Source of the DNA: Clytia hemisphaerica
Taxonomy: Eukaryota > Cnidaria > Hydrozoa > Leptothecata > Clytiidae
NCBI GenBank assembly: GCA_902728285.1
Contig: CACVBU010000865.1
Span: forward strand, 4,245,015-4,309,014
Length of the DNA stretch: 64,000 nt
Direction of reading: 5' to 3'
Below, piece by piece: positions 1 through 64,000 of this stretch (position 1 is its first letter; every line of letters starts with the position of its first letter). Both the position numbers and the translations under genes were made by a program. The notes beneath the pieces are model-generated. The model was given only the letters and a program-made list of their open reading frames with translations. It made no database searches and was not told the origin of the DNA.

Positions 1-427
1 TCGTTTTCCTTCGATAGTAACTAGAATTTAATGTATCAAAATCAAGAAATTTCACAAATCATTGAGAGTAAAGAGTGATTTTTCATCATGTTGACGCAAA
101 TGAAGTTTAACTGAGCTCCATGATGGATTACCTCTTGAAAATTCTTTGATATACAATGTGAACTTGATTTTATACCAATTAAGATCGTTTGCAATTTTTT
201 TGTCCCTGAATTTCATGCAATATGTCAGTACTGATATGTCACTCGAACTTTTTCAATTTTCTCGATTTTAACAACAATTTATTTAACACTACTAGTATTA
301 ATAAATTGGCCAATGAGTGAAAATTTAAAACATAAAAAAATAAGCCATACAGGTGACTTTCTCTAAGATTTCTTTTCGAATTAGGACGAGACTCAAATCA
401 AAGAGATCATTAAGCTACTTTCCAGTT
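1..427. other. Non-coding, nothing recognised
   Basis: AT-rich sequence with no open frame, no inverted repeat and no similarity to the rest of the window that I can see. Confidence 0.6.
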
Positions 428-807
428 GAAGGGACTAATATATTTGCAAGTAAGTAAGTAAGTATTTATTTACCATTTAACACTACAAAAAAGATACAAG
501 TGATGATATGCACAAAATATATATGGAGGGAGACCACCTTATAGTCTAGCTAATCAAAAAGATGCGGCCACCTAAGTACAGATTGCGTTTATAAGAAGAA
601 TAAATTAAAATAAAGTTTGCTAAACTTTCTTGGTAGGGGAGGGGTGTGCTCAGTATCTCCCAAGACAGTGAGTAAGGGCGAGAGATTTAACAAAACTGAA
701 AACAGATGAGCTCAGGGTAATATTTGGATAAGATCGCTGGATGCTGTTCCAATGTGTTATGCAAAACTTAGAGAAAGATTTGTTCCCAAAGGTAATGGTG
801 TTGTAGG
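428..807. repeat. Possible retroelement 3' end with AAGT microsatellite
   Basis: GCAAGTAAGTAAGTAAGTAT leads into TTTATTTACCATTTAACACT at 447-485. A short tandem repeat joined to such a sequence is typical of the 3' tail of some LINEs, here on the minus strand. No coding part is present, so this is tentative. Nothing else was recognised to 807. Confidence 0.35.
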
Positions 808-1498
808 CTCGGGTAAGTTATGGCATGTCTTAAATTTACCATAATTTTTAGATCGCATTAGTCGACAGAAAATGACCAAACAAATGACTGAACATGAAGG
901 GTACTATGATGTAGTTTCTAACCTGATGTATAACCTAATTGTTTTTTCGCTGATTTTAGCGAAAAACCGCAAAAACTGATTATTACGTAATAATCGATGA
1001 CGTCATCAAAACAAAAAATTGAATTTCTCAAGAATGGTTTATCCAATTGTCTTCAAACTTTCACCAAAGATGTATCTTACTAAAGTCGATCATTTGAAAA
1101 AAAATTTTTTTCGAAATTTTGATGACGTCAGCAGAAATTAGTGAAAAATGAAAAATCCTTTTTTCTGCTGACGTCATCAAAAATTCGGAAAAATCTTTTT
1201 TCAAATGATGGACTTTAGTAAGATACATCTTTGGTGAAAGTTTTAAGACAATTGGATAAACCATTCTTGAGAAATTTAATTTTTAGTTTTGATGACGTCA
1301 TCGATTATTACGTAATAATCAGTTTTTGCGGTTTTTCGCTAAAATCAGCGAAAAAACAATTAGGTTATACATCAGGTTAGAAACTACATCATAGTACCCT
1401 TCATGTTCAGTCATTTGTTTGGTCATTTTCTGTCGACTAATGCGATCTAAAAATTATGGTAATTTTCAGTTTTTGAGACATGCCATAACTTACCCGAG
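808..1498. mobile_element. Foldback element / MITE, 691-bp near-perfect palindrome
   Basis: The left arm begins CTCGGGTAAGTTATGGCATG at 808 and the right arm ends with its reverse complement at 1498. The arms are about 330 bp each (808-1136 and 1163-1498) with a short AT-rich spacer at 1137-1162. Embedded palindromes TGACGTCA and TTACGTAA recur in both arms. There is no coding capacity. Confidence 0.93.
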
Positions 1499-1680
1499 GG
1501 AGGGAACAAAAAGTAGTTTCAAACATGCTCCTCTGGTACTTTGAGTGTTATCGTCTTCAGCATCGAGCTGAATAAAGTTAAAAAACTCCAGAAGGTCAAA
1601 GGGTAATTTGTTATTTAGGAATCTGTGGACAAAAGATATATTAAGGCATTTGACAAGCTCGAATAAATATCAATAAATAT

Positions 1681-2260
1681 TTAGACACTAAAAATTTTAT
1701 CTAACAAAAATTTGACGTTCAAAATTTCATCAAATAAAAATTTGACGCTCAAAATTTCATCAAACAAAAATTTGATGCTCAAAATTTCATCAAATAAAAA
1801 TTTGATGTTCAAAATTTCATCAAATAAAAATTTGACGCACAATATTTCATCAAACAAAAATTTGATGCTCAAAATTTCATCAAATAAAAGTTTGACGGTC
1901 AAAAGTTCATCAAATAAAAATTTGACGCTCAAAATTTCATCAAATAAAAATTTGACGCTCAAAATTTCATCAAATAAAAAATTGACGCTCAATATTTCAT
2001 CAAATAAACGTTTGACGGTCAAAAGTTCATCAAATAAAAATTTGACGCTCAAAAGTTCATCAAATAAAAGTTTGACGGTCAAAAGTTCATCAAATAAAAA
2101 TTTGACGCTCAATATTTCATCAAATAAAAGTTTGACGGTCAAAAGTTCATCAAATAAAAATTTGACGCTCAAAATTTCATCAAATAAAAGTTTGACGCTC
2201 AAAATTTCATCAAATAAAAATTTGACACTCAAAATTTCATCAAATAAACGTTTGACTCGA
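1681..2260. repeat. 30-bp minisatellite, about 19 copies
   Basis: The unit has the form TCATCAAATAAAAATTTGAC followed by a variable GCTCAAAATT. Because 30 is a multiple of three and stops are rare in the unit, long open frames run on both strands (1712-2422 plus, 1681-2274 minus). These are repeat artefacts unless shown to be expressed. Confidence 0.95.
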
Positions 2261-2636
2261 TATCCAAATTTCAATTCTCAAAGTCAATCTTACAGTGGAG
2301 CTGAAATTGAAAAAATATCTTTTCCACCTGGTACGAAATTTCTCGGCAATTTTGGCCAGGCTATCAGCGGGTTTCAACGGATCTGTTACGTGGAGTGTAA
2401 TAGTGGATCGGAAATTCTTTAGTTTTCAGTTGGAATCTCTGACAGTGTAATGGATGGCTAATTCGTCTTTCTGAAATAGATTTTTGGAACTGAGATCAAT
2501 GCTTGTATATCTTCAACCAACTGTAGTTTAAGAGTTGTTGATATCTTTTTCCTATGAGAATCCAATTATATAGACATTTGATAGAACATTGGGCTTCTTG
2601 GTAGTAAAAAATTACAAAGATTTTAACTTTTTCGAC

Positions 2637-3032
2637 TACCGTATTACTTCGAATAAACGGCTCCCTTCTTTTAAACGCCCCCTCGAATAAACACCCCTTT
2701 CGAATGAACGGTGGTCATTCCTGTTCATCCCCTCTAGGGGATTATTATTAAAAACTTTTGACTTTAATACTTCAGTACCAGTATTGATTGGGTTAGAAAA
2801 GGAAGATTTTAGTCATTTCTTGTAAGCAGAGCAGTTTTCGATGCAATTTTAGTCGTTGAGCCAAAGAAATTTTGCACTAAAATCCTGACAAAGAACTAAT
2901 CCAAAGTTCGACTTTAGACTAAAATAATTTAATAAACGCCCTTCTTTTAAACGCCCCCTCGAATAAACAACCCCTCCTAAAATCGAAAAAATATAATAAA
3001 CGCCCCGGGCGTTTATTCGAAGTAATAAGGTA
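2637..3032. mobile_element. TIR element (MITE), TA target
   Basis: Ends TACCGTATTACTTCGAATAA and its reverse complement with one mismatch. Both ends are followed inward by AAACGCCCCCTCGAATAAAC-like subrepeats. 396 bp, non-coding. Confidence 0.85.
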
Positions 3033-6000
3033 TGTGTAATTTTCTGATGTGCAATTTTATAGCGGCAGTTTCAAAAAAATCTCAAGAACATCTATATCTT
3101 TACCTATCTCTGTAGTTTGAGCACTCTTGGATTGGGTGGAGAGTCTTCATTTAAGACGCTCACTATTTGCATTACGCATTGCTCGCTGCTCGCAGTTTGA
3201 GCACTCTTGTGACTCCACAATGCAATCCACAAAATGTGTAACCGTACATCATGTGCCCAAGTTCAGGAGTTGCCATAAAGCCATTATGGTAATAACCGGG
3301 AGGGCACATTGCTATACATTGTATCTTTACCTATCAACATTTTATCAAAAAAAACTTAGCATATTTTTCTGTATAAGCTCTTTATAACTAAAAAATTCAT
3401 CTGGAACCACAAGTAAAGAACTGGTGTATTTAATCATGATTGTAAACCAATTTTGCGTTAAGTTTCCTGAGTATAAACGTATATTCACATATTATCAGAT
3501 TCATTCATAAAAGAAGCTTGACATACGAAATCCTGTCAATGAACTATAGAATATATCGAATATATCGAAAAAATTAAGATCAATAAGCATTGGCAAAAAT
3601 TAAAGAAAATATCATCAAAAATAATTGTCTGTTCCCAAGGAACTTGATCCTTGGCTCATCGGCTCATTTATGGAATTATCAAAAGGGTAAATTTGAATCC
3701 AATCCAATCTATAAGTCCGCTTTATTGATACTGATAGCGTTCACCAATAAAATATGTATAATATCAATAAATTGTGCAAGTTGCTGTGTGGTACCAAATT
3801 ATAAGGGTTAAGATAAGCCATTGTTGACTGAATCAAACAAACCAAACTTAAAGATATCAGAAAAATACGATGGGAAAGTATTGCAGCCAAAATCAGACAG
3901 ATTCATTCAAGCAGAGTAAATTTTAATAACTATGAGGGCGGTCAATGTAAAATCTCATACATTAAAGATTACCATCATTAATAGCATAATTAGCATAATT
4001 ATGTTATTGTTTCGGGCTCCAAACCTGGGAAGATCGATATTCTTATAAAAAATATTTCTTATAAACTACCTCCACAACCCGACCATGTATAGCATAGCAT
4101 TACGCAATGGTTTTTTCTAAACATGGTAATACGAGATTTCGCATTGAACTGCTTGCTATTGCAGTAGAATGAAATTTTAAAACAATGGATCGTCGCAACT
4201 CGCACGTTTGGGTTGTTTTCAGATTATGAAGAAACACCAGAAACCTAAAAGACTAAACCATCAAAAAATCAATCGAGAAACAAAAAGACAAAATACCCCC
4301 TAGATTTCCAGACAAAAATAATCAATCATTATCGAATACTCTAAAAAGATAAATCTTGTGCTAGAAATAGAAATTCAAGACCTTAGGAATTTGTTTGACA
4401 AACATGCAACACAGACTATGATATGATTCTGTGGTGCAATAGTTTAAGGTACTGTCACGTCAACTCCAAGGTTATTAAGTGTACTGGTTCGAGTCCTGGC
4501 TAAGGCCGTCATTTATAATCGGAAAAATTAATATTTCAAGTTCGAGTAAACTTTGCGCAGATAAATGCGCATGCGTAACTAGATACCACAAGTAGTCAAT
4601 ACTTGAAAATATATAATCATAATGAAATGCGATGGGTTGGTCGGTCGGGGTGGAGGTGTCCTATAGTAAATCAACAATATATCCAAGTCACTTAAAGAAT
4701 TGAAGTCTATTTTCATTAAAAAAGAAAGATTTTTGTTGAAGTTACTTCTATTTTCATTTAATTTTCATAATTTAAGAGTGTCATGAAAAAGAGTGTCCGG
4801 GACATAGCGCATCGCTGCCCTAGAGGTCCAAAAGACCTTTAGACTCAAAAAGGACGCACGACCACGCCTCTTTAGAGCCCCCAGGGTGGGTTTCGAGCAA
4901 GACACTTTTGATACACCGGTCATCAACGGTACTAATTGTGCACGCACAATGAAGCAACTATGTTGAGAGCAAAGGGTATCGCAAGTGCACGAGCTTCGAG
5001 CGAACAAGTTCACATTACGAAACGGGGTACCATAACATCCCCAGGAACCGGCTGCCGCATGTTAAACCATGAAATTAACCATGGTTAGACGCTTACAGAC
5101 TGGTATGGACTGCAGCGCGAAAACCTCCTTTCCTGGACCAGGTTCCGTCGCGTAATTTTGCGACAACATGATTGTTGCAGCTTTACCTGACAAATGAAAT
5201 ATGCTATCTTATTACTTGTGGTGAAACCCTCTACGCATGCGCATATTCTCCGATGCTATGCAATGAAGTTATCATTTGAACATTTTTCAATTTAATGGTC
5301 TAAATAAAGTGTGTGATTTGTTTTACCAATTAGCGAGTAGTTGTTTAACCTGATACTTTCCACTCTACACATTTCATTCATTTAATTTAGATATGCGTAC
5401 GAAATTATTACTTGTGGTTCTCTCATATCCATAATTCGCCGTAAGCAGGCAAGAAATTAATTCAAATCAAACACGGAAAAAAGTTATTTGAGCATATTGA
5501 GAACGGTGATTAAAAGCATCGAGAAAAATTAATTTTGATTCTTGAAAACATTAATCCTCTGTATGGAAAACGTTGATTTTGAGCACACTCTTTCTTTTCA
5601 AATTCTTTTCAATGCATTCTCTCATTACGTCGTAAACTGTTTGTTATTGCTGACATTAAGCGCTAAAATATTTTTGAGATCATAGCTATCGAGAGCTGTG
5701 ATCCGGGGAGGTACTAAGTTTGCGAAATGACGGGTATATCCGAGCCAAATCTCGAAATCGACCCTTCGAGAGACTGAATTTCGAGAAGTTTTTGCCAAGA
5801 CCCTCAAAGAGACTATAATACCCCAACAAACAAATTTTTCAAATTTTAATCCGCCAAATTTCAAGAATTTATGACCCTTTGAGGGAGTTGATTTTTGATT
5901 TTCGTAATTTTGGAACCCTTAAAGAGACTCGATTGGTTTTTAATGGTTTTTGTACCCGATTCGAGAGTGCGAATAAAGAGATCCTTTCAGCATACTCAAC

Positions 6001-6392
6001 TCTCATTTGGCCTAATAAGTACCCCCTCCCCGGGGGCTGTGATAATTTTAATATCATTTATATCGATTAAAAATATTATTGTCAGAGAGTCAATAAAATA
6101 GTTACATAAAAGTCCGTAAAAAGTCCGAAAGTCTCTACAATCAGCCGATCGGTGGAGGGGTATTTAAGGGCGGTCGACACTTTCGAAACTATTTGGGTGG
6201 ATAATCTTTGGCGTTCGAGGGCATTGGACGTTTTTTGGAAAAAGGTCCAATTAAAGGAACGAAAAAATAAATAAAAGAAGGTCAAATGAAAATTCAAAAA
6301 GTCAAAATCGATCGTATATTATATACATCATCATCATTCAATATTTATTTTTTGCACTTAGGTCGTGTTAACGTACTCTGTATCAGATAGAC
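3033..6392. other. Intergenic stretch, mostly unrecognised
   Basis: Only short open frames with no family resemblance. A tRNA-like piece lies at 4431-4510. The stretch 4780-5160 is richer in GC than its surroundings but has no coding signature. A block at 5700-6060 carries several CTCGAAA / CAAAGAGACT motifs of unknown origin. Confidence 0.6.
4431..4510 (+). repeat. Degenerate tRNA-like sequence (Pol III A and B boxes)
   Basis: TAGTTTAAGG resembles an A box and GGTTCGAGTCC a B box, about 50 bp apart. The stems do not form a good cloverleaf, so this is a tRNA pseudogene or SINE head rather than a working tRNA. Confidence 0.5.
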
Positions 6393-7661
6393 TACAGTAT
6401 GGGGCCCCCAAAACGTCGATCAAATTTGAAATTTCTCTCAAATCTAGAGGAAAAGAGGTTTTACAAAAATTTTTGCTGCATGAAAAGCTTTAACATCTCT
6501 ACTTTATTTCCTGTAGGTCCTTTTTCAAAATTTCCAATTTCAACAATATTTTTCAATCGCTTAAAGATAGGTAGCTTTTTTCTAATGGCCCCCAAAACGG
6601 AGGTTTGAAATTTTAGCGATTTCTCGAGATATCTTTATGATATGAATACAAAATTTTGACCATAGTTTTGAAATGTGATTTAGAGGGTTTTGGGCATAAA
6701 TTTGTTTGGTAAATTTTTTACAGTATACCCCTGGTTGTCAAAACGGAGGTTTGGGGCCCCCAAAACGTAGGTGTAGTTAAAATCAAATTATTATGTCCCA
6801 GTGGTAATAGGTGGAGAAACTATGAACATATTTGTGTTTTCCCTTAAATTTACGACCAGATGGATGTAAAATTTATGATTTTTATAAAATATTTCAAGAT
6901 TTTCGATTATGCAAACTCCAAACTGAAAATTTAGAAATTTTCAAAGTGATAATTTTGATTTACAACGTCTTAATGAAGTTTCCGAAAACCAATCTCTTTT
7001 GAAAAAAGTTCCATTCATGTATGGATTATGCTGTGAAAATTTTAGAAAAACAACTTAACTGAAACTGAAAATGTAAAGCTTTAAAGGTATTTTTCTCCTA
7101 TATTTTGTTAAATGACAGAATTTGCCGTTTTTGCTGATTCAGCGAAAAAATTTTATATATAATGTTAATTTTTTGTTATAACCTACTAACTCAAGCTCAT
7201 AGGAATGGAATTCCAAGATTTTTTGCTGTTTCTCATGTATAGAATTTTCGGTTTTATCAATGCTGATTCTAGGGCCCCAAAATACAGGTTGACCTTTAAG
7301 ATGCTATATCTTTTATCCATCCTCTAAAGTCACAGATGTATCTGCATTTTCTGAAGGGCATTAGGTTTAGAAAGTTTCCTATACCCCATTTTCATAACTT
7401 ATTTTCAATATCCAAGGAGCTAAAGTGAGTTATATGCAATTTTTATCTAATTTTGGTATTAAAATATTTCCTTCAGACGCAAATATGCTATTTTGAATCT
7501 GTCTCAAACCATCAAAAACATGCTCATTTTTAAGTATAACCATCATTCTTTCAAAATAAACAAACATCGTTTAATTCTGATAAATCTACAAGTCAGAATC
7601 CGCATTTTAATGACGACCTCCGTTTTGGGGGCCGTCTCCGTTTTGGGGGCCATATACTGTA
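6393..7661. mobile_element. Non-autonomous TIR element with repeated CCCCCAAAACGG motif
   Basis: Left end TACAGTATGGGGCCCCCAAA, right end the reverse complement of TACAGTATATGGCCCCCAAA, with TA at both edges as for Tc1/mariner targets. GGCCCCCAAAACG or GCCCCCAAAACGGAGG recurs at least five times inside, in both orientations. 1.27 kb without a transposase frame. Confidence 0.8.
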
Positions 7662-8133
7662 GTTAACTAGTCGTTGAAAACAGACCCATATACAAAAAAT
7701 CAAGCTCTAAATAAAAAGAATCGAAGGGGTGAAGTTGCGTCTCTTTTCTGAATTTCAACGACTAGAAGCTACTTCCCTCAAAAAACGTTGTTTAATTTTA
7801 CAACTTTTTTTAGGTTTTTGAGGATCCATCCAGCTTTTTTGACTAAATGATATTTCATAGTAACATTGAACATGAGAACATATAAATAAATGAGCATTTC
7901 TAAAAATGCAATAAACAGAAAGAAAAATAAATGCAATCCCGCACGGGTCAGACATACAGAAATCTGTATGTCTCTCCTTACGATTTTAGGTGAAGAAAAA
8001 AAGGCGTTGGAAGTAGCTTCTAGTCGGTTATTTTCCTTTTCTCTCACGCGCGCTGAATATTTAATTAGTGTTTACATTATTTGATTGACAGTTTTATTTT
8101 AAGGTTATAAGTGATAACCGACTAGTTTACTAG

Positions 8134-8190
8134 TCTATGTATCAGAGTGTATCTCACATTTATCGCTTCGTAGTACCTCTACGGCAATGA
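8134..8190. repeat. Short dispersed repeat shared with 41926-41985
   Basis: CAGAGTGTATCTCA followed by TTTATCGCTTCGTAGTAC appears in both places, same orientation. Confidence 0.75.
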
Positions 8191-8214
8191 ATTTCGAAAT
8201 TAGCCATAAAGACT

Positions 8215-8760
8215 GGGTCTGTCTGTCGAAAGCAGCCGGCGAGGTGATCTTTTTTTCCGATGTGTTCTGAGAGCATATTTCAGCTAGAAATTTTGATCTG
8301 TTCTGATCAGAACTTCGAAAATTAATCAGCTAGAAACAATGATCTGTTCTGATGAGACAGGGGTATAATGAAATTCATCTAACGTGTTCTTGTTGTCTAT
8401 GTAACCCTAGAAAGCTTCAGAACACATCTTTTAAGGAGACAGGGGTATAATCAAGAGAAAATTGATGTAATCTTGTTGCTTAGTAACCCTAGAAATTTTC
8501 AGAACACATCTTTCGTGGAGAAAAGCAAATATCTTTCAGGTTTATCTTGGCAAACTGTTTTTCCTAGATTTTAGAACACATCAAACCATAAAGTAATGAC
8601 AAGTTTAGGGAGACAAATAGTGTGATAAAGGTTTCCTAGAAATAAGAACAAATCATTTGTATAAAAAATTGAAAGGTCATAACATTTGGTCTCCTAGAAG
8701 ATAAGAACACATATTTCTAAAAAATCTCTCCGCCGGCTGCTTCTGGTCTGTGTACAGACA
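8215..8760. mobile_element. TIR element with internal tandem repeats
   Basis: GAAAGCAGCCGGCGAG near 8228 is inverted as CCGCCGGCTGCTTCTGG near 8731, with GTCTGT/ACAGAC at the outer edges. Inside, CAGGGGTATAAT and GTAACCCTAGAAA blocks repeat with a period of roughly 100 bp, along with many AGAACACAT motifs. Confidence 0.65.
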
Positions 8761-9296
8761 AGAGTTGACGAAGAAGTATTAAAAATCAGTCTCCGTGATG
8801 AACGCACATCTCGATATTCGGATTTACTTAGATCGTCTGCATTCAAATCTGAGGATACAGATGCTGATTAATTGATGTGAACCCACCCACGAATTAGGAT
8901 TTTCGTCAGTTTTTCGATACGCCCAACCGCCACATAATAGCACCCAGTGCAAACATCATCAACCTTTTTTTGGATATTTTTTATTTTCTTTAATCTCCTT
9001 TAATCTATCCCCTTTACCGTTCTCATTTTTTGTAAAGAACGAAGAACAAAAAACTGTAAAAGAAAAATGGCCGAGTGTTTTTTGTTTCAAGCAGTTTAAA
9101 AAATGTTTAATCGATGTTTCATCGTAAGTTGGTTATGCGCATTTCTTGCTTGTTTGCCTTGGTTTCCAAAGTTTTAAGGTTCTGCCAAGAAGATTTCATT
9201 TCCAGTTTTCTATTTGCAAAGACTTAGATACTGCTTCTATTGTGTTGAGTTGAAGCTGGCTTTAAAGACCATTTTCGCAACTATAGACGGGGTATA

Positions 9297-9570
9297 GTAG
9301 CGAGCACTTCACAAAACCCGGGATTTTTTATCTCGTTACTTAGTGAGTTCCACTTTGACGATTTTTGAAAAAAAGAAGCCTTTCAAGTGTTTTGACGCAA
9401 ATTCGATTTTCCCTATACTGCAAGGGCTTCAAAAGTTTAAAGTGACGTCAAAAAATGGAATGTTTGGAGCCCGAAAACCCGGGCTCAAAACATTCGAAAA
9501 AGTCGCAAAGTGGAATAGACGTTAATTGCGTAGAAAAAACGCGGGTGACGTCTAGTAGTATAGGCTATGG
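9297..9570 (+). repeat. Dispersed repeat, copy 1 (other copy inverted at 47311-47575)
   Basis: Shares CCTTTCAAGTGTTTTGACGC-like, AAAGTGACGTCAAAAAATG-like and AAAGTCGCAAAGTGGAATAG blocks with the other copy. The interior includes an inverted pair around CCCGGGCTC. Confidence 0.85.
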
Positions 9571-9604
9571 GTATAGACACTTTAAATGAGCGCCATGTCT
9601 GACT

Positions 9605-9735
9605 ACCCAATTCCCCTAACATGGCATGGATTGGATTGACCCGAGCAAATGTTCATTCACTTGTCAAGTAAACCGCTGCGAGTGAGAATCGAACCTCAGT
9701 CGCCTGTGCAGCAACCAAGGTCGATGACCAAAATA
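9605..9735 (-). repeat. tRNA-derived SINE, family A, copy 1
   Basis: On the minus strand the B box reads GGTTCGATTCTC, followed by CACTTGACAAGTGAATGAAC and GGGTCAATCCAATCCATGCC. The copy at 43000-43138 matches along its whole length. Confidence 0.8.
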
Positions 9736-10941
9736 CCCAGCACCACAGACAGTATCAAACAAGCTGTATCAGACATTCCGCAAGGACACAGAACGAGTTA
9801 CTCTAAAGGAAAATTAATCCCAGAAGATTTCAGTTTGACTTAGGTGCGTTTAGGCTCAGTATTTTCCTCAAGAAGGTTCTAACAAACTAATTGGACAAAA
9901 AGAGATCGACTCAGAAGAACTTTTGGGACAAAAAGCAGGACTTTAATCTGATTTTTTTTGAGTTGCATATTTATCAATGCACACGTTATATTATGATTTG
10001 TAAAATTTGTAGAGAGGTATATAAGTAAAAACTATTGTTAAAAAAATAAGGAAATACTTTCTTAAATATACGTATAAAAAATCTAAAAAAAAATTCTATC
10101 ATTCTAAACATTTTCTATTCCTTATATTGTACCAGTGCAATGTCATCTGTAATGTCAATTTTGTCCCCAGTGGGAAAAATACGCTTTCAAAAATACTATT
10201 TCAGCCCCACTGGAAAATTTACTTTGTTTTTATCCGCATTTGAAATGCAATGTACATAATTGCACTCCAAAACCATCCCCACTAGAATTTCTTAAGCTGG
10301 CAATTATAGAATTTATATCCCCATTGTGATTTCAATAGAAATTTTATTCCCACTGCGGGAAGAAGTTTCACCGGGGCTGTGAGACAGGGGTGTTTCATTG
10401 CAGTGGTACATATCATGGCTACTCGTCTACATTGTTTATAAAAAGTATTTCTAACTACATATAGAAAACTCTAAAGTGTGAAGGAGGCCGGGGGAGGGGC
10501 ACTTAGGCTAAACAGGGGAAGGGTATGTGCGAGCCATACCCTTTCCATACCTAAAGAGTCCCTAAAGGGGTACAAATTTGTATGTTGGTCTCTCAAAGGG
10601 TCCGAAAATCACTAAAATATAGAATTTACCTTTCTATTCTTAATTTTTCGCTCAAGACCTAGTAACCACACCCTCTTCCAGGGCGAAGAGCAGCAACTTG
10701 ATAAAGCAGAAAATTATACGGAAAAAAAATTCGCACTAAATTCATATATGCTTATTTTCAGGATATTGTTCAGGTAAAAATTAATCTGAGTTTCCTTGAG
10801 TTGAGGAGCTATTATCCCTAACAAATTCCCTAACATTTTCCCTTGTTTTGCTCTACCAAGAAAGCAAACTACTTGATCAAGAGATTAAAAAAACATAAAA
10901 AAACATAACTAAAATAGAACGAATTACAATTCCTCCTTCTT

Positions 10942-11151
10942 CTAATTTCTCTGCTCTAATATCTTCAGCCTCATTAATTCCGTTTCCGAATTAGTCCGAT
11001 CGGATTCAAGATGTCGCCGTTCATCCGATAACGTAAACCAAACGGGTAATGCACACCTTGTACCGGACTTCACGCCGAGTACACCATGAAGGTTTTCTAT
11101 GCTTTTGGATCGGAAAGCAACCATCCGTCCACATTTTGGTCTCACTTGAGC
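10942..11151 (-). CDS. P3H: P3H exon 12: distal His and Arg, stop codon (aa 616-684)
   Basis: PKCGRMVAF, ENLHGV (third iron ligand H637) and GTRCALPVWFTL (R647) are the catalytic C-terminus. The frame closes at TAG 10944-10942 after KILEQRN. The next codons downstream, 10941-10924, read KKEEL then TAA. Acceptor TTTTAG. Confidence 0.95.
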   Translation of the reverse strand, partial: AQVRPKCGRMVAFRSKSIENLHGVLGVKSGTRCALPVWFTLSDERRHLESDRTNSETELMRLKILEQRN

Positions 11152-14100
11152 CTAAAATGGGAAGAAAAATATTTCAACCTTTCAACTTCAAGTCGCAATA
11201 TTTTTGTCCGATCAACGTTTCATAGGCGTTTCATAGGCGTTCCAAGGTAGCTTCCAGGGCACAACCCCAATAAAGACAGTTTTTTTTTAATTTTTGACGA
11301 ATTTTCGCGTACCCCAAAGCTACCAAAAAGCTTTGGAGGCGCTGTCAGAGGTTGCATCAGCACAGAGACCATTCAAAAAGTACGTAAGCTAAAATATAAG
11401 TAAAATTCAAAAGTACTCCCCCCATCCGCGTACATACGTTTTCCGATTTACCCTCCCCCCTCTAGGAATTTTTTTCAAATTGTAGCAGAAATTAACTGAC
11501 GCAAGTTCAGGTCTTGATTTTAATGATATAATTCTTTCAAGACAAATCAAAGTTAAAGAAATTTGAAGATTGTACTAGGTTATGCTTTTATACGCTTTTC
11601 GAAGGACCCCCCTCCCATTTCAGAGCGTACGTACTTTTTGAATGGTCCCATATAGGTTTCAGCTTATATCGTGGAAGTGCCGACACTTTGGATCTCCGGT
11701 ACGAACTGTTCCCCTTTAAGAGATTTTACATTGACGGTTAAGGTTTGACATGAAATTCATCCTACCTGAATTTTGCCATCATGGTTTGCAAAGATGAAAT
11801 TGCCTCCTTCAAAATCGTCATTCAAATACAACAATGCACTGTGGTAAAGAAAATGGAAGTGAACGAACCGAAATCATTTTGAGACCACCACGTATGAAAA
11901 ACAATTCAAACAACACTCTTGATATAGAAAGACTTGATGCAATGGGATCTCGCGGTAATCCAAATTAATAACGGTTCCCGTCAAGAGTAAAACGTAGTAA
12001 AATGATCTCCTGTAATTTGAATTTCTCTGTAGTTTCAACACATTTTACTTCCGGCCAGGGGGGGACTGGTACTAGAGTCTTGGGCATTATGATATTTAGT
12101 GACGTGGTGGTATAACCAAGAAACTTAAAAATCCTTTTAGTACCACGACGTACTAAAATACCAAAAAGGCGGTATCCAGACTAAAAAATCAGAACTTTTG
12201 AGAAAAATGGTCTAGAGAAGAAAAAAATTGTCCTCAGAAGACCAAAATTGGGTGGTCTCTGTGCCAAAACATCCCCAAAAATTTTATTACATGGGCAATA
12301 AAAGACCATTCCTCCAAAATGGGGTGATAGTATGCAAAAGATTCTCGAGAACCCTTCTAGTACTCACATATGTCTGAGATTTTGGTACTGACCCCCCCCC
12401 CTGTTTCCGCTGGAATTCGAATCGGCGAAAGTTAACTGTATATTGGTCAAACTTTTTACACTTTTAGCATGCTTGGATTCGAAATACAGAAGTACAGTAC
12501 AGAGAAAGTTCTACGGATACTCTTACTGCATGGTTCATTTTAAAATAGTGATTGAAAGATTATGATTTAAATTATATTTGGCCCTAGAGGGGGATTAGAG
12601 ATATGTTAATCCTAACCCTAAATTACAAGCTATCATGTTATCAGAGATCTAGAAAAGAAGATTCCCTGAGTCTGCCCAAGTTATCGAGGCCATGTGCCCA
12701 TATACTCTTATGGTAAGTTCCCAAAAATCATGGAAATTTTCTCCTCTTTCAGTGATCAAAGCAAGGTTTTAAGTATGAGACGGATAATTCATTATTCATT
12801 TTAGCAGCAGAATAGCACATATTACTGAGGTTAAGTATGCCGGGATAATCACGACGACGGACGAAAAACTACGAAAAATGTAATAGGCTAGTGAAAATAC
12901 GAAATTTGATTGGTTAAAACTCACTAGACTGTTACATTTTCGTCCGTCGTCGTGATTTTTGCCGATTTACTTAACCTCACTATTACCGAGTTTATGTATG
13001 TGTGTTTTTCCAGCGACGGAGACGGTAAGGTTCTAATTTGGCTAGATCATGACCAACTGAGGACGACGGTAAATCAGCACTCTTACCGTCCTCGATTTTG
13101 GTCCTCAAAAGTGCAAATACATAAACTCGCTATTCTTGAATTTAGAGACTGAAATTCTCTTCATATACTTTGCTAAGACGGAAATCAGTCTGACACGGAA
13201 GAAGATTCAACATAAGCGTTGAAACAAATACCTGTAATCTCTCCAAGTATATGCAGGTGATTTTTCCGGACATGTTCCTGGACCATCCTCATTCACCAGA
13301 CAGTTGTCCGAATGGATTGGATGACTGAGATGGTCTCCAACGTTTGATGCTGAAAACAAATAACGAAAAGATTACCTGAAGTGGATTAAATTGTGCGTGA
13401 ATTTGGGCTGTTTTCTCGAAAATTAGTCCCCACAAAAAATTTAAAATTTAGCACAAAACCCTAGGAAAATGAAAGAAATGGGATGAGATTAAAAGGAGAA
13501 CGATTCGCGAACATTTATTCATTTAGAGGTCTTTGTGTGACGAAGTTTTGGTTTTTGTTAGAATAATTTTCCCAGCATCCCATTCATTCTAGTTGACAAG
13601 ACTTGACTGCATGTTTTGAGCAAGTGATTCATGAATTATATAAAGAAAACAAATTTGAACATACCATCAGCCAAAGCATGTCGACAAACCAAATGAGTGA
13701 ACGCAAAATTTAAACGTTTGGGTAGATCGAAATATTCTTGCACCAGCAATCTTGTACGCTCGCTTAATTTGACGTACAAATCTGTTTGATTGACCGAGAC
13801 CTTGCCTTCTTTAGCTGCCTGTAAGTAGAAAATGCACTCATCAGCAAAAGATTCATAACAGATGATCGGGTTAAAGTTTACAAAGCTGTGTGTTAAAGGT
13901 TTTCTTTTCACGGAAGTGTTTCTGTTTCATATCAGACAAGTATTTCATATCAGGACAGTGTCTTGTTATTATTATATTATGCTGATATAAGCAAAAAATG
14001 ATTTTCTTTTCCTCTTTCTGACCAATCTTGCTCAACATCCATGTCAATCCAATGTTAAAAAGCTTGTGAATTAAAATTGATGAGTAAGCAAACGATATCA

Positions 14101-17100
14101 CTCTTATTTAAAAACAAAACCTTTAAGGCTAACTTGATTTTCTTTGAACTAACGAATGTTTATTCACTTTTTATCAAGAGTCTGTTAAACGCCTTCCATT
14201 TTTTGACGCGCCTTTCGCCCACGTACCTTACGCACCTTACGCGTCCGCACGCATCCAAAGGTGAACCAGAGGAGCCTACAGATAAAGGTAAACAGAGAAA
14301 ATCCATTTGGCTAATAGAGGAAGTCTATATTGAGGACTGGGAAAACCATTTGGAAAACTAGCTTTTACCGTTCTTGAACTACAAAAACGGAAAAGCGAAA
14401 AACTAGCATTTTAGTCAAACACATAAAACACTGATGTAAGATATAAATCCTTCAAAATAAGATCAGCCATCTTACATCGACAGCACTTTTGATGGTGACA
14501 CCTTTAAATGTTTCTTTCTTTGTGAAAGGGTGATCAGCATCTCTATGACTGTGTTTGTACCCGTCTCCCCCTTGCGCTAAATTCTATAAGACAAACGTAA
14601 TGTGTTATCTATAATCCATGTAATACAGTAATATGGGTGTTATTTGATAATACGATACTTGTTATGGGATACAGTTTGTATAAACTATTGCAAGTCCCTT
14701 TCCTTGTTTTTTGCTTATTTTCACTATGTCTGAATTTGTCCCCTAGCATGCTAGACTATAAGAATTAAGATTAAAAGAAAACTCCGCAGTCTTACAGATT
14801 CAATATAATTACGACACAAAAAAACATATTTAGCAGTTTTAAAAGTTTCGAATTCTAAATTCTAGTCATCTAACGATTTGACCTTTAAGAAAAATTGATC
14901 TAATGGACACAAATGGGATGGATTTTATTGCTTTAAATATTGGTTTTACGCAGAAAGAAAAATTTTAACAATCTAAAACTTTTGCGAGGTCAAAAATCGC
15001 GAAATTTGCGACCTAAAACATACGCGAATCGTTTGGAAAGGAAATCTTTGCAATTAAAATTAGCTTAACTTGGATGATTATAAAACTTATTAAAAAAATT
15101 ATGCTGAGAGTTTAATATCTATTTCCATTTCGAAATTATTTTTCGCGAGCATAGTGCGCCAGTACTAGATGCTTCACATTACGATTGAGTGCCGATACTT
15201 TAGTTACTCTTTCGTTATTTTTTAGGAAAATTAGAATAATTCTAAAACTAATTATTAGTTTAAATATCATTTTCCCAGACATTAGCTATTAGGGGGATTT
15301 AGTGGTTAAAATAGATTTAGATGTCGGTACCAACTCGATTTAGATCTTTAATTTGTTGAGTTCTTTTAGTGATTAACATTTGGTTAGATTCCAGTGTTAG
15401 TTCCTAGAAAGAAATGAAAACATTTGAAAAGTTAGAGACACTCATTACAAATCAGTTTTTCGCATAAATCTTTATCTAAAATTCAGTGAAAAATAACACA
15501 AGCAATAGGAAATTTTAGATATTCGGGCTACAAATTAAAACTTTTCTAGTTTATCAGAAGCAGTAGCAGTAAGAAACACAAACAGGTCAAACATTTAGAA
15601 CATTTAATCAATATTGCAAGCCAAGAAAAATAACTCGAACCTCTTTAACTGAAACTCGAATGTCTTCTTAACTCGAAAAAGGTTTCTAAGGTCCCTCAAA
15701 GTAACAAACGCTTATAAACAAGTCTCTATTACACGAAATCTCAGCCGAAATGTTCGAGTTACGGAGACTCCACTGCACTATAATCAATTTTTTTGCATGA
15801 TAGCAAATAGTTTTATAACATGCAAGTCCAAGAAATATCTAGTTTGCTAGTTAGAAAACTAGAATTCCATAAGCCCCAAAAATCGGTGTTTTTGATGTAT
15901 TTTCTTAGCGTCACTGCCTATTACCCCTTACCCCCTCGCGTCATTATGACGTTAGTCGTGGAAAACATCGATATTTGAGTGGCCCCTTACAACATCTGTT
16001 TGACTATAATCGACCTCTTAGAGGTAGAAAAAAACCAGTAACTGCAGTTGTACTTATCTTGAATACAGTTGACCCTCTCTCTGACGCTCTACTATTGGAT
16101 ACGTTCCATTAGTCGGTGATATTGAAAGCCACCGTCAACGAGAAACTCTCATAAACGTCGCTCTACTATTCGATACTCCCTTATTTAATGAAAATCTAAT
16201 TCCCCTTGAAAGTCGAATAAGAGGGCTTCAACTGTAGTAATTAAGGGTAAAACACAAAAACAAACACTTTGCAATACCTTGACAAGTTTCATGATTTCAG
16301 TACATTCTTCTTGCGTAGAAACATTATCAAAGGCTACTCGGTTCGTTCCGTTCAATTGTTCTTCCTCCATGAGTAACACGGATTGCTAAAATAGAGTACA
16401 AAAATCAGTGGAAATTCAAGGTTTTTTGCCTGAGACGACTTTAAATGGATTTGAAATAGAAAATAAACACATAGGGTGCCCCGAAAAAAGTCATTCTCAG
16501 AATATACAAGTATAAAAGTTTTTCCAGGACACCCGGTATAATCTTTAGATGAATTATGCAGAATTTCGAGACAGAAAAGCCTTTTTGTATATACTTCACG
16601 GAGATGGAAATTCGCCTGAGACGGAAGAACTTTTTATATTGAAAAGTATTCATTTTCAGGATCATACCTTTCTATTACAAAGTACTAATCAGATTTTCAA
16701 TATCCGATCAAAGATTTTGCTTGGCAGGATTGAGAAACTTTTCCGGGGTATATGAAGACCAGTTGATAAGGTTTACAGCGAGTTTATGTATTTGCATATT
16801 TGAGGAGTGAAGGAAGCGATTTGGAAAAACCCGCAGTTCTGACCCGTGAAATCGAGGACAGTAAAAATACTGATTTAGTCAATTAGGATCTCTCAGAACA
16901 TATCAGAAGCTAACCATCTCCGTCTCAGAAAAAAACACACAAACTCACTTATAATGGTGAGTTTTTACCTTGATTTTAGGGTGTGTTTGCCACCTGTTAG
17001 CATTACGATAAGCTCTGTGGACAGCTTGATGGCCTTTGATGGATTCAGCATCACCTCTAATACCTCTCTCATCTGTGGTCAAATCTTCTGCTACCATTCT

Positions 17101-20100
17101 GTAGATCCTGTCCAACATCTAAGGTGGAAACATAGGCCGTTTCACAGTCGAAATGACGGTTTCTTTTCAAAACTTTGGACCAATAGTAAGTCGTTATTAG
17201 CGCACAGTGGTCCTGATTACCCATTACGCTTTGCGACTGTGAAATGGTCTATTTAGGTCTTATAACAGCTGGCAAAGAAGGTCATAACAACGTCTAGCTG
17301 ACGTCCCTAACGTTCATATAACGTTAGATGAACGTTAAAACAACGTTGTGTCGACTGGGATAAGATCGTGTACAATGAAACTGAAAAGAATCTTTAGACG
17401 TTTTTTATAAGAAGGTCCGAAATTTTTGAAGCCTTGGTATGTTCTTAAGTTTTGACGTTTAAGCCCAAATTTATGTCCTTGAAATTTTCTTAATAAGACC
17501 ATTTTCTGAGATTTTGGGCGATTTCTTAAGAAACTGGGTGTTTTAGAGTCCGCAAAGCCTTAAAACTTACTTCTAACATTTTGGTAATTGAAGCCTTACG
17601 AAAAAGCGTTCATTTACTCTGCAACATCTAGGGTACTATTCAATCATAATTGATTTGAAATGCCATCAATCCGTCAAGGGGTAATGAAAATTAGTTTGAT
17701 TTAAAGAGAACTGTTCGAATTAGAGAGAGGGAGAGGTGTTTACATCATTGATCTCAGAGCCCCGAAAGGGCTAGATCCAAAACTCCTGGATGGGAAATGA
17801 AGCCACTTATTTCCCATACAAAACATGTGATCCGCGTGGTTTTGAAACAAAATTTCAAAAGGCGGGGCAAATCTTAAGGTTTCACTTTTTCTTGATTGAG
17901 AAAGGTTGCAGGTTCCACTCTAGTCCCTTCGGGGCTTCAAACTCAATGATTTACATACTCTCGCATCATCAGCAGTAATATCTTTGTCAACTTTATCATC
18001 CAAATATCCATCCAATATTTGCGCCAAATTCAATTCGATTGCGAACTGTTTCATGTATTTCTTCGCTCTCTATAAGGGAAACAAACACATTTCATCTAAG
18101 ATTTGCGCCAAATTCAATTCGATTGCGAACTGTTTCATGTATTTCTTCGCTCTCTATAAGTGAAACAAACGCATTTCATCGAATATAAGCACCAGTCTAA
18201 ACTAGTCGACTTTCTGTCCTGCCTCTTCTAATTATTTGAGTAGGCGAACACTGGGCGCAAAGTTGGCAGTTAAAATCTTTGCTTGCAAAAGATTGAAAGA
18301 AGACATTGCATGTTGACGTCAAAAGAGGGCAATGTATCGGCTTTAGACAGCCAACTATCTGCCTTAGATAGAGTTATTAGAATAGCCAAACTAGAGCTAA
18401 GGTTCCACATTGTGGCCGGTTAGCTCAGTCGGTAGAGCATTCGCCTTATAATCCTAAGGGTTGTGGGTTCGATCCCCGGTCCACTGCGAACTCAGCGAAT
18501 AAGTAACTCAGATTGAGTACGATCTAGGCGGTAAATAACAGGGAGCTGAAAGTGAAAGAAGGTGTGCTGCTCAGCTTTAGAATTCGATCTCCCAGGTCTA
18601 GCGCAAATAGAATTCACTCCTGGCTCCACCGACAGCCGCTAGAGAAATAATACAAAATAAGTGAAACCTAATGAATATTTTCGTATCCAAAACAAAGCTT
18701 ACTGGTCTTGGGCCAACAGCTTTTCCTTTGACAGCTGGTTGATTTTGGTACCAGTAGAGATTCTTTGACATAACAGGATCACTGGGAATCATGAGTAGAT
18801 AGCTCTCTGCTGCGTTCGTTGCTTCTATCAGATTGTTTTCTAAATAGAGTAAATAAATTTTCTGCGTTCAAAATAGTCAAACGACGAAGTATTGGTTATA
18901 CCCCCAGAACAAATAGTAATTAAAGTTCACGCTCTCCAACTCGACGTTCTACGATACGCTCCCTTATTCGATAAAAATTGAATTCCCCTTGAAAATCGAA
19001 TTAAAGAGCGTCACTGTGTAATCTTTTAGGGAAATGGCGAAATAATTTATTAATATCTATTACCGTATGAACGTTTATTAAATAATTTTTACCCAAGGTC
19101 ATTTTATAAAAGAAAACGTGAACCTTGTTTGGCCTTTATGTTATTATTTGAGTACAAATAAGTCAATTTAGGGGTCAAAATCAGTTCAAATACTAAAATA
19201 ATACAATTATTATCATATGGGGTATCTCCTTGCAGCTACTTGTTCAAATAAACTCGAAACTCGTTTATTGAAAAGTGTTCCTCAAAGTCGAATAGTTTAT
19301 TCAAAGTAATACGGTAACATTATTGAAGATATAACGTATCAATATTTTACCTTTTTTCTAACCAACTCAATATTTACCACCGGGGGTTGATATAAAGAAC
19401 GTAGAAAAATAACCATCCCAAACAATTCCAAAAATTCCAAAAAGGTTGACAATTTCGTAGATCCTTACCTTGAAAGTAGCAGTATTGTAGGTAATGAAAA
19501 TATTGTGGCACAAAATGCGTTCTGGATGATTCTCCATCAACTTTGGTTAACGCTACTTGACATTTTTTACGGCACGCCAAAATGCCTTGAAAGTGTTTGA
19601 ATAGAGAGGCTGTGTAGGAGACTTCTTTTGTCGTATCTTGTTCTTCACATACTGCGTTACACTTGGCAAGTTCTTTGTAGAAAAGTGTTAAAGATTCTTC
19701 GAAAGTCGAGATACATTGTTTGAAGTCGCTATCGGTGTATGCTTTCTCACCTGAAGGTGGAAGAGAGAATAGGATTTTTTAAACGTTGTATTCTAGACTG
19801 AAGTCTAGACTGATAACATTTAGCTTAGAATTGTAAGGGAGGAGCGGGGTGATTAATCCGTAATAGCCCTGCTGTAATCACCCCGCGAAAATAGAGAAAA
19901 AGAAAATCTTCGACTTCACTACGTTCAGCCAATTTTGAAATGTTTTCAATGAACCTCGGGACTATTATTCCCAAATCACCCTCCAAACCATGTTATTACT
20001 AGTACTAATCGTATTATACGTGTTATACAGTAATATATGTGTTATACGATAATACGATAACTGGGACGATGTTACTTTAGTTCGTATGAGCTGTAATAAT

Positions 20101-23100
20101 GATATGATGTGATACGAGCTTTTCCCATTTGGGAAGTCAAAAGCCAATCATAAACATAAACATTAGAACCAAGTCGCTTTCGTTAAAAATGTTATATTAG
20201 AGGCTGGAGTCGTATTACCTAATACGTGTTATACAGTAATATATGTGTTATATGATAATACGATAACTGTTACGAGACGATGTTACTTTAGTTTGTATGA
20301 ACTATAATAATGATATGATGTGATACGAGCTTTTCCCATTTGGTAAGTCAAAAGCCAATCATAAACATAAACATTAGAACCAAATCACCCTCCAAACCAT
20401 GTTATTACTAGTACTAATCGTATTATACGTGTTATTCAGTAATATATGTGTTATATGATAATACGATAACTGTTACGGGACGATGTTACTTTAATTCGTA
20501 TGTACTATAATAATGATATGATGTGATACGAGCTTTTCCCATTTGGTAAGTCAAAAGCCAATCATAAACATAAACATTAGAACCAAGTCGCTTTCGTTAA
20601 AAATGTTATATTAGAGGCTGGAGTCGTATTACCTAATACGTGTTATACAGTAATATATGTGTTATATGATAATACGATAACTGTTACGGGACAATGTTAC
20701 TTTAGTTTGTATGAACTATAATAATGATATGATGTGATATTAGCGCTCCCCATTGGAGAAATCAAGCTTTGAAAGTGACCTCGAATGTTGACGATGCTAT
20801 CGTCCGTTTTAGAGGATCAGTAACCGCGGGAAAATATATAAGCGTATAGTCAGGGCGTCAGGGTGGTTTACGAGAAAAAAAGTGGAGGTAGAGTTTGGAA
20901 CTAACGTACACTGTAAACACCTCCGCCCCGGGCTTACTCCGCCCGAATCTATCACGCCTCCTAAAGTATTCCCTTTTTTTAGTGATCTTGTGTAGACGAT
21001 AGGATTGTCTACCTCGAATGTTGACCGAAATGTCTAACTCATGTCTAACTTTTCGAAAAGAGGAGATGTAATGGGGCTAATTATAGCATATTTACAAAGA
21101 ATTCGAAAAATGTAAAAAAAAACAAAAACAAAGCACTAATTAGCGGTAGATTTAATCCACCATGCCGGCTATACCTCATTGACCCCATCCCTTAGTTAGA
21201 ATAGATGAACTGTTATAAGGTTAACTCAATGATGACTAAAGTACCTAAATTTCCTCTTTTAGAAACGGGGAAAGGTAACTTAGCATAATTGTACATAGAG
21301 TCAAAGGATGAAAACGCCTTGGCCCACATACAGAGGATTGCTAGCAAAAAAAGAAAAAAGGCTAAGTCAACTCTTTTTAAACCTACAAATAGTAAAATGT
21401 GGAAATATAGTAAATAGTGGAGTTAAGCTTAGAGCCAACGTTTAAAATAATTAGGTCATGTGATTATTATGCAGTGCGTAGATGTACTTATCTTATGCCT
21501 ATAGAAGATAAGGATGAGCATTGATACTTCTGACTGCTGCCAAATTACACATACAAAACTTTGCAGACGGCACACTAGAGCTTTCATAATTTGATTCTTA
21601 AAAATGTCACTCACTCTATGAGACATGAAAGCAAAAGAAATCTACTAGTCTAGCACAAACAAATAATAATAAAATAACGCCCAGGAAAATGAATCTTCAG
21701 AATTTCGCTAGACCGCGTCGAGGATTTTGCAGCGGGACACCATATTCCCAACTTTCATTCCTTTCCGACCACAGATATCTTATATTCCGTCCCTATCTGT
21801 GTTTCCGACGTGAAATCGGGCCGCTTCTTTAGAGCTTTAGCGTGGGCGGCCGAAAACCCGCCATCGGAGCATCATCAGATAAGAATAGGGTTTGCGGCTA
21901 ATTATTTGGAATGTTTCAGATATAATCGTAAGTTTCTTCAAGTTTTAGCTTGAAAATTGTAAAGACGTCAATTCTTTTAAGTCAGAACAAGAAATATTTT
22001 ACTAAGTAATCGTTTCTTAGAAATTGTTTTAGGAGCAGTCATTTTTGTCAAATTCAGCTTCTAAAGACGTCATAGTATTGTTCAGGAATGTCTACAAAAA
22101 GATCTTTATAATGTTTATAGTAGATGGTACACATTATGTTAAAAAGTGTATAAAAAGGTAAACGAAAACCAACAAGAAATCATATTTGTGATACTAAACA
22201 GTAGAGGTAGCATGGATATAAAAGACGCAAAAATAACCCTAAAAGAGCTTTTGTCGACAGGGCCAGAACCTGTTCGAGAAGCAAGTGAGCTTTTGTCGCC
22301 GGCAAGAGATTTTCATAGAAAATTTGCTGAAGACTTGGAAAGTATACCCGTGGATGTGCCATTTAAGATGCTGTTTGTACAACATGGTGGTGAGATTAGA
22401 AACGCAGCAATTATTCCTGAACACGTTTTGAATAGTTTGAGAGAAAAAGATCCAGAGGCGCACGAAATGTTCGCGAAATTCAATGATCCGATAGAAATGG
22501 ACGTGTCGTTTGATGCTGCTGGAAATTATTTCGTTTCTAAAGGTTAGTTGATCTTTCATTTATGCAAAAGTCTGAAGCAAAGCTTGATATTTCTTTTGGT
22601 ATTCTGTTTCAGAAGGAAATAGCGAAAGGAAAAGAACTAGATGAAAAGTATTAAGTCTGCGGCCGCAGTCGGATGTGATCCGAAGGCTTTTCTTTCGATA
22701 GCTATCTACCCGAAGTTAGGGGAGGGTGCCCCTCTTTCTCCCTGGATCTTTCCACTTTACCCTTGATAAGCATCAAGTACCGTCGTTCTGTATAAGATTC
22801 CTATTTCCGCACTAAGATTCTTGTCACTTTTCCGAAATTTTTCCGCTATTTCTTTCCTGGATAACCGGCATGAGATTGGACAGGGTTTGTTTCTAAAGGT
22901 ACGGAAAATCTTATGTTTGTTCGTGAAACTGCCTAACTTTCCGAAGCTCATTTTTCAACTAACCGAAGTCCTGGTCTTTTTTCGCTAGAAAAATGACAAA
23001 GGAATCTTAGTGCGGAAATGGGAAACTAATACAAAACGACGGTACAATTTTAGGATCTTTAGTATGACCAGGCCGGGGATTGAACTCACAACCTTGTGCG

Positions 23101-24915
23101 CCGTAGCTGAATGCTCTACCTTTGCACAACGGTCTCACATACAGAATTAATCTTTGGAAAAGTACTACAATTTTTTAATATCACCACCAGGTACAAAGGT
23201 TGGTTTTGGTGGTTTGAAAGTATACAATGTCAACGGTTCTGCGGTAGACAAACGAGGAGCACCTTGGATCAATTTTTGGCAAAAAGCATTCAATAAAATG
23301 GCTACCATCTGCTACATCAATAGCCCTGATAGCGCACCACACCAAAAACATACTACCCCCTTAACCTTGCTTGGTGGGCATATGGAGCTTGCAAATCCCG
23401 ACCAATGGTGGTATATCCTACCTATATGCCCTGGTCATAATAGCAAGAAATTTGACCGTGGTGCTAGTGGAGGAGTGATGGTGACTGATAAATCTGCTAA
23501 TGCTGTCCAGATTACGAAATGGCCAAACCCTCTTTAATGAGTCTAGTTTTTACCCACGGATTTATAATGCTAGATGTCGTGCTTTAAGCCATCGCAGGCA
23601 AACAAAATTGAATATCGGAAAAAATATTGTTGCTATTGTTCTCGAAAACCCGCGAAGCTTCTGATTGGTCCAGCGCTGAAATTCTATTGTAATGTCACGT
23701 GACCTAGGTAGGATTTCCTACCTAACCACAGCATATTTTTCAGCCGAAGCACGCCATCTAGCCCTTCAGGCTTTATAAATCTATGCTTTACCACTATTAG
23801 ACCTAACATTGTTATGGATCAGTCTTTTATTTTGATTGGATTTTGATCGCCATTTAATTTTTTTACATTTAGAATTTAGTAGTCTCCGAGTAGATTCTGA
23901 TTACTCCACGCATGACACATACTCACTTCACAAAATCATGTCAGGTTGGTGGACCACTTTGATCTTTTATATCCATTTTTGGGATGAATATATTATATAA
24001 GCATTTGAACGCGGTGATTGGCTTATCAAAACAATCGCGCAAAAAATCAACGGTCAATCATAACCATTAACCAGCCGAAAGTGAAAGCTTCAGATTTCAA
24101 GAAAAATGCAACGCGGTTTTGAATGTTTCGGCTGAACGACCAAGACGCTATATCTCTTAAAAGCAGAGTGTAGCGTATGTAGAATGGATAACCTGTTATG
24201 GGGTTAAGAAATAAAGTGCGTTACCAAGGTTACCAAAATTTAACGTTTCTTTGAACGGAGGTTTATCAATAAATTTTTAAGTTAACTCCAAGTCAAATTG
24301 GTATACCAAAGAATTTGTTATAACTTGTGGCATTCTGATAAGGGACAGTTTTTCAATACATTAGCGACTTTCAGTTCCAGAAGAACTATATTAAAAAACT
24401 CTTTTAGCGGAAATCGAATGTTTAGTTAACTGGGAGTCAACTTTAAAGGTGTCCTAAAGGGAACATAAGAATGATTTAGAGAGCTGCCCCTTCTCGGCCA
24501 CCATAGCTTATAAACTGTTAAAATGTATTTTACTGTAATATTCAATTTGAAAGAAAATGAAATCTGAATAAGCATATGTTTTTTTCTTTTACCGACGTCA
24601 ACTAGACTTTCATGTCCGAACTTGCAAAAAAGCTAATTTGTCACTACACTAATAAATATTGACAGGATTAGAGATTGGAAAATAATTTGCACACGGACCT
24701 AAAACCTTTCATTTTCAGGTAGCTGTCTCGACAACGACTGATAAAATCCATGCAATCCGTAGTGAGACATAAGGACTTATTGACAAAAGCACAATTTTTA
24801 AAGCAACGAACTAACAAAATACAATCTGTACAATGAAAAAAATTGAAAAATCAATCAAAGAATGAATTTTGTCGGATACATCTGAAATACATCCAAGATA
24901 CATCCAAATATCTAA

Positions 24916-24982
<67 letters not shown>

Positions 24983-27900
24983 ATTTTACTCAACTGAAGT
25001 TAAGAATGGGTTTTAGACAAAGACTTTGTACAACAATCTCACGTATAAAGTACGGTGTATATAGGAGGTCTGTTTACAGACAAGGACAGCCCTAACAACA
25101 AAGAAATGTAACAGAAAGTAGGCTGGTGATTAAGCAGATCAACATAATGATAATCCATAATGATCGAAAAAATAAATACAAGATACAGATGGAAAGCCAG
25201 CCAATAAAAAATCGGGATAACCATGAGAACCAAAATCACTCACTCTCCTTCTCCTAAAAACTGCTATGCATCTGTCGGATATTATGACACTATAAGTTGT
25301 CTTTAAGACACCGAGATCACTTATCTCTGACTTTTTGACATGATCCTACAATAGCGGAAGTGTGGCCAGCTTTATAGCCAACTAGTCCATAATTTTGTTT
25401 CAAGCAGACGTTTGAACATTCGAAAATCTGACGTAAAAGAAACAAGCAACATGCTGAATGGACCTACCTAATGATTAACATCAGATGAAAATAAGAAAAA
25501 AGTGACAATAATTGTACAAAAATTCAGAATGGAAAAATACAGTAAAGCTTGTGTGTTCAATAATGTAAAATGGTAAAAAGGAATTTCCCCAAATACGAAA
25601 ATCACTTAAACCATTCAGGCCCAATTTGTACAAAAAATCAGAAAAAAGTAATGACAGGATTTTGCACAAAGTCCAAAAAACCCTATTTTAGGCAGTTTTT
25701 GGCCCAAATTTGCCCAAATATTTTTTTTCTTCAAAAATCTGGCTCCGTCAAATTTTAGGCATTGCCATTTTGCATCATTGTGCAAAAAATCAGAAAAAAA
25801 TAATGAGTCAACTTTGAGAAAAGCTATATTTTCTTATTTGGTTAAAGGGAATTTCCCCTAAAAACGAAAATCCGTTTTTTAGGGCGAAAAAGAATTTTCC
25901 GGGAAAAACCACTTCAGCCATTCTTTAGAGAATCTTGCCCTCCATCTTTGTACAAAAAATCAGAAAAAAGTAATGACAGGATTTTGCACAAAGTCCAAAA
26001 AAGCCTATTTTTAGGTAGTTTTTGGCCCAAATTTGCCCAAATAAATTTTTTCTTAAAAATCGGGCTCCGTCGCGTTCTGGACATTGCCATTTTGCATCAT
26101 TGTGCAAAAAATCAGAAAAAACTAATGAGCCAATCCTGAGAAAAGCTGGTAACAGACGGACGAACGAACGGACGAACGGACGAACGGACATGGGTTAATT
26201 TATAGAACCTCCACCGGGTCCAAAAACAACATGGCGGACTTGTAAATTTAAAAACAGGAGACCATTCCACAGGAAGTCTGTAACTAGTTAGCCTATACAG
26301 TTTTTTCTTTACAAGCAACCGGGTTGCCAACCTCGAGCACTGAAAATTAGCCTAAAGAAAAAGTTTTTTAGATAATCTAACCATGACAAACGGTAGCCCT
26401 TGACCCAATAAGCACAGATATGGTATAATATGAGGGATGATCAAAAAGCAAATTTTTCAGAAACTGAGCTAGAATGCTAAGCAACCTCAGCCCTGTATCG
26501 TAAATTGGAGTTGCTTATAAAAAAGATTGTGTATCTAACGTGAAAGAATATATCTGTTTTCGTGGACGGGTGTCCAGTTTTTAAATTGACTAGTCCGTCA
26601 TGTTGTTTTTTCTTCAGATTCATCAGATTTTCGAACGTCTAAATTTCAGAACATTCGAATTTTGCATTTCGTCAAGCAAACTAGAAACAAAATATATGTT
26701 TTCGTGATGGAAATAATATAAAGATGACACACCAACCTTTCTTGTACAAAGATATATGGGGTGGTTCTTCTAATGACGTCAAATCTGCCCAATCTTTGTT
26801 CTGTTTTGACATTAAAATTTCTATATTTTCTTTCATCAATTCATTGGATGGGTTGGCTTCGAAATGAGTGTATGCTGCAGCAAGTGCTTTGCTCACTTCT
26901 CCAATCTAAAATAAAAGCAAAATATAAAATTATACAACGGAGTCTCCATAACTAGAACCTCTACAACTCGAACAAGTTATCTTGTCTCTTCAGTTAATAA
27001 TGCCTTATAAATCTTACTCCATAACTCGAACAAATTTGTGCTTATCGCGAGTGTTCGAGTTATGAAGACTCCACTGTACAGCCATTTCAGAGCAATTTGT
27101 ACGTTATGCCACGCACTTATTTGACTTTTGACCACCAGTAATAACACTCATAGTAGATTATGTTCGCACGTGACGGTTCTGTTTCGCTCCGAAACGAAAT
27201 GAAGCCATTCTATTGTTTACAAGCGACGTAAAACTTGTATTTAACCAATAGAATGACTTCGTTTCGTTTCTGAGCGAAACAGAATCGTAGCATGTGAGCG
27301 CTACGAACTTAATTGGGCGTAAATTATTTACAATTGAAGGTGTTTTTTCGGAATGGTCCTATGATGCTGTTCTTTGAACCCTATTCCCTTTGATGGATAT
27401 TTTTTTTATCTATAGGAACACAAAAAATAGAGAGTTAGCCCTTTCAAGTCCCTTAATTTTTACACAGATAGGTATAACTTTTCGAACCCTTTCACAAAGA
27501 ACTTTGAATACACCAACCCTTAACGCTTTTGAGGAGACTGGTAACGAAAATAAAAAATTCTTCTCGATGATGGTAATCGAAAGCACAAGTGTAGGAGTTC
27601 TCTTGTGGAATATGTAAGATACCCTTGCATTATTAAAGCAATAAATTAATGTAAATATTTGCTTGGTTTGATTTAGTTGTAGCCTAAAAATGCCGTGCAC
27701 TGAGAACTAATGTTTCTTGTAAATTCATTACCAGTCCCCTAAAAAGCTGACTGCACCGCTAAGGGTTGGTAGGTGTATCCGATTTAAGTAGTTACTACCT
27801 TAAAAATTTGCACGAATGTTAAAACAAGATTGGGCCATTTCATTGTATATCCATACAGGGGGTGGGTAAACATTTAAAGGGGGCAACGTCTGGGAAGAAT

Positions 27901-28606
27901 TTCCAGGGGAGGGGGGTTAAAGGAGTGTCGTTTCATTTTTCAGGGGGTAAAAAGTTATTCTAAAATTTCCAGGGAATAAAGCACTGATTTTAGTTTCTTC
28001 ACCATCACTTTAAGCATGAAAAATACTTAAAGGGTTTCCAGGGTTTCTTTGCTAATTTTACAGGGTATCCACACATTTCCATGAATATCTTTTTGACTTG
28101 AATAGGTTGGTCCAAATTCCTGTGTATAGATTTGTAACGGAACAGCCTATTAAATTTTTAAGAAGGTATACCTTATATAGTGAGTATTGAAGAAAACTGT
28201 ACGGTTCTTTATTCTCGAATAATTCTTTAACATATTTTGCAATCCGTCCTCTTCTGCCCAAAAACTTTTCTTTACAAAGTTGAAAACATGATCTTGTCTT
28301 GATAACATAATGTAAGAAATTCAGTTGACCATCAATTAAAGTTGAATAAACACTCTGCGTATCTTTAATAGAGTCTTGACAACGTAACCAGCATTGTCCT
28401 TTAACTTCTTGCTCATGGCGGTAATCTGCTATTGCTTTTTCAAAGAATGATACAGCTTCTAAATGATTGTCATTATCATAAGATGTCCTTCCTGATTGAT
28501 ACAGTTCATCATATGCAGGCTTGTCATCATAATTTTCTATGTGTTCTGAAAACACGATAGTTATAAGGTACACTTTGAAAACCAAACATATGACAAGGTT
28601 CTTCAT
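10942..28606 (-). CDS. P3H: Collagen prolyl 3-hydroxylase (leprecan family), 12-exon gene
   Basis: Exons joined 5' to 3' on the minus strand: 28606-28172, 26905-26737, 19750-19469, 18839-18703, 18069-17959, 17118-16969, 16385-16278, 14583-14476, 13818-13665, 13349-13232, 11838-11766, 11151-10942. All introns are GT-AG, phases agree, and the sum is 2055 nt (684 aa), close to the roughly 700-aa family size. Residues 1-20 are a hydrophobic signal peptide. The N-terminal half has the TPR-like, CxxxC-rich repeats of leprecans/CRTAP (C72/C76, C107/C111, C232/C236, C261/C265). The C-terminal half is the 2-oxoglutarate/Fe(II) dioxygenase: HPIHSDNC gives H564 and D566, ENLHGV gives H637, GTRCAL gives R647 for 2OG. 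Known family role: 3-hydroxylation of proline in procollagen in the ER. No C-terminal KDEL-type signal is encoded before the stop, but one follows it in frame (see findings). Which vertebrate paralogue (P3H1/2/3) is closest is not resolved. Confidence 0.95.
11367..11647. mobile_element. P3H: MITE with GACCATTCAAAAAGTACGTA termini
   Basis: Perfect terminal inverted repeat of 20 bp, followed on both sides by pyrimidine- or purine-rich CCCCCC blocks. 281 bp, in the last P3H intron. The terminus resembles that of the 52997-54966 element. Confidence 0.88.
11766..11838 (-). CDS. P3H: P3H exon 11 (aa 591-615)
   Basis: A 73-bp exon coding SALLYLNDDFEGGNFIFAN, the conserved jelly-roll strand pair of 2OG dioxygenases (family SAILYLNGDFDGGNFYF). 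Acceptor CCACAG, donor GTAGGA. Confidence 0.96.
12827..12978. mobile_element. P3H: MITE with GAGGTTAAGTATGCCG-type termini
   Basis: Arms of about 40 bp, including CACGACGACGGACGAAAA inverted on the other side. ACT flanks both ends and may be the target duplication. P3H intron 10. Confidence 0.85.
13232..13349 (-). CDS. P3H: P3H exon 10: iron-binding HxD motif (aa 552-591)
   Basis: HLSHPIHSDNCLVNEDGPGT holds the facial-triad H564 and D566; the exon ends in PAYTWRDY. Acceptor TTTCAG, donor GTATTT; the codon is split after AG. Confidence 0.96.
13665..13818 (-). CDS. P3H: P3H exon 9 (aa 501-552)
   Basis: KEGKVSVNQTDLYVKLSERT, then NFAFTHLVCRHALADA across the junction; the family reads YFSYSHLVCRTA. 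Acceptor TTACAG, donor GTATGT, phase 1 out. Confidence 0.95.
14476..14583 (-). CDS. P3H: P3H exon 8 (aa 465-500)
   Basis: 36 codons, phase 0. GGDGYKHSHRDADHPFTKKE and FKGVTI align with family SGDGYRGQTSPHTPNEK and FYGVTV. Acceptor CTATAG, donor GTAAGA. Confidence 0.92.
15630..15777. repeat. P3H: Truncated member of the GGAGTCTCCATAAC element family
   Basis: Ends TGTTCGAGTTACGGAGACTC at 15751-15770 like the intact copy at 26933-27078; the left terminus is missing. P3H intron 7. Confidence 0.6.
16064..16236. mobile_element. P3H: Small TIR element, TA target
   Basis: TACAGTTGACCCTCTCT at the left is inverted as AGAGGGCTTCAACTGTA at the right. It ends 42 bp downstream, in the sense of transcription, of P3H exon 7. 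Confidence 0.75.
16278..16385 (-). CDS. P3H: P3H exon 7, start of catalytic domain (aa 429-464)
   Basis: 36 codons, phase 0. LNGTNRVAFDNVSTQEEC corresponds to family LNGSQRVVMDGVISDHEC, the first strand of the dioxygenase fold. Acceptor TTTTAG, donor GTATTG. Confidence 0.93.
16969..17118 (-). CDS. P3H: P3H exon 6, charged helical linker (aa 379-428)
   Basis: 50 codons, phase 0 on both sides, acceptor CCTTAG, donor GTAAAA. The segment MLDRIYRMVAEDLTTDERGI is highly charged and stands where the family has a variable coiled linker before the catalytic domain. It is the least conserved exon; its place is supported by phase and order. A shorter version ending at an internal GTGGCA donor would break the frame. 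Confidence 0.75.
17959..18069 (-). CDS. P3H: P3H exon 5 (aa 342-378)
   Basis: 37 codons, phase 0 on both sides, acceptor TTATAG, donor GTATGT. It begins RAKKYMKQ and runs through an acidic stretch, DDKVDKDITADDAR. An 84-bp tandem duplication upstream on the minus strand (18070-18181) carries a second copy of its acceptor and first 50-odd bases. Confidence 0.85.
18018..18181 (-). repeat. P3H: 84-bp tandem duplication spanning the P3H exon 5 acceptor
   Basis: The block from ATTTGCGCCAAATTCAATTC to CATTTCATC occurs twice with an offset of 84 bp and two or three differences. Each copy has acceptor TTATAG and the first 50-odd bases of exon 5. Only the downstream copy continues into the complete exon. 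Confidence 0.93.
18417..18492 (+). repeat. tRNA-like SINE head, family B, copy 1
   Basis: GCCGGTTAGCTCAGTCGGTA is a near-perfect A box and D-arm; GTGGGTTCGATCCCCGG is a good B box. The anticodon and acceptor stems do not pair well, so a working tRNA is unlikely. Lies in the P3H intron between exons 5 and 4. Confidence 0.75.
18703..18839 (-). CDS. P3H: P3H exon 4 (aa 296-341)
   Basis: Acceptor TTTAG and a phase-1 join restore Glu. The exon codes for AAESYLLMIPSDPVMSKNL and ends in VGPRP before donor GTAAGC, matching the family segment AKTYLLFFPNDEVMNQNL...GPRE. Confidence 0.93.
18925..19020. repeat. P3H: Fragment related to the 16064-16236 element
   Basis: CGATACGCTCCCTTATTCGA and GAATTCCCCTTGAAAATCGA are close to the interior of the 16064 copy. 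P3H intron 3. Confidence 0.6.
19061..19316. mobile_element. P3H: Related TIR element in P3H intron 3
   Basis: Starts TACCGTATGAACGTTTATTA and ends TTATTCAAAGTAATACGGTA, the same family as 2637-3032 but more diverged, 256 bp. Sits between P3H exons 4 and 3. Confidence 0.7.
19469..19750 (-). CDS. P3H: P3H exon 3: central CxxxC repeats (aa 202-296)
   Basis: Acceptor CTTCAG completes a Gly codon from exon 2 (LYKK-G-EKAY). The exon carries KCNAVCEE and ACRKKCQ, then YFHYLQYCYFQ, the repeated leprecan signature. Donor GTAAGG leaves phase 1. Confidence 0.93.
19751..22148. other. P3H: P3H intron 2, proximal part
   Basis: Besides the tandem repeat at 19974-20746, no gene or known element is visible. 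A stretch at 20890-20970 is relatively GC-rich but not coding. Confidence 0.6.
19974..20746. repeat. P3H: Nested tandem duplication, about 410 bp with internal subrepeat
   Basis: TACGTGTTATACAGTAATAT and ATGATATGATGTGATACGAG recur four times; the longer block starting CAAATCACCCTCCAAACCAT recurs at 19974 and 20382. P3H intron 2. Confidence 0.9.
22149..22156 (+). promoter_or_regulatory. TATA-like box of the nested gene
   Basis: TATAAAAA stands 56 bp before the ATG at 22212, a reasonable distance for a short 5' UTR. No other promoter element is evident. Confidence 0.4.
22212..22542 (+). CDS. Nested gene exon 1 (aa 1-111)
   Basis: Starts MDIKDAKITLKELL and contains VPFKMLFVQHGGEIRNAAI. It is acidic and mostly helical in appearance, with no signal peptide. 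I chose ATG 22212 because it is the first ATG after the TATA-like box. Donor GTTAGT after phase 1. Confidence 0.7.
22212..23537 (+). CDS. Nested two-exon gene, 225 aa, HNH/treble-clef-like C-terminus
   Basis: Exon 1 is 22212-22542 and exon 2 is 23191-23537. Donor AAAG/GTTAGT and acceptor CACCAG join in phase 1 to give 678 nt with no internal stop. The N-terminal 110 residues are unrecognised. The C-terminal third has TICYIN (C151), LGGHM (H174), then YILPICPGHN (C190, H193, N194). This arrangement resembles small HNH-like domains seen in eukaryotic uncharacterised proteins, usually with a CxxxC knuckle before the GGH; here the second Cys of that knuckle is missing, so metal binding or nuclease activity is uncertain. 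A TATA-like box lies 56 bp upstream of the ATG. The gene lies wholly inside P3H intron 2 on the opposite strand, and its own 648-bp intron holds a SINE. The function is not known; the HNH relation is an inference from a few residues. Confidence 0.7.
23060..23145 (-). repeat. tRNA-like SINE head, family B, copy 2
   Basis: The minus strand reads GGTAGAGCATTC then AAGGTTGTGAGTTCAATCCC, the same frame of matches as 18417-18492. It lies inside the single intron of the nested gene. Confidence 0.7.
23191..23537 (+). CDS. Nested gene exon 2 (aa 111-225)
   Basis: Opens with TKVGFGGLKVYNVNG, continues through W136 and W140, and carries the GGHM and ILPICPGHN motifs. It ends KWPNPL with TAA at 23535-23537. 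Confidence 0.72.
23570..23800 (+). repeat. P3H: Dispersed repeat, copy inverted at 63065-63285
   Basis: Shares GTCACGTGACCTAGGTAGGA, TTTTCAGCCGAAGCACG and CCTTCAGGCTTTATAAATCT with the inverted copy. P3H intron 2, just after the nested gene. Confidence 0.85.
24916..24982. repeat. P3H: (ACAG)n microsatellite
   Basis: About 16 uninterrupted tetranucleotide units in P3H intron 2. Confidence 0.98.
25560..26215. repeat. P3H: Dispersed repeat family C, two tandem copies with GGACGAAC tail
   Basis: Blocks CAAAAAATCAGAAAAAAGTA, GATTTTGCACAAAGTCCAAA and TTTTTGGCCCAAATTTGCCC occur twice about 330 bp apart and again at 49428-50165. The array ends in a (GGACGAAC)n microsatellite and CCTCCACCGGGTCC. Confidence 0.9.
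26737..26905 (-). CDS. P3H: P3H exon 2 (aa 146-202)
   Basis: Acceptor TTTTAG precedes IGEVSKALAAAYTHFEANP, which matches the conserved helix-turn-helix of leprecans (family: KAAAAAHTFFVANP). Donor GTTGGT leaves phase 1. The following intron is 6986 bp, the longest of the gene, and contains a plus-strand gene. Confidence 0.92.
26933..27078. mobile_element. P3H: MITE, TA target, GGAGTCTCCATAAC termini
   Basis: TACAACGGAGTCTCCATAAC at the left and GTTATGAAGACTCCACTGTA inverted at the right. 146 bp, directly next to P3H exon 2. The termini resemble those of pogo/Tigger-type MITEs. Confidence 0.75.
27162..27308. mobile_element. P3H: MITE with long inverted arms
   Basis: TTCTGTTTCGCTCCGAAACG inward to CCATTCTATTG, inverted with few mismatches at 27250-27290. 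The outer GTTCG/CGAAC also pair. P3H intron 1. Confidence 0.8.
27831..28115. mobile_element. P3H: Relative of the 46781-46971 MITE
   Basis: TTGGGCCATTTCATT and CCATACAGGGGGTGGGTAAA at the left, GGTTGGTCCAAA at the right, with repeated TTTCCAGGG motifs inside. Its right end lies just inside P3H intron 1, next to exon 1. Confidence 0.6.
28172..28606 (-). CDS. P3H: P3H exon 1: signal peptide and first CxxxC repeats (aa 1-145)
   Basis: The ATG at 28606-28604 opens a hydrophobic signal segment of about 20 residues, then a TPR-like stretch with CWLRC and CFQLC. The exon ends in SFLQYSLYK before donor GTATAC in phase 0; the family reads a similar NYLQFAYYK at this point, which fixes the boundary. 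Confidence 0.92.
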
Positions 28607-29463
28607 CGTTATACGTGTGTAAATTTGTATAAGTTATAATTATGTTTTTTGAAAAATTTAATTTATTTTTTCCATTTGGTTCTAAAAAAAGAAGAAAATT
28701 ACAACTGTTTGAATTAGAAAATATTATAAGGAGTGCTTGATGAAAGCGATGTTCAGATGGCCACAAAGACCTTCTGTAAAACTAGAAAGACAAAATGGAT
28801 GGGCGGATTATACAGGACCAAGAAAGAAATCAAAATCTTGTAAGATGCAGAAATACATCCTGACGTTTTTATACTTTTTGTTAATGCATCACTTAAACAA
28901 TTGAGTGATGCATTGGTAACACTTTTATAAAAAGCTAACGCCAAAAAACAACAGATCAGAAAGATATTGACCTATCAGCCTCTTGCACCTGGTAACCTGA
29001 AAAATAATATTAGGTGGTCCAAAAAATCTTTGGATGTTTAGCAAAGCCTTTAAGCAGAATGGATCAAAATATGAACTTGGATTTAACGTCATGAGAAAGA
29101 GGAAGGTCTAACTTAAATTTTGAGCTGTTACTTTTTAAATTTTGTTCAGTAGTTGTTGAGTAATCAGTTTTCAGATAAAATTTCAGAATTAGCCAAAAAT
29201 GGTCCAAAAATGGGTGATTAAATTAACAACGAGAAACCCTCACTTTCGCGAAAACTGAAAAACATGTCAAAACTTATTCGTTGGTAATAAAAGCATTATT
29301 AACTCTGGTATTCTTAAGAAAAATCCACAATCATTGGTCCCTTGTAAGACAAGGCATTTTGATGAAGCAATAGAGATTTTTAGATTTTTACACACATGAC
29401 TCTCATTTGGTTGCTTTTTTAATTGAAAGGTTTTTTTAACTATTTTGCAGCTCCGGTGTTGAG

Positions 29464-29502
29464 ATAACAAGACGCATGTTGAGGTTAGACGAATCTACGG
29501 TA
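29464..29502. repeat. Solo terminus of the TACCGTAGAATCGTC family
   Basis: ATAACAAGACGCATG followed by GACGAATCTACGGTA matches the right end of the element at 31744-32482. Confidence 0.75.
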
Positions 29503-29699
29503 CCATGAAGTCGGGCACTTTGCATATCCATCAAATGCCTGACTAATCAAAGCAGCAAAATTCCAAAACCAATGAACTATGCATGATCAAAGATTGATAC
29601 TCAAGATTTTATAAGCTTATGATTAATTATCGATTATACATTGATCTATCATCGATCTTTTATCGATCATATTGATTTCATCGATTCTTTCTAAAGATC

Positions 29700-30580
29700 A
29701 AGCTCTAATATTGTCTTGGCCCAACAAAAGCAACCGGGGACCAGACAATGTTGCATAACGACTATTAAAAGAATGCTCGGAACACGTTGCAGATGCTTAC
29801 GGTCTGCTATTTAATGCATCATCAAAAAAATCATCAGTACCAAATGACTGAAAACTACCGGCCAGTGAGTCTCAATCCATTTTGTGTAAACTCCTAGAGC
29901 ATTTTCTACATCATATTATAAATCACCTGGAGGAACAGAAAATATTATCCAACAACCAGCATGGTTTTCGTAAGAACCGCTCATGCAAAACCCAACTCCT
30001 AACCACTGTAAACAACTTGGCTAAGTCCTTAAACAGGTAGATGCAATACTTCTCAACTTCAGCGAAGCATTTGACAAAGTATGTCATCGTGAATTACTAC
30101 TAAAACTTCAACATTACGGAGTCAACAGAAAAATCCTTGCTGGGATTAAAGACTTTCTGTCAGGAAGATCACAGAACGTTGTTGTAAGAGGCACAATTTC
30201 TGAAAGCTCTCCAGTTACATCAGGGGTCCCCCAAAGAACTGTTTTAGGGCCCCTGTTGTTTCTTGTTTACATCAATGATATGCCTTTAACGGTAGAGTCG
30301 TCACTTTCACTCATTGCAGATGATTCTCTACTGTACAGAATCATAAAAAAGGTGGCAGATTGTCATGTTGCTTCAAAACGATCTAAACAACTTAGTTCAA
30401 TGGGAAAATAACTGGTCATAATGGAATTTCATCCCGACAAATGCAAACTTATATCCATATCACAAACAAAAGAAAGATGATTGAAGCTTCTTATTCCATC
30501 CATGGGATCCAACCTGAGAAGGTTGACCAAGCAAAGTACCTTGGCGTAACCATGACGAAAAATCTAAATTGTTGCTTTTT
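29700..30580 (+). pseudogene. Second LINE fragment: reverse transcriptase relic
   Basis: Plus-strand pieces read NYRPVSL (29852), QHGFRKNRSC, NFSEAFDKV, VTSGVPQRTVLGPLLFLVYI (30217) and IADDSLLY at the catalytic site, then EKVDQAKYLGVTMTK (to 30575). Stops and frameshifts abound. It is diverged from the copy at 56560-60780 and lacks endonuclease and ORF1. It lies upstream of P3H. Confidence 0.9.
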
Positions 30581-31743
30581 GCGATGTTAGCTTTTTTAGG
30601 CTTATGCAAATAAATGGATAGAAATAGAAATATGATTGATGCATAATCCATTTACGATCGATAACTAATTGATATACTCAATTGAACTACTAGCTCGATA
30701 AATAATCAGCAAAGGATCGATACTCAAGACTTTTTAATGGCTGAATCATCTATCAATCTCCTTAACGGATTGATAAGTAATCCATCAATCACATATCGAT
30801 CCACCCCGATGATCGATCCTATCGATCACATAGGTCTGGGAGGAAATAAAACAAAGTGGTTTGATAATAAAAAATCATGCAAGATCATAAATTTCAAGAT
30901 TGCTAGAATTCAGACATTTCTCAATGACTGCTGGATGTGTAACCTCAAATTTAAAAATGATATTAAAAATAATTATGCATGACATCACATGATTATTATG
31001 GTGATTAGAGGAGATATTCATACATTTTACCATCCGCAAATTTCTTGTAAATTAGGTTTGTTTTGATTAAACTTTGTATTTTAATGACCAGCTAGGTCAT
31101 TCATTTGAGGGCTATGCAAGTTTCCCTCCACTGATGCAAGTTACCCGACTTTACGGTAAATGTGTATTTTGCCGATGTTGATGGCCTGACAGTTAGTGGA
31201 ATTACTTCGATTTGTGAAGTGTCTTTACGTCACATAGAACAAAAGAAAATAGCAAAAGAACAAAGGAATTACCCATAGCAACCATTTTGCAACCATGGAG
31301 AATCGTGATTTTACGGAAATGGGAATCCTCATATCAAGTAAAGCATCTTCTGAAAATCTCATTTTTCCCCATAAATGTGAAAATGGAAAATGAAAAATGA
31401 AGAAGCTTTCGTTTTCTGATCGTCTTTTTAATCTCCCATGAAGTGTTATAAAATTCCTTATAGAAAGACACATTCTTCTACAAAGAGGCTTCATAAAGAT
31501 GACCTAGAAAAAAGCTGTTAAAAAGTATATCATTTCATCGAGACGGTATATACTAATCGATAAATTCTATTATTGAAGTAATCGCTAATGATTGAAATAA
31601 TCAAACCACCATTTATCCATTAACAATCAAATTTCGAGTCTTTGATCACTTTCTTAACAACCCTTCGAAGACTTGATAACCGTTCGAGTACTTTTATTGT
31701 TATTGATTACTTTCGATTACTATGATAACGTAGATTAAGTAGA

Positions 31744-32482
31744 TACCGTAGAATCGTCCAATATCGACACCCCTCCTTTAAAGTCGACACCGGATCTGTA
31801 AAATAATCAAAACAAACCTTGAATGAAATTCTTGGTATTATTCTTATCAAGCAAGTTCATCCATCAAACTAGAAGTTCAGTAAACATTGCAATCCTTTCA
31901 ATTAAAAAACAGTCAAATTATTATCAGCAATTTTACACGACACATGATACGCATGCAAACTTTCTCGTAACTTTCTTGTGTCCATCATTAAAATTTTACA
32001 ATTTTACTACGCTTTAAGTGACGTGATAAAAATAATTTGCGTGCTTAGCCTGGTTTCCCCTTCCTTATTTATAAAAAACACACGCTCTAGGCGCTAAGAG
32101 GCTGCACGCCGTGATGGCCAGTATGACGTTCACATTAAATTCAAAAGGAAACCGGGTTCTTTTTATTATTTTTAGTTCATGGCAAAAAGGTCTACTAAAA
32201 AAATTCCTTGCATGGAAAATGTTGTTTTGATTTGGGTATCTTCGTTGAAAACATGCTAATTAGTTTTGTAGTGACTACATTGTTAAAGTTTTCTTTTCGA
32301 AAAAAAACACTTCACATTTCTTACATTTCAACAATCTGTGACGTGATAGGCAGAGTACAATTTAGTGATTGATTGATAACTTTGGTATGTATTTGTTTAT
32401 GTTTGATTTTTTATTTCGAAGACCAGCCTACAGCTATTTCGAAATAACAAGACGCATGTCGATATTAGACGATTCTACGGTA
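31744..32482. mobile_element. Non-autonomous TIR element, TACCGTAGAATCGTC termini
   Basis: The left end TACCGTAGAATCGTCCAATA is inverted as TATTAGACGATTCTACGGTA at the right. 739 bp, no transposase. TA at both edges suggests Tc1/mariner-type mobilisation. Confidence 0.8.
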
Positions 32483-32556
32483 CTTTGGAAAAGCCAAAAG
32501 CATTGATTTAAAATTTGGTTTTAGATCAATGCTTTTGGCTTTTCCAAAGTACCGTA
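32476..32556. repeat. Perfect hairpin, 32-bp arms
   Basis: Arms 32476-32507 and 32525-32556 pair over their full length around TTGGCTTTTCC / GGAAAAGCCAA. The left arm overlaps the terminus of the 31744-32482 element, and the right end TACCGTA repeats the same terminus. Confidence 0.9.
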
Positions 32557-33554
32557 GACACAAAAAGAAGCCATAAGAATCACCTTCAATACTTCCACGT
32601 CATTTTGAGTGTGTTCGCCCTGGGTTTCCTCAAATAACCCATAACGCGCATTCTGATTGGTCGGTTTTTGCGCGTAAATCGCATGTTTTTATTCGATGAA
32701 ATAAATTCAGTCTCATATTTTATTGGACGAGATAAACTTGATTTTAAATTCCGTTGCTTTGCTTGCTACAGGAAACATATCCGACACAATTAAGACAGTC
32801 GGAAGTCACATATTTTCCCGCGGGACAAAAGACGCGGCAAGGGAAAATTTATAAAAATAAAATTCAGAATTTAATATCTGAATGATAAAGTAACATATCT
32901 ACATGTTTTTTTCTTCTAAGTAGAAAAGAATTTATTTACCTTTGCATTTCAAAAAACCAGAAGTCTTTAACGCTCTTCGTTCATTTGCAATCTTCAATTT
33001 TCAGAGCTAGGGTAGCCCTGATTGTTGTGAACAAGATCAAGGCACCCGAATTTCGAAAAACTATGGTTACTTTTGTTAAGATTACAATGGCAGTGAAGTC
33101 AAGTTTGAAGATATTCTTTATTAGAAAAATGGTTGAAAGCAGTCAAAACGCAATTTACCTTACCTCCTGAGTTTGTCTTTGTTATGCTAAAATATAACAA
33201 ACCTTTTTCATGCTGTCTAATTACAAAAACCTCCAATCACAACTTCTCTGCCATCTTGTTTCACTTTAAATGCCGTGTTTTAAAATTCCTTAGCTACATT
33301 ATATGTACGGAAAAGGTTTTCTCCAGGCTTTTTCGATCCCGGAATTAAACTACGAGGACGGTTCCGCCCGCTTACTTTCCTTTCGGCCTTTATCCCCGAG
33401 GATACAACACAATAAAACAAGAGATTTTAAAATTAATGTTGAAATGCGTATTTTTTCGATAAATTTATAGGCGATACTCAACAAAAAATAAGGTGGTTTT
33501 AAACAAATCTTTGACAAATTGGCGTTTCTCTCTGTTCTAATATATATGCAGATC

Positions 33555-34950
33555 CAGGGCTGCAAATAAGCGTCAGTCATCGGTCAATGTCTGACTGAAA
33601 AAGCTATTTGACCGACTGAAAATCTTTTGTGTCGGTCATGATGTCCGAATGAAAAAAGGAATAAACCATTAACTTGAGAGTTGAAAATAAATCTATTACA
33701 CCCCTGTCTCTTACTTAGCCTATTCTTTTAATACTCGCTTCCTTTGTAGCTTTCAGGGTGTTTCTAAGTTAACTTTTATCGACTTGCTTTCTTTGTTACT
33801 TTCTTTGTTTCTAAGATCACTTTTATCAACCCGCTTTCTTTGTAACTCTTTTAGGAGTGATTCTAAATTACTTTTGTCAACTTGCTTTCTTCGTAACCTT
33901 CTTTGTTTCTAAGATCACTTTTATCAATTTGCTTTCTTTGTAGCTTTCAAGAGTGTTTCAAAGTTAACTTTTATCGACTCGCTTTCTTCGTAACTTTCAA
34001 GAGTGTTTCTAGGATCACTTTTATCAATTCGCTTTCTTTGTAACTTTCAAGAGTTTTTTTAAGACCACTTTTATCAACTCGCTTTCTTCATAACTTTCAA
34101 GAGTGTTTCTAAGTTAACTTTTATCAACTTGCTTTCTTCGTTACTTTCTTTGTTTCTAAGATCACTTTTATCAATTTGCTTTCTTTGTAACTTTCAAGGG
34201 TGATTCAAAGTTTACTTTTATCGACTCGCTGTCTTCGTAACTTTCAAGAGTGTTTCTAAGATCACTTTTATCAATTCGCTTTCTTTGTAACTTCTAGGGT
34301 GTTTCAAAGTTAAACTTTTATCGACTCGCTGTCTTCGTAACTTTCAAGAGTTTTTTTAAGACCATTTTCATCAACTTGCTTACTTCATAACTTTCAAGAG
34401 TGTTTCTAAGTTAACTTTTATCGACTCGCTGTCTTCGTAACTTTCAAGAGTGTTTCTAAGATCACTTTTATCAACTCGCTTTCTTCATAACTTTCAAGAG
34501 TGTTTCTAAGTTAACTTTTATCGACTCGCTTTCTTCATAACTTTCAAGAGTGTTTCTAAGATCACTTTTATCAATTCGCTTTCTTCATAACTTCTAGGGT
34601 GTTTCAAAGTTAAACTTTTATCGACTCGCTGTCTTCGTAACTTTCAAGAGTTTTTTTAAGACCATTTTCATCAACTTGCTTACTTCATAACTTTTAAGAG
34701 TGTTTCTAAGTTAACTTTTATCAACTTGCTTTCTTCGTAACTTCCAAGGGTGTTTCTAAGATCACTTTTATCGAATCAATTTCTCTGCTATATACAGTAA
34801 CAAACTGTTCAAAGGTAACTTTTCGCTTTCTCCGTAACTTTAAAAAAAATATACACTGAATGACCGACAGGATTTTGAGTTTGACCGACATGATTTCTTT
34901 TCTGTCGGACATGATGTCCGATTGACTAAAAATATTTATTTGCAGCCCTG
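33555..34950. mobile_element. hAT-like non-autonomous element filled with a minisatellite
   Basis: Ends CAGGGCTGCAAATAA and TTATTTGCAGCCCTG (15 bp inverted). CAGATC flanks both sides; if the last TG belongs to the target, the duplication is TGCAGATC, 8 bp, as in hAT elements. Subterminal GACCGAC / TGTCGGACATGATGTCCGA motifs follow each end. No transposase. Confidence 0.85.
33735..34790. repeat. 50-bp minisatellite, about 20 copies
   Basis: The unit contains GTAACTTTCAAGAGTGTTTC, then TAAG and CACTTTTATCAACTCGCTTT. Copies differ by a few bases and some 2-3-unit blocks are repeated, a sign of higher-order duplication. Entirely inside the 33555-34950 element. Confidence 0.95.
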
Positions 34951-35004
34951 CAGATCACGTTGAAAAAAGAATATATTTCCGCCTTTACTTTCACTTTCGC
35001 TTTC

Positions 35005-35145
35005 ATCTGATTGGATGAATACCACTTGCTAACAAATTCTGATTGGCTGTAAGTCTTTAGCTTATCGAAATTCTGATTGGATCATTTCCCGTGCCGTTGA
35101 ATTTTGATTGGTTGAAAGTTTCTGAGCGTGAGCTCTGATTGGATG
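35005..35145. repeat. Five TGATTGG (inverted CCAAT) motifs at about 32-bp spacing
   Basis: Starts at 35005, 35038, 35072, 35103 and 35134, most as TCTGATTGG. Flanking bases between them are not clearly repeated. Confidence 0.7.
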
Positions 35146-36153
35146 AATACCTGAAAAGTATACAATAGTATGTAAGTATTTTGCTTATCAAAACCTAAAG
35201 ATTTCCAGGGGTTTTTATTTACTTTGCATGACGATAATTAAGCCTACAAAACACGGAGAAAAAAAAACAACGTAGAACAGGTGCATTTTGTAATACAGAA
35301 TATGATAGTATGAATCTTTTTTAAATTCTATGTTAGGATTTTTTCTCAATGCCCTGTAACTATGCCCGGTGTACCCGTTGCTAAGACCTTATGTTAAAAA
35401 CGAAAGCGATTACAGCAAAAATTCATCAAAAATATACCTTAAATATTGATACTTGACTGTACTGAATGGAGCAAATCGGTCCCATAACAAACAGTTTTTT
35501 GAGCTGGAAAGATGGTAGATCAAGCTTCCTCTTGAAATCTTGCGATCAGGGGGTTCCCATGTTGTCGTTGAGCAAATTTGAATCAAAGAAGTAAATCCAA
35601 AAATTTTCAAGTAATCCGTTGACTTTTTATGTGAAGCAAGGTAACAGCAAAGAGATTAGATCTTCCTCTTTCATGCTGTGCAATTATCTTTCGTGTATCT
35701 ATATCTGCTCCATTGTAAGGGAAGTTTAATGGTATAGTGACCCCCGACTCTATGGCTTGCACTACGGAAAACACTCATCGCCCCAAACTTCCCGTGCAGA
35801 TTTTTTTGTAAAACACTTTCGATTTCAGTGCCGTGGACATTTTACAAGATGGCAGGAGGTTTTTGAACAGGAATCTTTAAAAAAATGGAACTTCAAAATG
35901 GAATATTTGAAAAACTACTTAAGGTTGAAAGATTAGTGACCCCTCATTTATTTTCTGAGGATAAGGCTTTTCATTAAACTTGATTTGACATTTTAAAAAT
36001 GAGTTTGAAATTTCGACTGACCACCCTAACACAATATTGAAGGTATTCAATATGATCGAAAGTGATTGAAAGTAATCACAACGATTGAACTAGCCTGGGA
36101 ATCCATGCTCTGATTTCTTCTTTGATAAACTGATGGCGGAATGTATAGCATGG

Positions 36154-36375
36154 TACCGTAAGTTGGTCTAATATTGACATCCCTCTTCTAATTTCGACAT
36201 CCTTTTTTAAAGACTGTAGGAATAATAGAAAGGTCGTAATCACTGATGGACTCCTCAACTGATTGCTCAGCAAAGAAAATTAGTTTCAATCCGCAATTCT
36301 GACCTATTTTTCCTATCTTTAAAGAAGGATGTCGAGATTAGAAGAGGGATGTCGACATTAGACCAACTTACGGTA
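36154..36375. mobile_element. TIR element of the TACCGTA...GTCTAATA family
   Basis: The arm starts TACCGTAAGTTGGTCTAATA and continues with two CGACATCC-like repeats; about 60 bp are inverted at 36313-36375. 222 bp. Confidence 0.88.
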
Positions 36376-37967
36376 TGGGCTGAGAGTTTGAATTTCTCAG
36401 ATCCTAATAATGGTTGAAAACATAGCCAATCAAATTTTGTTATTCTTTTACTGGTCACACTTTTTTAGAGAAAGCGCAACTTTCGAAATTTGGTTTTTAT
36501 TTTAGTAAGTGAGGACAGCGCTAAATTCGAATTTCCCACTGTAAAAAATGTGAGTCCAATATTGGACTCACAGCTTGAACCCGTCTTCTTGTGTACATCA
36601 AATTATAAAAAACACATGACCGGTCTCTTGTCTACGATTGAACAAATTGAAAATGGTAGAAGAAAATGCCATGATTTGGAGTTGAGTGAGTATTCGATCA
36701 CCGATAGAATTGATAAGTGGTCACTGATCACCTTTGATTATTATCGACCATTATTGATTACTTCGATCACAATCGAAGGTTGATTAGTACTGTCTGGTTT
36801 TATCTTAACAACTTCGTAAATTACGTCACAAACACAGAGCGCTGACATTTAGTTTTATGACTTGTTCTCACTCGTTTGGATTCCGTAATAAAAAGAAAGC
36901 TGTTATTGTGTGAGCTTTGAACATGCTTAAAATCAAAGTACTTCTACTAACTGCGCCTGAACGAAGAAGACCACCCTTAACCCAACTGACTGTAACAAAA
37001 CCTCTGTCTTCCTCAACAGCCAGCAGGGTGGTGACTTTCAGAAGCAATACTTAAAAATACTTTTGTGTTGAAACTAAAATAAAAGGCAAAAGGTCTTTTG
37101 ACATTAAAAACGTGTCACAAAATCTAGCATTCGTGCTATAGAAATTATACCTCTCATAAAAGTTAAGCCATCTCTCAGTTGACAAGTCTTTAAACAATAA
37201 TTGACACGATACAGTTATAAAAGTCCAGTCATCTCACTTTTCTGCTTCTCTCTGTCCACGTTGACGCACAGTCAAAACAGGAAATGAGAAAATGTAAACA
37301 AAAATTATATCTCCAAAAGGCGCGGGAGAAATCCGTTTCGGGATTGGATAGATTTTGCAAGCTTTACGGTAGCCGAATGATTACCTAATGGTGGATTGGC
37401 TCACATAGATTTATAAAGACTGCCGCCCGAAAGGCAAAAAAAAAGTGAATATCAGAAAAAAAATTGTGCCGTGATGTGCCGCGTCCCCCAATCCTTGTGG
37501 GTGTGGAGCCTGAATATATATTGGTTGCACCCGACAATCCCCGAAAACGAGCTGGGGCTTCCGGAAATATTTGAAAAAGTCGATATTTAAACTGAAGTCT
37601 CACCACGTTTATTTGACTTTTGAGATTTGATGTTTCACAGAAAAGTGCAAGGGGTATTTCGGGTCCCATATCTTCCGAAGGACTTTTCCGTTTGCCTTGA
37701 AATTTCACAAACCTTCTTAATCTAAGGTTGACCTGCCACTGGTGTAAAAATAAACGTAGTAAAAGTAGAAAAAAGTTCAATTTTTGCAATCGCAAATTTA
37801 ACCGCTAAATATTGCGAATTTTTCAGCCAAAAATACATTCAAATATAAATATAGCGCTTTTGATTCTCTAGTCGAAAAACAAGCAAAATTATTTTTCGCA
37901 ATTATATTTGACTATGAAAAGTTACAGGCATTCTTGTTTCCACTGACAATTATATCTGGATAGACTC

Positions 37968-38090
37968 TAGGTTACACATCAGGTTAAAAACTTCATCATA
38001 GTACTCTTCATGTTTAGTCATTTGCTGTCGACTAATGCGATCTAACTAAAAATTATGGTAATTTGCAGTTTTTGCCATAACTTACCCGAG
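37968..38090. mobile_element. Solo terminus of the 808-1498 foldback family
   Basis: The sequence from TAGGTTACACATCAGGTTA to CATAACTTACCCGAG matches the last 120 bp of the palindrome at 808-1498 with a few changes and small indels. No partner arm is nearby. Confidence 0.88.
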
Positions 38091-39672
38091 ATAATATTAT
38101 TTTTCATAAAATTATTGGCGGGGAGTTAATTTAACGAATTTTGTTGAATGCGCCAAATTTAATCCCCGCCAAAATTAATCCACTTAAGGTAATAGTATAA
38201 CTTTTTTTATTTCATGTCATTTCTAGAAAAAAAAATAAGAAAGTTAAGATGTCAGTCGTTTTTGAACATAACAACTCCCCCTTTCCCATATACGGACCCG
38301 ATTGGACCCCCTCCCACTGGAAAAATCGGCCAAAAAATCCCCGGTGGAAAATTATACTCAAATTTTATCCTTAATGAATAAATAAATCCTCACTTCAATA
38401 TATTGTGCTTCCTTTTCCATCCCCATTCATTAAGTTTCTGACTTGAAAACAATGGAATTCATAAAAAAACTAGGGAATCTATTCCCATCGAGCATTTTGG
38501 TCCTATTTATTACCCCCAATGGGTAAAAAAAAAAGGCGAGAAAGAGGTGTTCTTAAGGTAGGTAAGGAATTTTCAACTCAAGCACGCAGACAAAATTATG
38601 AATCGCGAAAAAAAAAATACGGCAAACAGAATCTTTCATATAAATGCAACTGAAAGAGGATTTTTTTTCTCTACAAAGTATAAAATAAATATATTTAAGA
38701 AATAAACTGAATGCTTTTTTTATAAGAACCGACACAAGTCTCTAGCTGTTCTTATTTTCTTCTTATTGTTCAGCTGTTCTTATTTCAACGTTCTTTACGG
38801 ACTGTCTATACAAAAAACGTTAAGCTGGCCCAAGTTGAACTGAGTTTGTTCTTACATTTTGTTGATTTTCCTATGAAATTGTTCTTATAAAAGGCATATA
38901 AATAATGAAAAGCACATCTCAACTCCATGACTATAGCGGGAAAATTCATCTTCAAACTGCTCAAAAAGAGTACTGGGTCGAGGGTAATATTAATTAGTTC
39001 TAGGAGAAATGAAAAAAACAACAAAATGATAAATAAGCTAGAAAAAATGGTGCATTAGAAAACCCTAATTTTATACAATGGTGCCCAAAAATTCGTACTT
39101 TACAATATTATATTCAGAAATTTTTTAAATAATGTAAAAAAAATGTATCTACAGCCCTTAGCCAAAAAAAAAATTCAACTTGGAAAATGTGCAAAAATTG
39201 CTATAAATTATAGTCTATATTAACTAGCGCTATCGAAAGTGTCTTAGTAACTACACTTTGATAATGAGACTTACAAATAACCAATTCACTTTGTAGCATA
39301 ACATGGATATACCTTAAGTTGGTTAATTTTCGCATGGACATATCGCCAATTTAGTATCTAAAAATTTAGCGAATAGGCCCCTTTGGTACCCAATTTCTTT
39401 CATTTTCCTAGGGATTATGACCAAAATTTGAACTTCAAATTTTTCACGAAAGACGGCTAAAGCTCTCGAAAATTGCGAAAATTAATCCACGCGAAGTTTA
39501 ATCCAGTTTAAGAAGGTAAATATGTTCCAGGTGATTTGCTACTTAAAGTCATAACAGAATACCCGGATAGAAAATTATAGTTAGATCCTATATAAAATGA
39601 ATACAAAGTTACCTAGATATTTAAGAAAGATTAGCTTAGACAAGCTATACTACTAACCAGCAATATTGTTTT

Positions 39673-39825
39673 TTAGTTAGGTTGCAAACCACGAGTCATC
39701 AGACATGCGAAGACAGTCAAAACCATTTTCGGTTTGACTTCAACCAAATCTTCGGGTAGGGCGTATGTTTTGGCGCCAATCTTTCGGCTCATTGAGATAG
39801 CGTATTGGGCGTTAAGTTCCTTGTC
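39673..39825 (-). CDS. PLS: Plastin exon 13: end of CH4 and stop (aa 569-618)
   Basis: [39 protein letters not shown] and a short tail ending LQPN, TAA at 39675-39673. Acceptor TTTCAAG. Confidence 0.97.
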
Positions 39826-42800
39826 CTTGAAAAATATAGAGAATGTGTTGATAAATAGGACAAAATCTAAAAGTAGCAAGCTAAAGAGACAAAAAATTTA
39901 AGCAACTACTTAACTGCCTTTTATTCATGATATTCATGATGTAGGTAATGTTTTCTGCGGAAAGACCCCGGTTTTTGCCAGTGGTGGCATATTTTATACA
40001 ACTTTAGTTTAGTTTAAAGTTCCCACTACTGGCAAAAACTGGGGTCTTTCCGTAGAAAACATTACGTCATGAATATCATGAATAACCCGACTTTATACAG
40101 CACATATAGTAAAATAGTTCTTGTTTCTCATTAGTCATAATAAATACTTCATTTCCGTAAGATAAACACCTACAGAGAGGTTTTAGACGGCAAAAAAATA
40201 AATTCGGAAATTAAGACAGTGCTACAAAATGTATTTTGATCGTGCCGTTCACAAACAGGAGCGCACATCCCAATTGATAATTTTTCAACCAAACAAGAAA
40301 GAGATAAACTGCTGAGTAAACAAAAAAATGTAAACATACAAATTAATTGTGTTCGAGTTAACCTCTTTCTTGATGGAAATCAAACATTGATCATTGAATT
40401 TTAAGAATTTTGGCCTAACGTACACGCTCGTACGATCTCTTATTTCATTGCCGTACCAAATAATAGAGTATTTTGTGAGATTTCCTGAGCAGTGGAGAAA
40501 AGTGGAGAAAAACATTCATCATCTTGCCTGATGATCGAAGAAGAATCACTCGAAACTTAACCTTACGTAAATCTCGTGATCCAAGCCACGATAAGCTGTG
40601 TAAAATATCATGAATATCACTGGCACTATACGCTGAAAACTTTTTTAGAAATGTGTCATTATTGTCTTGTATAAGAAAAAAAATAAAAACAGGTCATTTG
40701 TTTACCTCATCAGAATGTCCTTCTGTGACCAGGCTATAATCGACGGATCCAGGCTTGATAGAATCGACAAGATCAATAACAGCCAGGCTGGTGGAAATGG
40801 TTGGGTCCTTGAAGTTGGCGATACGGGTTCGTTTGTTGCAAGAGTTGAGCTGAGGAGAGAGGTAGAGAAAACATAACTAAAATACACTCGAACGACGGTA
40901 GTCCATTCTAGCGTTACATGTGGGAATTTAGAAGGATGACAGCAAAATATAGGAATTTTTATTGAAATTGAACTAAGTTTATTTGACAACGCAATCAAAC
41001 GCGCTTTGTGTGCACTTTACAGGTCATCTAAAGTTAAGACCCAAATTCTACACTGCAATTTGCAAAAAAATCCTAACTTTTCCAACGGTTGAAAGTCAAT
41101 AGTGAGCTAAAAGTGGGGGGGGGAATTAATATAGATTAGGCGCAACCAAAAATCTTTACTTTGTATAACAGTGGGGGGGGGGGGGGGTGGGCTGACAATA
41201 TTTTGTGCAGTGTAAATAGCCCTTAATGGTTATGTTAAGTTAACGACGTTTTCTGGAAAAAACATCACCAAACCTTATTGTTAACCCAGTCCACGATTGC
41301 ACCATCAGTAATTTTGCTACCATCTTGTTTGGTGAGGCTGGCCAACATCCTTGTAGTGTAATCGCGTAACATTTGCCAAATCAAAGCTGTAAAATGGAAA
41401 TAAGTATACTAAAAACCGCCATTAAACATATTTCCTACCATTCCTACCACACTGTATTTTTTAACAAAATGAAGAACTGCTTTCTCTAGGGGCGCGCCAT
41501 CACAAATTTTTATAACAACTTTTTCGATACGGATTTTCTATAAAAAAGGTGGACAAAATTTATAACAGATAGAGGAGGGATGAAATAAATATCGGGGGTT
41601 CACATCCCTCAGCAAACATAAATTAACACCCCTATTATTACACAGAAGGAAAACTCACCAAGAACTAAGGTTGGTGTTCCATTATAAATATCTTCGCCAC
41701 CAATTCCAACAAGCGAGTAGCTGTTCTTTATTTTACCAAGTTGAACTGCATAATTGCAATTCTCAATTTTCTTCATGTTACCACCCGTGGCAAGTTTGAA
41801 GGGCGCTTTATTGACTTTGTCCCAATTCACCGTTCCCTTGCGAATGTCTTCGTAGAGCTATGAAATAATTAACTTTACTCGTATGACAGAATAGTCAATA
41901 TAATGAGCCTGATCTGACCTACTCTGTAACAGAGTGTATCTCATGTTTATCGCTTCGTAGTACACTCTGTGCGCATTGTCTGCATATTAAAAAAAATTCC
42001 TGTACGGAGACCTCTGTGATGAAGCTCGTTGATCCCATTTTTACCCTCAGCTCACCAACTGTAACCTTTTCCTCTTGTGAATAGCTTATGCTAAATAAAA
42101 GTTGATTTGCTCTGTTCTTGATAGTAATGTAGCTCAACAAACAATGCCCGGTGTTTATAACGAACCATAAACTCTTTTCTCAGGATATAGTATCTCCATA
42201 TCGAAAGGAGAACAATTGTTAAAACTTGCATACAAAAATCTACATGTTAACCTTCACAAGGGAGGCCAAAGTATTGTTTAGAGATAAAAACTGTGTCGAA
42301 TAAATTTTAAAAGCATTCATACAAAAAGTTTGAAAAACAATGACAACACAACTAACCTGGAATAAAACAAGACCGTTACTCAAATCGTTGTATAGGTGAT
42401 AAACAAAGGGGTTGACGCCCAAACTGTTCATCCAGTTACGATAAGCTAAAAGAACAAGGTAAAAGTTAGGCTAGCTGGGTTGGGCTAGTTGGGCGGGGCT
42501 ATTTGTACCCTCTATATTGCCCTCAAGGGCAGAAATGCTTTTTTTTGAAGAGGTGAACTTATTTTCCAGACCACCCTTGACGTTACACCTCCTCGACAAA
42601 GGGGCTCCAGACTATTTCTGGAAAAAGCCCAATATTTCAGATAAGATTTTTGCGATAAAATTCATATTCTAGAAAGGAATAGGTGTCTGCTGGGAGCAAA
42701 AAAGGGCACTTTTTGTTAGTGATTTTCCTCAAAAGAACTTGGCGATTTTCAGAGAGGCAGAAGAGAGAAGAGAGAGAAGCTGACCTTCCGATATCATCGG

Positions 42801-45800
42801 ACCGGGCCCTTTCCCGGGATAGTTTCCTACCCCTAGATAGGGAAATCACAGCGCTTACCAGACATTGCACATCCGAGCTGTGCTGTATTGATGATGATAC
42901 TCGGACAGTACGGGAGAACCTGAACATATGAGTACCATCGCCACACCAAATGCAATGTCCAGCATATTTCCCCATACTCTTGTATCAGAGTGATGGTACC
43001 CTCTCCCCTCACATGGTATGGGTTGACCCGGGACAAGGTACATTCACTTGCCAAGTGAATCGCAGCACCGAGTGGGAATCGAACCCTGATATCCAGCACG
43101 GAAGTCAAGAGCGATGACCACTACACTACTGCGCCTTTAAGAGAGGCAGCCAAAGTAAAAGGGATAAAAATATTTCAAATGATACTCACTTTTCTCTTCT
43201 CGTGATTCCTCATAAGGTTCATATTCGACGTCTTCTTCGATGTCGTTGGGATCGAGGGTGGGGAAATGGTTGAACAAGTTGGCAACGAAGGCCAGATTCA
43301 ACTTACTATTTCCTCCCACAATGTCCTGTGAAAGGAGAAGATGTAAAAAAAGAATGTAAAAACTTTGTTGACCAACCAAACCTTTAAACGTTACAAAGGG
43401 ATTTGGGCTCAAGTTACAGGAATCATATGATATAAAATTTAACGTGTTATTTTCCCCACTATGTCCTGAAGGGAAAGGATCTAAAAAAAGTATGTAAAAA
43501 CTTTATCTTTGTGCACAAATCAAACCCTATCGTTACAACGGAATTTGGTTTAGAGGGCTTTAGCAATTCGGTTGCTTATGAAAATAATTTTACCTTAGCT
43601 GTGACGAATTTCCTGCACCCAATTTTGTCAGCATTCTTTAAAATCAAATCTGCTCTTTTGGTACTATCCCCAATCTAAAAAGGTTGTAAAGTTATAATCA
43701 GTCAAACAAGTGTAAATTTAAAAGTGAATAAACGACTCACACAGTACAGTAGAGAAAATGATATAATGCCAATGTCACGTAATGGATACAACAATTAAAG
43801 GCAATCAAAAACATCAAAAGTAAAATATAACCTAAAATTCGAAAAAGAAATGAGGAGCGGCATTTGCATCCCAAACCAGGAATTTGCGGTTCGAATCCCC
43901 GCTCCTTCCAATGTTCCGTTCAGTTCAAAGATAGCCGAGCCGGCTAGCCGTGGACCCCGTGAAAACAATCGAAAGACTGTCTAAAAGTCCTAGATTACTG
44001 GGCTAGAAAATCGACTCTATCTATCTATCTAAATCAATTGGGGAAAAGGTCAGCTTATAAAGAGCATGTAAATAAAGTACCTGCATGGTTCTCTCAGGGC
44101 GGTCAACTCCGAATTCTTGTGGTGAGATTTGATTTAAAAGAATGGCATAAGCTTCTGAGTCCTAAACACACAGAAAAAGAATACTTATAATTTTCATTTA
44201 TGTAAAATTCAAAACTGCCAGAAAAAAATTGAATATGGGGGATGGAGGATATAACATTTTTTAAGAATTTACTCTTCGTACATTGCGAATTTTCACTACC
44301 CCCAGGACACTATATCCTCCAATTCCCATGTACGGACATTTTCTGGAAGAGCCCATATAGAGATTCAGCAGTGACCTACGCCTAACAATCTTCTCCAGTC
44401 ATTCTCTAGAGATTTTCAAAATAATTTGTTCTCTAGAGGATCTGACTGGAAAACAGACTTTATACTCGAAATAAGGCTGATCTATAATATTTCAGAATTT
44501 TTTTAGAAGTAATATTCAATTGTTTCAAAGAAAGAATATCATCATCAGCTCATGATTCACATCACATAAAATCTTCTTGCAAAATAATTACCAACCTTGA
44601 TGTCACCAGAGAAATTGTTGATTCGTTTGTTGGAACCAGATTTCCTCAAATGATAATTGACCCATCTCAACAAGAGTTCTTCAGGTGACAATTTGAGCAA
44701 GTCTTCAATTGATTCTCCATCCTCAAGAAGGGCAGCAATGTTTGGATTGGCTTGGAGTGTGATGTTTGCAAATAAACCAATCTATTATGTTAAAATATCC
44801 AACAAAGTTTAATTAGCCATTACATACACAACACTCAGCACTTTTACCAATATTTGCTCTACATAGTTGCACTGACGAATTGGGGTGTAATATATAGAAG
44901 AAGTTCTGAAATTATATTCCCATATTCAAAAATTAAAGCTAATTACTTAAATAATTTTGTGCCAGGAAGTTACAAATATTTTTTTCAAAATAGTACAAAA
45001 GATGTAAAGAAGAAGTTACCCTAATAATTTGCCATAGTAGACCAAGTATCAAGTGTTGTTTCCCTTTGATGATATCCTCAGCATGAACGTTGACAACACT
45101 GCAACCGATAGCTTGAGCAGAATTGATGACCAACAAATTGTTTTCTTGAATTAAGAATGCATTCAATCGTCCCTTGTTGATGGCTCTTTCATCAATAGTT
45201 TTTGGAGCTGACAAATTGATCATTTTACTGAAAAAATAGTTTGAGAAGAGTAAATTTTTAAATGAGTGTCAAACGTCATGTCTCAAAAAATGTTCAAATT
45301 TAAATGCTTGAAATGTTCTCAAAATCTTTTGGCTATCATAAAAATCTATCATATTTTGAAGAAAGTACAGGATAAAAAATCTGAAAACAGATTTTTTTAA
45401 TTTTAAAACAACTAGCAACCATTGTACCAAAAGATAATTCCATCCTTGAGCTGTTCAAACAGGTTGGCACCTTCAATATGTAAATACTGTCTACAATCAG
45501 CAATCAATTTGAGAAAAAAATGAATTTTTACATGATTGTCAAACATCATGCCTTAAAAATAGATGAATTTTTAATGTTCAAAACTTTATACCAAACAACA
45601 GTACGAATTTTTTAATTCCTGACAAATAAAAACAAGCAGCCATCTTACCAAAAGATAATTCCATCCTTGAGCCGTTCAAATAGGTTTGCAGCTTCAATAG
45701 GTAAATACTGTCTACAATCAGCATCCTCACGTAATTGCGAATTGATCCAATCTTTGAAAGCTAGCTGTTCAGCATCTGATGATGTGTGAGTCGTTCCTTC

Positions 45801-48800
45801 AGCTGAAGCTTCTGTGGTGCCACCTTGAACTTTAATTCCCTCTCTGCGGGTTACTAGTGATGTCCATTGACCAAAAACACCTTTGGATGATACCTTGCAG
45901 TACATCTAGAAAGGGAAAGCAATACTCAAAAATTAAAGGCCAAAGTCTTGTTTCCAGAAATTGACCAGGTGAACTTTTTTTGAGAGTTCCCCGGCTTCAA
46001 TTTTTTGAGCTGTCCAAGAAGGCAATGTGAGTTTTTTTCGTCACCCACATTTTCCAAAAACAAGACTTTTTTTGGCTAATCTCACAGCCAATCATTCAAT
46101 CAATCATACATCTTCTTCCTAATGCAAATAGTTATTTTGTTAAAAAAAACGGCTCTTGGAACTTTTATTCAAAGTGTTATATATTAAACTTTTTTGTGGT
46201 ATGCTTGGTATATATCATGAATTGGTGCTTAATATGAACACATTCACTTAGCAAATATATACTAACCTTTAAAAGTTCACGACACCAAGGACTAAAATGA
46301 CGTCAATTTTGACGAAGACCCTGCAATGATAGTTTTTGTAAGAGCAACGGAATTCTAGTTTAAAAAAAAATTTATTTTCAACTGAGGATTGTTTGTAAAA
46401 ACATGAAACTGCCAGTATTGAAAAAATAATTTTCATTACTTTAACTACGATATACTAACCTCTATAAATTCATTAAATTCAACAGTCCCATTTTTATCAG
46501 TGTCAACTTCAGCAATCATTTCACGGAGCTTATAACCGGGGACTGATTCACCCAATGCTTGGAATATACTTCCAAGTTCAGATGATGTGATGTGTCCATT
46601 GTGGTCCAAATCAAACTGCAAGAAAGAAATTAAAACTTACACTCCAGCTTACCTAGGCTTGAAAGCCTGTTTCAATCTCTCCTCTCTTTTCTAGAAAGAC
46701 TTTTGGGCAACCTATAATTATATAGTCATTTTAGGTCATTTAAATACCATAGTTCTTTCATTTTTATCAACCCATTACAATGGGCTGTTCCATTAAAAAC
46801 CATACAGGGGGTGGACGAACCTTTTCAAGTCAAAAAAAATTAATGAAAATGTGTGAATACCCCCTGGAAAATTGTATAATTTGCAAAAATACCCTTGGAA
46901 AAATTTTTTTATACCTTAAAGTGAGGGTGGAAATGTTTGTCCACCCCCTGTATAGAAAATGGAATGGTCCAATAAGAAGAGGATATTATAAAGGATATTT
47001 GTTCTTTTTTCTAATCTTAACTTAGATCGTAGTGAATATCATATTCATTTTATAGCAACAATAATGTCATACTCATAGTTTCTCAATTTTGAAAAATAAC
47101 CAGTTTTCGATCATTATTATGATTGCTTGCTATCACACCCTTTTGCAGCCATCTGCATTATACACTTGCAAGAGTAATACCCCCTCAAAAAAACCTCAGA
47201 TATTCTGACTGATTCTAAAATAAAGATATTGTGTCTTTAAAAAAGAATTTATTGTAACAAAGGAAGAATTCCATATGATTTAATTTTTTCCATTTATGGG
47301 TCTATTTTAGCCTATATACTAGACGTCATGGCTTTTTTCTACCCTGTAACGTCTATTCCACTTTGCGACTTTTTCGAATGTTTTGAGCCCAGGTTTACGG
47401 GTTCTCAACATTCGATTTTTTGACGTCACTTTAAACGTTTGAAGCTCCTGCAGTATCAAAAAAATTGAACTTGCGCCAAAACACTTGAAAGGCTTCTATT
47501 TTTTAAAAATCGTCAAAGTGTATTTAGAAGAAACGGGATGAAAAATCCTGGTTTTTGGCTAGGTGCTTGCTAGGTCTGTTTATGAAGAAAAAAAATCAAC
47601 TGAAAAGGATTCTTCTTTCCGTAATATCTGGAGGATATGATCTGATTTTTATTTCAGTTGGGAATAAAGAAGACAGCAAAAAACAGACGGATGAAAAACC
47701 ATCAGACTCTAATGCATCGACAAAATTGTAAGTTTAGATCTCATTTTTACTTTGGTTTTTATTTTTCACCTGCTTAGATCTTTCACTTAATCAATCCGAT
47801 TACAAACTGTCAATTTATGCAGAGATACCATAACCTTGAAACCTGGCGACGAAAACCCGTTTGCTGAATCCCGTTTTGGTCCCTTAGACTGACGACTGAC
47901 TTAGCGCAGATTTTTGCGCTCGTATTTTGATTCGTTTAGAAATAATTTAGAGAAAGCAATTATATATACACGAAATGATTTTAGTAATTTTCACGCAAAG
48001 AGATCAGATGAAAAATTTATATAGTGTTGATCACTTTATAATGTTTTGAAAAGGAGTGTTTAAGTGGTATCTGGCTCTCTTGCCAGTAATATAGAAACAC
48101 GAGTAACAACCAGGGCCCGGTTGTTCAAAAGTCGATTAGATCTTCTTGCCATTGTTGTCGTACTTTTAGAAAATGTAAGTTTAACAAGTAAAGTTCTTCC
48201 ACAACTAAACGGTTTTTACAAGCACCTAATTTTCATTGTTTTTGATATTGCGGAAAGAAAAGATTTTTCAGACGGACTAAAAACACCATTGCAGAATTTG
48301 CCCAATCATTGTGATGGCAAAATTATGCTGAGAGTTTAATTGAAGGTTTCCTACCCTACCATCGTGTTTTGTTTACATCTACCTACAGAACATTTACAGC
48401 CCTATTTACACGGAATTAAACTGTAAATAAACCTACTTCTCCAGAAATGGACAAGTTCCTCTTTTCGATCCGATATGAAAATAGTTTCAACAAAGCTTTC
48501 GGCGAAACCACTCTATACTTTAAGAGCAGAAAGTTTCACGAAGTCAAAAAGTTGCGAAATTTAGCGAAAGGCCTTTTCATAAATTACGTCACGAACATCA
48601 CTTGCCTCGTATTCAAACAATTACCGTGGTGATTATGTCCCTTGAGACACTGAATGATTTTTTTATAAATATAAAGTAGTTTTAATCAAATCTGCTGGGA
48701 GTTAACACTATGGCAATAATTTCAAAACGAGGCAAGTGATGTTCGTGACGTAATTTATGAAAAGGTCTATTTAAGCTTCGCGAATTATGGTTCTAGCCGA

Positions 48801-51800
48801 AATTTCACAGATATAACTTTCCCGAGTTCATGTGAAATTTACCTTTTTTGGTAACAAAAATCTCATAAAACACCATAAAATTAGTTAACAGTGCAAAACT
48901 GAGTAGGAATGTTTATTTTGCGCGGAAAAAAAACTTTTTCAGGTTTAATTTCTTACCTGGCAGAAACTTTTGCGAAAAAGGATCAAAATCACAAAAAACG
49001 CGAAAGTTACTGCCCGCGAAAGTAAAAGAAAGACGGTTTTGAAAAACAAGATTGTATGATAAAATGCAGTAAAACAAGTGATACTTTTATGGACCTACCT
49101 GGTTATGCATTTAACACATATATAATTGATATCTACGTGAGCATATGAACGTTAAACAATCATTCAGAACACAAATAGTGATGATTTATTAAAATTAGTC
49201 GTTTGTTTCTTATAAAAAAAAAACGTTTAGAAACCAAAATTTCATGCTCTTGAAATATTCTTTCATATTCAAGACTTCGTTAGCAAAAACTATCTCATCA
49301 AAAAATTGAGTAATACGGCTAAGAACATTGATGTATGCTTATTAATGGTGATTCTTATAAATAAAAATGCATTTTTTGAGCTGAAAAGTTCTTTTTTTAC
49401 AATAATCTGCTTGACACATCTTTTACCTAGTTTCATGCAAAAAATCAACGATCCAATATTTCACAAAGTCCAAAAAACCCTTTTTTTAGCCGTTTTTTGG
49501 CCGATATTTTGCCCAAAAACATTTTTTTTCGAAAATCGGGCTCCGTCACATTCGAGGGTTTATAGTTATGCATCTTTGTGCAAAAAATCATAAAGAATGA
49601 AAGAGTCAATCTCGAGAAAAGCTAACGTACCTAAGAAATTGATAATGTGCTTATAAAAAAATATCGAATTTGGCCAGTTTTTCTATAAAAACACGCAAAG
49701 CAACCAAAATTGCATGGCTAACACAAATATTCTTTAAAAGTAAGCCCTCATGAGCAAAAAAATTGAGTAATTTGACTAAGAACATTGATGTATGCTTATT
49801 AATAGTGATTCTTATAGATAAACATGCGTTTTTTAAGCCAAATAAACTTTTTTGCAAAAATCTGCTTGAGCCATCTTTTACCTATGATGGTACCCTACTT
49901 TCATGTAAAAAATCAGAAAAAATTAATGATCCAATTTTTCACAAAGTCCAAAAAACCTGTTTTTTAGCAGTTTTTTGGCCCAAATTGGCCCAAAAATATT
50001 TTTTTTCGAAAATCGGGCTCCGTCACATTTTGGCCACCACCATTTTGCACCTTTGTACCAAAAATCAGATGATTCCTATGACTAAATCTCGAGAAAAGCT
50101 GGTAACGAACAGACGGACGGACGGACAGAATTTATAGGACCTCCACCCCACCGGGGTAGGTCCAAAAAAGGTTCAATGTCGTGCCTTTTTGAAACACAAT
50201 TTCTCTGTATTGTCATTCTCTATGATTCTACCTGTATCAGTTTTTATAATATAAGTAATGAATCAGTTATGTTTTGTGAATAATGATAAATGTTGTATTC
50301 TTTTTCCTTCACAAGCTACTAGCAGATAAATGGAGGGGCCATTGGTCCAGTGCCCCCTATCGCATTGGTTTCAAGTACTCGAGTACACAGGATTAATAGC
50401 CGCTCCCCCGTAGGCGCCTGATGACAGAGTACACGAGATGGTGTCTAGAGGTCTATTGACCAGGTGCATATCAAAGCAAATATAAAGACCAAGGCATGAT
50501 ATATTGTTATTTTTTAATTCCCATAGAAATAACAAGAAGTTCTGAAAAAAACCTTATAGTATCCCATATGTACCACAAAGACTAAAATTCTGGTCACAGT
50601 TGAATTAATTTTGCTTTCTTTTTTAAGGTACTTTTGTTTGTTATTGAAACTACTCAAATTTCGAGTACGTCAATACTCAGTGTTTAAGGGACTTCACCTT
50701 CAACAAGGATATAAGGATATCACTTTAGCTTAATGATCACTTTTTTCTATTCTATGAGAAGCATGGGTTCAGATTTAACAGCTTTGATTGACAAAATTTA
50801 CGAGTATGATTTCAGCTACAGACAATTATTTGCTTGGGGCGATACCCAAGATGGCTCCTTTTTGACTGGCAGCGCGGCCGAAGGAGCGTTTATATGTCGT
50901 GCGCTGTGGAACGATAAACCAAATTTTGAATTTGATGTCATGACTCCATTTGCGTCTATTTCAAAACAAAAAAGTCTTGCGATCTTTGTTCCAACAAAAT
51001 TCACTGGATATTATCGGTTGAAATGGAATGAAACTTTGAATTCTTGCTTCTATCCTAAGTTTTCTGATTGTTTACCAATGAAAGAAAACAATGTTGAAAT
51101 TTATCAGTATTTAGACAACAGAATCCTCGATTATTTTAAAAGGTTACAAGGACATGGAGTCATTGAGGAAGGCAGACCAAATATATATTCTGAAGTAGAT
51201 TCAGGGTTGAGGATAGAAGAAGACATTGTTCCATGTATTGAATTGTCATTTTTGCCTTACTTTGTGCAACCTTGGTTTGGAAGGAAGAGATATTGGCCTT
51301 CCCCGGAAACCATAGAAGAAATTAGAGCCAGTAAATGCCATTTAGTTTTGAAATCGACTCCTGGTTCAAACACAAATTATGAATGGAGAATATCTTTCTC
51401 AAAAGCTGAAGTCATTTTAGCTAATCGGAAAACACTTTTCCAGAACAAGTGTTTTCTGTTGGCAAAAAATATCTACTATGCAGATCTTTCACATATCAAA
51501 GATGACAAATCAGGGTATTCTATATCTTCGTATCTCCTAAAGACTTTAATGCTTTACTTTCTTGAACAGACTCCACCAGCACAGTGGGAGAGCTGGGAGA
51601 TGCACCAAAGTTATTTGCATGTTTTAATGGTTCTATACAGGAGACTCGCTGAGAGTTTAAACAAATGTTTCCTACCATCGTATTTCGTTGAGGATATAAA
51701 TCTACTTGCAGGATATTCACAGCCCTATTTACACGGAATTAAACTGCGAATATACCTGCTTCTCCAGAAATGGACAGGCTCCTCTTTTCAATCTGGTATG

Positions 51801-54800
51801 AAAATGGTTCCAGAAAAGATTTTTTCTTCTACGCATTCTATGCAATATCAAATGACCGGCGTTGCAGAATCTCTCCAAAACTGGCCTGAAACAGAATCGT
51901 TTGAAATGCATGACCTTAAAACTGACGAGGTAAAAAGCAAATACTCGGAGCCGAAGAAATTCCATACACCGATCCATGAAACAGAAGCAGAATTTAGATT
52001 CGAGACACCAACGCAACAAAACGAATCTTCTGAACCTGATACTGATATGAAGAAGTTTTTTTTTTCGAACATAAACAGTGCTTATGATCGTCTAAAACGA
52101 AAGTGGACAACTGAAGAGATGACCCGGGATATGGGTGTCTGTTGCAGAATTCCATTGATGATGAAAAAAAAACAGATGACATGTCGGGAGATCCAGAGTA
52201 CGTGATGATATTGTACGGTGACCATAGTGGGCAGTGGCCTTCCAACGCACACCTGAAAAAGGTTGCCCCAAACTTAATAAGGATTCCCTCCTAAATTTTT
52301 AAAATTCCTCAAACCAGTACCTGAATAGTAAAAGATTCTGGTTAAAACTCCTGAGGTTTACAGACTGGAGGGAAAAATACCGGAGAGCAAAATAAACTTT
52401 GAACCTAGATTACAATTTTTGACATTCGTTCTTCATTTTCTCTAGTTTGTATAAAAAAATTGAAGAAGACAGAAAGGTGAAAAATCAATCTTAATTTGCA
52501 TCCAATTTTCAATTTTTTTTTATATTTTGAAAAGCTCTACTGATGTATGGAGCACTGTATCGACATTTGTTTTCCTACTTGTTGTTTGTTTTATCTTTTT
52601 CTTTTAAACATATTTTTGGTAGGTAGAGGTTTGGGCGAGAGTGGTTAAAAAGAGAGCTTTGCAAAAACAGTAAATTGGTAATAACTGTCAAATCATCTAC
52701 GATGCGCAAAGATTTCAGTATCTTACCCGTATCTTAGAACATTTCTATTTTATATAAAATGTTAATATTTTTATCATGAATTGTATGATGACGTTTTATG
52801 TTTTTTAATTTTTAAAATCAATTTATAAAATTAAAAATGTAGGAAAAAAAGTTTGTTGAAATGAGCACTTCTTTCTTTTTCTTCTGTCCAAAAACACAGC
52901 AATGGAATGACTTCTTTCAAAATTCAATAAGTCAAGCTAGAGTTAACCAAAATTACTTTGTAATGGTGAAAAGAGAATTAGAAATTTTGATAATAGGGGC
53001 CGTCCACATAGTACATACACACAAAGGGGGAGGGGGTGCTGTGCGCAGATTTGTAATACTTGCGCAGATTTGTAATACCTGCGCAGATTTGTAATACCTG
53101 TGCAGATTTGTAATAAACTTTGCGCAAATTTGTAATACTTGAGCTGCGCAGAAATGTAATACTTCTCTGCGCAGATTTGTAATTTGGAAGTGATATTTTC
53201 ATTGGTAACCAAAGTCTATTCTGCGAACAAAATGCATTAAAAAAGACTTAGAAAATAATACCCAAATAAAGTTGTGATTATTGAGCACATCGAATAAATA
53301 ATCGTTTACACGTCCATTTTTTCCAGATCACTTACAGACGGCTCATAAATATACGTCACAAAAAAGCGTTTATTTGACGTCAAAAATTTTTTTTTTATTT
53401 TTGTTAAAAAAAACTGAATTTTTTTAGCTAGAAATATACCTTGAAAACGGCCCTGGCCGAAACAGGAAATTTCTAGCATCTAATGGTATTTTTGTCTCGA
53501 TCCTCCGTCCGATATATATATATATATATATATGAAAAAACAATTAATGATATAAAAATATTTTTGTCAACATTTTATCAAAATATTGATTTGCTCTAAA
53601 ATCACCTTCTACCTAGCTAGGAAACCTGTCCCCTCTGACTGGATTTCTTTTATAACCTTTCATAGCACCTGCATTACATTCCAGCATGATATCTCAAGTG
53701 AAATTATTTGGAGTTAACTTTCTTTCAAAAAGAGTTTGATGGTTGAAGCTTCGGTATGTTTTTGTTGTTGTTAGATAGAAAAAATACATAAAGATGAAAA
53801 AAAAAAAATGATTGGAACAATTTCCATTAGATTAAAAGATATTGATTCGTTTCTTATAAAGTTGATGCTTATAGGAAAATGAAAATATTGAAATTGTATT
53901 CAAAATCCCATGTTTGTATTGAAAGAACCAACTGCCGAAAGCCAATTTCCATTAGATTGAAAGATATTGATTCGTTTCTTATAAAGTTGATGCTTATAAG
54001 AAAAATGAAAATGCTTAAAATTATTCCCAATCCATGTTTTTATTGAAAGAACAAACTGCCAAAAGCCAATTTTCATTAGATTAAAATATATTGATTTGTT
54101 TCTTTTAAAGTTGATGCTTTTAATAAGAAAAATGAAAATATTGAAATTATTCACAATTCCATGTTTGTATTGAAAGAACCAAGCACCGAAAGCCAATTTT
54201 CATAAGATTAAAAGATATTGTTTCGTTTCTTATAAAGTTGATGCTTATAAGAAAAATGAAAATGCTTAAAATTATTCCCAATCCACGTTTGTAGTAAAAG
54301 AACCAACTGCCAAAAGCCAATTTTCATTAGATTAAAATATATTGATTCGTTTCTTATAAAGTTAATGTTCATACTAAAGATATACAACCTTTGTATGATT
54401 TTCTGATTATTTTCTAAGTCTTTTTTTCGAAACTTTTCTTTGTGGGAAACATATGCAAAGTAAAAATCTAAATTCCAAATTCCAAATCTGCGCAGAGAAG
54501 TATTACATTTCTGCGCAGCTCAAGTATTACATTTCTGCGCAGCTCAAGTATTACAAATTTGCGCAAAATTTATTAAAAATCTGCGCAGGTATTACAAATC
54601 TGCGCAAGTATTACAAATCTGCGCACAACAGGGGGTCTTCTCAAAAGCGTATGCTTGCGTACAGGGGGAGGGATCAAATGTATGTACGCAGAAAAAAGAA
54701 ATTTCATAGCCCTTTTTTGCTTGTTTTTTTGTCGAATTTTACGCCTCTTCTCGCATCAAGAAAAAGTTTCTTAATAAACATTGAGTTTCATTTATGAAAG

Positions 54801-57800
54801 TCCGAACTATACGATTTGAATTCGAGATTTTCTTTAACCGAAGGGGGGGGGGGTGAAAGAAAAAGTACGTACTTACATATAGCCATTTGCGTACGCTTGC
54901 GTACAGAGGGGAGCGGTTACTCTATTTTCTACATTTTAGTGTGTACGTACTATGTGGACGGCCCCATACTTTAGGCGTACAAATTTTAGAAGAAGGAGAT
55001 ATCCAATTCCTTGGGAAAACAGATCAAAATTCTAACTCTGGAATTTCTAGGGAAGACAGTTGAAATTAAAATTTTGGCTTTTGAGGAAAAACAGATCTAC
55101 ATTTTCTAGGAATAAGAAACTTTAGGCGTACAAACTTTTGCGAGCAGAAAGTAAAGTTTAGCCTTTTTTGCAAAAGTAAATGTCTTTGAAAATTCTTGTT
55201 TATGCTCGCGAAAAATTCACAAAAAAATTTGAAATCTATAGAACCTCGAAATCATAATAAATATCAAATTTCAGGCATATTATTATCCTGAATGTCGAAG
55301 AGCAACCGTCTCTATCGGATGTAAGGAATATTTTTCACTTTTAATACAATTTATATTCAAAGTTTATGCTAGCAAAAAACATTTTTTCCTCAAACTCGCG
55401 AAAGAAAATGTCGCAAATTTCGCGATTTTTGATTTCTTGAAAGTTTCTGCTCATGAAAGTTTGTACGCCCAAGGAACTTAAATAAAAGAGAGTTTTATTA
55501 AAGTTCCTTGGTACGCCTAAAATAATTTGAAACTTATGGGCAACCGATTGAATCTTCCAGGAAAACTTTGCCTCTTATTTCTATAGAAAGATTTAAAGCA
55601 AATTCAAAAAAAATCAAAAGCAGGGGAAATTCAGAACAAAAAAGCGGGAAGGCTTCCGTTCGGATAACATTTTCTCTTACTTCTCTCTCTCGTGTTTCTT
55701 CATAGAATTATTATCAGATAGAATGAATTCATGCTTTTTTCCTCAAAATGAAGCGTGTCTGTAAGGGGTCCCTTAGTTGCAATGGGAATTCAATTGCACG
55801 TGTGCAATGATAATGTCATTTCTTTGTTCTTATCGTATTTTAATTGCATATTTTTCTCATGCTTGATTGGTTTCTTTTGAATTCTCAAAAAATTATGCAC
55901 ATAATTTGATTATTTTCAACTGGAAATTTCAGGCACTTCGGTCCCCTCAATGCAAATAAGAATTACATATTTGAAATCAGCCCATTTTATAGATTCACCA
56001 GTGTTGAAAACTATTTGAGAACGCACTTCTAAGAAAAGAAATTTGGGTGTCAAGTTTTCACCTAAATTAGTTATTCTTTCCGTATAGACTAAAATTGATT
56101 TTTTTAATTTTAGGAGTTAAAATCGATGGAATCACTAAATTTCAGCTACTAAAATTCCAGATTGTAAGCTGAAATAGATTTGTAAATATCAATCGTTTTC
56201 CAAAACCAAAAATTTCGAAACTGAGAAAAAATACCGTGCAAACATACCCTTATAAAGAGATTTCTATCCACGCATCAGATTTTGAGAAACTGTTTTTACG
56301 ACCAATAATCACTTTTAACAAAGGGAATCTGAATAGATGGTGAAGTAGCCAAAGTGAGATATTATTCTATCTGATAGCAGTTCACTGGTTTCTTAACATA
56401 AATTTACCGACAAATTTCAACAAAAAATTTCAACAATAACTTTAAATTAATCAAGTCACTTTAGTAAAAAATAAATGTATCCTGTTTACTTAAAAATTGC
56501 AGAAAAATATTTGTCCAAAATCCTTTGTAACATAGAATCAAGTACAAATTAAGAATGCTAGATACACAAAAACGATGTTTACAAAGTGGCCTTGGATATT
56601 GATTTGATCTTGTTTATAATGGCGTCGAATCCCATGGAAAGCGATATTGATTCCTGGAGAGAGATTATTGCAGAACTCTGTGCTAATGCACCTAATATAA
56701 CAATCCGTGACGTGACGGCTTACGACTTTACGATCCATCCATTCCATCGTCAAAGATTAAATTAATCATCCAAAAAGTTAAAAAGGACGATATCCTGAAG
56801 ACTTTGATTTATTTGGGTCCAAACCAGGAAATAACTGAAAAAGTATTGAAAGATGATGCAATTGATATGCTTATTGTTAAAGTAAAATCATTCTTTCTTG
56901 ATTATGTCAGATATGAGATGAACAATATAGATTCAAACATGGAAGTCAACCATTCCTTTGCTGTGAAAGTTGTGGACAAGGGGAAGAAGTTCATCGTGAA
57001 TGCTATAGCAAAATCCTTTCAGAATTTAAATTACTTGACAACGAAGGTTTGCCCAAGCTATTCTTTAAATCGATACCAGGCTTCCACTATATCTGCCAGA
57101 GTTGTGAACTTAATGTTATAGACAAGAACTTCTCAAAAGCAGTAGCTAAAATTTCACTAAATGCTCAAAGCAATGAACTTTAAAACGCCAATGAAGCCGA
57201 ACAACATTTAAATATTGGTACTGAGCATCCAAAGGAGAAGAAGGATATAATGTGCAAATATTATTTGAGAGGGAACTGTCAGGTTGGTCACCCCCGAGCT
57301 TGTAAAAAACTTTTGAGACATGGAAATAAAAAACCAAGGGGATGTAATGAAGGAAAAAACTGTGAATTTTTCCATCCAAGGATGTGTTCCAACTCTATCA
57401 AATACAAAAAATGTCTTCACAAATGTGCAAATTTGTACATGTCAAGGGAACACTAACTGAGAATTCGTTAAAATACAGGAAAGATACAAATTTGAGAGAC
57501 CCTGGCGAAATTCCTGATGTCATTGATAAGGAGAGGGATTTTCTAATACTCATCCAAAATCTGAAAAACGAGATTTTACAGACAATGGACAAAAAGTTTG
57601 CAGAGATGAACAAAAATCAACCTCAACCACCACCAAGGCTTATGAATCAAGTCCCAAATTTCAACCAATGGTCAACTCAACCAATCTTTCAACACCACAT
57701 GCACAACCAGCATATGATGCAAGCTTAGAATCATTCACGCTACTCAACATTCAAGGACTAAAACCATTAACTGTCCAATCATCTGTTCCATTTGTAAGTG

Positions 57801-60800
57801 ATATTTTACATGAGAAAAATTCACTTTTCATCGCTCTAACTGAGACGTGGCTTGCTGATCACAAGGATGCAGAAGTTGAAATTAATGACTACTTCATAAT
57901 TAGAGCTGATAGATCACAAACCAAAAAGAAAGATGGTCGATTCAGTGGAGGAGTAGTACTTTACATTAGAAACAACATCAGTTCAACCTTTAAACCAGTG
58001 TTGCAGTATTCAAACGGTGTGAATGAACTGCTAATTGTTCACTCCAAGAAATTAAACATATTGATATCTGTTATTTATTGACAACCAGATGACTCATCTC
58101 ACGGTCATCCATCAACCTCGAAAGAATTTTCTGAAATATTAAAAAAGATGAGAGATACTTTCAATACTTTTGCAGAAAATATCTTACCAGACATATTCTT
58201 GCTAGGAGATTTTAACCTTCCACATGCATCCTGGCCTTGTGGGAGTTCTACAAAAGGAGCTTCTAGTGATGAGAAGCAATGTTTATATCTGTTAAGTGCA
58301 CTTGCAAATGAATTTACGTTACAACAGTGTATCCTTAAGGAAACACACAAGGATGGCAATATACTTGAGTTAGTATGGACAAACAACCGTGAATTAGTAC
58401 ATAGCTACTCATGCATCTGTAAATATTAACATTCATAAAACTATAGAAGCAGTAACTGAAACAGCAACAGAATTCCAAGTAACTCATTTGAAAAATTCAA
58501 TATCTATCACGAAGAAATTGCCTGGGTGCTGGGAATCTGTAAAAAATGAACTGTCTCAAATTGACTGGGACAATGAATTTTATGAATTAAAATCTGTAGA
58601 AAAATTTGAAAAACTGTTAAAATATGCGAAAAAATCGTAGAAAAATTTGTTCCAATTAGGAAACCTTTACAAAACGAACAAAAATAAAATAATTCTGAGA
58701 GAAAGGAGGATTCTAATGAGGAGGCGGTCTAAGCTAGAAAAAAGATTCATCTCGGCAAGAAAATGTTTTCAGATTAAAAAAATCAAAACCCAACTTGTTG
58801 ATATTGAAAAACAATTATAAACCTCATACAGGAAGAGTAATTAATACAACTGCAGAAAAGAAAGCTTGTGAGGCGATCAAACTAAATCCAAAATATTTCT
58901 TTTCTTATGCTAAAAGACATAGTAAGACCAAAGCTAGAATTGGTCCTTTAATAGATAAAACAACAAACAATTATGTGTCTGACAGTAAAAAAATGGCAGA
59001 CATTCTTCAAAAAACAGTATCAATCAGTCTTCAGTACATCACTCGAAAACGCAAAATATAATGATAAAGACAGTGATTTTGTTTTGACTGATATTGATTT
59101 TACGAAAGAGGACTTTGTTGAGGAGATTGGAACAATATCCAAAAATGCAGCACCAGAACCTGATGGTTTTTCTGCTATCTTTCTCAAAAATTGTAGTCAA
59201 GAACTAGCAACTCCTTTTTGTTCAATCTGGAGAAAGTGTTTTGATAACGGGGAAACACCACATCTCTTCAAAGACAGTCATATCATATTCCTATTTACAA
59301 AGGTGGGGACCAAGGTGAAGCCCAAAATTATCGGCCAGTGTCACTAACCTTGCACATAATGAAAACCTTTGAAAAGATTGTGCGAAAAAACATTGTTAAA
59401 ATATCTAGAAGAGAATAACATTTTTAATGACTTCCAACATGGCTTTCGACAAGGTAGATGTTGTTTGAGTCAACTCCTTGAACATTATGATACAATACTA
59501 TCATACCTTGAGAGAGGTATTAATGTTAATGTCGACACAATTTATTTGGACTTCAGTAAGGCATTCGATAAAGTTGATAATGCAATTTTGTTACACAAAT
59601 TGTCTCAGCTCAGGATCAAAGGAAAGCTATTGCAATGGATTGAATCGTTTTTGAAAGACAAAAAACAATCTGTTGTTGTAAATGGCTTCAAATCCGAAAG
59701 TGCCCCTGTCATATCAGGAGTACCTCAAGGAACAGTACTTGGGCCAATTTTGTTTCTTCTGATGATTTCTGATATTGATGATAATATCAGGTATTCAATC
59801 CTTGCAAGCTTTGCTGACGATACTAGAATGCTTAAAGAAATCCAAGGAATAATTGACATGTTCAAGTTGCAACATGGTCTCAACATAGTTTATGATTGGA
59901 CTGAGAACAATAACATGAAACTAAATAGTTGTAAATTCGAACATTTGAAATACGGTAAAGATACTGAATCAAAAAGTTTATCAACCTATTTCACTAACAA
60001 CAAAACTGTAATTGAAAACAAAAACTCTGTCAAAGATCTTGGAGTGTGGATGAGTAGTGACTGCTCATTCACTGATCACATCAATAAAATGATAGCAAAA
60101 GCTAAGGACATTTCTAGTTGGATTTTGAGAACATTCAACAACAGAAGCAGTGATGTTATGATAACGTTATGGAAATCCTTAGTTCTCCCTCACCTCGACT
60201 ACTGTTCTCAGCTTTGGTCACCAAACAGCATCCACCAAATTGAACAGATTGAATCAGTACAAAAGAACTTCTTCAATAAAATCAAAGGCCTTAGTGCTTT
60301 CGATTATTGGGAACAATTGAAAATGTTGAAAATGTATTCTCTACAAAGGAGGAGGGAGAGATACAGAATTATTTATATTTGGTCGATACTAGAGGGTATA
60401 GTACCAAATTTCAGCCACACTGAAGGAGATGGCACTGTAAAAGGTGGTGTCTCGTCTTCAACTACAAGCCGTCATGGTCGAAAATGCCAACTACGAACAA
60501 TCCAACGAAGAGCTTAGCTGTACAGAATCCAGAACTCTTCAACAGTATTCCCTCTGACATACGAAATATCACTGGCTGTTCAAAAGACTCATTCAATAAA
60601 CGACTCAATAAATATCTGTGCTCTATACCCGACGAACCTCACACTACGTCGCGACAAACAAGATTGGCTGAATCAAATGCTCTTTTTTATCAAATTATAC
60701 GTGTTGGGCTCAACGAGCTGGACAGATGAATATCATCAAATTAAACTAAAGTATACTGAAGAAAGTAAACCTTAGACAGAGAGCGGAGGTAATATATGCT

Positions 60801-62809
60801 AGTTACTTGTTCGATTGACCTTCATTATAAAAGAAAGAGAATTAAAAAAAGAAAATTGAAGAATTGAAAAATTGGACACCCATCGGAATTGAACTCGGAG
60901 CCCCATCCATACAGTCAGGAGGCCCCCTTTCATTTTTTTTATATTACGCAAACGGCAGTGTGTGCTAAATTATTTTGGTTTCGCTTTCGATTTCAAACAA
61001 ACGTTGTAGCAACAGGGCACCCGTACATAGCAATCAGGCTGGGTAGAAAAATCTAAACATAGAATTCAAAAAAATACCGATCATCGTGTAGAGCACTAAA
61101 AAATACCCCCTTTCTATGTTTAGTTTGATCTACCTTGAATTATAACTGAAAATATCTTCAAATAACCTTTGTCCACTATTAGCCCGCGCGGTAATCTTTG
61201 CCCGCTTTAATTCTTAGATAATGAATGAGAGAGGTGCGCTTAGCTAAGCTGTGCTCGCGGGCGATAAATTTATGTTTACTTATCTTGTATATTTTAGTGG
61301 TATTTATCCAATGAAAAGGATGTTGACAAAATTGATTATGACATCACATCTTACTTTTACACTTTGGTATCTTCATTGCATCACAGTGTAAGGTTTGTTT
61401 TTATTTTAGTTTGTATCTTTGAAAGACCCCATTGGATTTAGGCAGGGCTGACGGATTTAGGACCACTCATGGTAATTAGTTATTCACAAGACTGTCAGGT
61501 TCGCCAAATCTTCTATTCTATATTGACTCATTTGGTCACTTTCGTTTTCTACCTGTTACATTTGAAATGTCAGTCTGGGAAATCCTCTCAATTGCACGCT
61601 TATGTTCCGAGGGCGTAAGCGCGCAATTGCATGGTTATAAATTACGCCCGCTCCCGCCCCGGTTGAAATTGCTTAGGGATTTCAAGGGGTTCAGAATTCT
61701 CTAATTTGGGCGAAGGCATGGTTTAACGGGCAATCCATTTTTACGGAATCTTCTACAATAAATTTTGAGTAAAACTGCCCTAGGCTTTTGAAATTCAACA
61801 GAGCTTTCGGAAGGAATTGCGTGTCAGAATAATAAAGGGTGCAATTGCACGCTTAGTTATCCAGTTTGAAGAGTGTGGCACTTTATCTCGACATCTCGAG
61901 CAAACTTGGAAAAAGTTGAGTGCAGGTGCAAAATTTGAGGTTTTCAGGTGCAAGTGCAGACAGTTTTTTAACCCCAAGTGCAGAGTTCCGCTATTTTCTC
62001 CTTGAGTGCAGCTAATTTTAGCAATTTTTGGCCTTTTTGGGCCAATTTTCGAGGAATAGGTGCACCAAAATTTAAACGGGTGCGCTCTTTGAAGAGCGGA
62101 ACTTGGTACATGTTCTTTTTTTTATAAGCAAGTGTCTGCCCCTACATCAGGCTCGCATTATGCTTAGCATTCTATTGTTCTCAAATAATAGAGCCATTGT
62201 TTAGGTACCAAAAACTGAGCCTGCGTATGCTTATAAACGTTATGCTTATAAAAGAAAAAACATGTATTTCCTCAAGCCATACTCTGCAAACTGGGCTTAT
62301 ATATACCATACCCCTCCTCTAATTCCAACACACCCTTCTTTAGAGAAAGGAATAAAAAACGGTCATACGCTTACCGCCCGTTTCAGAAAAATTTCGATAA
62401 GCGTGTAATTACACGGTTAAAAATTCTGCCATTTTGATAACCGTGCAATTGCGCGCTTATGGCCTGGGAACATAAGCGTGCAATTGAGAGGATTTCCCAG
62501 ACTGAATGTAAGTTTACTCCATCTTTGTAAAAACAAACAACAACAAACAACAAATTTATAATTTATACTGGAGTATTAAACTATATTAAACTCTTAACTT
62601 TGTGATAACTTTAGGAGGCTTTTCAATAATTCAAGACAAGAAAGTGTAATCTGACACTGAGCTGTTGTGAGAAATCAAAACAAAACAAAAACAAAAATTT
62701 AGAAACAAACAAAAAGTTTTTTAGAAAAAAACCTCATTTATTCTAAACCACAAACCTCATTAAAAGTCTCTCGTATATCGTCTATGGTATCTTGAGGTAA
62801 GGAAGCCAT
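39673..62809 (-). CDS. PLS: Plastin/fimbrin, actin-bundling protein, 13-exon gene
   Basis: Exons on the minus strand: 62809-62756, 46615-46460, 45905-45649, 45227-45020, 44781-44596, 44161-44081, 43674-43594, 43325-43190, 42445-42357, 41857-41659, 41386-41274, 40849-40706, 39825-39673. GT-AG introns with matching phases sum to 1857 nt (618 aa), against about 630 for vertebrate plastins. Domains in order: two canonical EF-hands (loops at residues 20-31 and 56-67), then four calponin-homology domains in two actin-binding pairs, roughly 115-230, 262-370, 389-495 and 510-615. Known family role: Ca2+-sensitive cross-linking of actin filaments in cytoplasm (vertebrate PLS1, LCP1, PLS3). The first intron is 16,140 bp, while the other twelve are all under 1 kb. 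That intron contains plus-strand genes and a LINE. Nothing in the reading frame looks broken. Confidence 0.96.
39921..40085. mobile_element. PLS: MITE with TTATTCATGATATTCATGAT arms
   Basis: Arms of about 65 bp containing CGGAAAGACCCCGGTTTTTG, inverted with few mismatches. Last plastin intron. Confidence 0.9.
40706..40849 (-). CDS. PLS: Plastin exon 12: CH4 (aa 521-568)
   Basis: [20 protein letters not shown] and [15 protein letters not shown] match plastin CH4. Acceptor CCTCAG, donor GTAAAC. Confidence 0.96.
41173..41187. repeat. PLS: G15 homopolymer
   Basis: Fifteen G in a row in the plastin intron between exons 12 and 11; likely length-variable and error-prone. Confidence 0.95.
41274..41386 (-). 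CDS. PLS: Plastin exon 11: CH3-CH4 junction (aa 483-520)
   Basis: [15 protein letters not shown] ends CH3; [13 protein letters not shown] opens CH4. Acceptor TTACAG, donor GTTTGG. Confidence 0.96.
41659..41857 (-). CDS. PLS: Plastin exon 10: CH3 core (aa 417-483)
   Basis: [28 protein letters not shown] and [11 protein letters not shown] are near-identical to vertebrate plastin CH3. Acceptor TCATAG, donor GTGAGT, phase 1. Confidence 0.97.
41926..41985. repeat. Short dispersed repeat shared with 8134-8190
   Basis: Same core as the copy at 8134; lies in the plastin intron between exons 9 and 10. Confidence 0.75.
42357..42445 (-). CDS. PLS: Plastin exon 9: start of CH3 (aa 387-416)
   Basis: [20 protein letters not shown] across the junction with exon 8, then GLVLFQ; vertebrates read [13 protein letters not shown]. 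Acceptor TTTTAG, donor GTTAGT. Confidence 0.97.
43000..43138 (-). repeat. tRNA-derived SINE, family A, copy 2
   Basis: On the minus strand it has an A box TAGTGTAGTGG, a B box GGTTCGATTCCCA and the tail CACTTGGCAAGTGAATGTAC as in copy 1. It sits in the plastin intron between exons 9 and 8, about 50 bp from exon 8. Confidence 0.85.
43190..43325 (-). CDS. PLS: Plastin exon 8: end of CH2 (aa 342-387)
   Basis: [20 protein letters not shown] is the plastin CH2 signature (vertebrates: GNPKLNLAFIANLFN). An acidic linker ending ESREEK follows. Acceptor TCACAG, donor GTGAGT, phase 1. A decayed copy of the acceptor and exon start lies at about 43441-43545. Confidence 0.96.
43441..43545 (-). repeat. 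PLS: Decayed tandem copy of plastin exon 8 acceptor region
   Basis: Matches 43311-43410 with an offset near 130 bp. On the minus strand it keeps CCCTTCAG then GACATAGTGGG, the start of exon 8, and then soon hits a stop. Confidence 0.75.
43594..43674 (-). CDS. PLS: Plastin exon 7 (aa 315-341)
   Basis: 27 codons, phase 0. [20 protein letters not shown] corresponds to plastin [20 protein letters not shown]. Acceptor TTTTAG, donor GTAAAA. Confidence 0.95.
43855..43935 (+). repeat. tRNA-derived sequence
   Basis: GGAGCGG at 43865-43875 can pair with CCGCTCC after a B box, GCGGTTCGAATCCCCGC, so acceptor and T arms survive. The D and anticodon arms are degraded. Lies in the plastin intron between exons 7 and 6. 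Confidence 0.6.
44081..44161 (-). CDS. PLS: Plastin exon 6 (aa 288-314)
   Basis: 27 codons, phase 0. [20 protein letters not shown] corresponds to plastin DSKAYYHLLEQVAP. The loop after it is shorter than in vertebrates. Acceptor GTTTAG, donor GTACTT. Confidence 0.93.
44218..44347. mobile_element. PLS: Small inverted-repeat element
   Basis: CCAGAAAAAAATTGAATATG and GGATGGAGGATATA are inverted with mismatches at 44311-44347. Plastin intron 5. Confidence 0.6.
44596..44781 (-). CDS. PLS: Plastin exon 5: CH1-CH2 linker and CH2 start (aa 226-287)
   Basis: [29 protein letters not shown] and [12 protein letters not shown] are the plastin hallmark between CH1 and CH2. Acceptor AATAG, donor GTTGGT. 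Confidence 0.97.
45020..45227 (-). CDS. PLS: Plastin exon 4: rest of CH1 (aa 156-225)
   Basis: [39 protein letters not shown] and [11 protein letters not shown] match plastin CH1 almost residue for residue. Acceptor TTTCAG, donor GTAACT. Confidence 0.97.
45428..45502 (-). repeat. PLS: Diverged copy of the plastin exon 3 end and donor
   Basis: On the minus strand it codes [20 protein letters not shown] then IIF and a GT donor (GTACAA instead of GTAAGA). The surrounding 240 bp also resembles the sequence around exon 3, so it is a tandem duplicate. Confidence 0.85.
45649..45905 (-). CDS. PLS: Plastin exon 3: linker and start of CH1 (aa 71-156)
   Basis: A variable linker rich in Thr/Ser/Gly, then [13 protein letters not shown] and LKDGIIF, the first CH helices. 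Donor GTAAGA, two bases out. A diverged copy of its 3' end and donor lies in the next intron at 45428-45502. Confidence 0.95.
46460..46615 (-). CDS. PLS: Plastin exon 2: two EF-hands (aa 19-70)
   Basis: Loops [12 protein letters not shown] and [12 protein letters not shown] both have acidic or oxygen ligands at 1, 3, 5 and 12 and Gly at 6, so calcium binding is expected. GYKLREMI lies between them as in plastins. Acceptor TTGCAG, donor GTTAGT. Confidence 0.95.
46781..46971. mobile_element. PLS: MITE, 191 bp
   Basis: Left TGGGCTGTTCCATT and CCATACAGGGGGTGGACGAA; right GTTTGTCCACCCCCTGTAT and AATGGAATGGTCCA as reverse complement. Plastin intron 1. Confidence 0.88.
47311..47575 (-). repeat. Dispersed repeat, copy 2, in plastin intron 1
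   Basis: Inverted relative to 9297-9570; contains CTATTCCACTTTGCGACTTT and TTTGACGTCACTTTAAACG. Its upstream edge on the plus strand is about 80 bp from the tentative exon at 47658. Confidence 0.85.
47658..47892 (+). CDS. Possible last two exons of an unknown plus-strand gene
   Basis: Exon A is 47658-47727, preceded by TTTATTTCAG and followed by GTAAGT. Exon B is 47823-47892, preceded by TTATGCAG and ending in TGA. Spliced in phase 2 they give an open, hydrophilic tail: [20 protein letters not shown], then a segment ending [13 protein letters not shown]. Both splice sites are good and the frame stays open, but I could not find upstream exons; the nearest upstream sequence is a dispersed repeat. 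It could be chance. No function is assignable. Confidence 0.35.
48325..48495 (+). pseudogene. Fragment of a second Mab-21-like gene
   Basis: The stretch closely follows 51652-51800 of the intact gene: shared blocks include GCTGAGAGTTTAA, the ACAGCCCTATTTACACGGAA block and CTTCTCCAGAAATGGACA. It has small indels and stop codons in the frame used by the intact copy. Only the C-terminal helical part is present; upstream similarity stops abruptly. It is probably a decayed duplicate left by local gene duplication. Confidence 0.8.
48560..48775. repeat. PLS: Inverted repeat, about 55-bp arms
   Basis: TTTTCATAAATTACGTCACG then AACATCACTTGCCTCGT at 48577-48612 are inverted at 48732-48768. Probably a MITE that landed next to the Mab-21 fragment. 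Confidence 0.8.
49200..50165. repeat. PLS: Dispersed repeat family C, tandem copies in plastin intron 1
   Basis: Two units with a period near 456 bp share AAGAACATTGATGTATGCTT, TTTTTGGCC(C/G), AATCGGGCTCCGTCACATT and GAGAAAAGCT. The end has (GGAC)n and ACCTCCACCCCACCGGGGTA as in the copies at 25560. Confidence 0.9.
50733..52205 (+). CDS. Mab-21 / cGAS-like nucleotidyltransferase, single exon, 490 aa
   Basis: The N-terminal nucleotidyltransferase core has GSAAEG (G46-G51), then FEFDVM with E66 and D68, and a third acidic residue in [10 protein letters not shown] (D164). The first pair matches the EFDVM motif of cGAS. The Mab-21 C-terminal domain shows [11 protein letters not shown] (around W218) and a downstream [21 protein letters not shown] helix. 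No cGAS zinc thumb is evident. By family knowledge this is either a cGAS-like receptor that makes cyclic dinucleotides on sensing nucleic acid or a catalytically silent Mab-21 protein; the acidic residues favour a possible enzyme. It lies on the plus strand in plastin intron 1. The start could also be the ATG at 50754 or 50763. The last 14 residues follow an A9 run and may be out of the original frame (see findings). The tail from about residue 385 is low-complexity and charged. Confidence 0.9.
   Translation: MITFFYSMRSMGSDLTALIDKIYEYDFSYRQLFAWGDTQDGSFLTGSAAEGAFICRALWNDKPNFEFDVMTPFASISKQKSLAIFVPTKFTGYYRLKWNETLNSCFYPKFSDCLPMKENNVEIYQYLDNRILDYFKRLQGHGVIEEGRPNIYSEVDSGLRIEEDIVPCIELSFLPYFVQPWFGRKRYWPSPETIEEIRASKCHLVLKSTPGSNTNYEWRISFSKAEVILANRKTLFQNKCFLLAKNIYYADLSHIKDDKSGYSISSYLLKTLMLYFLEQTPPAQWESWEMHQSYLHVLMVLYRRLAESLNKCFLPSYFVEDINLLAGYSQPYLHGIKLRIYLLLQKWTGSSFQSGMKMVPEKIFSSTHSMQYQMTGVAESLQNWPETESFEMHDLKTDEVKSKYSEPKKFHTPIHETEAEFRFETPTQQNESSEPDTDMKKFFFSNINSAYDRLKRKWTTEEMTRDMGVCCRIPLMMKKKQMTCREIQST
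52391..52396 (+). terminator. Polyadenylation signal candidate for the Mab-21-like gene
   Basis: AATAAA lies 186 bp after the stop at 52205 and about 97 bp after the alternative stop at 52294. Confidence 0.4.
53512..53533. repeat. (AT)n microsatellite
   Basis: Eleven AT units within the 52997-54966 element. Confidence 0.95.
53810..54370. repeat. AT-rich tandem repeat, about 120-bp unit
   Basis: AAGCCAATTTTCATTAGATT, GATTCGTTTCTTATAAAGTT and GATGCTTATAAGAAAAATGA recur four to five times; alternate units are most alike, suggesting a 245-bp higher-order period. Confidence 0.9.
56619..57730 (+). pseudogene. LINE ORF1 remnant with CCCH-type Cys/His cluster
   Basis: Starts [13 protein letters not shown] and is broken into at least four frame segments. 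A central block (57250-57440) codes [15 protein letters not shown] and later [15 protein letters not shown], spaced like CCCH zinc fingers. A proline/glutamine-rich end follows. ORF1 proteins of this kind bind the element RNA; here it cannot be made intact. Confidence 0.75.
57668..60729 (+). pseudogene. LINE ORF2 remnant: endonuclease and reverse transcriptase
   Basis: Endonuclease motifs [18 protein letters not shown] and [12 protein letters not shown] lie at 57780-58250. The reverse transcriptase begins near 58970 with [13 protein letters not shown] and continues in the segment 59369-60517: [36 protein letters not shown] and the catalytic FADDTR (YADD class). The C-terminal [11 protein letters not shown] tail ends at 60729. 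Breaks occur at 58081, 58430, 59062 and 59347, among others. Confidence 0.92.
61571..62504. mobile_element. PLS: TIR element, 934 bp, CAGTCTGGGAAATCCTCTCA termini
   Basis: About 70 bp at each end are inverted, including CAATTGCACGCTTATGTTCC. AATGT flanks both sides as a possible 5-bp target duplication. No coding region. Plastin intron 1, 250 bp from exon 1. Confidence 0.88.
62756..62809 (-). CDS. PLS: Plastin exon 1: start codon (aa 1-18)
   Basis: [18 protein letters not shown] before donor GTTTGT; phase 0 joins to FDLDHNGHI, giving the usual plastin start of a short helix leading into EF-hand 1. It was found by looking upstream for an exon that supplies the helix missing from exon 2; the 16 kb distance makes it the least secure exon. 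Confidence 0.8.
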
Positions 62810-62932
62810 TCCAAATAAACTTATGTGATTTATGAAATGGTCAGAAATGTCAGAAAATGACAGTGACTTTTTGATGACGAAAATTCTGAGCAAGGAGCTG
62901 CTGCTGCAGATTTATTTTTGTCCTCCTTCTTG

Positions 62933-62940
62933 TGACGTCA
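62933..62940 (-). promoter_or_regulatory. PLS: CRE-like palindrome upstream of plastin
   Basis: TGACGTCA, the full CREB/ATF site, lies 124 bp above the plastin start codon. The same octamer also occurs inside transposons in this window, so its role is unproved. Confidence 0.3.
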
Positions 62941-63064
62941 TACCTTGACGTTTACGGGACCCTCCCCCTTTTAGCTAAATTTTCTTGAACCTCTCCGCCG
63001 CAGAGTCAATGCCACCGCAAGCGCGGGCTCATTCCATAAATTTTATTTCATAAATTCAATAAAA

Positions 63065-63285
63065 ATAAAGTCCGAAGGGCAAGACTGAGATATGTCGTGC
63101 TTCGGCTGAAAAGTGTACCAAGTTTAGGTAGGAAATCCTACCTAGGTCACGTGAAATTGAAATAGAATTTTAGCGCTTGACAGGTTTTCGAAAACAATAG
63201 CAGAAATATTTTTTGCAATGTATTCACTTTTTTTTGTGGAAAAGCTTAAAGCATGACCTTCAGGCTTTACAAATCTATGGGCCAT
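63065..63285 (-). repeat. Dispersed repeat, inverted copy of 23570-23800
   Basis: Contains CGTGCTTCGGCTGAAAAGTG and TAGGTAGGAAATCCTACCTA. Lies 250-480 bp upstream of the plastin start codon. Confidence 0.85.
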
Positions 63286-64000
63286 CATAAATCTCAAAGC
63301 AGATTCTGATACTTACGTATGCACTCTTATGAGGCCATGGCTCCGCAAGAGAATCTACCTGGTTATTAGCACAATGCTACGATCTTTTTCTAGACTAGCA
63401 AATCATTTTCATCCCATATTTGGAATCAAATGAGCGTTTGAGCGCGCTGTGCTGCGATTGGCTAAAACAACCAGGTCCAATCATCACAATCGCCATATCC
63501 CTTTAGGAATTTATAGAGCAAAACGTGGTATGCGCAAAATGGATGATCTGTGTTGTGAGATTAAGGTCATCCACCATTAAAAGAAGAGGTTCTCAAGCAG
63601 TTTTCGTGATGGCGTGATAGGGACTTTTTTCTAGCGTGATTACGTGGTTTGGAATTTTTTTTTCGTGATTGCGTGATCAGAAGGGATGTGTGATTATCCA
63701 AATTTTTTGCTGATTTTCGTGATTGTGATTGAAGACAAGAAATTGCGTGGTATCGTGATCAGACTTACCGCTTGGCAGCGTCATAAAAGCAGGACAAAAT
63801 GCACACAACAAACATCATAGATTTTTAAATTAAAAAATTCCCTTTCTCCCGATAAGGTAGATTTTTATGAAAATGAAACAATGAATGAGCGAAAGCAAAT
63901 TAGTGAGGTCAGGTAGCACATAAAAACGTAAGAATACTTCAGATGGTGATTAAAGCATGAAATTTGGCACAGATGATCCTTAGAGGGTCTTAAACTTAAT

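Follow-up and report, generated by a model that had tools for sequence, protein, structure and literature searches.

An in-frame stop codon precedes a KDEL-class retrieval signal in one of two copies of a leprecan-type prolyl 3-hydroxylase gene of Clytia hemisphaerica

The vertebrate prolyl 3-hydroxylases (P3Hs) of the leprecan type end in signals of the KDEL class. P3H1 and P3H2 are listed with KDEL and P3H3 with REEL, and KEEL is found at the C-termini of PDIA2, PDIA4 and PDIA5 (PMC8263409). In the two known leprecan complexes, as described in PMC4847768, a signal of this kind is borne by P3H1 and P3H3 only, and these are proposed there to help keep the partner proteins in the ER. Loss of the signal by itself is documented for human LEPRE1, which encodes P3H1: the mutation c.2155dupC results in loss of KDEL only and is associated with non-lethal osteogenesis imperfecta (PMC3352923). 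In the siblings described there, the mRNA without KDEL appeared to escape decay. The second allele of these siblings carries a frameshift, and it is together with this second mutated allele that the KDEL-less allele causes disease. Intracellular P3H1 and CRTAP were undetected in the cells of one sibling, yet 85% of Pro986 was 3-hydroxylated (PMC3352923). PMC3865588 and PMC9956579 regard further alleles or splice forms that lack KDEL as being without function in the modification of collagen. A further type of precedent is provided by targeting signals that become exposed through readthrough of a stop codon, such as the peroxisomal form of LDHB (PMC4359377).

The gene described here occupies 28606 to 10924 on the minus strand of the window, by which we mean the whole stretch of 64,000 nucleotides that was analysed. 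It consists of 11 exons with AG/GT borders and encodes 634 residues up to an in-frame TAG (Table 1). The exon borders were placed by eye, guided by the match to P3H.

Table 1. Features of the prolyl 3-hydroxylase gene, in window coordinates and in the order of transcription
Feature	Position	Strand	Remarks
Exon A	28172..28606	-	start ATG 28606-28604; hydrophobic, signal-peptide-like N-terminus MKNLVICLVFKVYLITIVFS; start of TPR_leprecan
Exon B	26737..26905	-	TPR_leprecan
Exon C	19469..19750	-	TPR_leprecan
Exon D	18703..18839	-	TPR_leprecan; exon alone under the Pfam cut-off
Exon D2	17959..18069	-	
Exon E	16278..16385	-	
Exon F	14476..14583	-	acceptor unlike between the two copies
Exon G	13665..13818	-	
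Exon H	13232..13349	-	contains HPIHSDN (presumed H-x-D motif)
Exon I	11766..11838	-	
Exon J, last coding exon	10924..11151	-	C-terminal part of the 2OG dioxygenase domain, then TAG, KKEEL, TAA; acceptor CCCATTTTAG
In-frame TAG	10942..10944	-	closes the window copy after residue 634; CAG (Gln) in the C497 copy
KKEEL codons (10941-10927) and second stop TAA (10926-10924)	10924..10941	-	identical in the C497 copy, where they form the C-terminus

By its domains the gene is classed as a leprecan-type prolyl 3-hydroxylase, in a copy that lacks the retrieval signal. In the window copy the leprecan TPR region (PF23557, E 6.2e-54) takes up residues 32-328, and a 2OG-Fe(II) dioxygenase domain is also recognized (PF13640, E 2.5e-11). 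Exon J alone matches human P3H1 (PDB 8k0e) at E 2.9e-10. When the protein of a second copy, on contig C497, is assembled, its relatives of solved structure prove to be human P3H1, at E 1.2e-93, and CRTAP, at E 1e-34. The HPIHSD sequence, the histidine of LHGV and the arginine of GTRCA align with human P3H1, and we take these to be the iron and 2-oxoglutarate ligands. The N-terminus is the same in both copies and is signal-peptide-like as judged by hydropathy only. A separate signal-peptide exon upstream of exon A was considered and ruled out, the ATG having been found inside exon A.

With E values of up to 10 allowed, TPR_leprecan yields eight exon matches across the genome, every one of them in this gene or its C497 copy. 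Each of the 10 exons searched across the genome has one match on the window contig (C594) and one on C497, with no further convincing match; exon D2 was compared with C497 only. Neither CRTAP nor another leprecan gene was detected in this exon-wise search of the genome. At C458:149205-149429 there is a distant match to the part of P3H that holds the 2OG oxygenase, with 42-46% identity over 46-74 residues of the query; it sits in an uninterrupted frame of 329 residues, unlike the many-exon P3H gene. Part of exon D2 and its acceptor are tandemly repeated just before that exon (window 18153-18069, minus strand). The additional copy in the window (RAKKYMKQFAIELNLAQILDEMCLFPL) is closed by a stop in frame; C497 likewise carries the additional copy.

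The open frame at 11151-10942, in the last P3H exon on the minus strand, ends ...MRLKILEQRN and is closed by the TAG at 10944-10942. The codons that follow in the same frame, AAG AAG GAG GAA TTG TAA (10941-10924), specify KKEEL and a second stop. This arrangement had been pointed out in an earlier note made from the letters of this DNA, and it is reproduced here. The note had also called a chance match unlikely, and the counts agree: among the 7,602 stop-to-stop segments of the window (both strands, all frames), a single one ends in [KRHQSNDE][DE]EL, and it is the P3H segment. On C497 the same ending is found in two of 15,148 segments, the P3H end and an unrelated segment ending KKKDEL. A degenerate 18-base motif has 8 matches genome-wide as compared to 14 for the reversed pattern, so the motif alone is neither rare nor enriched. 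The significance of KKEEL lies in its position: it follows the stop directly and in frame, and the human relatives of this gene have a signal of this kind at their end. The note's statement that vertebrate P3Hs have endings of this class is likewise in keeping with KDEL in P3H1 and P3H2 and REEL in P3H3. The gene shares with the vertebrate P3Hs a leprecan prolyl 3-hydroxylase frame with a retrieval signal of the KDEL class at its C-terminal end. It differs from them in that the signal is KEEL, as in PDIA2, PDIA4 and PDIA5 (PMC8263409), and in that the stop separates this signal from the protein of the window copy.

The copy on C497, a contig of the same assembly, was found in searches with the motif and with the last exon and is nearly identical to that in the window. 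Its codon at the position of the TAG is CAG, through which the frame continues as ...MRMKILEQRNQKKEEL-stop, giving a protein with an intact ending, ...MKILEQRNQKKEEL. A KDEL-class C-terminal ER-retrieval signal is therefore present in the C497 copy, which ends in KKEEL, and absent from the window copy, which stops at LEQRN. C497 has 128,259 bases and C594 has 4,589,839. From its first base to its last the shorter contig is collinear, in inverted orientation, with the inside of the longer one, containment and collinearity being what is looked for in a haplotig. The first 2,500 bases of C497 correspond to C594:4376927-4379457 at 98%, and its last 3 kb to C594:4239227-4240356 in three pieces at 96-100%, arranged around an inserted multi-copy element. 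Blocks longer than 300 bases shared by the two contigs span the window from 36 to 63,582. Most are 87-99% identical, with lower values in repeats and in a single block at window 3319-3903 (71%). The largest gap without an aligned block of this length is at 46.8-62.5 kb of the window. C497 starts and ends inside the match to C594, which fits an unpurged second haplotype, and on the basis of this arrangement it is probably the other haplotype of the window region.

Outside the exon F border, the two copies show 22 coding differences, of which 16 are synonymous, 5 are missense and 1 is the stop. There are 14 transitions and 8 transversions, and no frameshift was found outside that border. The site counts, from which the signal peptide was left out, put pS at about 4.2% and pN at about 0.41%. 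Good alignments were obtained for seven of the 10 introns, with differences of 0.9-5.4%; over the 1 kb behind the gene the difference is 1.1%. Introns C-D (629 versus 2,367 bases) and H-I align poorly owing to insertions, and intron B-C, too long for the test, was left out of the comparison. Mostly silent coding changes combined with this intron divergence make a pattern like that of natural polymorphism in a constrained gene. None of the 11 window exons is interrupted before the TAG, their intron borders are AG/GT, and pN/pS between the copies is ~0.1; a pseudogene is ruled out on these grounds. Two observations point away from natural polymorphism in a constrained gene. In exon J none of the three differences is silent, as against 16 of 19 elsewhere (Fisher p 0.013, for a comparison picked post hoc). 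At one of its missense positions the window copy has R where both the C497 copy and human P3H1 have P. At exon F the acceptor is rearranged in C497 (C497:113190-113383, compared with the window near 14583) and looks weaker there. The repeat in the preceding intron is expanded and TATAG is gone; use of an AAAGAG acceptor, which is in frame, would replace NL by K. The C497 copy may therefore have a splicing problem of its own at exon F, and neither P3H copy is proven fully healthy.

The explanation that we consider likely, and hold with considerable confidence, is that the window represents one allele of the sole leprecan-family P3H gene detected, in which a C-to-T nonsense change removes only the ER-retrieval signal. 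A different account of the two copies is that C497 is a recent segmental duplicate, the window gene being a paralogue without the retrieval signal and the other copy having kept it. Some introns do differ greatly by insertion, C-D being the clearest case, and control stretches of 3 kb gave a mixed picture. For two of these three, from C220 and C926, a full-length second copy was not found. The third, from the short contig C546, has a full-length counterpart at 98% on C428 but also partial matches at 97-98% on C617 and C737, so that with several near-identical relatives it is not a clean haplotig control. Duplication is nevertheless unlikely, as C497 lies wholly inside C594, collinear and with both ends within the match, and as a divergence of a few per cent fits heterozygosity in a very variable animal. 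The TAG rests on a single substitution and could stem from a wrong base in the consensus of the window contig, a suspicion to which the R for P in the same exon adds. Random error would not be expected to leave differences that are mostly synonymous, with the transitions, transversions and absence of frameshifts given above, and we regard this explanation as quite unlikely. A true allele is more likely than a sequence error.

The remaining alternatives would restore the signal from the window gene itself. The frame beyond the TAG is open and ends in the KEEL signal, an arrangement that resembles that of LDHB in placing a targeting signal in frame behind a stop. Programmed readthrough would then produce a minor ER-retained form beside a secreted one. 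If readthrough were functional, the stop would be expected to be conserved and to lie in a leaky context. Here, unlike in LDHB, the stop is absent from the other copy, which has CAG, and the context is unfavourable: UAG AAG ranks 177 of 192 stop contexts, with a score of -0.0021 as compared to 0.0119 for UGA CUA, under the human-trained LINfs3 model, whose coefficients come from PMC4359377. For the 101 bases that begin with the stop, the predicted fold is no more stable than for shuffled sequences (z 0.47; 130 of 200 shuffles at least as stable). Readthrough is thus not supported; it was rejected as the main reading, and as an explanation of any kind it is highly improbable. The earlier note had left two branches, a nonsense change or sequence error on the one hand and readthrough on the other. 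The former is favoured by the CAG codon of C497 running into KKEEL, and the latter, with its minor ER-retained form, found no support. An amber codon is a possible target of A-to-I editing, which would convert UAG to UIG (Trp), and the KKEEL end might in principle be restored in the mRNA either in this way or by alternative splicing. Human P3H1 is reported to yield splice forms with and without KDEL (PMC9956579). At this locus, however, inspection by eye showed no plausible donor-acceptor pair around the TAG, and the exon J acceptor is the same in both copies, so that restoration of the end in the mRNA is scarcely credible.

Under the nonsense-allele explanation, a C-to-T change in the last coding exon would have turned the Gln codon CAG into TAG, with loss of the last six residues, QKKEEL. 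The C497 copy and the human P3Hs suggest that the signal-bearing ending is ancestral. The window mRNA would escape nonsense-mediated decay because the stop is in the last coding exon. The shortened enzyme would presumably fold and enter the ER by means of its signal peptide, and it would then leave the ER because KDEL receptors no longer retrieve it. A close parallel is LEPRE1 c.2155dupC, in which a premature stop in the last exon likewise spares the TPR and catalytic domains and costs the protein its retrieval signal. The human mutation is a frameshift and a studied disease allele (PMC3352923), whereas the Clytia change is a single nonsense codon known from sequence. By analogy, the enzyme made from the window allele may be complete in other respects but leak out of the ER. 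It would then amount to a partial or full loss of function, hidden in the heterozygote by the other allele.

In kind the change is a nonsense variant by which a known enzyme loses its retrieval, and human genetics already offers the principle. It is a natural counterpart to the human allele of P3H1 in which nothing but the retrieval signal is lost, and it occurs in an animal for which one leprecan gene was detected. If the two copies are allelic, they offer a natural test of how much retrieval matters for P3H in Clytia hemisphaerica. There is also a practical consequence, in that the longer contig is the one normally annotated and may give the species a P3H with an unrepresentative C-terminus. 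Interest beyond this is modest unless the form without the signal is common in the population. It is conceivable, although we think it very unlikely, that both alleles are functional, one KEEL-bearing and retained in the ER and the other secreted, with the extracellular matrix as its target or its place of action. The species would then maintain a standing or even balanced polymorphism of localisation, and the form without the signal would not be a damaged allele.

Several repeated structures were seen in the two contigs. An element of ~2.3 kb with long inverted ends lies at C497:125753-128014; it occurs at high identity in many contigs and is absent at the matching place of C594. At window 930-1450 a long inverted repeat (foldback) was seen by eye, with mirrored arms at ~940-980 and 1310-1360 (...TTTTCGCTGATTTTAGCG...). 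It is followed at 1680-2260 by a tandem array with a unit of ~30 bases (AAATTTCATCAAATAAAAATTTGACGCTC-like), which seems to be longer in the second copy.
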